64,000 nt of DNA. Origin: Glutinoglossum americanum. Lineage: Eukaryota > Ascomycota > Geoglossomycetes > Geoglossales > Geoglossaceae. This document shows, in pieces, positions 1-64,000 of the stretch. The notes beneath the pieces were generated by a model. That model ran no database searches. It had not been told where the DNA came from and worked only from the letters and a program-made list of their open reading frames with translations. Each line of letters starts with the position of its first letter. Position 1 is the stretch's first letter. The DNA is taken from the NCBI GenBank assembly GCA_020080175.1, contig JAGHQL010000085.1, positions 1 to 64,000 on the forward strand, in the 5' to 3' direction. The translations under genes and the position numbers were made by a program.

Positions 1-1537
1 CGCCGCAGTTGAGCCAGGTGCCCGGGAGGGCGGGCTGGAGGTGGTTCGACACGTGCAGGGTGTTGGTGACGGCTTCGATGGCGAAGATGGTTGTTGGGGG
101 GCAGAGGGCGCGGAGGAGGGAGGCGAGGTGGGGGGTTGTGATTTTTGGGGCGGGGTCTGAAGGGGCGGGGGGGAGGGCGAGGGCGGCGAGCGAGGAGAGG
201 AGGGTTGAGTGGGATTTCTCGAGGGCGGTCCAGCGGGCAGCGAATTTCGGGTCCTGGAGGGACGCCGTGGCGCGCGGGTCGGTGGCGAGGAAGTCGTTGA
301 GCTGCCGGAACGCCGTGAGGCTCTCCGCGCGGTACCTCTTCGTCGCCGCGAGGTAGAAGACGGGCATCTGCGTCTTGAGCGGGTCGACGTCCACGTGGAA
401 GATCCGGGCGCCGGGCCCGGGGTGGCAGAAGGTGTTCACCCAGGGGACGTCGCAGTCGATCACGAGGATGGCGTCCGCCTCGAGGATGCCGTCGTCGATG
501 CCGTAGCGGAGGCCGAGCCACCCGGGGTGCGTGGCCGGGAAACACACGTCGCTGCCCGTGGTGTCCAGGACGCGGAGCCCTTTGATCGTGTCGGCGAGCT
601 TGACGAGCTCGGGGACGGCCGCGTGGTTGCGTCCACAATAGCCTGTTATGACGAGGGGGCTTTCCGCGTCCACGAGAGCGGTTGCGATGGCGGAGACGCC
701 CGACGGAGGAAGAGCCGTGGGTTCCACGGGTGCCCAGTGCTCCTGGATCAGCTTGTAGGGCTCGATCTCCTCCTCCATGACCTCCCTGGCGCCCATCAGA
801 TACACGGGACCCTTCGGGTCGCTCATCGCAAACTGCAACGCGCGGTTCACAATCTGCTTGACGTTCTTCCCTGTCTTGATCTCGCCCACGTAGCGGCAGT
901 ACTGCGCCACGATCTGTTTCTGGTCGGGGACGTCCTGGATCCAGTGGATGTACTCGGTGCGGGAGCCGCGGAGCTCGCCCTCGATGGTGTGAGGGGAGAG
1001 GCCGGCGAATATCAGGACGGGGACCCGGCCGCAGGAGGCGTTGTGCATCGCGGCGCCGAGGCCCTGGGTTCCAACGTCGACGTGGACGATCACGCATTGG
1101 GGCTTGTTGGTCACTCGAGCGTAGCCGTCGGCCATGGAGAGCGCGACCATCTGGAGCGCAGCGGGTCAACTTGCTCTCTCTCCCTCTCCCTCTCTCTCCA
1201 GACAAAAGACAACGCCAAAACGCACCTCGTTAGGACACGTAATGATCCTAGGAAACTCCCCATTCTTCTCGCGCTTCCCCTTCACAATCGCCTCGAGGAT
1301 GCTCGGGTGGTCGGAGCCCAAATTGACGAAACAATGGGTTATCCCAGCCTTCAACGCCCCCATCAGCACCGAACTACCCCCCCCCCCCAAAAAAAAAAAA
1401 AAAAGGGGCATATCCACTCACCTCCCATATCGCCTCAAAGAACGCAAACGACGCCGTATACCTACCTCACCACACCGCGATTTTAGCCCAGCCCAACCCA
1501 CAACACCAACCCCCAACCCCTCCAACTCAACTCACAT
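1..1537 (-). CDS. TPP-dependent enzyme, acetolactate-synthase-like (3' end outside window)
   Basis: This is the N-terminal 438 residues of a fungal thiamine-pyrophosphate enzyme of the acetolactate synthase/benzoylformate decarboxylase superfamily. The substrate cannot be told from sequence. Exons on the minus strand are 1537-1536, 1461-1422, 1348-1226 and 1150 to beyond 1, with introns of 74, 73 and 75 nt. The start codon is split AT|G by the first intron. The split start gives an N-terminus (MYTASFAFFEAIWEAG) like that of fungal homologues as I remember them. The PYR domain contains the motif CPNEMVALSMADGYAR, whose Glu55 should be the cofactor-activating residue. It is followed by VIVHVDVGTQGLGAA and the central domain (DTTGSDVCFPATHPG, then DAILVIDCDVPW). 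The C-terminal PP domain lies off the window. Coding GC and third-position GC are far higher than in all neighbours. A 425-codon frame on the opposite strand is a by-product of this bias. Confidence 0.88.
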
Positions 1538-2470
1538 GTGTCTTTTCTTCTCTGGAAAAAAAAAAAATAAAAAAATTGACCGCTGCGGAGATTCAAAAAG
1601 CAAAAGCGCAAAGGCCCGACGTTCCTGGACTAAATAGCTGGGTTGGGGGGTTGGAGGGGGGTGTGTGTGTGCGTGTGGGGACTTGAATAGCCGATGCTAA
1701 GCGGCACCCCGTGACGCCCGCCTGCTCGTCCCAAAGCACCAACAACCAGATCCCATCGCCAGGGCATCGTCAGAACGTTCGGTTGGGGGATTCAAAGAGC
1801 ACCGAAAACGCCATCCCGGATAAAATAGAATAAAAATAAAAATGAAAAATAAAAAATAAGAAAAAACTTCCCTTCTCCGTACATTCATTCCCTCCCCCCG
1901 TCCCCTTCCGTGGTGGGGAGGGGGAGGCGTTACGGAAGCTAGTCGCGGATACAGAGTGAAACCGAGAGCAAAAAAAGACTCAAGTAGTAGTAATAATAGG
2001 TATTATATTCCCCTCCCCCCCCACCCCGTCCCAACCTAGTTTATCATCCCCCACCCCATACCTCCGCCGAAACCCCTGGGTATCGTTACGTATGTACACG
2101 CACGCACACACATATATATATAGGAGCGTCTCCTCGTCCGTCTCATTTCCTTTTTTTCCCCCCAGAAAAAAAAAAAAAAAAGAGTTTCACAAGATGTAAT
2201 AAAAGAGGCCTAAGTGGAAAACCCTGTCCCTTTTTTTTTTGGCGGTTAGGGAGCCCCCTCAGAGGGCTCACCCTCACCCCACCCCGAGTCATGTATCGGG
2301 GATGTATGAGAGGAAGCAAAAAAAAAAAAAAAACTTCACCGTTGATGGTTCCTTGTAGACAAAAGACAAAGGAAGGATATCATAGACATAAAAATAAAAA
2401 TATTCCATAATAGGGTCCTCCCTGCCCGTTCCATACAAATATACACAAGATAAATAAACCGAATCACCTC
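1538..2470. other. Intergenic, low-complexity
   Basis: No gene is seen. This stretch combines the promoter of the TPP enzyme with the 3' flank of the next minus-strand gene. It is full of A, T and C homopolymers, a GT-rich run near 1660-1680 and an AT run near 2113-2123. Confidence 0.6.
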
Positions 2471-2762
2471 TTAAAAAGCAACTCCGACTCCCGGGCTCTT
2501 CGGAAGGGGGTTGACCTCCTGATGCTCCGGTGCGAAATACTCCGGCTCACCCTGCTTCCTCGCCTCCGCGCGCCCAAAAGTCCTCTGCCTTACCAGAGAG
2601 ATTGATGTCTTGCTAGGCGACGACTGCGCCGTGATCGTGGTAGGAGAATGCGCTTCCTGCTCCTCCAGAGTTGAGAGGCTCGATATGGTGGATGATGCCG
2701 ACGAGGCCGATAATGTCGAGATGGTGGAGGATCTCCTCGTGACAGCCGCGCATTGGTAGAAT

Positions 2763-2797
<35 letters not shown>

Positions 2798-3992
2798 AGA
2801 TGGAGATACTGGACTTGTGACTGGTGAGGAGAAGAGCCAATTCGAGACGCGAGATCTGGACTGCTTGCGGGATAGGTCTGGGATGACAGCCTGGAGACTT
2901 GGTTTTCGGAAGACGGTGTTGGTGGTGTCAACCTTTGGGGGAGGAGGGGGTGGCGGAGGATGTTGCGAGGGTTGCGGTTGAGCGAAATTTAGTGGCGTTG
3001 GTGGGAGGGGTCGGTCGGCGAGGGAAGTGGCGTTTGGGTTTGGGGCCGTCGATGGGCGCACGGGTAGCTGTCGCAAGGGGTGGGTTTCTTCTTCCACCTT
3101 GAGCGATAGGAGATATCTCGCTTTCTCGTCTGTTGCTGGCGGCGTTAGAGATCATGCTCGCCGACAACACCACTGGGGTCTTCGGGTACTAACCTTCGAG
3201 AGGAATGTCGTCTGCGTCTGTCAGCTTTTCCTCCAGTATGGTATCGATCTCGCGCAACCTCCTCTCCAAATCCATTCGTTCCTCCAGCGCAGCATATACT
3301 CGGCGGTACTGCTCGCTGTCTCTGTTGTGTAATATGGGGCTCGGCTCCGTGTTTGAGCGCGGTCGCGTTGGTGGAGGGCTCTTGGGCAACTTCTCCTCTA
3401 GCGCGGCGATCAAGTCCTGTGAACTGGCAGACTCTGGGAGATTCGGTCTTGGGCATAGTGGTTGTGCTAGCCATTCGGAATCCGTAGTTGATGGTGTAGA
3501 TCGTGTGTCTGAGCTTCGCCGCCCGCCGTCGGGTGATAGAGCTACTGGTTTCCGCGCGATGCGGAAGTTCCCCCGAGAAACTGAATATTGAGAATTAGAT
3601 AGCAGAGAGTCCCGCCTCTGCGAAAAAGCCACCGGCGCTGGGTATTCTAACTCAGTATTCAAGTCGTTCGTCGAGAATAACGGCAAGGGCGAAAGCCTGT
3701 TCTCCGGCAAGTATATACTCAACTCAAGAGGTCTGAAGGTTGCACCGGGCCTTCGGAAGCTCTCGACCCTCCTGAAATCGGAAGGAGCGCTGATCGAAGG
3801 CCGTGGTTCCGTCCTAGGCCTTCTGCCGACTCGAAAGCTGCCGCGGCTCGACGCCCGCGACGCCAAGCTTCTACTCCGGGCCCGCCATTGAGATAGAGGA
3901 GGTTGGTATGAGGGATTGTTGGCGGGATGTTCTGCCCACGGTGTAACGGTTGGTGGAGGTACGAGATGAGGCTGTTGGTGGCAGATCAACAT
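2471..3992 (-). CDS. Unknown Ser/Pro/Gln-rich fungal protein
   Basis: I do not recognise this family. Two exons, 3992-3194 and 3129-2471, are joined by a 64-nt intron (GTTAGT donor, TCTAAC branch, CAG acceptor), giving 485 aa. Both exons stay in frame across the junction. The N-terminal half is basic and Ser/Arg-rich (SRSLASRASSRGSFR). Residues of about 225-260 look like a short charged helix or coiled coil (RVYAALEERMDLERRLREID). The C-terminal half is Pro-rich with a P8 tract, an 11-Gln tract coded by a pure CAG repeat, and Ser-rich stretches. No signal peptide or membrane segment is visible. The Met at 3992 is the first clear ATG, but the frame is open for a few codons upstream, so a further 5' exon is possible. 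The protein is probably disordered, and any regulatory role would be a guess. Confidence 0.7.
2765..2797 (-). repeat. (CAG)11 microsatellite coding polyglutamine
   Basis: Eleven uninterrupted CTG units on the plus strand read as eleven CAG Gln codons in the unknown minus-strand gene. A pure CAG tract is expected to vary in length between strains. Confidence 0.95.
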
Positions 3993-5814
3993 CTCCTTCT
4001 CGACGACTGCTAGTTGTGTGAGCGAAGGCTGGAGACATATGCTAAGGGCGTATTCTTACTGTTTTTTGGTCTACCCTCATCCTTCTCTTCGCGCGGCGAG
4101 CAACACGATATTGCTGATGCAAGCCATCGTGAGTACATGTCCTCTGCTAAGTCACTTAACCATCTGGAACCCATGGTTACATGAACAACAATGCGCGCTG
4201 TCTCTCAACAGTGCGGATGGCCACTGCCCATGGAGTATAATATAGATCTCCCCAGGAAATTCGGCAATACCGAGGACAGGGCAATGCCCAGTCCATTGCG
4301 AATGGACAGGTCGATATATAAGCTGCCGAAACACCGTCTCGCCCGTGAGATTGCAAAGGGGTCATACCGATGACAGCTGCTATCGAAGCCTCCATCCACT
4401 CAGCGCGTAGTTCCAGTGGTTGGAACTGGAGGCCTACTGCCATGGCTTGCGACATCGTTGGACGTCTGAGAAGTGTCAGGAACCCGTACCCTGTAACGCC
4501 CTGCCTCGCCAGCCGACTTTGCAGCTGACAGGTCGCGCCGATTGGTCCGCCTCAGCGTGATTGCTGCATCTCCTTCCAACCATACAGACGCCAGACTCCT
4601 GTTTGTGTCAGCTATTCTCCAACGCCGGCGGGAGACACTCGCCCAATGACGCAGCCGAATAGCCCCACGGCGCTAAGTGGGGATTCCGGGTGAGATAAGC
4701 TTCAGATTTCCACGCCACCCAACCAAACGCGGGCATTCGATGGATGTTGTACAGGTACCAGTGCTTTCCGAAACCAAACCAAATAAAACAGGAACAGTAG
4801 CAAAGCAGCAGTTACTTTTAACCTCATGCCCCAATTCCGTCAACTCCTTCCCTCAGCCCGGGTGTTGCCCATTTTTTTAACTCACCCGCTTCTTACAGTA
4901 TCATCCCGCATCTCACCACCTCAAATAGGTACCCCGCCATAAAACGCCTCGTGAAGAAGTTTTTGCATCCTAGCCGGGCGCTTATGGAGTTGACGAAGGT
5001 TAAGCCGCAGAGCAGGTTGTGCAAGCCTCTCGCACAAACGTGCATGGATTCTTCGTGTTTTTGTCAGGGCGCTTAACGTGTTGAAACTTTAGTCACGGCT
5101 GCAGAAACAAACCGAAAAAAAAAAAAGACGCAAAAATTCAGAGGCGTCCAGAGGTTGCCTGGTTTCGCGACTGGTTAGGGGCATTTCGCTTGGAACTTCC
5201 TCCCTCTGTGGGGTAGGAGATACGAGAGTCCTATCAAGGCAATCAAGGAAAACAACTAGACATCTGGGGTCTTGGTTCCGGCCAAGTCTATAGCGGGAAG
5301 CTCTTCTGGAGTCTGCTTCTATCCACGAGATTTCCATTTCTGAACGATTTCATTTCAAGTCCCTAGTGTTTCGGTATTCTACCTTTTATATATACAAAAT
5401 AGCTCCCAAAACGCGCCGCCAAGTTGCGCGAAGGCTCAATGTAAAAGTAGTAGACGAGACAATACGCAGGAGGTGCTAATTTTAAGAATGGCCTTCGCCG
5501 CTTCCCCAGATATTGCTTTCTTCGTCTAGACTCCCGTAACTAACGTTCCGTCTTGACGATTCGTCATGTTCTTGTTTCCACATATCCGTTTCATCAATCC
5601 CACCAGGTGTGCCTTTGTTTACTGGCACTGCGGCCGGCTCAGTGTCTGTGGACGGGCGTGCGTTGCGACCGTCACCAACTGGTGCCTCTTCTGGTTCAAA
5701 GCCGGCCCGAGTCCCATCGCCTTGGCAAGAGTCAGGATAAATCCTCCTGGTAATAGTGTTAGTTTAACATTCTCAATCACAGAGGTTTTGCTAAAGACGC
5801 GCCCGGGAATCCAC
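3993..5814. other. Long intergenic stretch without a recognised gene
   Basis: About 1.8 kb holding only short frames of under 120 codons with no recognisable protein. It combines the upstream region of the unknown gene at 2471-3992 with the 3' flank of the DUF300 gene. No tRNA, transposon or long repeat was seen. A non-coding RNA gene cannot be excluded by reading. Confidence 0.5.
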
Positions 5815-7774
5815 CTACACAAATCTCTTTGGTTCTGCTCCACTCCAGTCAGGATCTCCCTCCTTCCTGGTTCTCACTCTCTCTGTCTCCTCAACCTCAG
5901 TGTCTTCAACCACTAGGTCAACAAGCTGGCTCCGATCTGACTTGGCTGAGCTCGATGAAGAGTTATTCCGTAGCATTCCTTTTAGGATAGGTGCTCGGGG
6001 TGCTTTGTGTTCTTCGGTAGTCGAACTGCTCCTGCGCTTACCCTTATCCACCGTCTTTTGGGTATTGGCCTTTCGTAGGGCCAGATTTTTTCTCGCCGGC
6101 TGCAAAATGTGGCGATTAGTCAGGGTAGTAATTAGGGATGGCTCTTGATTCAGCCACCGTTCGCGGCTAGGCTCATGTGCAGTGATCACAGGATACTACA
6201 TAAGGCGTTAGTGGATATTGAGGCAAGATGGGCGAGGGAATAACACACATTCCAATCTCCAAATTCGAGAGCTCTAGCATTTGTAAAATGTTGCTCATCC
6301 TCCGGGTCCAAGTCCAACGCTTCGAAGTCACCCGGAGCATGCGGATCGCGGGCCCGAGTTGGTTTGTTGGGGCTCATACCTCTCGCTCGACTGCTCGACG
6401 AAGTCTTACTGAGAAGCGGTGTTCGAGCACTCGGTTGGCCTGGTTTGGGAATCCAATATTTTCCCTTGCCACCCCGTTCATACCTCATGCCTTCCATCAT
6501 CCTCGCCACCCGAGAATCCGACTCCTCGTGAGCGAGCACATTGTCTCCAGAGTCGAATGTTCGGTACCCGTACCCCTTCCCTCCAAATGTCTCCTTCGTA
6601 TCCTCGATGAGATCTCGAATTCCAAAAGAGTCACGAAGCGCGTAGAGCACTGGCATCCGCGCGGCTGAGATAGTGATATCTGCGTAGTCGTGCCATGAGA
6701 ATGCATACCAGTGTGCAACAGCAAAACCAGGCATTTCGATACAAATAAGGGCGTCCTGAATCGCGGCCGCGATATTATCTGGCGTGTACCCCGAGACATT
6801 GTCTGGTATTGCTCCAAGCCATACGAGGATCGAGAGGAAAAAGCCTTGCCAATAAGATGCGAAGATGATGAGTTTGATGCAAAGGAACTTCGGGACTGGC
6901 CGAAATGGCTGCAGGTCATGCGACATGCAAACCCAAAACATGCCCAGCGAGTATAGACTTAAGGTAACACTGAGGTTGTATATAATGCCGCTCCAGAAAT
7001 AACCGGAGTTCACACCCACATAGCCCTCTTGATAAGTATCCGTGGCTTTCATAATAATGGACGCAATCACTAAGATTGGCTTAAGCCATGCATATTGTAG
7101 AATGCCGCGCTTTATAGCAAGGAATGTATAAGGGTCGGATATGTCAACTTTAGCTAAAATGTGATTCAAAGGCCAAAGGTGGTTGACGGGTGGGCGCCCG
7201 TGCATCAAAATGATGAGCGAGCGCTCTCCACCAATGAAGTTGATAAGGAGTTGAAAGAACGTGTAAATCGTAAAGGCCTGCACGTTGTTAGGGCAAGGTG
7301 ACCCTTATAAACCAAAACGTCTCCCGAGCACAGACCTCATAGATATCCCGGATGGGCTCGATCCAGAAGGCCGCTTTCAGTGACATAATGCTCGTCCATG
7401 ACGAAATAGCATATATAGGCACCCTAACATTCTATCAGTCGGTATTTGATGACGAGTAAGGGCAGAACATACATCAAAAGGATCCTAACTACATATCTCT
7501 GGAGTAGAGGTTTGCGATAATTCTTTCTGTATGATAGATTAGATATGCTACCAGAACTACAAGCGTGCCTTGGTTGTCATACAATTGAAACCATATTGAT
7601 CTGTAATCACATCAACATCAGTAAGGCTCTGGAGCTAATATGGGTACTGAGCAGCTGCCTGTAAAAAACTTACACGACTGAGAGCAAAGACGCTAGTAGA
7701 GAACAAACTCCCGTTACGATAATAGAAGCTCGCGTGAGCTTCGAGCCAGTTCCTCCATAAGTTTCAAAGTCCAT
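5815..7774 (-). CDS. DUF300 / organic solute transporter Ost-alpha (TMEM184-like) membrane protein
   Basis: A multi-pass membrane protein of the Ost-alpha/TMEM184/LAZ1 family, 556 aa. Exons: 7774-7674, 7600-7583, 7526-7473, 7423-7336, 7277-6249 and 6195-5815. Introns are 49-73 nt. The second exon is only 18 nt. Family marks include a first membrane helix (GVCSLLASLLSVV), then NYRKPLLQRYVVRILLMVP, SWTSIMSLKAAFWIEPIRD, the loop GGERSLIILMHGRPPV and the segment WLKPILVIASIIMK. Further helices follow to about residue 270. The roughly 250-residue C-terminal tail is hydrophilic, Ser/Arg-rich and probably cytosolic, as in other fungal members. Animal Ost-alpha moves bile salts and steroids, and plant LAZ1 acts at the vacuole. 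The cargo of the fungal protein is not established. Start: the Met at 7774 fits the family N-terminus. Confidence 0.9.
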
Positions 7775-8246
7775 GACAGATGGCCGGCTGGGCACGCGTC
7801 AGAACTAGCAAGCAACCTAGTTGAGGGCCATGTCGCCTCATCGATGGAAGAGTGTTTTAGTTAAGAAAATGCTTGGTGAATGACCCTAGAAAGAAGATTA
7901 GGCACTGCTTACGTAGGAGCCAGAACAACATCAGTGCCCAAGCCGCTTTAAAGGTCCGAACGTAGGTTTGACGTATCCCTAAATTATTCTATAGTGCCGG
8001 CTCGCTTAACGGTAGAAGCATTAAAAGCGGCAAAATACAGCAGTGAGAACCTTAACGCACGGACCACAGAGGGCCTGCTCGCATTCACGTTCACGATGCA
8101 CCAAGACCTCAAGTGCACATGCTTGAGTGATATAATATTAGCACCATGGCCACAAGCCTCTGGCCCGCTATTACTGAGAACCCGGCTTGACCTTAGCTAG
8201 ACCATGAAAATGACTTCACGTACACAACAATAGTCCTCTTGGAGCC
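7775..8246. promoter_or_regulatory. Divergent promoter region between DUF300 gene and csf1
   Basis: 472 bp separate the two divergently transcribed start codons, so both promoters and 5' leaders must lie here. No clear TATA element was assigned. Confidence 0.55.
8204..8233 (+). promoter_or_regulatory. Possible uORF in csf1 leader
   Basis: A nine-codon frame, ATG to TAG, ends 13 nt before the chosen csf1 start codon. It would be read only if the transcript starts upstream of it, which the sequence does not show. Confidence 0.35.
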
Positions 8247-11200
8247 ATGGGAAGTTCGGGTTTGACAGCGCAGGCTCTCAAGCCGAACCTCCAGTTCAAT
8301 TGGCTAGTACAGGATTTTGATACTTGCGCACTGGAACTTTAGCTAACTCTTTCCCCTAGGGTGTTTCTGATTGAGCTGTTGGTTTGCGGTGTTCTGTACG
8401 TCTTTAATCTTCCCAGCACTAGTGACATAAGGAACTAAACTCTGCTTTTAAGGACGCTGTTCTTCCTCTTCTACTTCAATCGCCTGTTTGCAACCTTGGT
8501 CTCATACGGTATCCGTGCATATACTTGGCATCGCTACCGTGTTTGGATTGATATCCAGGCCCTCCAAATCTCACTTCTCGGTGGGAGGGTGTTTTTCAAA
8601 GGCTTCAGGTACCACGGCGACAACGAGACTATTTTAGTACATGGTGGCTATATCACCTGGCGGTACTGGCTTCGCAAGGTAAGGGTTGCGGAATGCAGAT
8701 CCGAGAGGAGGACTCGAGAACATAATCCGGACGGGAATGTTCAGGTGGGGGGGCGAAACTTCAGTGGTGGGGAGAAGGGTGGCTTAAAAGGACCTAATGA
8801 GCTACCTTGCCGGATTGCCGTCTCACTCCAAGGGCTCGAGTGGTTTGTGTATAATCGGAGTGCGGCATACGACTACATCAGGGCTAACCTGCTAAGCGCG
8901 GACATCGATGATCAGGATGTTGGAGCCGATACTATAGGGTCTGGAGGAGCTGGTGCTGCGGTGGATGTCTCTCTACATCTTGGAGAAGTCTCGACAGAGG
9001 GAGTTGAAGCCCACTCCCACTCGTCGTTGAGACATGAAAAATCCGACTCTACAAACCGTCCCCACCAAATTAATTCTTATGCAAGCGACAAGCCTACTAA
9101 ATCATTTGAAGGTAGCGAAATACCTACACGCAGAGCGGACGGCATAGGCGCTGCTGCACCGTCTTCGCCCCTGACCATTGGCAGCAGTGAGGATGGCAAC
9201 AGCGTACCGGGCGAGAATACCCGAATGGACTCCATTCTATTAAATACACTTCCCATACATATCGAATGTAATAAAGGCGCAGTCGTGATGGGTAACGGGA
9301 ATACTAAATGCATCTTGGTCACGAAATTCGAAAAGGCGACTGGAGAGATTGACGCTGGCCACGCTCGTCATGTGGACAAGTACAAGCAGCTCTTCAACTT
9401 TAATTTTTCGCGGCCCGTTGTACAATTAAAACCAAATCCAGATTACGTGGAACCCCAAATATCTCGGGCAGTTCGAGCAGAGAAATCTTCACAGGATGCT
9501 CCCTCCATTGTGGATGGAAGTCGTCAGCGTCGGTTTTACCAAATTGACAGGCGAAAACTCTGGCGCAAGGTCGAGCAGCTGATGACATCTTCCCGCAGCC
9601 CTGAGGAATTATCATCTACAAGTACCACACGGAATGCTTCGGCTCACTCAACACGGCCGTTTGTACCTCTCGAAGCAAACCGCTGGCTTGGCTTGTCGAG
9701 ATACTTAGATGATGGTCAGCAAGGCGAACATGATGAGTGGGGACCCATTGAGTACGCTACATTTCCGACAGTTTTGGACTGCCCTAGCGCTAGAATGAGT
9801 TTCTATTGGGACGTCCCTGGGCTAGTACCTCGGCCGCCTGCGGTACGCCGTACTCTGCCACCAGGAGCTACCGAGGACATCAATAGAGGTATCCCACCTG
9901 AGTGGGGCATCGATCTTGCTTTCCAAGGGGGAACTATTTACTACGGGCCCTGGACTGATCGGCAACGAGCACATCTTCAGAGCATATTCTTCCCAAGACT
10001 CTATAAGGATTCTAGACCTGCTAGAAAACTCGAGCCGGGTGAAACAAGAGTCAGTACCGTCTTCAAACTATTCGTCGAGTTAGAGGGACAGATTATCTTG
10101 CGAATACCCACCAAGGAAGAATCAAAAGACTGGAAATGGAAAGGCAGGAGTCGGACTGTTGGAGGCATCGACCCCTCGAAACGACGGAAAGAGAAGAAAC
10201 CGAAAGGGAAAACGAATGATAAAGGCGCGCCTGGCCCAGGCGCTCGCCCATTTGGCTGGTTAGACTTCAAGGTGATGGCCAACTCGACCGTCAGTTACTC
10301 GATGGATATGGTTGCCGGCGGCTCTGGATATACAAATAAACTGGTCCTTGACCTCCGGGGATCGGAACTCTCAACTAGCGTCAATCACGGAATGTTGTGG
10401 AAGAGTGAGCACCAGACGATCTCGTGTGATCTATCCAACCCGCTGGAGTGGAATGGCCTGCATACGTGGAAATTTGAAGTTTTCAGCCGAGGCCTCGAGC
10501 TCTTTCCCCTTAGGGAACACATATTCTTGTTCACTGATCTTATCAATGATTGGGGCTCGGGACCACCTCAAAACTATTACGCCTTCACGCCATATAGATA
10601 CATCGCTACCCTCAGATTCTGCGGCTTCAAGATTAACCTGAACGTCAATGACTCTAACATCGTCAACAATCCATCAGACTTAGATGACAACACGTTTATC
10701 ATATTACACGGCTCGGATCTAAGTGGTGACCTCTCTATCCCTCTTGACAAGTATCGGCCAACGCAAAATGAAATCCCCTTTAAGGTCACCGCACACAAGC
10801 TCCGTGTCAGCCTCCATACGCCCCCCTGGAATACCCAAGCAACATTCTTGGATTCAGCAAAGATGGCAGAAGTCAAGGATGGGACCGTGAGTGGACGGTA
10901 TAATTATTACACTTCTACATCAGCCAGTAACACAGACACACTTTTATTGGACGTTCAAGGCTCCCGGGTATCGATTGACCTTTACGGATTCTTAATCCGC
11001 TATCTCATGAAGCTTAGAGAGAACTACTTTGGTGAAAATATCCACTTCAAAACGCTGGAAGAGTTCCAGGATCTTGTCGCAAAAAGGCGGACTGCTTTGT
11101 CCATCCCAGACGCACAGGTTGGGCATCACAAAAAAACCAACGATCTCGATGTCATCCTTAGCATTCAGGCTGAAGAAGTCAGCGTTCTTCTGCCTGCTAA

Positions 11201-14200
11201 CCTTTACTCATCAAAAGCGAATGTTCGGCTTTATATGGCTTGTCTTAGTGTAGACCTAAGATTTACGAACTACTACATGGATCTCAGAGTCACCTTCAGC
11301 CCCCTTACCGTCTCTCTTGGTGGCTGCGAGGATGACGAAGCCACGCCCGGATTTGATGCATCTCAAACCCAACTGTTTGTGGATGGTGTCAATTTGTACG
11401 GCCACCGACTCTTCGGTCTGCCGCCAACTGAGCCTACTTATGTCTGCAATTGGGACTTTGACATTGGGTCGGTGACAGGAGAATGCTCGACCGACTTTTT
11501 TAGGGCTCTTACACTTGCGCTAAGGGTATTCATTTTTACATTTGATGACGACGAAAATGCTCTGCATCTAGCTCTCCTCAATGCCCTGCATGATGTTACA
11601 TTTTTGAGGGCCAACACACAGCAGATAAGAGTATGGCTTCATGTTGAAGAAACAGCTTTTCTCCTTGACGTTGGGTCCATCAAAGCCCAGTTCGATGACT
11701 TGGCAACAACTAACCATTCCGACCTATTGGCTCTCAATATTCAAGATCTAACGCTTGCCTGTGTTGATGGAGAATCTGCATCTCGTCACAGGTCTCAGCC
11801 CCTTACCGCCGTAAAGACGCATGGATTCCTACAAACGACAATTCTCCTTACAATGATACAGCGCAAGTTCGGGCTTAGCAAACGCCGCGATTTACAGCAA
11901 AAATATGTCAAATACCATGATCAACGAACAGGCAGGGCGGGGTTCCTTATCCACCGCGATCCCATGGATGACGCGGCGAGTGAAATCACCCAGCAGGCTG
12001 AGATTGACCGACCTGCCATGCCCTTTCCGCCTATGCCGGAGCCCCTCCTAGACGGAAGACTACCTACTCACGACAACTTTTCTTATCGTTCAGAAGCCTC
12101 AACCCACTCAGCGGATCGCTCCGTAAGCCGTAAGAGCTCTTTCTTATCACAAGGTGCTTCTAGTATTGCTAGTGAAGGCAGTGTTGTGAAAAGGTCGAGT
12201 TCTTACCATTCGGCCCCGGAATCAGCTTCAAATCTTTGGCGCCATAGGGAACTCTCAATGACAAGGATAGCGAATCCACCACAGACGAAAATTGCATCTG
12301 GCTCAGCGAGTGGACAACCTCCCCTTCGTGGTGTCGATCCTCCGAACCCGGAACACCACAAAATACCGTCACCGCCGAGCGTCACGTTCTCTAGTACCTT
12401 TATCGCTCCATACTTCCCGCTCCTGAAGGTTCAGCCTGATCTAAGAGATGTCCCCATTTTTTCAGTGCCCACCGGAGACGGGGACTCCCTAGATCAGGAT
12501 GCCGGCCAGTACCGTGACTTACCATCTCCAGAATTTGATGAGAATGTCGTGCAGACGAGCTTCCTAGTTAACTTCAAGTCCGGCATCAGAGGGTACTGCA
12601 ATCCTGAGACATTACGGTCAGTTATGAGGCTTTTGGGACACTTGCAACCCAAAAGCCCAGTTGACATTCTTGACGACCTCCAGCTCGACGTCATGTCAAA
12701 GATCGTAGGTCTCGCAAAAGGGAAAGTAAGATCTGGCAAGACAATCGACTTCAGCGTTAAGATACCGTGCTCGCATATCCGATTCAGCAATCTTAGTTCA
12801 ATGAAAGACAGTCATGCATCGCAACATAGGAATGACCAGTACGACCTCACTATGGCCCAATCCACAATAAACGCAAGATCCCAATTACTCACCAAGGGTA
12901 AGGGTGCTAATGAGGGTGGCAACCAGTTTTATTCCATACACCTACTGTTAGAATCTCTGTGTCTGTCAGCAAAGGACAGCTTAGAGAACGGCAGCCCTGC
13001 CGTCCAAGTCCAGGTTAAGGAGCTCATCTTCTGGACCGTCTCTAAGGAGACTACCACCACCAGTTTGAACGTCAAAATGATTGAGGGGGTGGTTGATAGC
13101 AAGTCGTTGGAGTACATCGCGACATTGATCTATCGTACAGAATTGCTTGTCCGCGAGCTAGCCGAGTCATCTTCGAGATTAGGCCAAGCACAAAGGAAAC
13201 GGCTGCAATCCTTGATCTTTAACTTGGCTTCCGCTGGCAAAAGAGTACCCGACCCGTCGTTCCTGACAAGACCGAGTTATGTCCTCCGTTCTGCACCGGA
13301 TCATCTAAGGTTAGATGATTCTTGGAAGATTATCTCTCGGTTTCGCCACATGTATAGAAGTCTTCCTGATACTATGCGAAACGAATTTTCATTGCAGTGC
13401 CTCAGTAATTCGACTCAGTGTCCCGAGGATGCTCAACACATCGTCATATCGAGTTTAGATCAGTGGAGAAGCTGGGAGCTAGCCAACGTGAGGGAAAGCT
13501 ACGCCATTCAGAGGATCTACGATGCGCCAGAAGACGACTTTCACACGTCAAGCCCCAGTGGGAGGCCTTTGAAAGCCTCCTTGGTAGCCAGGTCACTGAA
13601 ACTCGCGGCTGGTCCTGGGCCAAAACAAAACGAAGTTTCTTTGGACGGCGTGATTGTGGGTGTTGGATCGGATATTCCTGAAACACCCCCTACTGATGAT
13701 CCAAATCAAATACCTCCCGGAGCTCGAACAACTACTATTCAGATACATTCCCGCAAGATTGGAGTACACTTTAACTGGGAACTCTGTGAGCTGGCCGAGG
13801 AAGTTCTTGAGCTCTATGATAACAGAGAACGGGAATTGGCTCTACAGCCTTCCAAACCCTCTCCTCTAGAAACCGGCCCTGCTGTTGGTCGCCATTACCA
13901 TCTCATCATGAGCACGGATGCGGGGTTAACTACCATCGACTGTATCAACTTGAAAGCTATTTCTCTAGCTAAGAATCTAAGGCTATCTCTAGTTGGTGCA
14001 GAGAGCTCAAGTGGTAGTAGATTCGTTTCTGCTCTTTTGCACGCAGATACTGCTAGCTCTGGAATCTTCAGCCACTCCCGCCAGTTGCTCAAAGTAAAGC
14101 TTCAAAGGCCTAGCTTACATCTTGCTCTCGATGTCCAAACGGTAGAGCGAGGTTCTATCCATGCCTGGAAACTTGCCGCCAACTGCGAGGATCTTAGTTT

Positions 14201-17200
14201 TGAGCTGCGCGAGGAAATAGTTGACCTTATTGGGGTCGTGGATTTAATCCTTGGTGACGAAGTTACCCAAATTCTTCGTCTAATAAGGGGCCGCCAAACT
14301 ACACATGGGCAGCCAATTCTATCTACGGCAGCACACCAGGAATCTGTGCACAAAATAAGCGTAGGGTTCCTCTTGGATGCCTTCGAAATCAGCTTCGCTC
14401 TTCTTCATTCTTTAGAATACGTTTGCTTGGGCACTGTTGCTCGGACATCGATAGCAACGGGACAAGATTCTGAGTTAGTGTTTAACTTCGATCTCAAAGA
14501 GCACCGCCACGAGGTCCGTGCGGTAAACGATGGAAACTCTGAGAGCATATCTGTTCTTAACATGCCGTTTGTCAACGGCCGCATCAGACAGGCCACGGGA
14601 GAGGAGCAATTTTTCCAAATTTTCGTGGCGATTGAGAGTATTGCCTTCGATGGAGCAGCTGTTCACGGACTACTAAATGCTCTTAGGAGGCCAGAAGTTG
14701 CAAATACAATAAATGATGCGCGAGCCGAGATACTGGCCGTAACCAAACATTTTGAGAATACGTTTGGAATGCCAGACGAGCCGCAACTTCTAGAGGCTCT
14801 ACCTTCGACACCGTTGGTTTATGATGCTCACATCATAATTGCGGGTCTAGGTATTCGCGAGAGTGCTCCAGAAGCTGACCTTGATATGAGCTTTGGCTGC
14901 ATTCAGATGAATGCTGCCAATAGACCACCACAAAATGGCCCTACCTTTGAGTTCCCTGAAATACACATCGGCTTTCAACACATCGTCTTCGAGCTTTTGC
15001 GTTCCAGCGGAGACGGCCACCAATCCTGTGGCAACCTTGCATTCGGCGCCCAAGTCAGTTTGTCATCGAAACGAAATACAACAGGAAATATTGTCCCAGC
15101 AATTCACATAAAGAGTGATAGTTTGGAGATTAACCTGTTTGCCGAAACTGCCTCCACGATTGTCGCAGTCATATCCCATCTCCAGAGCAGGATCAAGAGA
15201 CTCGACTTCTCGGAGGAAGTGAAAGTCTTACGGACTAGACTACGCCGTTCTAGACCACAAATCGCCATCTCCGATGCGGATCTTGGTGAACAAGTCTCGA
15301 GCACGAAAACTGAAGATGCGGTCGGCTTAATCTACTCTCTCGAGATGCTTAATATACAGATCAGCTGGATTGTAGGCAACTCCACTGCTTTTACATACGA
15401 TAGGGAAATAGAAGATCTCGTCTTGTCATTTAACAGGATAGAGCTAGCAATAAAAAAGGAGAACGCAGCACGTCTAATGATCGAAGATTTCCAGCTACAA
15501 ATGGTTCCATCCTCCCGCCCCGGCAAGAGGACAGAACGCTCACTAAACTCTGCACTGCTCCCTGAGGTTGTGTTCAACGTCGCACATTTCTCAACGAAAC
15601 AAGACCGCAGACTTGCATTCCAGGCAAAGGGCAAGTGCCTCGATCTCCGTCTAACGTCGCAGTTCATCCTCCCTGCGAGCCATCTTGAGAGATCAATAGC
15701 TACAGCGAGTAAGAAATTCCGTGCTGCCTCGGCCACTTGGGAGAAGTCGATGCCGACTCAAACGGGGTTCGAGAGGAGCAGCCTATTCAGCAGCAAAAAA
15801 CTTGCCTCCCTCCTCGTTGATGCCGATTTTGCAGGAGCTGTTGTTTATGTCCAAGGGAGACGAATTAGAGATCCTCAATCCGCTACCAGTGCAAGTCATA
15901 TGGCCAAACTCCCACAGCAAGGGCGTTACGGGCAGTTCACTCAGGGCGAGACAAGCACCAGCAATACAACCTTACGTGCGCCAGGTGTGGCTTGTAAAGT
16001 CGAATACACGGACAACGGGAAGGACGACCCGTCCCTCAATGCAGAGATCAAGGTTGACGCATCATCCAACGTCATTTACCCGACCGTAGTTCCTTTATTG
16101 ATGGAAATGTCCTCAAGCGTAAAGGATATTGTTCGGGAGGATGACCAAAGCAAGAAGCCTATCGCGGCCAAGCCATCAACTCAAAAATTCCTGGACGAAG
16201 ACACACTTCTCACCGCCGATCCATCAGCAATTCTCGGGCGCTGCAAACTCAATGTAGGTTTACGTATCTGCAGACAGGAGTTTAGTCTGAGTTGCCAACC
16301 GGTTGCACGGGTGGCAGCTACGGCTCGAATTGAAGATCTGTACATCACTGTCAATACTGTCAAATCCGCTGATCACGGACACTTTTTCTCCATCTCAGCT
16401 GCTTTTACCCATTTTGAGGCGTCCGTTCAACACGTTTATTCTCGAGAGTCTACCGGAAGTTTTGACATTGAGTCCATAGTTTTATCTCTCATGAACAGCA
16501 AACACGTTAGCGGGACAAGTGGGATATCCGCAATTCTAAAGGTTAGCCCAATGAGAGCACAGATCAACGCAAAACAGCTCCAGGACTTTTTACTCTTCCG
16601 AGATATTTGGGTGCCCACAGAAATCCGTCAATCGTCATCTGCGCCTATTGTAACTCCGTCCTCATTAGAATCACCCGGCTTCTCCGTGCAACGATATCAG
16701 CAAGTTGCCGCAGTAGGAGCTTTTCCGTGGAATGCAACTATAGCTATTGCTGAACTGGATGTTCAACTGGACCTAGGCCAGTCATTGGGCAAATCCGCTT
16801 TCATCATATCCGACTTCTGGGTATGCTTAAAGAAAACCTCAGACTGGGAGCAGAGCTTATGCCTTGGCTTTAGCAAGACTGCAGTCTCTAGCACAGGGAG
16901 AATGAGTGGATTTGTCGAACTTCAGGACTTCAAAGTTCGCACGTCAATACAATGGCCGTCAAGGGAGATGGCGTTGAACCAAACGCCACTAATCCAGGCC
17001 TCCGTTAGCTTCGGGAAGCTACACTCCAAGACTTCTTTCGAATACCAGGCTTTCCTGATTGCTGATATCACATCGTTTGGATTCATGATGTACAATGTGC
17101 GAGACGGCCCTACGGCTAGCGGCGACCGCCTCGTGGCCAGTCTCGATGGGGACAAGGTACAAGTCTTCTTCACTACAAATAGCGCAGCTCAAGGATACGC

Positions 17201-18167
17201 CCTCTATCAAGCACTCCTTAGGCTAGCACAGGAAAAGAAAACTGCATACGATCTATCACTGAAAGAGATCGAGAAGTTCTTGAAACGAAAATCCATTGGT
17301 AATACGTTAATGACCCAGTCTCAAGAACTTGTCGAGGCCAAGCGAGAGGATACAGCTCCGTTTTCTCTACACACTGACGTGGTGGTAACTCTCAAAGCCC
17401 TCAATGTTGGTGCTTTCCCAAGCACCTTCTTTGACTCTCAACTCTTCAAGATTGAAGCCTCAGATGCAGAAGCCCGCTTCGCCGTAACGATGGATGGCAG
17501 CAAGATTCACAGCGGTCTTAGCATGACCCTTGGACAGTTGCGGATATCGTTGTCAGGAGTGAGGCGGCCCGACCAACCACAGACGCCTGGAGAAGTCTCG
17601 GTAGATGACGTAGTGGCCAGCGCCACCGACTCACGCGGCGGTACCATCCTACAGGTCCCAAAAGTGGTGGCAACGATGCAAACATGGCAGACACCTGGAT
17701 CTAGTAAGATCGACTACATCTTCCGGAGCTCCTTCGAGGGCAAAGTTGATGTCGGCTGGAACTACAACCGAATTCAATACATCCGTACCATGTGGGCAAA
17801 CCACAGCCGCACCCTAAGCCAGCGCCTTGGCAAAACCCTCTCCCAAACCACCCTAACCATCACCGGCGGCCCGCAACCCGAACTAGCTGAAGACGGCAGC
17901 AGCAAGACTTCACACGAGCAGCAACAAGAGAAAATCACCGCTTTCGTCAACGTTCCGCAGTCACGATACGACTACACCGCACTGGAATCTCCTGTTATCG
18001 AGGCGCCTCAACTAAGGGATATGGGCGAGGCGACGCCGCCATTAGAGTGGATTGGGTTGCATAGGGATAGGCTGCCAAATCTTACACATCAGATTGTTAT
18101 TGTGTCGTTGTTGGAGGTCGCGAGAGAGGTTGAGGATGCTTACGAGAGGATTTTAGGTTCTTCGTGA
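8247..18167 (+). CDS. csf1: Csf1 / BLTP1-family bridge-like lipid transfer protein
   Basis: A giant 3268-aa protein orthologous to yeast Csf1 and animal BLTP1/Tweek. These form long hydrophobic grooves that carry phospholipid from the ER to other membranes; yeast Csf1 is tied to phosphatidylethanolamine supply for GPI-anchor synthesis. Exons: 8247-8302, 8360-8395 and 8453-18167, so one exon covers 9.7 kb. Residues of about 18-47 (FNWVFLIELLVCG, LFFLFYFNRLFATL) form the N-terminal membrane anchor. It is followed by the hallmark YGIRAYTWHRYRVWIDI, then a block including ISLLGGRVFFKGFRYHG and HGGYITWRYWLRKV. The C-terminus ends LPNLTHQIVIVSLLEVAREV, as in fungal Csf1. The first intron (8303-8359) must use a GC donor to keep the QFNW-VFLIEL reading; the second (8396-8452) is GT-AG. 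Start: the first ATG that joins in frame to the anchor. Confidence 0.95.
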
Positions 18168-19675
18168 GGGGGAAGGTTGGCTTCCTCTCATACAGGGCCA
18201 TCCCGTCCTATTTCACGACTACTTTTCTTTTGCAGAAAGTAATGCATTGTTCACCGGCGCTCTTCGGTTCTCATACCTGTTTAACCAGTGCCCTTTTTTT
18301 TGCACTTTCCTCCCAAAGCACCCACCATTCGATAGAACCTTCCATTCGTTTCATTGATATGTATTGTAGGCGCGTATATAGACCGGCGATGGCGAATACA
18401 CGCTCTTTCTACGACTTCAGCCTCGAGCCGAAGAAATGTACCACTTCTTCCGCGGACCATACTTACCATCAGGCGACATCGAGAAAAAAAATGGAAAACC
18501 GAAAGTGGCGGATATCTATCCCCACAACACCTCCCCCGTTGATATATGATGACATCCTACACCCTCAAAAAAAAATCTTTTTCCCCCTTCCTCTCTTTCA
18601 AGGGATGAATCACACGGCAACAACCCAGATGCCACATAAAGCTCGTCGGAATACTGCAAAAGCCAACGTGCAAAAATATTAGAGTGTTGCTGGTCAGTAG
18701 GATCCCCCGCAACTCTGAGGGCCATTGACGATGCATTGCGGGGTATATTTTCTGGGGGAAGGCTCCAGGCATGCTCTCCCGGAGGCTAACTGTTACAACG
18801 CTGTACCGCAGTATTAATGTATCGTGGGCTCAGGAGGGGCACCGACGACCAGCCACACCGTCAGAAAAAAAAAAGATTGGTAGAAATGCCCTTGAGAGGT
18901 ACTCGGGGCAAAATGAATTCGGGATTTATCTCGGTGAATATTCTTTCAAGTTTCCGTTTTCGTTTTCGTTTTCGTGATGTTGCCCGTAGGTGTGTATAGT
19001 CCGCGTGCCTACTTCCCCCCTTTCCAACCCCCTGAATGTTTTTCTCCCCCCTGCATCCTGCCCTAGAACGAGCTCTGGCTACTGAACCTATCTTACGAAT
19101 ATATGCTAAGAGACTATGTGGATAGAATTGGACGCTTATAATATTTTCACCGATCTCGTATATTTTCTATTGTCATGTTACAAAAAGTAAAAATGGGGAA
19201 TCAATCAGCCCCCAGCAACCGCCACCTCAGAAGACTTGCAAATAGAGAATGGCCAGCTAGTTAAATTCACCTGCCGCCGCCCATCATCCTGATGATTGAT
19301 ATGCCTTCAAAAATGAGAGGAGAAATATAAAGTGAAACAGGAAGCTTTTGTGGCTAAAAATAGATCTTTCCGGTAAGGTGGAATGAGGGAGAAATGAGAG
19401 CAAATATCGCATCCGGGAGTAAGAATGAAGGTCAGTTGAATTGAATTTTCTTCAGGGATAAATGGCAATCGTTGCGTATCCTTATAAGAGCACTTCAGTT
19501 TGGAGAGTCCCACACACCCTTAATCTGCAACGCCACATAATTTCATTCGGAACGGAGAGAAACGCAAAATGGTATATTCCCGTCATTTCTTTTTTGTTCT
19601 CGTCAGCGCCAACGCATAAAATACTCCGAGTACGTAAAAATGTAAACAGCCAGAGGAGGGGAGGTAAAAGCAGTT
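18168..19675. other. Convergent intergenic region
   Basis: About 1.5 kb between the 3' ends of csf1 and the KH-domain gene. No coding sequence was recognised. It holds A and T runs and a (CGTTTT)n-like hexamer repeat near 18955-18975. Confidence 0.55.
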
Positions 19676-22600
19676 TTAACGAGGAGGGCCAATTGGGGCC
19701 GGGTATCCTGTAGAAGAAGAGGACGTAGAAGGGCGGGCTGCTGTGCCGCTATCAACAGAAGTGCGCAGGTCATGTCTCGGAGTGATATCTCCGCCGTTGC
19801 TAGAAAAAGGGAATTTACTGCCTTCTGCTTTTGTGGGCCAATGATGTTGGTCATCTTCCGCGAGGTTGACCCCACTATCGTTCCACGGATTTCGATATGC
19901 GCTGTTCTGGGACTCTATACTGACGAGCGACGCCTTCGAGCCGTTGCTAGATCCATTCCGAAAAAAGCTCCCAGGAGAGCTGGTGTGGTGCTTGCGCCTA
20001 TCGAGGAAGGAAGAGATCGAAGACATGCTGCCGGGCTTCCTCAGTTTTTCAAAGATGGAGACTCCACTATTCTCCTCGGGTCCGAGGTTCGCCTTCGTAG
20101 GCGATTCCGTAACCAAAGGGGGGGGGGCATGCTGTAGCAACTTCGAGTCGAAAAAGGGAAGAGACTCCTCGAAAGAGTCAGACTTGGGTCGAGGTATTGC
20201 CCCCTTTATGGTGGTGGCGTCCAAACCGTGGGCTACTAGGCGCGAGATCAGGAAATCAATAGCGTCTCTAAGTCCACCAGCATTGTTTCTAGTATAAGTG
20301 AGAAGTAGTCGTTCGATACTAGAATCGGTGTCTGCTTGATCGTCTTTGTTAATATGGAGATCGACCTCATAACGAGCTTTTAAAGGCCCATGGACTTCGC
20401 CTTGAAATTCTTGGGATTGGAGATACTCCTTCAGCTCTGCTGAGCTGGGAAGCACAATCTCGTGGCTCTCAGGTACCATACCCTGGGAAACATAAATGTT
20501 AGCAAGACCCTCCATGTGTGGAAGGGAAGCTAAGTATTGGCGCACCAAGAACTCATCCACAGCTTGCGGCACTTGGTACTCCGGACCGGCGATCGTAATG
20601 CTGTCGCTTGCCATCTCAGTGCTTGGAAATATAATCTTACAATTCCACTTTTTCTCAAGCTCTTCGAGTTCATTCATCCGCGTGATCAGTTCACGGTGGT
20701 ACAATCGATTGATGTGGACGGTCTCCTGGACGTGATCTGCATCCTTTGTAGCCCCAGGGCAAGTTAGATGAAGAATGATTGAATGAGGCAGTGGTTAATC
20801 CAAAACGAACCACTTGTTCAACCATATCCATTATTTCCTGTTTCACCAAATCAAGGCTTGCCGCATTTCGGGCCGGCGTGCGGCAGATGACATTATCGAC
20901 CTTTATGTCATCATCTTCGCGGCCAATGCCACCACGATCCATGGCATTGGAGAACTTGACGAATACTGAATACTTTTTCATGATTCGCTGGATATGCTGA
21001 CCTCCAATTCCAATAATTCGCTTGTGATATTGGTCTGGGACATGAAATGAGATGGATGCTGGCATCTCCTGTTCTACAAGGTCTAGGCCGACCGTCGTAG
21101 CTTTGTACTGCGAACCGCAAACATCGATGTAAAAGTTGTATTCGTTGAATCCATCAAAAATGATCTGCACGTTGCCTGAACCCCGTATGTTAATGTCAGA
21201 GCGGAAGGAACAGAGAGGGTGGTGATATTCAGTCTCGGGCTTACTTTGACTCATGATCTTGTTAATCTTTCCATTCTTCTTCCCGCTGACAAATTCCTTA
21301 TGCTCATTTGCCAGTTCAATCTTGATTCTCATCTGATATTGTGCCTTGTTCACAAATGGTATCTGATGTATAACAAATAACGCAGTCTTCACGCTGTCAT
21401 CTGACCCATTAATAGAGAAGGTAAGTTTGTCAAAACTAACATCAGCGCCACTATTCATGCACACATCGGAAAGCATGGCCCGAATATCCGAGGATGATGG
21501 AGCTCTGAAGGAATTAGACGCGTTAGGGTCTGGTAGAAGTATCCACCATGTTGCACTGTAGAATTGCCCTGCCTGCTAAATTGTTAGCAACGATTTGCTG
21601 ACTCTAGTAGGAAAATGGTATACCAGCGCCATAATTTCCCGCACTGTTCTTTCGACATGGAGAACCTCTGTTCCTTGGACGCGAACCACACCACGCTGGG
21701 AACCAAGTGGCGGGAACTGAACGTACGAGCCGTTAGTCTCCATGATTTTCTTAACCTTCTCCAGCCTTTCTAGGAGAATGCTGTCAATTTTATTCGGTGA
21801 AACCATGGCATCCTTAACAAAACACTTCGTGCCCATAACCTGATGCTTCGTCAGCATTTTGCTTATAAGTTTTCCCTGGCTCGATAGCGTACTAGTTCAT
21901 GGAGCTTCTGTTTCGCCAGAACAATGTTCTCAGGTTTTTCCCCGGTTATGAATACTTCATCCTCACTACGCCGGGTAGCTCCCGGAGGAGTATAGCCATA
22001 GACTTGGGGGAAAGGAGGAGGAAAATAGATAGCAGTGTTAGTGGCAGATTCTATGAGCTTGATATTTTTCCGTGATCGACCGCATATGAGAGTGTGCATC
22101 GAGAGCTCAAGTTTCATTGCGTCAACCGTGCGTTTCAACTATAGTCATGAGTTAGTCCCAGCCTGGTATTGATACTTACCCAGGCTTCCATAGACTCACT
22201 ATCTGGTCAATCATGATCAGCACCCTTGTTTTCGCATGCTCTGAGCTCTCCATATCTCCGTAAATGGCAACCCTCAACCTCTGGTCAAGCCCTGCGTCAG
22301 GACCCCCGTTAAAACTTGCGTTGGTCTCTGGATCCGTCTGCTTCGGAGCGAGAAGGAATATGTCAGTTCCAGTGTACTTTGCGACGAGATCCAAGTGCTC
22401 CAACACGTTAGCCCGCACAGCATCTGTAGCTGCATCGATAACAAGGTTGCAATCTATGTCGACAGTTGCACATTTCTAGACGCGGTTAATATGGGTTGTC
22501 CCTATCGCCGTGAACAACACAACTGCGAGACCCACCATAGCCACTGGCATTTCCCTCAATATCCTCCCACGCATCTGGCCAACAACATCCACCCGCCCTG

Positions 22601-23084
22601 AAAGACATACGTTCGTCACTAAACCCTTCGGTCTTCTCAGCGTGGCGATCTGTTTCGGTTCCGACACCGTGACTGTGGCATCCAAGTTTCGCTCTTTGTT
22701 GCTCTCTGCGATCTCCTTACATAGCTTCCTTAATGCTTCGACGTTCCCAGAGTGCACTGGTAATTTGTGTGTGGGTGGTCCATCGGGTGTACCTTCCGGA
22801 TGAAGCCACCGCTCTACTGCTCCGGGGCTTGCATGTAGGATATCCTCAACGTCTGGGCCGGCTAGGTTCGAAGAGAAAGGGACGTTAAACGAAAGGCTGA
22901 CGTTAGACTCTGGGGTTTCGACGGCTGTAGGTGCCATGGGTGCTTGAAGCTTTACAGGTGATGTGAGTGAAGGATTTGTGCCTGGTATCGACCCTGAAGG
23001 CGGGAATGGAATGCTCATTGCAGTCATTCTTCGCCATCCATCACGCGTGGTTAGGGCCGAATACGGTGAGTAGAGAGACTTCAT
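19676..23084 (-). CDS. Multi-KH-domain RNA-binding protein
   Basis: A predicted RNA-binding protein of 1037 aa with at least three KH-type motifs, related in layout to fungal KH proteins of the Bicaudal-C/vigilin kind. Exons: 23084-22536, 22475-22200, 22138-21893, 21839-21624, 21572-20814 and 20743-19676. All five introns (51-70 nt) are phase 0. KH-like GxxG loops are seen as LICGRSRKNIKLIE (exon 3), FVSGKKNGKINKIM (exon 5) and RIIGIGGQHIQRIMKK (exon 5). A fourth degenerate copy may begin exon 6 (HRELITRMNELEEL). The last 200 residues are Ser-rich and disordered. Cellular role unknown; mRNA binding or translational control is inferred from the fold. The start could also be the Met at 23027, and the frame is open upstream of 23084, so the N-terminus is uncertain. 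Confidence 0.85.
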
Positions 23085-24184
23085 GCCGTGCAAAATGGTC
23101 GGTAGTTGAAATGAGATTGAGGTATGCTTTGCAGAAGTTGAGTCGAAGTCGTGATCTGATGGTCCAGAAGCGAGCGTGGTGTGCGTGGAGGAATAATTGA
23201 TACGATGAGAAATCAAGGTAAGACCGAGTAGTGCTAATTAAAGATCGACGCGCGAAACGCTAGAACACGAATAGAGATGTTCCGACTCCAAGGGAAGTGC
23301 AACCAGCCAATTGGCGTGCCGGCAATCTTCTGCGGATGACGGCTGGCTGTTGATGGGCGCAAGGGAAGGAAACAGAAAAGCTCAATGTTAAGTAATTAGT
23401 GGGTTGATGGAGGATGGAGCGAGGGTGGGCTGCGGAGACAACAGTGGGGGACGCGGCTGTTGGTAGCCGATCGGTCGGGGAAGTTGAGTGGTTGAAAAAA
23501 TAGGATTATTGCATGGACGATGGGAATGCCGGCTAAGAGAGCCAGAGTAGGTAGGTTGAGGAGTTGCAAGATGGTTAATTAAGAATACTCTACGCAGCGT
23601 AGCTAAGTTCTTCTAGTTTACATAACACACCAAGATCTCCAGATTCGCAGGCGGAAAAAGCTCGGCAACGACGAGAGCAGATCACCGCCTTGGGTCATCG
23701 CCGAGCCTCCACCCCCACCGCATCTGCATTCCGCATGATTCTATGCCACGCATTCCGTTTTATCTACCCACACGAGATGTATTATAGTAAGACATATTTA
23801 CCACGCCCAGTGCTCAGTGGCATTCCAAGCGATGCCCATTGGCCTTCCAAGTCTTGAGAACTCTTGAGAACTCTTGGGAACTCTTGGGCATTCTAGGATT
23901 ACCCCAGAAGGGTTGTGTGCTGAATGTGCTACCTCGGGCGAACCCAAAATCTGCCCAGGTCGACCCGACCCAACAAACTTGACTCAATGGATAATGGAAG
24001 CCCCCCGCGGAAACAAACCCTCAACTCACTTGTAACGTAACTCTATGTAAAAGTACATACAAATACCCACATTCATGCATCCTCCGGTAACGCAAAAGTT
24101 CTTGCATTACAGCTGCATTCAATGGCTTCAGATGCCTGCGCTCACTGTATCACTAGAAATGCATCCCTGCCGATGCATGGCCAA
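23085..24184. other. Intergenic, promoter side of KH gene
   Basis: About 1.1 kb with no recognised gene. It contains the KH gene leader and promoter, a 10-bp tandem repeat at 23851-23890 and the 3' flank of the gene at 24185-26839. Confidence 0.5.
23851..23890. repeat. 10-bp tandem repeat, four units
   Basis: Four head-to-tail copies of a ten-base unit close to CTCTTGRGAA. The first two are nearly identical; the last two share an A-to-G change. Confidence 0.85.
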
Positions 24185-26839
24185 CTAATACTGGTACTTC
24201 CGCATGTCATCACTATAACCATCGGGTCCAGTTTCCCTCGGAAGCTCTCGCGGACGCTCGATCAACGCGTGTTCATCGGCATATCTCCGATCTGAGGATA
24301 GGTAATTGTACCGTTCATTGCCTGCAGGAACAAAATCTCTTCGGCCTTCATCGGCGCGGACACTGTACTCACGTACATTTTGTGGGGGTACGAAAAAGTC
24401 CCGTCGTTCCGCCTCTTGCCGCACGCCGGTTGCATAATCCCGGCCAACTGGTTCAGGCCGGACGCTCTGGATTCGGGGCACAAAATCTCGGGCTGTTTCA
24501 TATCGCCCAGCTTCTGGTCGAGCGCTCTGCATGCGCGGTATGTATTCTCGGGGAATGACAATTTCTTCGTACTGGCTGATTCGTCGCTCTGGATAATCTC
24601 GATTTTGAACGTATCCTTCTCGCGCTACGGGAATCGCTCCTTGAGAGACGGCATAGTCTCGTTCTCGGTACGCTCGGTAATCTACAGTATCAATCGGAGA
24701 CTGCTCAACAATCCTCCTAGAAGATGGAGGAAATGATGGAAGTCCTTCAACGAATGCACGACCGCTATATAAGTCATCCTGCACAGGTATTGGCACTCGT
24801 AAGACAGGCTCCCGAGTTGCTGCTCGTTCATAATATGGTTCGATCTCCCTCTGCCGACTGGGTGGTGCGGCGGAGTGTCTGATGACCGCTGGTGCTGGAA
24901 TGTATTCTCTCCCATATTTGCCCATGGTGATACGAGGAGGTAGAGGACTTGGTGGGGCCATTATGACAGCATCCTGTTGTATGGATGGATATCTCTCTCG
25001 CAGCGGTGGGGGTGATCGAGATCTTCCTGACCGCGCGCTCGTAGGATACTGGCCCCGCGAGGGTTCCCGGTAGTGGCGGTGCTGGTCCACAACTATCCGG
25101 TCAGCAAACGCATGGGATGTGGCTAGAACCGGTCTAGATTCCGTAGGGGAAACTTGAACAGAATAGGTTGGCGACTGCGGGCGCCTAGAGTAGCGAATAC
25201 TAGCATATCGACGCAGGTTGTGATCATCCCTCTCAACCCTTCTAACGCTGCCACGGGAAGCCACACGGAGTGGAAGAGCTGAAGCTGAAATGTCCGTTTC
25301 GCTCCTGTATCGTTGAAGCTGTCCAGAGGGTTTAGCAAATGAATCTCGATTTGCAAAATCCCTGCTCGGCTGTCGTTCTAAGCTTGGTACCCTCTGTATT
25401 TGCTGTCTGCGCTTTGCAGGTCGAATGCTAGGGACACTTAAGAGTGGCACTGGTGACAATGGTTCCTCCTTGATTCTAGGCGTAGAGGAGTCGGCAGCTC
25501 GTCTTGCGGAGATCCCGCCCGATTCAACCTCGTTATCGAACGGCTGTCGACGCTTCCGCTGAATCGATGGCTGTGCAGGGCTTCCAGGACTATGTACTTG
25601 CAGTGCTCTCTTAAGCAAAGGTTCCCTTTGTGAATTGAGCTCTTCATGCTGGTGTTCTTGAGCGAGCGGCGGTACGCGGGCCACTGCCAGCGGTGATACC
25701 CGCTCTGGTCTTGGAGCAAGAGGAGACGATATGTGATTTCTGACCACAGTTATCTCTGGCGATTCTTGAGAAGCATGACGAACAGAACCTTGCGCAGAAT
25801 TCATATGATTAATTGCGACCTCGGTGCCGCGTCTGCTATGATGCTCGGATTCAACCTCAAGCCCAACATAATCATCATTACCTTGAAATTCACTTTGGAG
25901 CCCCTCAGCGGGTTCTACTTGACCTGATCCTTCGTAGACCTCTCGTGGTTCTGTTGTGTAATAGTGCCGTCCTCTGTGCTTGGAGCCATGCGAAATGCTG
26001 GGATAGGGCTGCCTCCTTAGCTCATCAACGTAGGTTTCGGCCTCTTGTGCACCGCTCCAGTAGTCAGAATCTCTGGACGCGGCTTGCATAGGTGAAACGC
26101 GATGCTTCTCAACATCCTCCGCAGCCTGTTGGTCGTCGATCTCCATATCTCCAATCTGAGATTCCTCTGGCCTAGACTTCTCCTGCTCTGCCTGCACATT
26201 GTGTGAGTTTTCTGTTTCCTCGATCGGAGAATCGTGGCTAGAATAATATGAGTTATCATCCGAAGATTCGCCCCCAGCGCCCTCTACGGGATGCACAATT
26301 TGCAAAGCCTTTTCCAACACTTCAGAGACATCAAATTCTGGGACTGGTTCCTGATGTGGATGTCTTTGTCTTGACTCCGACCTTCTCTGCTCAAGCTGTT
26401 CCTTGAGCACTCGTTCAAGTCGCTGGCGATGTAGTTGGATCTCCGCCCTGACCAGATCTTCAGACTTGGTAAGAAGTATAGGGTCAATCTCTGATACCAC
26501 ATTCTTTGAGTTAGACAGTTGGCGAGGCTCTGGTGATTTCTGGTGTATACGAGCAGGTTCATCTTGAGGGGACTGCCCAGGCCTGATGGAAGGACGTGCT
26601 TTTGTTTCAGCAGTTGAGAGACGAGGAGATGCGAGTGCTGGAGACTGCAGATGACGTGGACCCAGTTTGCCTATCAGATGAGCTGGAACTTTGATGCGTG
26701 GGTGTGCGCCTGCGATAACTTCATCGCGCAGTCTTAGTATTTTCTCGAGCTCTCGTATCTCTGCGAAAGTTTTCTCTGATGTCCCAACGGCCAGTGAGAT
26801 CCCATTTGCAGTCAGGGGCGCCATAACTCCTGATGCCAT
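24185..26839 (-). CDS. Unknown disordered Arg/Pro/Ser-rich fungal protein
   Basis: A single-exon gene of 884 aa from the first in-frame ATG. I do not recognise it. The N-terminal 60 residues look structured (TFAEIRELEKILRLRDEVIA, then HPRIKVPAHLIGKLGP) and are the best candidate for a conserved domain. The middle contains acidic and Gln/Glu-rich stretches (a helix-like segment around EIQLHRQRLERVLKEQLEQRR). The C-terminal third is rich in Arg, Tyr and Pro. It has an internal near-repeat, YIPRMQSARPE followed by FVPRIQSVRPE, and several RRDF-type motifs. No membrane segment is seen. The frame is open upstream to about 26980 without an ATG, so the transcript may carry an extra small 5' exon. 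Arg/Tyr-rich disorder of this kind occurs in nuclear or RNA-associated proteins, but no function is assigned. Confidence 0.75.
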   Translation of the reverse strand: MASGVMAPLTANGISLAVGTSEKTFAEIRELEKILRLRDEVIAGAHPRIKVPAHLIGKLGPRHLQSPALASPRLSTAETKARPSIRPGQSPQDEPARIHQKSPEPRQLSNSKNVVSEIDPILLTKSEDLVRAEIQLHRQRLERVLKEQLEQRRSESRQRHPHQEPVPEFDVSEVLEKALQIVHPVEGAGGESSDDNSYYSSHDSPIEETENSHNVQAEQEKSRPEESQIGDMEIDDQQAAEDVEKHRVSPMQAASRDSDYWSGAQEAETYVDELRRQPYPSISHGSKHRGRHYYTTEPREVYEGSGQVEPAEGLQSEFQGNDDYVGLEVESEHHSRRGTEVAINHMNSAQGSVRHASQESPEITVVRNHISSPLAPRPERVSPLAVARVPPLAQEHQHEELNSQREPLLKRALQVHSPGSPAQPSIQRKRRQPFDNEVESGGISARRAADSSTPRIKEEPLSPVPLLSVPSIRPAKRRQQIQRVPSLERQPSRDFANRDSFAKPSGQLQRYRSETDISASALPLRVASRGSVRRVERDDHNLRRYASIRYSRRPQSPTYSVQVSPTESRPVLATSHAFADRIVVDQHRHYREPSRGQYPTSARSGRSRSPPPLRERYPSIQQDAVIMAPPSPLPPRITMGKYGREYIPAPAVIRHSAAPPSRQREIEPYYERAATREPVLRVPIPVQDDLYSGRAFVEGLPSFPPSSRRIVEQSPIDTVDYRAYRERDYAVSQGAIPVAREGYVQNRDYPERRISQYEEIVIPREYIPRMQSARPEAGRYETARDFVPRIQSVRPEPVGRDYATGVRQEAERRDFFVPPQNVREYSVRADEGRRDFVPAGNERYNYLSSDRRYADEHALIERPRELPRETGPDGYSDDMRKYQY

Positions 26840-27053
26840 GACTTGTGTGGGGAAATCCTCACAGCATTCAATAGCTGTCCATATTTGGTTTGTCGTTCGG
26901 AACCAAGCTGTGATCCTATTGTTAACAGTAATGACTAAGCTAAGGGATGCAAGAGTGCTTGGCGAGGCTCTTGTGTCCACAAGGTCCGCCGCCCTCTTTC
27001 AAGGACAGTAATTTTGAAGTCACTTGTAAAATTATTTTTGCCCACTCACTAAA
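26840..27053. promoter_or_regulatory. Compact bidirectional promoter
   Basis: Only 214 bp separate the start codons of the unknown minus-strand gene and the nucleotidase gene, so both must share this region. Confidence 0.6.
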
Positions 27054-28080
27054 ATGCCGGAATTAGAATCTTTGCCAGGTCCTAAGTCTGTATTTTTCTT
27101 TGACATCGATAACTGCGTGCGTGCGCCCAGACACACAATTCTCTCCTAGTGGTCCATGTGCTTACTTGTCATTCTGATATTATAGCTCTATTCTAAAAGT
27201 ACGCTCAATGACGCCTTAAATCGCTTGCCCTAGTCTAATAGTGAATAACCATCAGGCAAGCAGGTTCATAAGTTGATGCAAGAATCAATTGGTGCTTCCT
27301 ACATCAATTTCATTTCTCAATCTATTACTCATGCTACTATAGACAGATACTTCATTAATCGCCTCTCACTTTCGCCCGACGAGGCCGCCACCCTCCACAA
27401 GGACTACTATACGCAGTACGGCCTAGCTCTTGAGGGCTTAATACTGCACCACAAGGTCGACCCTCTAGAATATAATGCGCTGGTTGATGATTCCCTGCCC
27501 CTCGAAGGCGTCATCCACCCAGATCCTCGACTTAGAAAGTTACTGCAAGATTTCGATAGGAGCAAAGTCCGTCTCTGGCTCTTCACGAATGCTTATATCA
27601 ATCACGGGAAAAGGGTTGTAAAGCTGCTGGGAGTGGACGATTTGTTTGATGGTGTGTTTGTTGTCTGCGAAGCTTCTTCGATCCCGCTAAAGCTATACTT
27701 CTTAGGTATCACCCACTGTGACTACGGCGCTTCCCCGCTAGTCTGCAAACCGCACGATGCAATGTATGGCAAAGCCCAGGCGGAGGCCGGCGCCGCATCG
27801 CCAAGCGATTGCTATTTCGTTGGTGAGTCTTCTTTGCACTCCATGTACTGCTTGTTATTGACATCTTTATGGCGCAGATGACTCATATTTAAACTGTAAG
27901 CGTGCTCAAGATCTTGGCTGGACTAGTGTGCACATCCTCGAGCCAGAAGATACAGAGCCAGCAGTAAAAGCATGTAAATACCAAATCAGGAATCTTGAGG
28001 AGTTGCGAGCCATCTTCCCACAGTTCTTCAAGAGCGGCAAGGTGACAGCGGAGGGTCTAGGCCATATCAACAAGCCATAG
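27054..28080 (+). CDS. sdt1: HAD-superfamily pyrimidine 5'-nucleotidase, Sdt1/Phm8-like
   Basis: A 263-aa HAD-fold phosphatase like yeast Sdt1 (pyrimidine 5'-nucleotidase) and Phm8, which dephosphorylate nucleoside monophosphates in the cytosol and nucleus. Exons: 27054-27116, 27186-27198, 27256-27651, 27706-27822 and 27878-28080. The second exon is 13 nt. Catalytic motif I is FFFDIDNC with nucleophile Asp17 and acid/base Asp19. Motif II is LFTNAY. Motif III Lys is in VCKPHDAMYG, and motif IV is YFVDDSYLNC, whose Asp pair binds magnesium and whose first Asp codon is interrupted by the last intron. The helical cap region (YGLALEGLILHHKVDPLEYN) matches the family. The nucleotide preference between Sdt1 and Phm8 cannot be told. 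Confidence 0.93.
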
Positions 28081-28791
28081 CCATCACCAATTATATATGA
28101 GGCGTTATTCCTTTTCAAGAGGTAACCCCAAGGTCCATTTCGAAGGCGGGCTTTTCGTTATCGTCTCTGCTGTCAGGCATATAACGATTATCTAACGTGC
28201 TAGTCTAGTACCGCCCCGCTTCATCCGCTTGACAGAAGTGAAGGGGCCATAGCGCTAGAATGACTCAGGCTTCAAGTGGGCCGATGGAGGCCAAGACTGA
28301 ATATTAAGGTTTAATCGTAATATATTTTGCCTGTCTCAAGGGAAATTTTGAAGGCGAATTTCTAAACGATCTCATTAAAGGATGCTAGAATAGAATTTAT
28401 TGAAGTGATGATCTTGATGTAACAAATATAAGCACTAGATTGGTGTGCAGAAGTGACTGTCCTTCTAGCCCTCTATTTCTCGCTTAATTTTATGGTGGGG
28501 CAACTTACTGCAGATTTGAAATCGTTATTATTGCCGCGAGCCCACCCAACACTATCGTCTTCTCACCCGCAACTCACACCTCGTACCATCCACACAGAAA
28601 ACAAAGAGTCTCAAGATATTCACAGTTTATAAGTATCCATTACTCGCCCAGCTAATTCCTTTTCCGCAGAGCTCCTGTCTAACATCTTTAATAGAAGTCG
28701 GAAAGCTCTCGTCTTTCGAAGCGGGGTTCTTCCGGTTTGACACAACTTGTCACAAAGGCTTTTAGAATAGTTCGAATAAACTACCGCAGCC
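28081..28791. promoter_or_regulatory. Upstream region of eEF2
   Basis: 711 bp between the nucleotidase stop and the eEF2 start. No gene was recognised. As eEF2 is normally very highly expressed, a strong promoter is expected here, but no specific element was assigned. Confidence 0.5.
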
Positions 28792-31700
28792 ATGGTCAAG
28801 TGAGCGCCCATACGCTCCCTCTCTCTCTCTTACTATTGTCCGAGGATATTATTTGATACCTCAGATTCCCCCGTTCACCGATTGCTTATCTCCGAGATGA
28901 GGGTGGCGGTGTGCATATTCTAAGCGCGAAGATCTACACTAACATTGGGTATCTGCATGTAGCTTCACCGTTGAAGAGGTATGTCAAATGGATAGAGTTG
29001 TCTCAATTTAAGGCAGCAAGATATGCTAAAGTGGATGTCTAGATCCGTGCGCTCATGGATAAGGTGACCAACGTGCGTAATATGTCGGTCATTGCGCATG
29101 GTAAGCTCATGCTCCGACTCCCAACCAGCCTCCACCAACCACTAACAACACTTAATGAACGTCAGTCGACCATGGAAAGTCCACCCTCACGGATTCGCTC
29201 GTCCAGCGTGCTGGTATCATCTCCGCTGCGAAGGCTGGAGAAGCCCGATTTACGGACACCCGTCAGGATGAGCAGGACCGCTGCATCACCATCAAATCTA
29301 CTGCGATCTCTCTATATGCCCAGCTAGAGCATGAAGAAGACCTTAAAGATGTTGCTCAGAAGACGGACGGCCGTGATTTCTTGATTAACTTGATCGATTC
29401 ACCAGGTCACGTTGACTTTTCTTCTGAGGTCACAGCCGCTCTCCGTGTCACTGATGGTGCACTTGTGGTTGTCGACTGTGTCGAAGGTGTATGTGTTCAG
29501 ACTGAGACCGTCCTTCGGCAGGCTCTTGGCGAGCGTATCAAACCGGTTTGTATCATCAACAAAGTCGACCGTGCTCTTTTAGAGTTGCAAGTTTCCAAGG
29601 AGGACTTGTACCAGTCCTTCTCGAGAACCATTGAATCCGTCAATGTCATCGTGGCTACGTATTTTGATAAGGCTCTCGGCGACGTCCAAGTTTACCCATA
29701 TAAAGGGACTGTTGCTTTTGGATCTGGTCTCCATGGCTGGGCTTTTACCGTTCGTCAGTTTGCTAACCGGTATGCAAAGAAGTTTGGCGTCGACAAGGTC
29801 AAGATGATGGAACGCCTTTGGGTGAGTATAGTGCAATTTTTTGATCGGCCAAAAAGATACGCCACAGGTCAACTGACTCCCAGAAAATAGGGAGACAATT
29901 ATTTCAACCCTCATACCAAGAAGTGGACAACTAAGGATAACCATGAAGGAAAACCTCTCGAGCGCGCTTTCAACCAATTCATCCTGGATCCTATTTTCAA
30001 GATCTTCGGCGCCATCATGAACTTCAAAAAGGACGAGATTCCAACCCTCCTAAGCAAGCTTGAGATCAAGCTCACGGGTGACGAAAAGGACCTCGAGGGC
30101 AAGGCCCTTTTGAAGGTTGTCATGAGGAAATTCCTTCCAGCCGCTGATGCTCTCCTTGAGATGATGATTCTCCACCTACCTTCCCCTGTTACTGCTCAGA
30201 AGTACCGTGTTGAGACTCTTTACGAGGGCCCTATGGATGACCAGGCTGCAATTGGCATTCGAGATTGTGATCCCAAAGCACCTCTTATGTTGTACGTCTC
30301 AAAGATGGTACCGACCTCCGACAAGGGTCGTTTCTATGCTTTCGGTCGTGTGTTTGCTGGCACTGTTCGCTCTGGTCTCAAAGTTCGCATCCAAGGGCCG
30401 AATTATGTTCCTGGAAGGAAAGAGGATCTTTACGTCAAAGCAATTCAACGTACCATACTCATGATGGGCCGATATATTGAACCGATTGAGGATGTGCCAG
30501 CCGGCAACATTCTTGGGTTGGTTGGTGTTGATCAGTTCTTGCTCAAGTCTGGAACTCTTACTACCAGCGAGACCGCCCACAATTTGAAAGTCATGAAGTT
30601 CTCTGTCAGCCCTGTCGTCCAACGTTCTGTTGAAGTCAAGAACGCCAATGACTTGCCCAAGCTGGTTGAGGGTCTCAAGCGTCTGTCGAAGTCCGACCCA
30701 TGCGTGTTAACTTTCATCTCCGAATCTGGCGAACATATCGTTGCTGGTGCTGGTGAGCTACATCTTGAGATTTGCTTAAAGGTATGAACATCGCAGCCAC
30801 TCTCTGGGTCGATGCTTACCGTTAACTGCAGGATCTTGAGGAGGATCATGCTGGGGTCCCGCTCCGTGTATCCGACCCTGTTGTGTCTTACCGTGAGACT
30901 GTCGGTGGCGACTCAAGCATTACCGCCTTGTCTAAGTCCCCTAATAAACACAATCGCCTATACGTCACAGCCACGCCATTGGCTGAGGAAGTTGCGAAAG
31001 ATATTGAATCTGGCAGGATCGGACCGCGAGATGACTTTAAAGCCCGTGCACGTATCCTCGCCGATGAACACGGCTGGGATGTCACGGATGCCCGAAAGAT
31101 TTGGTGTTTCGGTCCCGATACAACTGGCGCCAATTTGTTGGTCGACCAGACTAAGGCTGTGCAATATCTGAACGAAATCAAAGACTCTGTGGTGTCTGGT
31201 TTCCAGTGGGCTACCCGCGAAGGCCCAGTTGCCGAAGAGCCAATGAGGAGTGTTCGGTTCAATATTATGGATGTCACACTTCACGCTGATGCTATTCATC
31301 GTGGTGGTGGGCAGCTCATTCCTACTGCCCGTCGCGTGCTCTATGCTGCCGCACTTCTTGCCGATCCTGGCATCCTCGAGCCCGTATACCTTGTCGAGAT
31401 TCAGGTACCTGAACAGGCCATGGGTGGCATCTATGGCGTCCTCACCCGGAGGAGAGGCCACGTCTTTGCAGAAGAGCAGCGCCCTGGCACACCCCTGTTT
31501 AATGTCAAGGCATACCTTCCTGTCAATGAATCTTTCGGTGTAAGTTTTGCCTTGGGTGCTCGATCACAACAGTGAGTGCATTTGCTAATCTAGCGCGAAG
31601 TTTACGGCGGACCTACGTAGCCATACTAGCGGCCAAGCCTTCCCACAGAGTGTGTTCAGTCATTGGCAAATCCTCCCTGGCGGTTCGCCACTCGACCCAA

Positions 31701-31849
31701 CAACTAAGCCTGGCCAAGTCGTTCGGGAGATGCGGAAGCGTAAAGGCGTCAAAATTGATGTTCCGGGAGTTGAGAACGTAAGTAGCTATATGGACCCACC
31801 ACCAACGGGGTTAGCTAACAACTATGTGCAGTACTACGATAAGCTATAG
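28792..31849 (+). CDS. eft2: Translation elongation factor 2 (eEF2)
   Basis: The GTPase that drives ribosomal translocation in the cytosol; 843 aa, the normal length. Exons: 28792-28799, 28963-28978, 29043-29100, 29166-29821, 29891-30781, 30832-31539, 31601-31777 and 31832-31849. The first exon is 8 nt and the last is six codons (YYDKL plus stop). The first intron (163 nt) is the longest found in this window. Marks: NFTVEEIRALMDK at the N-terminus; P-loop AHVDHGKST, with the His-Val codons split by an intron; switch [19 protein letters not shown] for guanine binding; and the domain IV loop [12 protein letters not shown]. In that loop His699 is the expected diphthamide site, with the same number as in yeast. 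Domain order is complete and no residue looks damaged. Confidence 0.98.
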
Positions 31850-32784
31850 AAGTTTACAGTTGGCTTTGATAGACTTCTGCATAAAAAAAATTTTTTTTTT
31901 GTCCTCACGATGATCACAAGCCATGACTAATGAAAGTAACTCATGAGGCTTGGGGCAAGTAAGAATTCTGTTTAGCAGAGACACGGATGGCAGCAAAGTT
32001 CTATGTTTCCATTTTGTGTGTTTTTGCTCTTGCTTCGTGCCGTGTGCTTTTCCCACTATGAACTGCACGTTCCTGTAAGCTAGTTCAAGCGGGTCGAGGA
32101 AGCATTTCATGGTGAAACCCACAGATGGAAATGGAATTCATAGATAAGCGGGACAGGGTTGCAAAGAGGCTTGACCTGTGATAACAACAATAAAGTTCTA
32201 CGAAAAGTAGTAGACCTGAACAAGCTTGATTTCCGGGGATCGTATTCCTAGACATGGTCGTTTCAACGGCATGTAAGCCAAGAGCACTGGGTAATCCCTA
32301 AATGAATGCTGGTATGTAACGGGCTATTTCTTTTCTGGCAGAGCTTCGGTGAGGTGGTCCCATGAACTTGAGCGATTAGCCATCGAAAACTATCAATGTA
32401 AATACTGTTTTCTTCAGCGGCTTCAAATTTCGCACGTGACATCTTTTAAACACCAAACCTACCCTCGTACTGATCTGCAACCTTGCGTGCTCGTCGTCGC
32501 CTCCTCTATCCCATGTTGCTGATCCCTTCAAGAGCCTCTACTCTAATTTCTTGACGAGTATCACGAACTAACTACAAACGCCTTGGTGAATGCAGTCGTG
32601 TGTTGGTGGCGAGAATCACCCAGGAGGCATCAGGCAAAAGAGAGGATCAACAACCATTAGTCAACCTTTTACGATTTTGGAGTGAAAGTTCACTCTGCAC
32701 AGACTCAACACCTATAGGAGGTTCCAACTTCTCCAAGGCTGCTTTCCTTGGACAACTATTAGTGTAATCACTGGCCCGAGGAAA
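31850..32784. other. Intergenic eEF2 to Rmn1-like gene
   Basis: About 0.9 kb without a recognised gene: eEF2 3' flank, an A8T10 tract near 31884-31902, then the leader and promoter of the RNA-binding protein gene. Confidence 0.5.
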
Positions 32785-35496
32785 ATGCTCTTCAACGAAG
32801 ATGATGCTGGCCCGTTGAAGAGATGGATCGTGAGAAGATTAGAGGACATGCAAGTCTCATACCCCACCGAAAGCTGGGCTTTGTACCCGGAGATTCTTCT
32901 AACAGCACTTTCCTTGCACAGATCCGATGCAGATTCGGACGTTCTAGCAGATTACGTCCTTGCTCTTTTGCGCCATGATCAACCTGTCGAGGAAGTACGA
33001 AAGCTTTGCATCGACCAATTAGAGGACTTTCTCAAAGACCGTATGTAGCTCTAAACAATACGGCTGCTGGATATCAAGAAGATGCATAGCTGACGGACAC
33101 ACTTACAGACACCGCTACCTTCGTCAACGATATTTTCGGTATCATAGCTTCCAAATCGTATCTTCCACCAGGCTCGGGACTATCGGCTCGCCCCGCAACT
33201 TCGCCGAATATATTCAGCCCTCCAGCTGGCTCTGCAACGACTTCGCTAGGCCCAGGCTCAAGCCCGACAAATGTTGGACCTCTTAGTAGGGATCAATCAC
33301 GGAAACGCTCCTACCATGACCACGAGGGCAGCGAGCCATGGGATGGTAAAGACCCGCATTATGGACGCGCTTCTGGTGGAGACAGGGCCTTTAAACAGCC
33401 TAGAAGAGGTAATACGAGGGGAGGACGATTTGACGGATTTGGCAATCGAGCTCGACAAGGGCCGCAGCAACTACCAACACCAGATGCCACCATGGCCAAT
33501 TTGGGAGGTATGCCACAACAGCCACCGATAGGATTCCCGGGCTTGCCGCAACCCCCCTCAGCATTTTTTGATCCAAATGATCCGATGGCCGCATTCTTAG
33601 CTATGCAGGCGATGGGCTTCCCGCTCCCGACGATACCCTTTGCACCAGTTGGGTCCCCTTCTAGCTTTGCACCAAACGGCAACCAACAGTCCCCAATTTT
33701 AGACGCGGCCCCTCCTGTCAAGAGGATCGGCGAAAGATGTCGGGACTATGATGAGAAGGGATTTTGTGCTCTAGGTAGTACATGCCCATACGAACATGGT
33801 ACGAACCCCATAGTCGTGCCCGGGGATGGCGATGGTGAGTCAACCCTCCAAGCCGGATTAGAAGTTAACCTAATTTGGGGTCAAGAATATGATCCAAACA
33901 ACTCGGCACTTGTTACGGACATTAAAAAACCGATGAACGCCAGTGGTTCTAGTGCCAATGGGTCTAGCCATCGTGATAGCAACCGTGGAAGTGACCGTGG
34001 GGGACGTGGTCGAGGCCGGGGAGGGAGTACCGCGCCTGTTACTCGGCGAGGAGGCAGGGCTGAATTCTCTCATGCAGGGCCTAACCAAGATCGCTCCATC
34101 ACCACAGTCGTTGTGGAGAGCATACCTGAGGATAAGTTTCAGGAAGAGACCGTACGCGAGTTCTTTTCCACATTTGGCAATATCCAAGATATCCAAATGC
34201 AAGGCTATAAACGGTTGGCCCTGGTCAAGTATGATGACTGGACTTCTGCCAAGAGAGCATACGATTCTCCCAAGGTAATTTTTGATAATCGATTTGTCAA
34301 GGTCTACTGGTATAAGCCTGAAAGCGTTCCAAAACCACCAGTTGCTGCCAACGGAACTGCGAAGGCAGGATCGCCGACGCCATCTAAAAAGGCGAGCGAA
34401 GGCGAAATGGAGATTGATATGGAAGATTTCAAGAAGAGGCAGGAAGAAGCTCAGAAAACTCATGATGAGAAAATGCGCAAAAAGAAGGAAACCGAGGATG
34501 CTAAGAGAGAGCTTGAAAAGCGGAGGGAGGAGCTTTTAAAAAATCAAGCTGAAGAAAAGAGAAAACTCATGGAACGCTTGGCTGCAAAAACTACTGGGAA
34601 AGGGAAAGCAGTTTCCAACTCTCCCCCTGCGCCTGGTACGCCGAAGATCGAGAACGGGACGAATGGTGCAACTACAAACGGCGACGTAAAAGCAAACCAG
34701 GCTAAGACAAGCTCACAGACTGAAGCGCTGAGAGCACAATTGGCTGCGTTGGAAGCGGAAGCTAGATCTCTAGGCATTGATTCCACGCTCTCCGACGATG
34801 GGCTGTCAACACGTGGCAGAGGACGAGGTAGAGGAGCGTTCCGCGGTAGGGGTGGCTATATGCCGCGGGGTCATGGCGGGTACGAGTCCTTTAGAGGCGG
34901 GTATCGAGGCAGGGGAGGACCATTCGCGGCCAGGGGGAGAGGAGGAACGATGAAATTAGATAATCGAACCAAAAAGGTTACTGTTTCGGGGACGCCGTTT
35001 GATTCCAACAAGGATGAGAGCCTGAGGCAATATCTACTGGTTCGTAGCTTTGTCCATATCCTTCCATCTCAGCCACAAGCTCAAATTGATCTCGCTTTTA
35101 CAGGGAATCGGCGAGTTTGAAAACATCGAACATAATCCCAACCGTAGCGACTCGCAGATCATTACATTCAAGGATAGATTTACAGCCGAGAAGGTAACGT
35201 CTATCTCACCTGATAAACTCTCGCGTTGCACGATAGGATGCTAACTGTCCTCCCCCCAGTTCATTCATAGCGGCTCCGAAATCCCAGGTGTAGGCAAGGT
35301 CGAGTTATCTTGGGTCAACACCCCCCTTCCACCAGTAGTCGTCAATAAGCAGCCACAACATGAAACTTCCACTCCTGTTTCTTCGGCCACTGCCTCTCAC
35401 GATGGGGACACAGCCATGGCAGATGGAGATATGCACAAAACGGCAGAGGACTATGACGTCGCTGAAGATGATGATGATAGATGGATGGTCCAGTAA
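32785..35496 (+). CDS. rmn1: PWI-like / CCCH / RRM RNA-binding protein, Rmn1-RBM26/27 family
   Basis: An 837-aa nuclear RNA-binding protein with the RBM26/RBM27 architecture. The fission yeast relative Rmn1 belongs to the MTREC/NURS machinery that feeds unwanted RNAs to the exosome. Exons: 32785-33040, 33109-35039, 35104-35193 and 35260-35496 (introns 68, 64 and 66 nt). Residues 1-100 form the PWI-like helical domain (LFNEDDAGPLKRWIVRRLED, DQPVEEVRKLCIDQLEDFLK). A CX8CX5CX3H zinc finger uses Cys296, Cys305, Cys311 and His315 (CRDYDEKGF then C). An RRM spans about 414-487 (SITTVVVESIPEDKF, KRLALVKYDDW). A charged coiled coil (MEDFKKRQEEAQKTHDEKMR) and an RGG-rich stretch follow. A second RRM-like module (KKVTVSGTPFDSN, QIITFKDRFTAEKFI) lies near the C-terminus. 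The acidic tail ends DDDDRWMVQ. Confidence 0.9.
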
Positions 35497-36436
35497 ACTG
35501 TTACGCGCGATTAGGGGGGCTCTCAATGCTAGTGAATGGTTTTCCAACAAAAATTATGCGGGTTGTTCGCAGTGCGAGTGGTGAGGACACAGTGAGAGCT
35601 GTATAATATTATTATTAGCATTAAATTCAACAGAAGTATCTATGGCATTAATTTAGCATGTAGATCGTAACCTACCTAAGACTCAAGTGCCTATTGCGCG
35701 CATGTATATACACGCGCATAGCTTTTTGTAGATCGAATAAAGCCGGCACGGTTATCAGCCATCCAGGATCCTAATATATAAGAGCCACTCACCCCTCCCA
35801 GCCCACCCAGGTATATCAAACGAAAGAAACTAGTTATCACAAAGAAACGCCTTCCTTCATCTTGATTGAACACGAGCATCCATTACCGCTTTCACACACA
35901 ACTCCCAATCCAGCCGTAGTCGAGAGGTGCGGCACCGCTTACCCAGCCTAATCCATCGTGGCGCATCATACCAATTGGCTCTAAGGTAGGCTCTACACAT
36001 CGTAGGCGCTTGGAACGAGGAAATGCCTTGAGCACGCAGAGTAATACTGTGAGTCCGACGGCGATCAGGGGGTTCGAGACTAGCTTTCTGCCTTTGCTCA
36101 GATGCCATCTCTAACATTCAAGGCAGCTGCGCGCAGCGACCCTTTGCTACCACGTAAGCAATGTTGATAGTTTCAATTAATTTTTTACCTCCCAGCAAGG
36201 AACTGCACATAAGCAGGTGGGACCAATCGTATACGTAGCCCTAGCCCTGCCTAGGCCTGCGGCCATTATTTCCTGTAGCTCTACAAATAGCCTGACAGGT
36301 GTTTTGTAACAATTACTTAGTTTCTTTCTAGGCCTTAGAGTCGGATTAGCCCTAGAGGTTTCGTTAATATCTAATAGTGGATGAAAACATCCAGGAGATA
36401 GCCTTATAGGTAGAAATATTGTCAACTATTTTGTAA
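35497..36436. other. Intergenic, upstream of tRNA-Leu
   Basis: 940 bp with no recognised gene. It is A/T-rich near the tRNA and includes several short frames without family resemblance. Confidence 0.5.
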
Positions 36437-36443
36437 GGGAGGA

Positions 36444-36455
36444 TGGCCGAGTTGG
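36444..36455 (+). promoter_or_regulatory. Pol III A box
   Basis: TGGCCGAGTTGG in the D arm, an exact match to the TRGYNNARNNGG consensus. Confidence 0.85.
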
Positions 36456-36467
36456 TTATGGCGCCAG

Positions 36468-36514
36468 GTAATTCAACCGTTTGTTCGCCTATGAATTTGA
36501 CTAACCCGAAGCAG
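36468..36514 (+). other. Spliceosomal-type intron inside the tRNA-Leu anticodon stem
   Basis: A 47-nt segment between bases 30 and 31 of the tRNA. It begins GTAATT, has the branch-like TGACTAAC and ends GCAG ten bases later. It sits at an AG|GT site. The five bases CAGGT occur at both edges. Nearly all mRNA introns of this window share this design and length. Its removal restores a standard Leu anticodon arm. Spliceosomal removal from a pol III transcript is inferred, not shown. Confidence 0.65.
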
Positions 36515-36521
36515 GTTAAGG

Positions 36522-36536
36522 TTACCTTAGCACAAT
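36522..36536 (+). other. Canonical tRNA intron at position 37/38
   Basis: A 15-nt segment one base 3' of the anticodon, the standard site for tRNA-splicing endonuclease. It contains CCTT, complementary to the AAGG of anticodon plus base 37. Confidence 0.75.
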
Positions 36537-36558
36537 TCCTGGTTCGGAAACGAGCGTG

Positions 36559-36569
36559 GGTTCGAGTCC
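36559..36569 (+). promoter_or_regulatory. Pol III B box
   Basis: GGTTCGAGTCC in the T arm, matching the GGTTCGANNCC consensus. The 47-nt insert widens the A-to-B spacing. Confidence 0.85.
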
Positions 36570-36580
36570 CACTCCTCTCA

Positions 36581-38019
36581 ATATTTTTTTGGCTATCTTT
36601 TGCTTGATAAGCTATAACTGTGCTTTATCGGCTGCTCGAGCCCTTCCGTAAGTCCCGACACTTATTTTTATGCCCCTGCTTCTTTCCCTCTCGTTTTCAG
36701 CCAGATACCGGCCCACCACGTTAGGAATTCGCTGCAGTGATGAATGATGCTCCAGGTCCGGAGGCCATCTTCTCCTAGTGTCTGCGGTCAGCCGCCAATA
36801 TGATTCCCAGGTGATATATAAAATATAGTGGCTTCGAAGTATGTACACGTCGAGGATGACCCGGATCAAACCAAGGTCATTAAGGCAGAACATCCAACCC
36901 ATCCCTTCACGACTAAGCCTCACTGGAACCATATACTGGCTAACAGAACAAACAACCTCACTAGTTTCGCAAATTAATCTGACTGAGAACCACGAATACG
37001 GATAAACTGAATCTACACCTGATCCGCCTTGTCGCAATTCGGTTTAGACGTCAGGCACACCCAAATACAATGGACGCACTGTCGCATCTCCCACAGGCAG
37101 GGCAAGAGACAAGACGAGGAGCCACCGGAAGAGCTATTCGCAACCCACGTAACGCTCATGGAATTATCCATGGCTTTTGGAGAAAGGGCGGGGGGGGGAC
37201 CCGCACCGAGGGCAGACACCAGAGGAAGGTATCTAGCAAAGGGATGGGTTTATCTACTTTACCGGCCTAGGCGACGAAAGAGACACAGGCTCTGCACGCC
37301 GATGGCGCCAGGGGCGGAAGTTTCTAAGTCAGTCCACACGATGCGTATAACCACTACGGGTTCTACCGCACGCATGAAAGAGCGCCAGCGGGAGCGTCTG
37401 TCGGGAATACTACCCAACGAACTAAACGGAAGGATATACAGACAGGTCTTGCGGAGAGCTTACGCTAGTAACACCAACGCCAACACCGTTTCATACAGTC
37501 GCGATGGACCTCACCGCACCACTGCCGAAATGGCACCGGGCAGTCACGGACGATTAGGGAAAAAAAAAAGAGATAGAGAAACGTCGCTGCCGTGATCCTC
37601 GCCTTTCTGCGCACTATCAAGGAAGATATCGAGAATGGGACAGGCCATCCTGCATTTGGCTCATACCCATCGTTCTTTTGAGCGTCGTCGTCGGTGAGTT
37701 TATCACCAAATTTTCAGCCAGAACGGTTTTGACGCGCCTGCAGGAGCGACTCGATAAAAAAAATATACTAGAAAGGCAATCAGGCCAAAGTCGAAATCGT
37801 TGTATTTTATTGAGGTATTCAAGACTAATTATCCCGTTTAATTAATACTACTACGTAACAGCCGATCGCGAGGTTGGCTACGCACGGCGTGCTGGGCCAT
37901 AGATTTCAATTTAATTATCCATTTCCGCCCATTACGTCCCCTGCTATCCTTGCGAATTCAAAGCAAAACGCTCTCTGGTACAGTCATAACCCGAGATTAA
38001 CAACACGTCCCATTTAACA
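36581..38019. other. Intergenic, tRNA to glycogen phosphorylase
   Basis: About 1.4 kb. Apart from the tRNA terminator, no gene could be supported. A 188-codon frame at 37029-37595 (+) has no recognisable domain and odd composition, so it was not called. Confidence 0.5.
36584..36590 (+). terminator. Pol III T-run terminator
   Basis: Seven T residues three bases after the discriminator base of the tRNA-Leu gene. Confidence 0.85.
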
Positions 38020-41000
38020 CTAGGCTTCGAAAGTAGAAGGCTCGATGTTCCAGATACTTTCTGCATAATCTTGGATGCATCTATCCGACGAGAAAAATCC
38101 CATCCGCGCTACGCTCATGATAGTCTTCGCAGCCCACTCATCCTGATCCTTGTACGCCTCATCCACAAGTGCATGCGTCTGAATGTAGCTGCGGAAGTCA
38201 TCGCTAACGAGATAGTAGTCACCATGCACAGTTACTGAGTTGATCAATGCTGAAAACCCTTCTGGAGGACCAAAGGCTCCCTTCTCAATTTCGTCAAAGA
38301 CCCGTCGAAGGTCAGGGTCCAGTTCATGCTTCCCATAGAAATGCTTGTGGCGGAGGTCCTCAACTTCCTGCCATGCCAGTTAGAGGTTTGTTTCGTGTTT
38401 AGACTTAGTTACCCACCTCAGCCAAGTTACCAAAAAGGAATATGTTATTCTCGCCAGTTTCGCGAGTTATTTCGATCTGAATACGTTAGTAGGGATAGCT
38501 GAAGGAGCGGGAGGGCAGACTCACATTAGCACCATCACAAGTTCCAATAATCAAGCCACCATTGAGCACGAACTTCATGTTACTAGTACCACTCGCTTCA
38601 GTGCCAGCCGTGGAAATATGCTCACTGATGTCAGACGCAGGGCAGATGATTTCTGCTTTACTGACGTTGTAGTCTTCGAGGAATATAACCTTTAGGAGGT
38701 CACCAATGTCCTTGTCCTTATTGACAATGTTTCCGACACAGTTAATTAGATGAATAATCGTCTTCGCCATCCAGTATCCGGGGGCAGCTTTACCACCAAA
38801 TATGGATACTCGTGGTACAACCTTCTTGCGCTCTTCAGGGGTCATTGCCTTAATAGTGAGATATCGGTGAATAACCCCGAAGATATTAAGTTGTTGGCGT
38901 TTGTACTGTCTCAGTGAGTTGAGTATGCCTGATATCACGAAGCAGGGGGTTCATACCTCATGCATCCGCTTGACCTGGATATCGAACAAGGCGCTCGGAT
39001 TGACGGTGACGCCGTTGGCAGACTTGATATGTTTAGCAAGGCGGACCTTGTTGGCGTATTTAATCTCCATCCACTCCCTCTTGAAGTCTTTGTCGTCTAC
39101 ATAATTCTCGAGCTCGCTCAAGAGAGTTAGGTCCTTCAGAAATCCTAGACCCCCAACCTTTGAGGCAATGAGCTCAGAAAGCCGTGGATTGGCCTGGTGC
39201 AGCCACCTGCGTGGTGTAATGCCGTTTGTGACATTCGTGAATTTGTCTGGGCCGAAGATTTTGACAAAGTCCTTGAAAATTGTGGTTTGAATCAAATCCG
39301 AATGCAACTCAGCAACCCCATTGACCTTGTGCGAGCCAATGATAGCAAGGAATGCCATGCGGATGGACTTCGGCGTGCTCTCTTCGATAATGGAAACTTG
39401 AGCAAGCAAATCACGGTCCTATCATATGGATTAGTGGTGGCTCATACCATGGCTAAGCTAACTTGCCTTTGGGAACCGCTTCTCGACTGATTGCAAGAAA
39501 AACAAATTTATATCGTAGATGATTTGTAGGTGACGGGGGAGAAGGTTTTGGAAGAGTGGCACTGACCACTTCTCGAGCGCTTCTGGAAGCACGGTGTGGT
39601 TTGTGTACCCGAAGGTTTGGGTTACAACTACAGGAGTTAGCATGTAATATTTAGTGACCGCTGTGGCGAGGCGCACTATCCCATCCCTCGTCCCATTCAA
39701 GGCCTTCCGTATCAATCAGGAGACGCTGTAGTTCGACGATTGCAAGAGCAGGGTGAGTGTCGTTAAGCTGGATAGCAACCTGTTCCGAAAACTCCTTCCA
39801 CGGCCGCCTCGATTTCTTGAACCTGCGAACAATGTCATGGAGCGATGCAGCGACCCAGAAGTATTGCTGCTTAAGTCGAAGCTCTTTCCCCCGATCCAGA
39901 CTAGCGAGTGATATACAGTCAGCGAAATTTGGCCTAATGTTATTTAGGTGCCTAACTCACTTGTCATTCGGATAAAGGACAGCGGAGATGGTTTCAGCTC
40001 TCTGTTCATCTGCAACGGCGCTCTCATAATCACCGGAGTTGAATTTTTGGAAGTCAAACTCCCCACTAGCAGCTTTGCTCGACCAGAGGCGCAGGTTGTT
40101 GGTAACGGAAGTGCCGAATCCCGGAACTGTTATTATTTAGCTTTCATCTTGACTAGTTTTAGATTCCCATACTTACTAGGGACATCGTAGGCTACCGCCT
40201 GCACGATCTCACCACCTTCCCAAGATGTGCATTGCTTCCCCTGTTCATTGCTTTAACTAAGTCAGTTCGGCCTCTGTCTGTTTTTAGGGTCGTAACTCAC
40301 GTATACTTCCTCACGTTACCATAAAACATGATATCGACAGTGATGTCGAATCTTGGAAATTCCCAGGGATTAAAAGAGAGCCAGTAGTCCGGAACCTCTA
40401 CCTGATATCCATCAACGATCTCCTGTTTAAAAATGCCATATCTAGTAGCAGCGTAACATTAGCCAAGGACTAACAAATCGATCAATTTTGCTCGGGGTAT
40501 TAAAGAACAAGTTACCGGTAGCGTAGGCCATACCCCCACGCTGGGTAGTTCAGCGTAGCAAGGCTGTCGAGGAAGCAGGCTGCAAGCCGACCAAGGCCCC
40601 CGTTGCCCAGCGCAGCATCGTGTTCTTGTTCTAGGACATCTTCGATGCGGAATCCAAGCTCTCCCAGTCCATCTAGGAGCTGATAAGCATTTAAGTGTTT
40701 CCAGACCAAGCATTGCCCATACCTTTAGCGATACTCTTCACCCCAGTGTTCAACATCGCATTGTCGAGGGTTCGTCCCATGAGGAATTCCAGAGAAAGGT
40801 CTGGGTGTGTTGCATGGTCAGTAGTTCAATTGGTACAAGCTGGGTGACCATCGTCGTCTACATACAGTAAAGCCGCTTTTGGTCGACGAAAGTCTGATGC
40901 TGTTGAGTTTTGTTCCATGAAATTACTAGGCGGTCTCTAATGGCAAGACTGGCTCCCGCATACGCGGCACTAATAACAGGTCAGCCGAAATTGAAGCCAT

Positions 41001-41518
41001 CTTCTTCCCCTCTCGGACTAAAGGGCTCACAGTTCATCACAATTGTAAAGAGAGCGAGCGAGACTCGTCTCTACATGGCGGACGGTTTCTTTCTGGAACT
41101 AAAGTTAGTTGTAATCAAACACATCCAGCCATTGGAACAGACAAACCTCGAATTCCTCTTTGGAGCTGAAGGCTTGGGCAGACTATGCAGCTCGGAATGA
41201 ACATTAGCCAGCCCTTCCCAAGCTACGAGTTATCCATTTTCTAAAGGGTCGAGTCTCACATATTTCTGCCATCTGCGAAACTGTCAGTCTATGGGTTTCG
41301 CTACACTCACTGCTAAACTGGGAGGCCGAGGGCTGTACTGACGTCTCTCTTTGGGGCAATGGGATGCTAGCCTCGACGATCTTGATCTCCCCACGGCCGA
41401 AGCCCGTGAAGGTTCTTTTATGCTTCGGCCTGCTGAATCCGGGCCCCACAGGGCCTTGGATGTCGGTGATTGGGGCTCCCGTGGAGAGCCGTCGCTCGCG
41501 TCGGGGTGGGGTAGCCAT
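38020..41518 (-). CDS. gph1: Glycogen phosphorylase
   Basis: The PLP enzyme that releases glucose-1-phosphate from cytosolic glycogen; 880 aa, full family length. Sixteen exons: 41518-41343, 41272-41260, 41182-41147, 41092-41031, 40969-40866, 40800-40723, 40672-40516, 40441-40301, 40250-40177, 40126-39961, 39900-39677, 39627-39467, 39418-38957, 38905-38525, 38476-38417 and 38367-38020. The second exon is 13 nt. The 12th intron (39419-39466) has a GC donor (AAG|GCAAGT). Marks: N-terminal [110 protein letters not shown]; and [10 protein letters not shown], with Lys729 as the PLP Schiff-base residue. In yeast it is controlled by cAMP and stress signalling; here it neighbours a G-alpha and a stress MAPK, which may be chance. 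Confidence 0.97.
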
Positions 41519-42751
41519 CTCTGGATGACAAAGAGGGAAACGGTAAGAATAAAGGCAACGTGCGGAGGATTAAGTGAACGTTTTGAATGTCGAAGAAAAC
41601 TTGGGCGGACTCGAGCGGATATGCAATGTATTGCTGTCAAAAGGTGGGTGGCTTTAACCCGTTTACTAATTCAAGGATCATGACGAATGGTGGGGATCAT
41701 AACCGGCCCAAGAAAGGCAATTGCAGTGAGGGACGTAAGCTCGGAGAAAGCTCTGACAGACTAGCCTAGGCCGGGCTAGCAAGAGTATACACCACCCAGG
41801 GAACAGACAGGAAAGCGTGCGCTGTAACTATTGTTGATACATATCAGGATGCCGGCTATCGCTCGCTAGCTTTGCCTCTGCGGGGCATTTGCATCTTGCC
41901 CCACCCTGGCAATAACCGGCATAAGCACGCTAATCCAATCAGCTTCAGGCTCACGCCGAGGGCTTTACAATGAAAGCTACGGAAAAACTTGGTGCATACG
42001 CGAAAAGAAAAGATAGGGAGCTGGGAAAAGCGGTTGGGAGCGGCCATGAATCCACTTTTATCTTATCATTTTCATCTTGCCACTATCATTACTACATGTG
42101 CTACTTCCACTCCCTGCATAGTGACAGCCACAGTTCAATTACAAGAAATTTATCAATTCTTCCCGTCTCCATAATCTCTCAGGCACATCCTAATAGCGAT
42201 GGAGACCTAAAATTCTCCATTATCCGCAACGACTGTTGTAGGTTCATGTTGCTATCCCTCTTGGCGGGGAGGGACATAAATTCCCATATCAAGCGCTGGT
42301 ATACCCAGCGAGCGTTCCATTGAATCCATGTAGTAGGAAAAAAACAACCCCAGAGGTAAAAGTAATCGCTAAAAAGCATGGGAAAAAAAAAAGAAAATCA
42401 AAGTACTGCTACAGGTTAAGTTCAATGGAGACCACTGAAATGACCGGCTCCGTTCCAGGGGGACCCGTACTCGGGGTAGAACGGGAAGAAACGATTATGG
42501 AAACGAGAAGTGGAAGGGTGATGGGAAACGAAAGTGCAGTGAAAATAGGGCCATTCGCATCCAAAGCAGATACAGTAATTCTCGCCGAACTCCGATGCCT
42601 CTTAAGAAGGGTAAGTGCAAAGTAGAAGGGTCCCGACGCGGTGGAACAAGAAAAGGTGCATTCGCAGGCCTTTCACCAAGGACACAAGCGATCCAGCACA
42701 GGCAGACCACCACGATTAACTGACGCCAGATATTAGATAGGAAAGCCATTC
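41519..42751. other. Intergenic, promoter side of glycogen phosphorylase
   Basis: About 1.2 kb holding the glycogen phosphorylase leader and promoter and the G-alpha 3' flank. No further gene was recognised. Confidence 0.5.
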
Positions 42752-44097
42752 TCACAGTATTCCAGAGTCCTTCAGAGCATTTTGAAGGATTGTCTCCTTA
42801 ACGGCCGCAAATACTAATCGAATATTTGATGTATCCGTGGCTTGTGTAAGGCTGTACAAAAATTAGATTATGTTGGATGTGAAGAAAGATAAACTTACTG
42901 TGGATATAAGTTTAGATGTGCCCTGTTGACTTGATTGAACCGCCACAAAAGGTATTTGGCGGCCCTATTAACATCGTTCCCTCCTGAATAATCCGGGAAG
43001 TATTTCGCCAACGGAGATCGAGCAAGCTTCTCCTTGAATAGATCCACCTTATTGAGAAAGAGGATAATGCTTGTCCGAACAAACCACCGGGAATTAACTA
43101 CGGAATCAAAAAGCACCAGGCTCTCATTCATTCGATTCTTAATATTTGTTAGAACCAATACCTTGGAGGGGTAGAGCGATCACGACTACTAACTTGATTG
43201 CTCTGTTCTAATAGCACTTGGTCATACTCGCTGAGCGCAACACAGAAAATGATTGACGTCACATTCTCGAAACAGTGAATCCACTTTTTCCGCTCACTTC
43301 GTTGACCGCCCACATCAAACATGCTGCAGATTCCCGTTAGCGATGAAGACAACGCTAGTATGCACGGCTTACTGTATGCTCAATGCGCCCATGGTGAAGC
43401 GTGTCTCATAAATACCAGTTGTCTTTGTCCGGGCTCGTAGCACGTCCGACTCTGTGGGGCCGTAATCAGGCGAGGCTATTCTCGGTGCCTCCTTGAAAAA
43501 GCTTATGCCTGTCAGCATGAGGCCAAATACTACTTGGTGATTTCAGGGTTCTTACTATGGCGCCGAATCCATCAGGTAGAACTCGCTCTGGTGCTCCATC
43601 ACCGATTTTATGACCGGGTCTCTCCACAAGGAAGTCACTGCATCTCCGACCTTGGGTTCTAAGGGTATATTGGGATCTGGGTCGACTTGGTAATTCGTGA
43701 GGTATGTAATATACTCTTTGATAGTGTCCTTTTCCGGTTGGATCTCAAACTGTTCCATAGCAGCGATTAATGCCTTTGCACAATCGACCAAATTCTTATA
43801 TATCGTAAGCCGATATAAGCCTAACTCTTCTTCAGTATAGCCATTTTGGTGGATAATCTTCATCTGTTTCACAATCGTCGACTTTCCGCTCTCTCCAGAG
43901 CCTGTTTGATGTTAGATATCTGAGCTCTCTTAACTTCAAAGATAATGTTCAATTGGAACACTTTCTATCGTACCTAACAGAAGGATCTTGCATTCTCTTC
44001 TTAACCTCCTGTTATCTTCATCTAGCTTCCTATCAATCATTTGACTCCGTTTCCGCTGCTCATCTCCTTCGCTATTTGTACTCATACAGGCCCCCAT
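42752..44097 (-). CDS. ganB: Heterotrimeric G-protein alpha subunit, group III (GanB/GNA-3 type)
   Basis: A 355-aa G-alpha subunit of the fungal group III, which in moulds couples nutrient-sensing receptors to adenylate cyclase and conidial germination. Exons: 44097-43974, 43901-43556, 43501-43373, 43323-43194, 43137-42899 and 42851-42752. Marks: MGACMS N-terminus for myristoylation at Gly2 and palmitoylation at Cys4; P-loop GSGESGKST (residues 42-50); switch I with catalytic Arg181 in [11 protein letters not shown]; switch [14 protein letters not shown] with Gln207; FLNKVDLF; and TQATDT. The C-terminus ends LKDSGIL and lacks the Cys that pertussis toxin modifies in group I proteins such as FadA, which separates the groups. 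All intron junctions restore known family sequence. It is divergent from the MAPK gene. Confidence 0.96.
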
Positions 44098-46329
44098 TTT
44101 GACTTCAGGGGACTGACTACCAAACTCCGCACAACCCGGCAACTGGCGCCCTAGTATAGGCGCACCGTGGTAACGCAGAACTTGCTGAAGACTCTAGTTA
44201 CCAGCCAAATAAGGCGTTGCCGGGGGTTCCAGTAGTTGACACTCTGCAAGCCCCGTCAGGCTTTCCCTGGCCGACTAAAGAATACCCGGGGAAATCCAGC
44301 AAGCTGGCTAGAATATATCGCGATAGGATGGTATATATAAATAGGTGAATAGCGAATATTATCGTGAACGAGCGTCGGTCCAGCCGTAATCGTACGAAAG
44401 ATACGTAGATCCTAGTTCAATGATCCACAGCTGTCGAAATACGGACGCGGGCCACTAAAATAGTGCAGTCAAGGACTAGCTCAGGGCACAGTCGGTGTGC
44501 GACTCGTTCCGTATGTCTATAAATGGAAGTGACCAGAATTGTATACTGTCTGTCCTCCTAAGGCCTTGGACTGGCGTAGCAAGGACAGAGACGTCCCGTA
44601 TATAGTAGCAATAGCTATCAGGGTGAGACTAATTTGACCACGACTTCTAAAAAGGGATCTGCGTAGTACTTGGTATGTTGTTAGGGACTAGTGAAGCTGA
44701 CTAGGAGGCAGGCGGCGGTGTAGTATGGAGTTTCTCGATTACTAACAATGAGGAAACGTGTGATCATACAAGGGCCGCGTAGGCTTCAAACGGTTGATGT
44801 GTCTTGCTAGACCGCACGGAGTGATGATGTTCGGCTCTGAGGAACCCCCCGAAGACGGCGCGCTCACGAGTCTGTGCGCTCTGTAGGCGGTGTGTTCCGG
44901 CAAGGACCCCAGCTGAACTAGCCAGAAGTTGTCCGGAGAGTATCTTAGATAAGATAAGTTCACTTATGCGCGCGTCGGGTTATAGCCAGCGTTGCAAAGT
45001 TCGGCGGTGATCGGGGAGGGGATGCGTCGTCGAGGATGGACTGCGGAGATGGAGGCTGATGTTTCCGGATCGCCTCCAGCAACCGAAGAAGCAAGTACCT
45101 AGTGCAAACGAACACACGATGTTGGTGGCAATCTAAATCGCTTTCCGCAAGCAAGGAACCATGGAAATATTTGAATAACAGTGGATTAATGTTGATTTCC
45201 GGGTCGATTCAAAGACGAGCAAAATACAAAGGAAATGCGGCTGTGAAGCGGTCGGCTCAACGATATTCCCACGAGGTCACTACGAAACTGATGATATGAA
45301 TTAACGGGTTCTACGAGTCTCACGGCACCTAGGGACTCGGTTCCGATTGACGATACAATATTTGTATTCAACGCAGTCGTCCTAGACTCCAGCCTTTGTT
45401 TTAGCGTCGACGATGCCACAGAATATTCACGATTTATTTTTGGGTCGCGATATGAACTGTGTGAAAACATCGAGGGCGTCGTCTGAAACCCAGCCATTCG
45501 TCCGCACTAAAGCGCACGGATCACAGCTCTCAGTCCAAACAAGAGAAACATCGCAATCGGAAGCTCTCGCCTAAATGCCGATCCATTCCTGGTGCTGGTG
45601 GGAGCGATCCGCAGCTGGGGTGCCTTTCATTTACATAGCGCGGTTCAAACGCCACTCAGGGAGAGGCTCACCAGGAAGATAGAGCAAGGATCCGCTTGTC
45701 GAGGGAAATAGAGTACAAGATACTCCGAGCCTTGAAGATGATGCTCACTGTATAAATATCCGTTTGGGGAAGCCCGTCTCCAGTTTCCAGGGGCTGGCGA
45801 GTGCGCGGCCAGATTTTGCTTCCATTGGTTCGGTTGGCTTTACAACAGGCTTGATTCTGACAGACCGGAAACAAGCCTCGATTGCAATCTACAGCTATTT
45901 GTCGTGCCTGTAATCAGCGTAATGACGTATGACCTTGGTGGGCCGAAAACCCTGTCTCGTGTGGTGTTGCCCATGTTTCCCATGTTGCTCATGTTGCCCA
46001 TGCCGCCCCACTTCCTCTAGAAACCAAGACCATCGCGAAATTCCACCGGTGGTTGCGGGACTTAGCCGCATCAAAGACATTTCTGCGTCAACACGGCCCA
46101 AGGACAAGTTCTTGCCATTACACTGCCTATCTCACTCTGGTTCTTTGGCAAGGGCTTTGAGATATCTTTTTCCCTGTCGATTTAAACCGTGGCGCCCCGC
46201 CCCCGCCCCCCCCAGTACCTTTCATGCGACAATAGGCCAGCTTCCTCCGAGACGCACAATTCATCTGATACCTTCCCTTCTCATCTCTACCCCAACAATT
46301 AATCGGCTCTTCTACTATCAGTCATTACG
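44098..46329. promoter_or_regulatory. Divergent intergenic region between G-alpha and Hog1
   Basis: About 2.2 kb between two start codons pointing apart, so it should contain both promoters. No gene was recognised. A 9-bp imperfect tandem repeat lies at 45967-46002 and a C/G-rich run at about 46194-46212, close to the MAPK start. Confidence 0.55.
45967..46002. repeat. 9-bp imperfect tandem repeat
   Basis: Four clear units of the form TTGCCCATG, with single changes, in the leader or promoter of the MAPK gene. Confidence 0.8.
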
Positions 46330-47847
<1,518 letters not shown>

Positions 47848-48365
47848 TACACTCGAGCACAATTCTTTTTGTCTTCAGTCCAGCATCAATTGTCCCCTCT
47901 TCCTCCACAATGTTGGCGTCCAATCATGGTATTAACTGGTTTCGTCTTCACTTGGGCTAGAACTTCTGACGCCAGCCAGCAGACGTCCAGGAAAGGAATG
48001 TAATAGGACGCCACACCGGCATGGGTTATTTTGTAAAAGTTCTTAGTGGCGCTAGAGAAACGGAGAAGTCTCTCGTGATTCCTTTTTTTTCACTAAATTT
48101 CCCAACCCTCATTCATGAATACACGTTAGATAAAATGAATAAACGAGGTGTTCATGTCCAATCGAATAGCCTACCATATATGTGCATATATATATATATA
48201 TATATATGTGCTAGCGTTCGCAAAGCGTAAAGCCCAAATTTTGTTCATAGATATGTGATCGGCTAACTTTTGTAGCAGGGATTAAGCTTGCAAAAACAAA
48301 GTCGAAGAATTTCACTGCAATAGCCTATTCGCACTGTTCATGACTGTGAATACTCGAAACCAGAG
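47848..48365. other. Intergenic Hog1 to Avl9
   Basis: 518 bp with no gene. It holds the Hog1 3' flank, an (AT)11 run at 48186-48207 and the Avl9 leader. Confidence 0.55.
48186..48207. repeat. (AT)11 microsatellite
   Basis: Eleven uninterrupted AT units between Hog1 and Avl9. Confidence 0.95.
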
Positions 48366-51226
48366 ATGATGGCCGGTAGCGGCTTTAACCCGATTGTTGC
48401 AATCGTCGGCTTTCATCATGCAAGGTGACCAAGACCCCCCACAGCGTATGAATTGCGGTGGGCTGAACCTTATGGAACACTAGAGGGCCAGAGGTGGAAA
48501 GTTGGTTTGGAGTCGAAGACGGAAGTGATCCCGCAATTGAAAATGAATGGCCTCTTCTGCCGTTCATGGCCCTTTCAGACGGTGCACATGCGTAAGAAGC
48601 CACATGTCCCTAGTTACACAACTTCGGCCTCGGTTTCTAACTTTCGAACAGGGCCACTGAGGACTTCTCATACTTCACTCTAGTACATGAATCTGTTGGC
48701 CAGCGACCCGCTTCATCTCTTTTTGGCATATCATGTACGCGCCAGATGGATGCCAATGAGCTCATCGTCCGGCCCAAGGATGTAACCAGATCGACGGTGC
48801 AGAAGGCTATCGTGGTAATCGCAGACAGCCCACAATTTTTTGGGTATCTAAGAGAGAAGCTCTCAGTGGTAACCAATGCATGGTTTGCCCAGAGGTAATA
48901 AGTTTCCAAAACCCCTAATATGGAAGTAAGAAATTCAACACTTAAACTAGAGACTTCACGGAAATGGATATCATCAAGGTTGGAGACCAGAAGAAGCCGT
49001 AGGATGAAAGACAGGCTGAATGTCGTCCAGAAATTTCAGGAGAGTCTATCACAAACACTGCGAGACTACGGAGAGGATAAGGATCAATACCTTGGTATTC
49101 ATTCTTATCCCGTTCTTTCGCCGCATGGGCTCACACCTTGCAGGCCTTCCACTCAGAGAGCTGATCCATGAATTCAAATACCAGACTCTCGTCCTCTTTA
49201 AATGCTGTCTCCTGCAGCCAAAGGCATGCCAAGTTTCACCCTTTCCTTATCACTTTCACTAACAAGGTTAGATGCTCTTCTTCGGTTCTCGCTGCGAGCG
49301 TTTATGTATGACCCAATTTGCTCTAATCTCACTCATACCAGGCCTCATCCGCAATCTGCGGGATTGCGCTGACCCAGAACTGAATAATTACGAACACAAC
49401 CTGGTCAAGCCAACAACGTTAAAAACAAGCGAAAGGACTTCATGTAGGCATGACCTGAATATTAGGACTGTAAGGATATAGTACTCACTACAGCAGTGCT
49501 CTCTTTCATGGGGCTCCCACTGCAAATCTTTGGAAAAGTAGGTGGTTTGCATCAAGCTGTCAAGATTTCGAAGACTTACCCAACATCACAGGGTAGCCTT
49601 TTTGGACCTTACACACCTCTGCAGCAGCTTGATCTTCTCGCCGACTGCGGCACGAAATCGTATCTCGTTGGTTCCACAAACTCTCTTCTGCTACAGCAGA
49701 AGGATCGGTACTGCGACATTCTCATAAATGTACGGACCTTACCCTCCTCCACGCGATATATATATGCATATGCGTACCTCTTTTTGATCATTTTTCCTGG
49801 TTCTTTTAGCTTGACGAAGGCACCATAAATATATCCTCCACCTCACTACGAGCTGCGCTAGCTCTTTCAGTGGCTGACAGGAGATGGATCGACTTCCTCA
49901 CCCAAGCCGTAAATGATACCTGGGATGAAGGTATTGCGTCTCTTTTCTACGCATGCTATGGATACGGTTAACGAAAACAAAGCGAACCCAAGTCGGCCCA
50001 AAACTATGGGATACGTTGGGAGTGAAGAGTTCATTCGCCTGCAGTTTGAGGAGTATTTATTGTCAATGATCTCGTCTGTGAAGTATCACCTCTATTCTGA
50101 AGTACACCGAGATCAGCCTAGGTCGCTCCTCCCCAACATCGGTTTGTGCAATGTTAGAACCTCGGGAACAAAGCAATGCTAATTAGGGGGCAGACGGAGA
50201 CCCATCAAACGACTTTGGGGTTGATTGGGTCAATGCATGGATGAAAACTGATAATTTCAAGATTTTTCACAATTTTACGGGTGGGCTGCCTGTGAGAGAG
50301 CCGCCGAATGCAGTTACTCATAACTTAATTTTAGATTCGCATCTATTCGATATTGTGGAGCCAAGACACCCTTGCGCGGGAGGGCTCACAATTGAGGATG
50401 TTCAGCGGAGACTTGCCCTGTGAGTCCGCTATGTGAATGTCGTGGGTATACCGCTGACCGTTAGGCAGGCAAGTAAGTGAACTTCACCTCGACGAAAGAT
50501 TCAACACAGGTAAAGAGGCTCTTGGTAAACACTTGGCAACTGGCCAAAAAAAAGTCTCATCAGCGTTCAACAATCTTTGGGCTGATATCGAGGCAATGCG
50601 GGAGGCCCAGCGACAACGCCAAGAGGAGCAGAGGGCAGCAACATCTTTGGCATCACCATTGGAGACACTAGGAAATCCAAAGTCCGAGAAGGCGAAATGT
50701 AAGTATTATCCACTTTTAGCAACCACTTCGAGAAGATATTGACCACTATCTAGCCCATAAGGGCCCTAATCTAGCGGAGGCGCAGGCTCAGGTAGCGGCC
50801 GCTGGCTCTCGCGCAGGTGCTTATTTCTCTTCTTGGGCGGTATGGGCGGGTGAAAAGAGAAAGACTGGTTGGGGCCGTTCGTCTTCTGTCATCCCCCTGC
50901 ATTCGCAGCATGAGGGCGAGGGAATTCGACGCGGCTCTTCTGATGAAAACAACGAGGTCAGTCGCCGGCGGTCACTAATGGAATCAGCACTCGATCCTAG
51001 CACCCAAGTGGGATCGGATCCGATGGAGAATACAAACAGAGAGCGAAGTGGGCAAGAGCGCATATCTACAGGAGGGGCTGAACCTTTTCTGCAGCCCCTA
51101 CCTAGGGCTTCTGCTATGAGGGAGGCAACTGTCGACACCGCCCCGGAGAACGTAGAATCTTCGAGTAAGCATGATGCACAAGAACATCCAATACAGGAAC
51201 CTCACAAGGCTTCAGTTGAGACATGA
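48366..51226 (+). CDS. avl9: Avl9-family late secretory pathway protein
   Basis: An Avl9/DENN-related protein of about 695 aa; in yeast Avl9 acts in Golgi-to-surface transport. Exons: 48366-48424, 48484-48591, 48652-48894, 48951-48978, 49031-49094, 49144-49223, 49272-49443, 49497-49537, 49592-49729, 49810-49930, 49983-50141, 50194-50280, 50335-50419, 50469-50698 and 50754-51226. Marks: IVAIVGFHHARGPEVE; WPLLPFMALSDGAHA; SLFGISCTRQMDANELIVRP; TRSTVQKAIVVIADSP; RCERLCMTQFALISLIPGL; GSTNSLLLQQKDRY; GYVGSEEFIRLQFEEYLLS; HLFDIVEPRHPCAGGLTIED; and AFNNLWADIEAMREAQ. The C-terminal 150 residues are variable and Ser-rich. The 6th intron donor is ambiguous: GC at 49224 gives QPK-MLFFG as in the family, while GT at 49233 adds three residues. 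Two ATG codons are adjacent at the start. Confidence 0.9.
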
Positions 51227-52933
51227 AATCAGCTTTTACGACCTCTATCCGATACGGTTGAGACGAGCGGTGGCCTTTACATTTGTGGCGACTCACTTGA
51301 TGGGATTCCCTAGATATATGCAAGAGTCTGACAGAGTGCGTAGGCGTTATTTATTATTATTTTTTCTGGGTATAACAAACACCAGCTTTCACTTTGATTC
51401 TATATACCGAGATTGCATGTTTGCATATGCCCCACCGGGCACCTGCAATACTGCTAGTTCCCAGGTACATGATGGCTCCAGATGACTCACCACCGGGTTA
51501 TTTAATACGATGGGGTGGGGTCTGAGGATGGATGGGGTGCTTGTATTCATCTCCATAAGCGCAGGTGATGACCGCTATGTCCTCGGCATCTAAATAAAGC
51601 ATTTACGGAGCGGATGTCCATAACGATCGCGTGCTCGGTAGTCCAGTCTCGCTGGAGCTACCTGAAATTGTAAACCCGTCTGATCTCTCACAAATGTTCA
51701 AAATACGGAGTCTCCTACCTACCACACCCCTCCTGCCCCAAGAAAATAGTTGGGGGAGGAGTGGTGCAAGGGGAGACACAAAAAAGCCCACTGCGTTCAG
51801 GACAGTCTGGCACTCGATCCGGCGTCCCTGGGGCACGCGAAAATGGCCTTCATCTTTTATTTCACCACTACGTCACCGGTCCTTTCTTATAGAGGTCATA
51901 CTTTTAAATTGCCCATCAATCCGCCCACCCTTGTTAGGGAAAATGGAAGACGGGGGGGGGGCGATAAATTATATACCCCCACACCAACCAAAATAATCGT
52001 TAACTTAATTAATATGATGGAATCTCATTCGATTTCCCATGTATCTCAGCAAATACCTCTAACCTAAATACGTCTTTGCTTTGAGCAACCCAATCTCTCG
52101 GAGGGATTATCTCGTATGGACACCCTAGACGAGCCGGAACGCGTGTACCACGGCAGCATCGCGAGATGAAAACTTGAAAGAATTGTTTATTGATTTTCGT
52201 CCGGCTACCTTTCGGTGTGATGGATAGTACTAGTAATATTGAGTGATTTCGATGGTACATGTGTCCTAATAAGTAGTAATTTTGTGGTATCCGAGTAAAT
52301 AGGAAATAGGATGAAAAGTTTATTCGAAGATGGATATTCGAGTTACGCAATCTTCTGACGCCCGGCGGAGGCAATACTGAACGTACACATCTGGGCGAAC
52401 TAGAGACTAATTCTTTTATCCTTTAATAAACAAAGGAGTTGACACCAGCTTCCGCCCGCACTTAAGCTTGAGTCCGTGATGCCATTTGCTCGATGAACAG
52501 AAAAAAGTAGAAGAGCCAGGGAACCACAATCGCTCGCCACTCCAGGGACACAATAAAACGAACTAGAAGGAGCAAAGAGCATAGATTCCCCGATGCCCCT
52601 TTTAGCTTGAATATTCTCGTTTCCCTTCCTACAAGGAGTTAGTGCGCCTTGACGAAATTATCGACAGGAATTGTCCGGACATGTTTGTATGCCCGCCAAC
52701 GGAGAAGAGGGTGTCTTATCTAGCTAAAACCTAGATAAGTTCTGTTCGGCTACCACGAGCGCTCCATCGCTATCGAGATGATATAAAAGTGGTCACTTCG
52801 CCGTCTGTTCAATCCACTACCTCATCTTCAATCACGCGGGCCGAGTGGCCTACAAAACAGTAGACAAAACTACCTCGGGCCCACTCCCCGAACCGAAAGA
52901 CAAAGAGAGCCGAATAATGGGCCATGACATTGT
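51227..52933. other. Convergent intergenic region Avl9 / cullin-1
   Basis: About 1.7 kb between two 3' ends. No gene was recognised. It contains a G9 run near 51952-51960 and a perfect hairpin at 52715-52739. Confidence 0.5.
52715..52739. repeat. Perfect 9-bp inverted repeat with 7-nt loop
   Basis: CTTATCTAG and CTAGATAAG face each other around seven bases, about 200 nt beyond the cullin-1 stop codon. Each arm contains a GATA-factor core (AGATAAG). Confidence 0.8.
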
Positions 52934-55685
52934 CTATGCCAGGTACCCTAATTCTTCACCGTCCAACCTCTCTAGATACTCCTTTTCAAGCAGAATGTCA
53001 ATACACTTTTTGATATCAGGGATCTTAGGCGTGAATCTCGATTGGATTTGCGAGATGGTCTCTTGCACAAGCAGGACGTGCTTCATCTTCTTCCGCGCTT
53101 TCATTATCCGTACAATGGCGGACTGTTTTAAAAAAAAGTATCTGGTTAGTTCTTATTTAGACTCTAGCAGGGTCGGGAGAAAAGGCCATAAGAGACTTGT
53201 ATACTAACCTGCATTAGCAACTTTCGATCCTCCTCAATTGTCTTATGGGTGTCCTCTATCTCCTGCTTCTGTTCCATCTTGACTTGTATATTTAGGTTGA
53301 CTCTTATCTTTTTGCTCTTGAAGTCGTAGTTCAGGAAGAATTTGGTCCCTGGTCCTGGCTTTGCGTCTTCGGGAGATATGGTCAGGACCTTAGCCTTAAG
53401 GAAAATACCGAGGTTGGGATCCAGGTACTCTTTCGAGAGTTCTGTAGATTTTTCTAATTCTTCATACGTCATCGTGTCGACGTCGTTGAACAGCAGGAGG
53501 ATAGCCATTTGGAATGTTGAGACCTGAAACGTGTATGGGGTCTTAACACCTCGGCAGTACATGGCTTTCAGTTCGCCTTTACAGAGGTGCCAGAGCCATG
53601 AGAGCTTTCGTCCACTGTGTTTCTCAAAGTAAAACTTTTGGAAGCGTTCGTATGTCTTGATGATAACTTGAGGGATGATGACCTTGGTATTTGGAGGAGT
53701 GAGGGGCCAGAATGAAGTCCCTAGAACGAAAATATGGAAGTCGACTGCCTTCTTCATGTCGTCCTCGTCGAGAACTTTGACCATCCAGGCCTTGTATGAA
53801 TCGTTGAGATCCTTGGATATCTGCATGTCCTGGAACATCCGTTGAAGCTTGTTAGTGTATTCAAATCCACAAGCCTCCTTCAGCTTGCCGATCATGCTCG
53901 TCTCAGCGTCTTCCGAAGCTGAGTTTGTGTGAACTAATCGCCGAGCCAACATCCTGGAATAGAACTTCTGGAAGACGTCTTTATCTTCGATATACTTGAA
54001 TACTGTCATCTGGAGCAGAGTCAGTTACATCGCCCAACTAGAATTCCCGCTCTAAACCCACAATTTGCGTTAACATATTCTCCAGATCCGATTCTTCGGC
54101 GCTCTTAGCGCTCTTCTTGAGTAGGGAGTCTGTATATTTCGCCAATAGCTCTGGCGATTTGGTTGATCCGGACTTGCAGACCTTATTTCGGTTGACAAAC
54201 TCCCGGCACGCGTTGTCCAAAGACCTTACAAATTCAGATTCTGCCTTAAAGGCATTGTTAACCAGATTCTGGTAAAGCGTATGCACCTCCAACAACGCAT
54301 CCACGTAAACCTTGGGTTCAATATTTTCGCCTGCTTCGGCAGCAACCTTTTCTACGGCCATCAGCCCCGCCTTTCTCACATGGGCCTCAAATTTGTTCCG
54401 GAGAGGTTCGAGTCCATCGGGAATGCGGGAAAGTAGGTTGTACATTCGCGCTAGGTCATCTTGACGGTCGTTATCGAGAAGGTTTTGGAACTCATCTCGT
54501 AGGAGCGCAGAGTGCTCGGCAATTAGAACAGTGTTGCAGGTCTTCATTAATGGTTGCATAATATCAGGATGTAAATAGAGACCGACACGATCTTTCTCCT
54601 CTGCTAGTCGGGTCTCGGCCTAATGCAAAGTAAGCATGGTTCAGGGGAGCTCAGTGATTTGATTGTTTTACCTTCTTCATATATTCTACTACGCTATTCT
54701 CGGCCACAAACTGTTTAGACTCGGTTTGGTAATATGCAGTTGTAGCGTCCAAGAATGGCTTTTCAAAGTAGTACCGATATACCTCCAGCGTCGACTTGGT
54801 AGAATCGTTTTCGTCAAGGCCTAGAGAAACGAAAGAGTCTACTATGCTCTTAACCTGTGACGTTTCAATAGTTTCACCGTTACGTTGCTTCTCTACCAGT
54901 CTGAGCACCGACGCCATAACACTTCTTTCGACGTTCGTGAAAAAATCCACCTTCCAGCGTACCAGATGCAGAGTATAGACGTCGTAAATATTCTTTTTGC
55001 CCTCATCCATTTCCCGCTTCACCCAATGTCGATTGAGATATCGGAAGAGATGATTGATATACTTGGCAGCTGTTGTGTATCTGTTCCACTCCCGTATGTA
55101 AAAGGTTAGGAGGGCTTCATCCGTGTGTGTCTTCGCTGCATTATCAAGCTGCTTGAGATGTCCCGTAAGATACGTTATGAGGTTATTGTATAGGTCTTCA
55201 CCAAGTAGATGCGCTATGTTACATTAAAGAGTTAGCCTCATCGGGGTCGTTAGTAGGGGCCATCTAGCTCACCTCCCCGATGTGCAGCGCCTATTGATCC
55301 CATTGCTCCAGGCGAGTTAACAGCTTTTTGAGACGTACAGAAGTTATGGACTGCGCTATAGCCAAGTCAGTATGAGCCACGAACCTAAGCTGGAGGATAA
55401 AACCCAAGCTTACGTATAAACGCCCATATACTAGATATGGTACTGTCAGCAATCTAGTTTATCCGCAAAACCAAGCATTTGGTCTACCTACGGTGTTCAT
55501 GTCAACCCCAGCCTTCAGATCCAGCATGATTCTCGAGATGCCGGCCTCAAGATATTTCCATCTAGACGCGTATATTAGTGTCTACTTGCCCACTACCTAT
55601 ATAGTAGTCAAAGCTCATGGTGATCTGATACGCACGTTGCAACTACGTCCTCCCTATTAGGAGTAGGCGGCATTATCGTTGGCAT
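52934..55685 (-). CDS. culA: Cullin-1, SCF ubiquitin ligase scaffold
   Basis: The scaffold that joins Skp1/F-box adaptors to Rbx1 in SCF E3 ligases; 769 aa, normal length. Exons: 55685-55636, 55561-55492, 55430-55414, 55355-55273, 55213-54672, 54619-54062, 54009-53209 and 53122-52934. The third exon is 17 nt. Marks: N-terminal repeats with [35 protein letters not shown] and [13 protein letters not shown]; the cullin homology region with [20 protein letters not shown]; and the C-terminal winged helix, where [15 protein letters not shown] carries the NEDD8 acceptor Lys715. The protein ends with the cullin signature [13 protein letters not shown]. Cul1 rather than Cul3/Cul4 is favoured by the N-terminal adaptor-binding sequence. 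Activity should be set by neddylation and COP9 deneddylation, known for the family. Confidence 0.97.
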
Positions 55686-56912
55686 AATGACAGATCCTTC
55701 CGTCGACCACGGCAGTTGCGAAAGTTTGAAGACAGTTGCAGAAGAAATCGCAGATGTGCTGATTAGTGCCTTTGGAGAAGAGGGTCCAGCCGTGGAATAT
55801 ATGGCTGTGATCAGCTTATGGTGGCTCCTTGTGTCAGATCAGAACGAGGATGTTCAGCAAGGCGGCTGAAAGGCGACAAGTCAAGCGAACTAATACTTTG
55901 GGCAGAAGCGCGTCACAGAACGACCACCGAGAGGAAAGAAAGCAAGGATCAACGAATATCGGCGAGGGATCTGCGGGGCGGAGTGAAAAGTGGATGATGG
56001 GGGATCTGAAAATGGAAGAGGAGCGGAGAGAAGGGGGTTCAAGAGCGCGGGCCACTTGACATGATCTTCACCTCGATTCGCTTGGTCGAGGCAGACAAAA
56101 CATGGTGTTATGTACAAGTTACTTATACCACACGATTAAATTCTGCTCTGCTATCGATGGCCTATCGTCCATTAACCACTACCCATCGCCCATCGTTAAT
56201 TGCCCGTCATCCATCGTCGAATATCCATCACCCCTCCCCCGCGGCGTGCATAAAACAGGGCTGTTCCCTTCAACATCTATACGGCGGGGCCACATTCGCC
56301 CTGCGCTGGATCCTTCTCCAACCAGGCTAGCTTCTCAGTCTTCTACACCGCTTCCTCCTCCCCTTCTCGTCCGTAGCACATACCCTACTGCTCACCACTC
56401 CAGGTAAATCTGAAAGCCTCCATCTAGATCATGTGGAAATGCTTTTGCGGGGATGAGCACTGCACCTCCTTTCTCTACATCTAATTCAGGTTCCCCTCCC
56501 CACTGAAGTATAGGCGTGCCCGCCCGGCTACGATGCATAGAAATTCATGGGGTGTGGAATGGAAATGCAAGATGCCATACATGGGGTAGCGCTGATGGGG
56601 TAGTGCTATCCCGCCCTACAATGGGTGATCTAAAATGACGCGAGGGGCGGCGTTACCTCAGACTTCTTATAGGCATTAGCAGGTTCTTAGCAGCTATAGA
56701 GTATACAATGTGACAAAAGGAATTTTCTAATTGACAAGTCGCCGTTTGGAAAGAAGTCAAGCCCCAGTCCCATGCCATGTGCTCCCAAAATCCCCAACAT
56801 GCCATTCATGCCACTGAGGACACTTTGAACTCCCAAATCCCTTACTCCTGTAAAGCAGGATAATAAAGTACATACGAGAGGGTTATATGTAATGAGCGGC
56901 GGAGTGGCTGCA
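55686..56912. other. Intergenic cullin-1 to Srf1
   Basis: About 1.2 kb with the cullin-1 promoter and the Srf1 3' flank. CCATC-rich short repeats occur around 56165-56235. No gene was recognised. Confidence 0.5.
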
Positions 56913-58209
56913 CTAATTCCGGGTGACCCGTTCTACTACCCTGTATATAATATGAGCTGGGGTGCTCTGAGAGGCAACAACAGACTCACGTACCTGAGGA
57001 CACTAATACTAAATGTCGTAATCCATGCTACTAGCGCCACCAGCAGCACACTACTCAGAGCCCGCTGACGAACACAGAGCAGAGCATTTCTTGGAGTGGC
57101 ACTGCCCGTCCCACTATCGTCTTTACAGCTCCATCGCACGTCGGATAAGGCATCAAATGCAAGGCTCAGATTGGCTGAGTCAAAGACAATAAAGAATAAA
57201 TCCAACAGTATTAAGCGCATTTTTGCCTTGGGTGATCGCAGACCAAGAGGTTTACCGGTATACTCGTCGTAAGTGATATAGAGAATGTATACAAGCGCTA
57301 TGATGTCGACAATAATAGCCATCAGTGTGGATGGCCTCTGAGAGAAACCTTCCGTCTCAGAGATATGGAAGATAGAACCACCGAGCGCGAGCGCGATCAG
57401 CGAGAACAGCCAGATGATGAGCCGGAACACAAGTGGAATGATTGGATTTCGGAGCAGAGTCCTCTAAGGGGCAAGAGTAAGATTAGGCAACAGTAGATGT
57501 GGATATACTAGTGGGTTTGGAATAGAGACATACTTGTGCCCGTACATACCATACCCTCCTCTTTGTCTTGCTCCTTAGAAATATTAACTCATCGCCCTTC
57601 TCTCCATCCCCACTAGCATTGCCGGCGCCCCACGGAGATTCGAGGTCCCCTCCATTCGCTTCAAGCCACGCATCATCAACAAGCTGACTTTCTCCCGAAG
57701 ATGCAGGGGGGTACACAGAACCCTTCGCAAATACATGCCAACGAGAAGTGTATTCATGGACAGGAGCTGAAATAGCGACAGGAGTTCTATCTCGGGCTGC
57801 ATCATGGAGCTTTCCAGGACGCACACTTTGTGGTGCCGGAGAGTTGTTGTGGTGAGCGTGCTGAATGTTTCCTGGATACGTAGGAAGTAGCCGTTTGGTG
57901 GGATCCGTATCTTCAGCGTCACCTTCTTCAAACGAGTGGACCCACGCTGCGCTTTTTCTTAGTTAAGAACAGCGGTGGTGCGGGATACCGGTTTAGGGCC
58001 CACCTACTTGGCAATGTTCTCACTTCTCTCTGGGCAGCGCGGTCTTCAGCTGCTGCATTACCTGAAGAAGCGAGTTGAGGCTTTGGCCTATGTTCGATAG
58101 ACGGTGGAAGGGACGACATGCCCGACGATCCGCTCACAGGTCGGTCAGCAGATGATGACGGTAACAGCATGCCTCCTGGGTCCTCTAGAGCCTTTTCCGT
58201 TAGCACCAT
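56913..58209 (-). CDS. srf1: Srf1-like regulator of phospholipase D, tetraspan membrane protein
   Basis: A 373-aa fungal protein matching the Srf1 family, which in yeast curbs the phospholipase D Spo14. Exons: 58209-58004, 57951-57534, 57463-56994 and 56940-56913; introns are 52, 70 and 53 nt. The N-terminal 200 residues are soluble, with the family motifs YTSRWHVFAKGSVYPP, LVDDAWLEANGGDLESPWG and KTKRRVWYVRAQ. Four membrane helices follow: FRLIIWLFSLIALALGGSIF, TLMAIIVDIIALVYILYITY, MRLILLDLFFIVFDSANLS and VLLVALVAWITTFSISVL. The loop YDEYTGKPLGLRSPKAKMR is the most conserved stretch. The last exon adds only RVVERVTRN. Membrane location in the cell and a link to phospholipase D are family knowledge and were not tested here. 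It is divergent from the mitochondrial gene at 58752. Confidence 0.88.
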
Positions 58210-58751
58210 TGTGATTCAAGCCAGTGCTCAAACGCTTCCGCCTCCGGATATGCGTGACTAGGTTATCTTGATGCACCACCACATCGACGTGACTATGGGC
58301 GCGACACGAAGTCAAGTGACGACGTCGATATTCAATATGAGGAAGTCGGGATCATCACTTAGAACCCGAGCGGAAGTAGATAAGCGCAAATAACTGGGTT
58401 CGTAGAGATACTGTAGCTGTAGCGTACGTGTAATATACACGTATTTTGTTGCTCAAGGGACGGTGGAGACTGCAAGGTTTCAGGCCATATCGCGAGGCTT
58501 TGATGGTGGTGAGGTAGATGGCTGATATAAGCAATGACCTCACCCGTGCACGAACCACCTTCTTTTCTTATTCTTTCTAGGAGCCGCATGTCATGCTTCA
58601 ACTCAGATACGGCATCCCCCCCTTGATCTTGTTAGTTGGCTTCAAACACTCGCGCTTTCATGTCTCGCATAAGTCGGTTTGACTGAATTCCTTTATTAAG
58701 CCTTCTCTCCCGCTCTTTCTTTCCCTCTGCGTAAGAGTTGAGAACGGTGAG
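58210..58751. promoter_or_regulatory. Divergent promoter region Srf1 / mitochondrial protein
   Basis: 542 bp between two start codons pointing apart. No gene was recognised; pyrimidine-rich stretches precede the plus-strand start. Confidence 0.5.
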
Positions 58752-59843
58752 ATGCGACTTTTCTTGCTTCCAATCTCGACAAAACGGGCCCTCATCTACT
58801 GCGAGAAATCAAGCAAGCTTCCTACGGATCGAAAGACGCTCCTGGACAAGGCTACCACTAAGGCAGCTCAAATTTGGTTACAGTGGGAGAAGAGCAACAA
58901 GAAATGGCAAAAGACTGTCACCGAGTATGGCAATAAAGCGTTTCAGCGCATACCTTTTGAGGAATGGGGTTTAAAATCAATACCTCCACTTTCACCTCGT
59001 CGGAGAGCCGAAGGAGCGAGTGGCAAGAAGGTAGAGGTAACATTTCCGCCGACTTTAATAAGGCCAGGGTCCATAGAAACGTTATTGAGGAAGTTGGGCA
59101 CGGAGCGTCAATCGTTACACAGAAATCGAATGTGGTGGAGCATTGTGGGAATGCCAATCACGATTCCGGCGGCATTTGTCCCCCTGTAAGGCCCTGGGGA
59201 GACGTGTTCCTAACCCAGCTCAATGGGGAGTCAGAGTGTCGACAAGCTGACTTTGGCGCTTGTTGGCCAGTATACCGAATATCCCCTTCTTTTATCTTTG
59301 TTTTAGAGGTAATTTGTACTCCGCCCTAAAATCATCATGAATGAGATCTGATGCAAGTTGTATAGCGTGGTCACACTGGCGAGGTTAGCCTGAGGACAGT
59401 TCCTGTGTGGTACCAAGTCCACTGATCACAAACGAACAGCACTATCCGGATCAAAACACCTAGAGTTCCTTCTTGACAACAATCTCATCAAACCCTCGCC
59501 ATCGCCGACATTAGACGAACTATATTCGGCTGGAATATCCCACAAGTCAAAGCAGTGGCAAAGAGCACATACGGATCTTGTGGCAGAGAGTCCGCCGAGA
59601 CACAGCGACGATAGCGGTGGGGGAGCTTCGCGACCTGGGCAACAAAAAGAATCTGTGCTTCTGCAGCAGTGGAATTCCAGGCTGATTGCCCAGGCGCTTG
59701 AAGTATCCGAACTTCACCCGGAGCTGGAGCGAGCCATCCGACAGGTAGAGAAGTCTCTAAAGGCAGAGGCCATGATAAATGACGGCGGAAGGAAATCGGA
59801 TGATACGCAGACAAAGGAAGAAAAGAAAAAAGCCGAACGATAA
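58752..59843 (+). CDS. Mitochondrial K+-H+ exchange-related protein (Mit_KHE1 family)
   Basis: A 297-aa member of the Mit_KHE1 family, inner-membrane proteins linked in yeast to potassium/proton exchange across mitochondria. Exons: 58752-59185, 59271-59308, 59366-59383 and 59440-59843; the third is 18 nt (RAWSHWRA spans it). Marks: N-terminal MRLFLLPISTKRALIYCEK; WEKSNKKWQKTVTEYGNKAF; IPFEEWGLKSIPPL; LRKLGTERQSLHRNRMWWSI; and a hydrophobic pair around GMPITIPAAFVPLIPNIPFF. These are followed by FRAWSHWRALSGSKHLEFLL and PSPTLDELYSAGI. The acidic/charged tail has VSELHPELERAIRQVEKSL and ends in a Lys/Glu-rich stretch. The molecular activity (transporter or regulator) is unsettled for the family. 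Start: the ATG at 58752 fits the family N-terminus. Confidence 0.9.
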
Positions 59844-60367
59844 CCTCAAACAGTATGTCTGTGAAATCACTCGAGACACCCCGAGCACTCTAGCTGCAGA
59901 TCTCGCGATGAGAGAAAAAGGGTTTGAAGTGGGGAGGGCTAAAATCTCCAATGCCTGTATAATTATCACCTCACCTGCCGATGTGCGGCAAACTTCTCCA
60001 CTTAGAAAAGCTCAAATAGACGAAATTGGGATATAGCATATACCACTCCATATACCCAATTCATTAATCATTGGCCCAAACGGAAAACTGAAAGCGATAG
60101 CCACTTTGTTCCACGATATCACTTCATTGACCAGGAGCGTTGATCGTACTTCGCATCATTTAATTTTTCGAGACAATTACTTGAATACCGAAAACGTTAG
60201 AATATTACTAGCATTGTTGACTGTGTAAATTAAAGATAAACTTTCATACGGTTACAAATTTGCTAGTGTTTAGTAAAATCTTGATGGTATTTGAATATTG
60301 GTCCAAAAGTTATTGATGCGTTAGAGATGTAATAAAAGCTTGAGGTTGAATTAGGTCCGCATTCGCC

Positions 60368-60391
60368 CTAGTATAGTCGCTAGTATAGTCG
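60368..60391. repeat. Perfect 12-bp tandem duplication
   Basis: CTAGTATAGTCG occurs twice head to tail. Confidence 0.9.
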
Positions 60392-60886
60392 GAGTATTTA
60401 AGACCCTATAATCGTAGAACTACCTTTGACAGCCTGAAACCCGCACAATTGACTGGCCATAGTATTATTGCCCCGAAACCGAGAAAAGGGTTTTGCAGAG
60501 ACGGGTTGCAGCATCCAAACAGTATTCCACATGCTTACTAAAAAGCTCGTCGAGAGACGCAAAGCTCTGCGATCAAGCCACTAAAGCGGCGGAGCGAGCA
60601 AACGAGTGCACTGTCCCCTCGGTCCTTTTTTCGGGGTTAGCTCCGTGAAATTAGTGAGCGTACTCACATATATTTACTACACCAAAACCCCATCTAAAAC
60701 ATATGCGCCGTGATACAATGGTCACCCCGGGATGATTGGATTGCCTAACTAGTACCTTCAATTTTCAATGTTGCAACTGACTGCGCAAGCGCCAAGCGCC
60801 AACTACCACTTTTCAATATTTTTTGGGATTAGATTAGATACGCGATACAACGCGATCAGACAAAATCGCGTGACCTGGATCGACCC

Positions 60887-60905
60887 ACGCGTCCACTCAA
60901 CGCGT
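60887..60905. promoter_or_regulatory. Paired MCB (ACGCGT) elements
   Basis: ACGCGT at 60887-60892 and again at 60900-60905, about 155 bp before the start codon. MCB is the MBF site of G1/S genes; cell-cycle control of this chromatin remodeller is an inference. Confidence 0.5.
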
Positions 60906-61058
60906 TCTTCCGTTTGAGGCGGCTCCATTCATCTCGACCCGACACAGCAGCAGCCTTGGTAACAGCGCTCGCACCACGGTCAATTGTGGTTTGGATTCGT
61001 ACTATCCGCGAGTGCCTCTCCACCCGAGGGAATATTTCCCCGCGTTAGCCATTCAAAC

Positions 61059-63931
61059 ATGGGCACTCCCATGACGTCTTTCACGGGAACCCCTTCTCGC
61101 GCTGCTTCGAGCCCCCCGTCTTCACCCCCCTCTGAAGTCCACAGTAGCCAACTACTGCATGGGACCGAAAATGGAGGTTTCACGACCCTGTCTGAGTCTA
61201 TGCTGAAGGAGGACGTCCGGATGAAAGCAGCTAGGAAAAAGGAGGATAATGAATATAGAAAGAAATATGAGAAAGAGCGAGAACAAGATATCAAGAGCGG
61301 TGGGGCAGATATGAAGTTTGAAAAGTTACAGTACCTCATCGGCCAAAGCAAGGTGCGCCATTGCCCCAAAGTCTCCCAACAGCAGTTTTCGCCTAAGTGA
61401 AAATGGTTTGGTTATTGACGGTTATGCATTTCACTAGATATATGCGAATATCATGATGGCTAAGATGGAGGCACAGCAAGCCACAATGAGGAGCAAGGAG
61501 CAGGAGGAGGAAGAGGAGAAGAAAAGAGAGAGCCAGCGGGAAGAAAAGGCGAACAAAGCGGCCGCTGTATCACAGAGAAAGAACACACGTGCAAGCACTG
61601 CTGCTGAAGCTGGATCCGGCAAGAATCCGCCCCGTCAAAAAGGCCCCGCACCAAAGAAAGCCACAAGATCCGCAGGGAAGAAAAAAGATGGTCTCAACAT
61701 CGCCGATTACTTCAAGAAAGACGACCTAAAGGCTAAAGCTGGTAAAGAATCGGTCGTTGAGGCGTTGGAAGAAGCTGCTTTAGAGCAAGAGCATAATCCA
61801 AAAGCACTCGGTGTGCAAGTGTTGCGATCCGCTCGTCAGCCGGCTTTGCTTACAGGAGGGGTGATGCGGGGTTACCAACTTGAGGGGTTAGACTGGCTCT
61901 GTTCGTTATACGAAAACGGGCTGAATGGGATTCTGGCTGACGAGATGGGCCTCGGGAAGACAATTCAAACAATAGCATTCTTAGCCTTCCTGAGAGGAAA
62001 GGGAACCATGGGCCCGTTCCTAATTGCAGCCCCCCTGAGTACCTTGAGTAATTGGGTGGATGAGTTCGAGCGATTTGCTCCTACAATACCAGTAGTGCTT
62101 TATCACGGAACGCCCCCTCAAAGAGCAGAGATTCGGCACACACGACTTAGGAAGGAGAGCAGCCCAGATTTCCCAGTTGTCTGCACGACATATGAAATCT
62201 GTATGAATGACCGGAAATACTTAGCTGATTATAACTGGAAATTCGTTATTATCGTAGGTAGTCCTGTCGTCCAACCCGACATGACGGTAGACGGTTAACG
62301 CGGCGCAACACAGGATGAGGGACACCGGATTAAGAATCTCAATTGCCGCCTCGTCAAAGAGCTTAAATCCTATAAGTCGGCGAACCGTCTCCTTATTACA
62401 GGAACCCCGCTACAAAACAACCTTGCAGAACTCTGGTCCTTGCTCAATTTTCTTATGCCCGAGATTTTTGATGCTCTAGAGTCCTTTGAGAGCTGGTTCG
62501 ACTTCTCGGCACTACAGGAGAAGGACGGACACAAGCAAATTCTAAACGGAGAGCGCAAATCCAACCTCATCTCGTCGCTCCATGCGATCCTCAAGCCTTT
62601 CTTACTTCGACGGACTAAGGCGGAAGTTGAAACGTCGTTGCCTCAAAAAAGAGAATATATTCTATATGCTCCGTTATCTACTACGCAGAAGGAACTTTAT
62701 AGGGAGATCCTGGAGGGTAACAGCAGGAACTACCTTGAACAGAAAGTGATAGATAGAATTACCTCCAGCGGAGCCTCGACACCGTTGAGTACCAAGAAGA
62801 GGAAGGCGGCTAGTGGAATTTCAACCCCAAATAAAAGTAATAGGTCTAGTCGAACGTCAACACCTGCTGGAAGCATCAGGGGGCGGAAAACGACAAAACG
62901 GCGAAACTACAAGGAGCTTGGCGATGACGAGTTCTTTCAGCAGTTGGGTGAGAGTGATAGCGAAGTTGTGAGTGAAGAAGATCAAGAAGAGCTTGAACGG
63001 GCAAGGACAGTTGCACTCGCAAGCACGTCTACCCTCCGCCGAACTCGGGCCCTATATCTCAGATGCGTGCTAACTGACAATAGAGAAGGAAATCGGGAAT
63101 AAGAAGCTCCAAAACCCGGTCATGCAGCTCCGTCTAGCCTGCAACTCTCCTCATAACTTCTACTGGCCTTGGGAGAATGATGAGACCCCAGACTCGAGAA
63201 TAATTTCCGAATCCGGGAAAATGCTCCTGCTCGACCGTCTCGTCCCAGCACTTTTCGCAAGGGGTCATAAGATCCTCATCTTTTCCCAGTTTAAAACGCA
63301 ATTGGACATTCTGGAGGACTGGGCTATACTCATTCGGGGATGGAAAGTTTGCCGGATTGACGGTCAGGTCAAGCAGGAAGATCGCCGAGAGCAAATTAAG
63401 GCATTCAACACTGATTCTGACTACAAGATGTTCCTGTTGAGTACGCGCGCCGGGGGCCAAGGCATCAACCTCGCTGCAGCAGATACAGTCGTCCTCTTCG
63501 ACAGCGACTGGAACCCCCAGCAGGATCTGCAGGCCCAGGACAGAGCCCATCGCATCGGGCAAACCAGACCAGTGATCGTGTACCGGTTAGCAACCAAAGG
63601 CACAGTCGAGCAGACGCTCCTTGAAAAAGCAGATGGCAAACGAAGGCTAGAGAAACTAGTTATCCAGAAGGGTAAATTCAAGTCGCTTGCTTCGTCAAAC
63701 AAGGACGACATCGAAGAACTTCAGCGGATTCTAATGGAAGACGACTTCGAAAAATATGATGCTCGCGGGGGTGCGGAGATCTTAAGTGATGCAGATCTAG
63801 ATGTGTTAATGGATAGGAGTGATGAGGCGTATGAGAGGGCGGAGAAGGGTCTTGATGGTGGTAAAGACTTCAAGGTTGTGGAGACGAAGAGGGAAGGGGA
63901 AGGGATTTTGGCGGCTATGAGTAGCAAATAG
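61059..63931 (+). CDS. SNF2-family chromatin remodeller, LSH/DDM1/Irc5 (MUS-30) type
   Basis: An 888-aa ATP-dependent DNA translocase like HELLS/LSH, plant DDM1, yeast Irc5 and Neurospora MUS-30, which act in nucleosome remodelling, DNA repair and, in some groups, DNA methylation. Exons: 61059-61352, 61438-62253, 62314-63022 and 63084-63931. A charged N-terminal coiled coil (KEQEEEEEKKRESQREEK) precedes the ATPase core. Marks: GYQLEGLDWLCSLYENGLNG; Walker A DEMGLGKT with Lys272; APLSTLSNWVDEFERF; DEGH box at residues 371-374, immediately after intron 2; LLITGTPLQNNLAELWSLL; RGWKVCRIDGQVKQEDR; and motifs V/VI STRAGGQGINLAAADTVV with QDRAHRIGQ. A Ser/Thr/Lys-rich insert lies between the lobes, as in LSH. 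Intron 3 needs a GC donor at 63023 to give LAKKEIGNKKLQNPVMQ. Confidence 0.93.
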
Positions 63932-64000
63932 TCGATTGTTAATTATTAGGAGTTGTGGCTAATATACTACCCCGATGCCAGCGGATCTTTGGATCATGGC

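Follow-up and report, generated by a model that had tools for sequence, protein, structure and literature searches.

Introns of tRNAs and introns of mRNAs are usually treated as separate, each kind with its own enzymes. Spliceosomal introns occur in the nuclear rDNA of some ascomycetes, including lichen fungi, and an mRNA-type intron in fungal 18S rDNA is known from a cited title. In S. pombe, U6 is an RNA polymerase III (Pol III) transcript with an mRNA-type intron that is removed by the spliceosome, as described in the accessible text of PMC8917221, and, according to the accessible part of PMC5832005, no small structured RNAs other than U3 and U6 are known to be interrupted often. Non-canonical introns of eukaryotic tRNAs have been described too (PMC4090602), in an article whose accessible text does not contain the string 'spliceosom'. 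The accessible parts of PMC11782384, PMC12730881 and PMC4494063 hold no case of a spliceosomal intron in a nuclear tRNA gene, and none was found in a literature search by title and start of abstract, most subscription journals being outside its coverage. For a tRNA as the host of a spliceosomal intron, and for a single pre-tRNA that is doubly spliced, the literature searched gave no example, in so far as its text was accessible. Here, we report that spliceosomal-type introns interrupt four tRNA genes, and probably a fifth, in Glutinoglossum americanum.

Glutinoglossum americanum is an earth-tongue fungus of the class Geoglossomycetes, and the window is the whole 64,000-nt stretch of its DNA that was analysed. 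A CSF1-like open frame at positions 8439-18167 of the window is 100% identical over 100% to FGG08_004298, a protein labelled Glutinoglossum americanum, and shows 74-78% identity to four proteins labelled Trichoglossum or Geoglossum. The tRNA-Leu(AAG) gene occupies window positions 36437-36580 (Table 1) and matches the Rfam tRNA model RF00005 at 41.4 bits, the alignment making a long excursion within the anticodon arm. As the sequence-only reading had claimed, its anticodon stem is split by a 47-nt insert that starts with GTAATT, ends with CAG and has CAGGT at both flanks. The insert lies between nucleotides 30 and 31, and CTAAC stands 6 nt before the final CAG. The gene is interrupted a second time by an ordinary 15-nt tRNA intron at 37/38. 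When the insert was excised by script, ARAGORN returned a tRNA-Leu(aag) of 82 bases, folded as a cloverleaf with the 15-nt intron at the usual place, and this second claim of the same reading was borne out as well. With the insert retained, ARAGORN gave a false tRNA-Ile(aat) for the locus, and when no introns were allowed it detected no tRNA across the window.

Table 1. Features of the tRNA-Leu(AAG) locus in the window and the other interrupted tRNA genes of the genome
Feature	Location	Strand	Evidence
Exon 1: acceptor 5' strand, D-arm, anticodon-stem nucleotides 27-30	36437..36467	+	sequence, Rfam, ARAGORN
Spliceosomal-type intron, 47 nt, GTAATT...TGACTAAC...CAG, nucleotides 30/31	36468..36514	+	sequence, ARAGORN, splice-signal score
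Branch-site-like TGACTAAC	36498..36505	+	sequence, signal score
CAGGT, 5-bp direct repeat, left copy	36465..36469	+	sequence
CAGGT, 5-bp direct repeat, right copy	36512..36516	+	sequence
Exon 2: nucleotide 31 and anticodon loop 32-37; anticodon AAG at 36518-36520	36515..36521	+	sequence, ARAGORN
Ordinary tRNA intron, 15 nt, 37/38	36522..36536	+	ARAGORN
Exon 3: nucleotide 38, anticodon-stem 3' strand, variable arm, T-arm, acceptor 3' strand, discriminator A	36537..36580	+	sequence, Rfam, ARAGORN
B box GGTTCGAGTCC	36559..36569	+	pattern search
T-run, likely Pol III terminator	36584..36590	+	sequence
tRNA-Leu(UAA), L203; 58-nt insert in the D-stem, 24/25, GTAAGT...TTGACTAAT...CAG	C270	minus	
tRNA-Ile(AAU), L051 and L052, two copies; 51-nt inserts in the anticodon stem, 28/29, GTRAAT...CAACTAAT...TAG	C241		
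tRNA-Gln(UUG), L142; 61-nt insert in the D-loop, 15/16	C252:34601-34911	+	

The genome search showed that, beyond Leu(AAG), four further tRNA genes carry GT-AG inserts outside 37/38, at three other positions. The view that the window insert is of spliceosomal type, first put forward for this one locus, is supported and strengthened by these four genes. With the tRNA numbering assigned in the present analysis (30/31, 24/25, 28/29 twice and 15/16), none of the five inserts sits at the canonical intron position. The arms outside the inserts are intact in all five genes, and in silico the joined exons gave the expected tRNA with ARAGORN each time. Left unspliced, three of the five received a wrong isotype from ARAGORN (Ile, Pyl and Lys), the Leu(UAA) gene had no tRNA match in Rfam and the Gln gene stayed below the threshold (23.1 bits against a cut-off of 29); tRNA finders can miss or misname such interrupted genes. 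Three of the interrupted genes also contain an ordinary tRNA intron. The tRNA-Ile(AAU) genes have none at 37/38, and the spliceosomal-type intron is their only one. For Gln(UUG), an uninterrupted paralog (L127) lacks the D-loop insert and constitutes an empty site in the same genome.

We looked at the splice signals of the inserts beside those of mRNA introns of the window. Since detection of mRNA introns by codon bias was unproductive (0 and 1 results in two attempts), candidates were obtained by joining open frames, with reversed sequences as controls: 53 were found on the two strands against 12 on the two reversed-sequence controls. After removal of overlaps 27 were left, and 26 were used for the weights, one of 85 nt being dropped; some of these training introns are probably false, as the 12 candidates in the controls indicate, and three are antisense to CSF1. 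The sequence-only reading had described the mRNA introns around the insert as having the same length, branch site and ends. They are indeed alike in signals, but not in length, which ranges from 40 to 73 nt with a median of 53.5.

All five inserts, of 47-61 nt, have a GT..AG register and contain CTAAC or CTAAT 6-14 nt before the final YAG, the distance being 4-18 nt in the mRNA intron candidates. The 5' splice-site consensus of the organism is found in four of them (GTAATT, GTAAGT, GTGAAT and GTAAAT); the 5' site of the Gln insert, GTTGGT, fits poorly (0.9 bits). Splice-signal scores were 18.2 bits for Leu(AAG), 18.0 for Leu(UAA), 15.5 and 15.5 for the Ile pair and 11.8 for Gln, beside 13.7-22.0 bits for the 26 training candidates, whose scores are inflated because the same candidates trained the weights. 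In dinucleotide shuffles the corresponding P values were 0.0001, 0.00015, 0.0008, 0.0012 and 0.010; for the Leu(AAG) insert, tried in 6 registers, 18.2 bits was reached about once in 10,000. With the Ile pair entered as one, the P combined by Fisher's method over four independent inserts is 6e-10. When whole genes were scanned without regard to structure, the best GT..AG window coincided to the base with the structural insert in four of the five cases. In the Gln gene, a better score (16.5 vs 11.8) is obtained for a window that begins 4 nt further upstream, but this window would delete D-arm bases. A chance window above the Gln score of 11.8 was present in 3 of 40 ordinary tRNA genes (Cys 15.5, Gly 13.1 and Thr 12.2), one of the 40 had a window of at least 15.4 (the same Cys gene, which equals the Ile score) and none reached 18, ordinary genes being shorter and offering fewer windows than the interrupted ones. 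Over the 128 kb of both strands of the window, candidates scoring 18 bits or more are present at 61 GT sites, a number that includes real introns. The Gln(UUG) insert is the weakest of the five cases.

The two tRNA-Ile(AAU) copies can be compared with each other and with an mRNA gene. The eL15 gene has two firm introns, and removal of both gives a product of 159 residues, equal in length to 60S ribosomal protein L15 chains and matching them over their whole extent. Its branch sites are CAACTAAT and TACTAAC, the first being the branch octamer of both Ile inserts. The exons of L051 and L052 are identical, and by eye the 60 nt upstream and 40 nt downstream look unrelated. The two introns have 13 differences over 51 positions, 1 among the 16 signal positions and 12 among the 35 others (one-sided P 0.03). 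The sole signal difference is G/A at +3, and both bases are common there in the training introns.

To define the tRNA inventory of the genome, 63 of 786 candidates were scored with the Rfam tRNA model, giving 42 matches; contig 161 is tRNA-dense and probably mitochondrial. The search was extended by A-box, B-box and terminator patterns, and the acceptor, D and T arms of the candidates were scored by script and with Rfam. In total, 40 ordinary nuclear tRNA genes were recovered together with the five that have GT-AG inserts outside 37/38; for 8 of the 40, the isotype was assigned in the present analysis where ARAGORN read otherwise. ARAGORN parsed a short 37/38 intron in 33 of the 40 ordinary genes, and most anticodons found are represented by a single gene. 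All 79 places of GGTTCGANTCC and 48 places of GGTTCGANCCC fall in examined loci or in the window. GGTTCAANYCC has 105 matches, among which 100 were listed and only about 8 are in examined loci, and two other pattern searches listed 100 of 280 and 100 of 107 matches. Genes for His, elongator Met, Val(UAC) and Pro(UGG) were not found in this inventory of a 25.8-Mb assembly; since the inventory is incomplete, copy numbers are worded as 'none found'.

In this sense, pattern searches of the genome found no uninterrupted gene for Leu(AAG), Leu(UAA) or Ile(AAU). An A-box pattern with 9 matches revealed no uninterrupted Leu(UAA) and no second Leu(AAG) with that A box, and the joined Leu(AAG) junction had no match in the genome even when 1 mismatch was allowed. 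For the joined Ile junction, searched with a tolerance of 3 mismatches, there were three matches, two of them the interrupted genes themselves. The third, on C35, is an 18-nt exact match to the joined Ile anticodon arm; it was considered as a copy lacking the intron or as the primer site of a retroelement and rejected, as it is the coding end of eL15, matched by chance. A DNA search with the joined Leu(AAG) gives weak proof of a single copy because it left unreported the Leu(UAG) gene and a relic on contig 290, both of which have 15-17-nt stretches in common with the query; the single-copy point for Leu(AAG) rests on the pattern searches. The relic (L036, minus strand, near 17193-17213) is truncated, Leu-like and without a T-arm, and its 5' half is nearly identical to tRNA-Leu(AAG) but without the 47-nt insert.

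Other tRNA-like loci were seen in the same searches. L062 (C39:32551-32861, 96-222 +) and L076 (C273:9580-9890, 97-222 +) score 38.6 and 42.1 bits with Rfam; they have inserts of about 60 nt in the anticodon arm that are not GT-AG, no convincing anticodon and a common conserved stretch, TGATTTTCTGCTTTCGGAGTTCTGCGATGATACCC. Both were left out of the count of interrupted tRNA genes, as was the truncated L036; the inserts of L062 and L076 speak against a spliceosomal explanation. At L040 (C1:216184-216494, minus), about 100 nt of other sequence lies between a start resembling an A box and an end resembling a T-arm, with 7-bp ends that close and a T-run. L040 has GATGTAGACAGARGGACGTA in common with L209 (C27:57090-57440, minus); this is perhaps a tRNA-derived repeat, with no Rfam tRNA match.

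The inserts might be non-canonical tRNA introns cut by the tRNA splicing endonuclease, GT..CTAAY..AG being coincidental. According to the accessible text of PMC4090602, some eukaryotes do have introns of this sort in the D-arm and the anticodon stem, as described for nucleomorphs and the red alga Cyanidioschyzon, and archaeal introns are known at 30/31. We looked at the junctions for a bulge-helix-bulge, in which two 3-nt bulges enclose a 4-bp helix, with four central pairs and at least two of three outer and inner pairs required, and none of the five inserts forms a complete one in any slip register; the Gln insert, in one slip register, pairs at 4/4 central and 3/3 outer positions, but at 0/3 inner ones. 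Moreover, mRNA-type signals recur in every insert, and in the Ile pair they are kept while the remainder of the intron drifts. We consider removal by the endonuclease unlikely. A group I or II self-splicing intron was rejected, the inserts being too short at 47-61 nt for a catalytic core of well over 100 nt.

Alternatively, the interrupted genes could be dead copies broken by insertions, with other genes supplying these tRNAs. The assembly is in 317 contigs, at least four anticodons that would be expected are missing from its tRNA inventory, the Gln gene has its uninterrupted paralog, and a broken Leu-like relic does exist. Against this, both Ile copies carry the insert between identical exons, uninterrupted genes for the two Leu and the Ile isoacceptors were not found by the pattern searches, and three essential isoacceptors would be missing at once. 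Since all arms are intact as well, dead copies are highly improbable. The sequence-only reading had named several intact Leu(AAG) copies elsewhere as the mark of a dead copy, and the pattern searches found none, only the Leu-like relic. As for origin, the same reading had suggested that an introner-like element landed in the tRNA gene, which would be compatible with spliceosomal removal. The 5-bp CAGGT repeat flanking the window insert fits a member of a recently mobile family, but AGGT is a usual exon context of introns anyway. The end slippage (1 nt in Leu(UAA), 2 nt in Gln and the CAGGT repeat in Leu(AAG)) is inconsistent among the five inserts, from 2 to 6 registers, with 2 in Leu(UAA) and 3 in Gln. 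In addition, a whole-genome DNA search with the window insert and short flanks, of a kind that skips common words, found only itself. For the window insert this origin is left unsupported, and we regard it as very unlikely.

Spliceosomal removal, for which U6 of S. pombe is a precedent, is the reading we prefer: it is very likely, judging from the sequence, that the spliceosome removes the inserts from Pol III pre-tRNAs and that the tRNA endonuclease then removes the 37/38 intron. From the anatomy of the genes, their signals, the in-silico cloverleaf, the recurrence of the inserts and the searches in which Leu(AAG), Leu(UAA) and Ile(AAU) were found in interrupted form only, we infer that Pol III transcribes these genes, that the spliceosome takes out the inserts and that the two steps follow in this order. 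Pol III would produce a pre-tRNA whose anticodon stem cannot form properly with the 47-nt segment inside. The nuclear spliceosome would recognise GTAATT, TGACTAAC and CAG, the segment would leave as a lariat and the stem would be restored, after which tRNA endonuclease and ligase would take out the normal 37/38 intron. This second step is placed after the first because the endonuclease would measure from the finished tRNA body, as the eukaryotic enzyme is thought to do (PMC4090602, accessible text). tRNA-Leu(UAA) and, less surely, one tRNA-Gln(UUG) would follow the same route, and tRNA-Ile(AAU) would lose a spliceosomal intron only, with no 37/38 step. It is also likely, though less so, that maturation of Leu(AAG), Leu(UAA) and Ile(AAU) strictly requires the spliceosome, so that decoding by these tRNAs depends on it; the two Leu precursors would be doubly spliced by unrelated machineries in a fixed order, by the spliceosome first and the endonuclease second. 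If this is true, the supply of essential tRNAs is under the direct control of mRNA splicing, use of the spliceosome by Pol III transcripts extends well past U6, and spliceosome and tRNA endonuclease must act in an order. The interrupted tRNA genes also provide a natural test of the way in which structured RNAs are invaded by introns.

The Gln insert splits the A box of its gene, and the intron's GTTGG keeps an A-box-like TAGTGTAGGTTGG. As a conjecture, these first bases of the insert may stand in for the displaced promoter GG, and the poor 5' splice site would then be due to GTTGG keeping the A box.

Compared with known systems, rDNA introns are, like those described here, of mRNA type and located in a non-coding RNA gene of filamentous ascomycetes. 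The rDNA case differs in that rRNA is made by Pol I from a multi-copy gene and, to our knowledge, has no second splicing system in the same RNA. The introns of fungal U6 snRNA and U3 snoRNA resemble the tRNA inserts in being short GT..branch..AG sequences in small structured non-coding RNAs (PMC8917221 and PMC5832005, accessible text), whereas the hosts here are tRNAs, several genes are hit and three also have an ordinary tRNA intron. The canonical 37/38 intron is itself present in Leu(AAG), with 15 nt, and the 47-nt insert differs from it in place and ends. Finally, tRNA introns of nucleomorphs, Cyanidioschyzon and archaea include, as here, D-arm and anticodon-stem inserts, sometimes together with a 37/38 intron (PMC4090602, accessible text). 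The C. merolae and archaeal introns depend on a bulge-helix-bulge and the tRNA endonuclease, whereas the inserts of G. americanum have no complete motif of this kind and carry mRNA splice signals.
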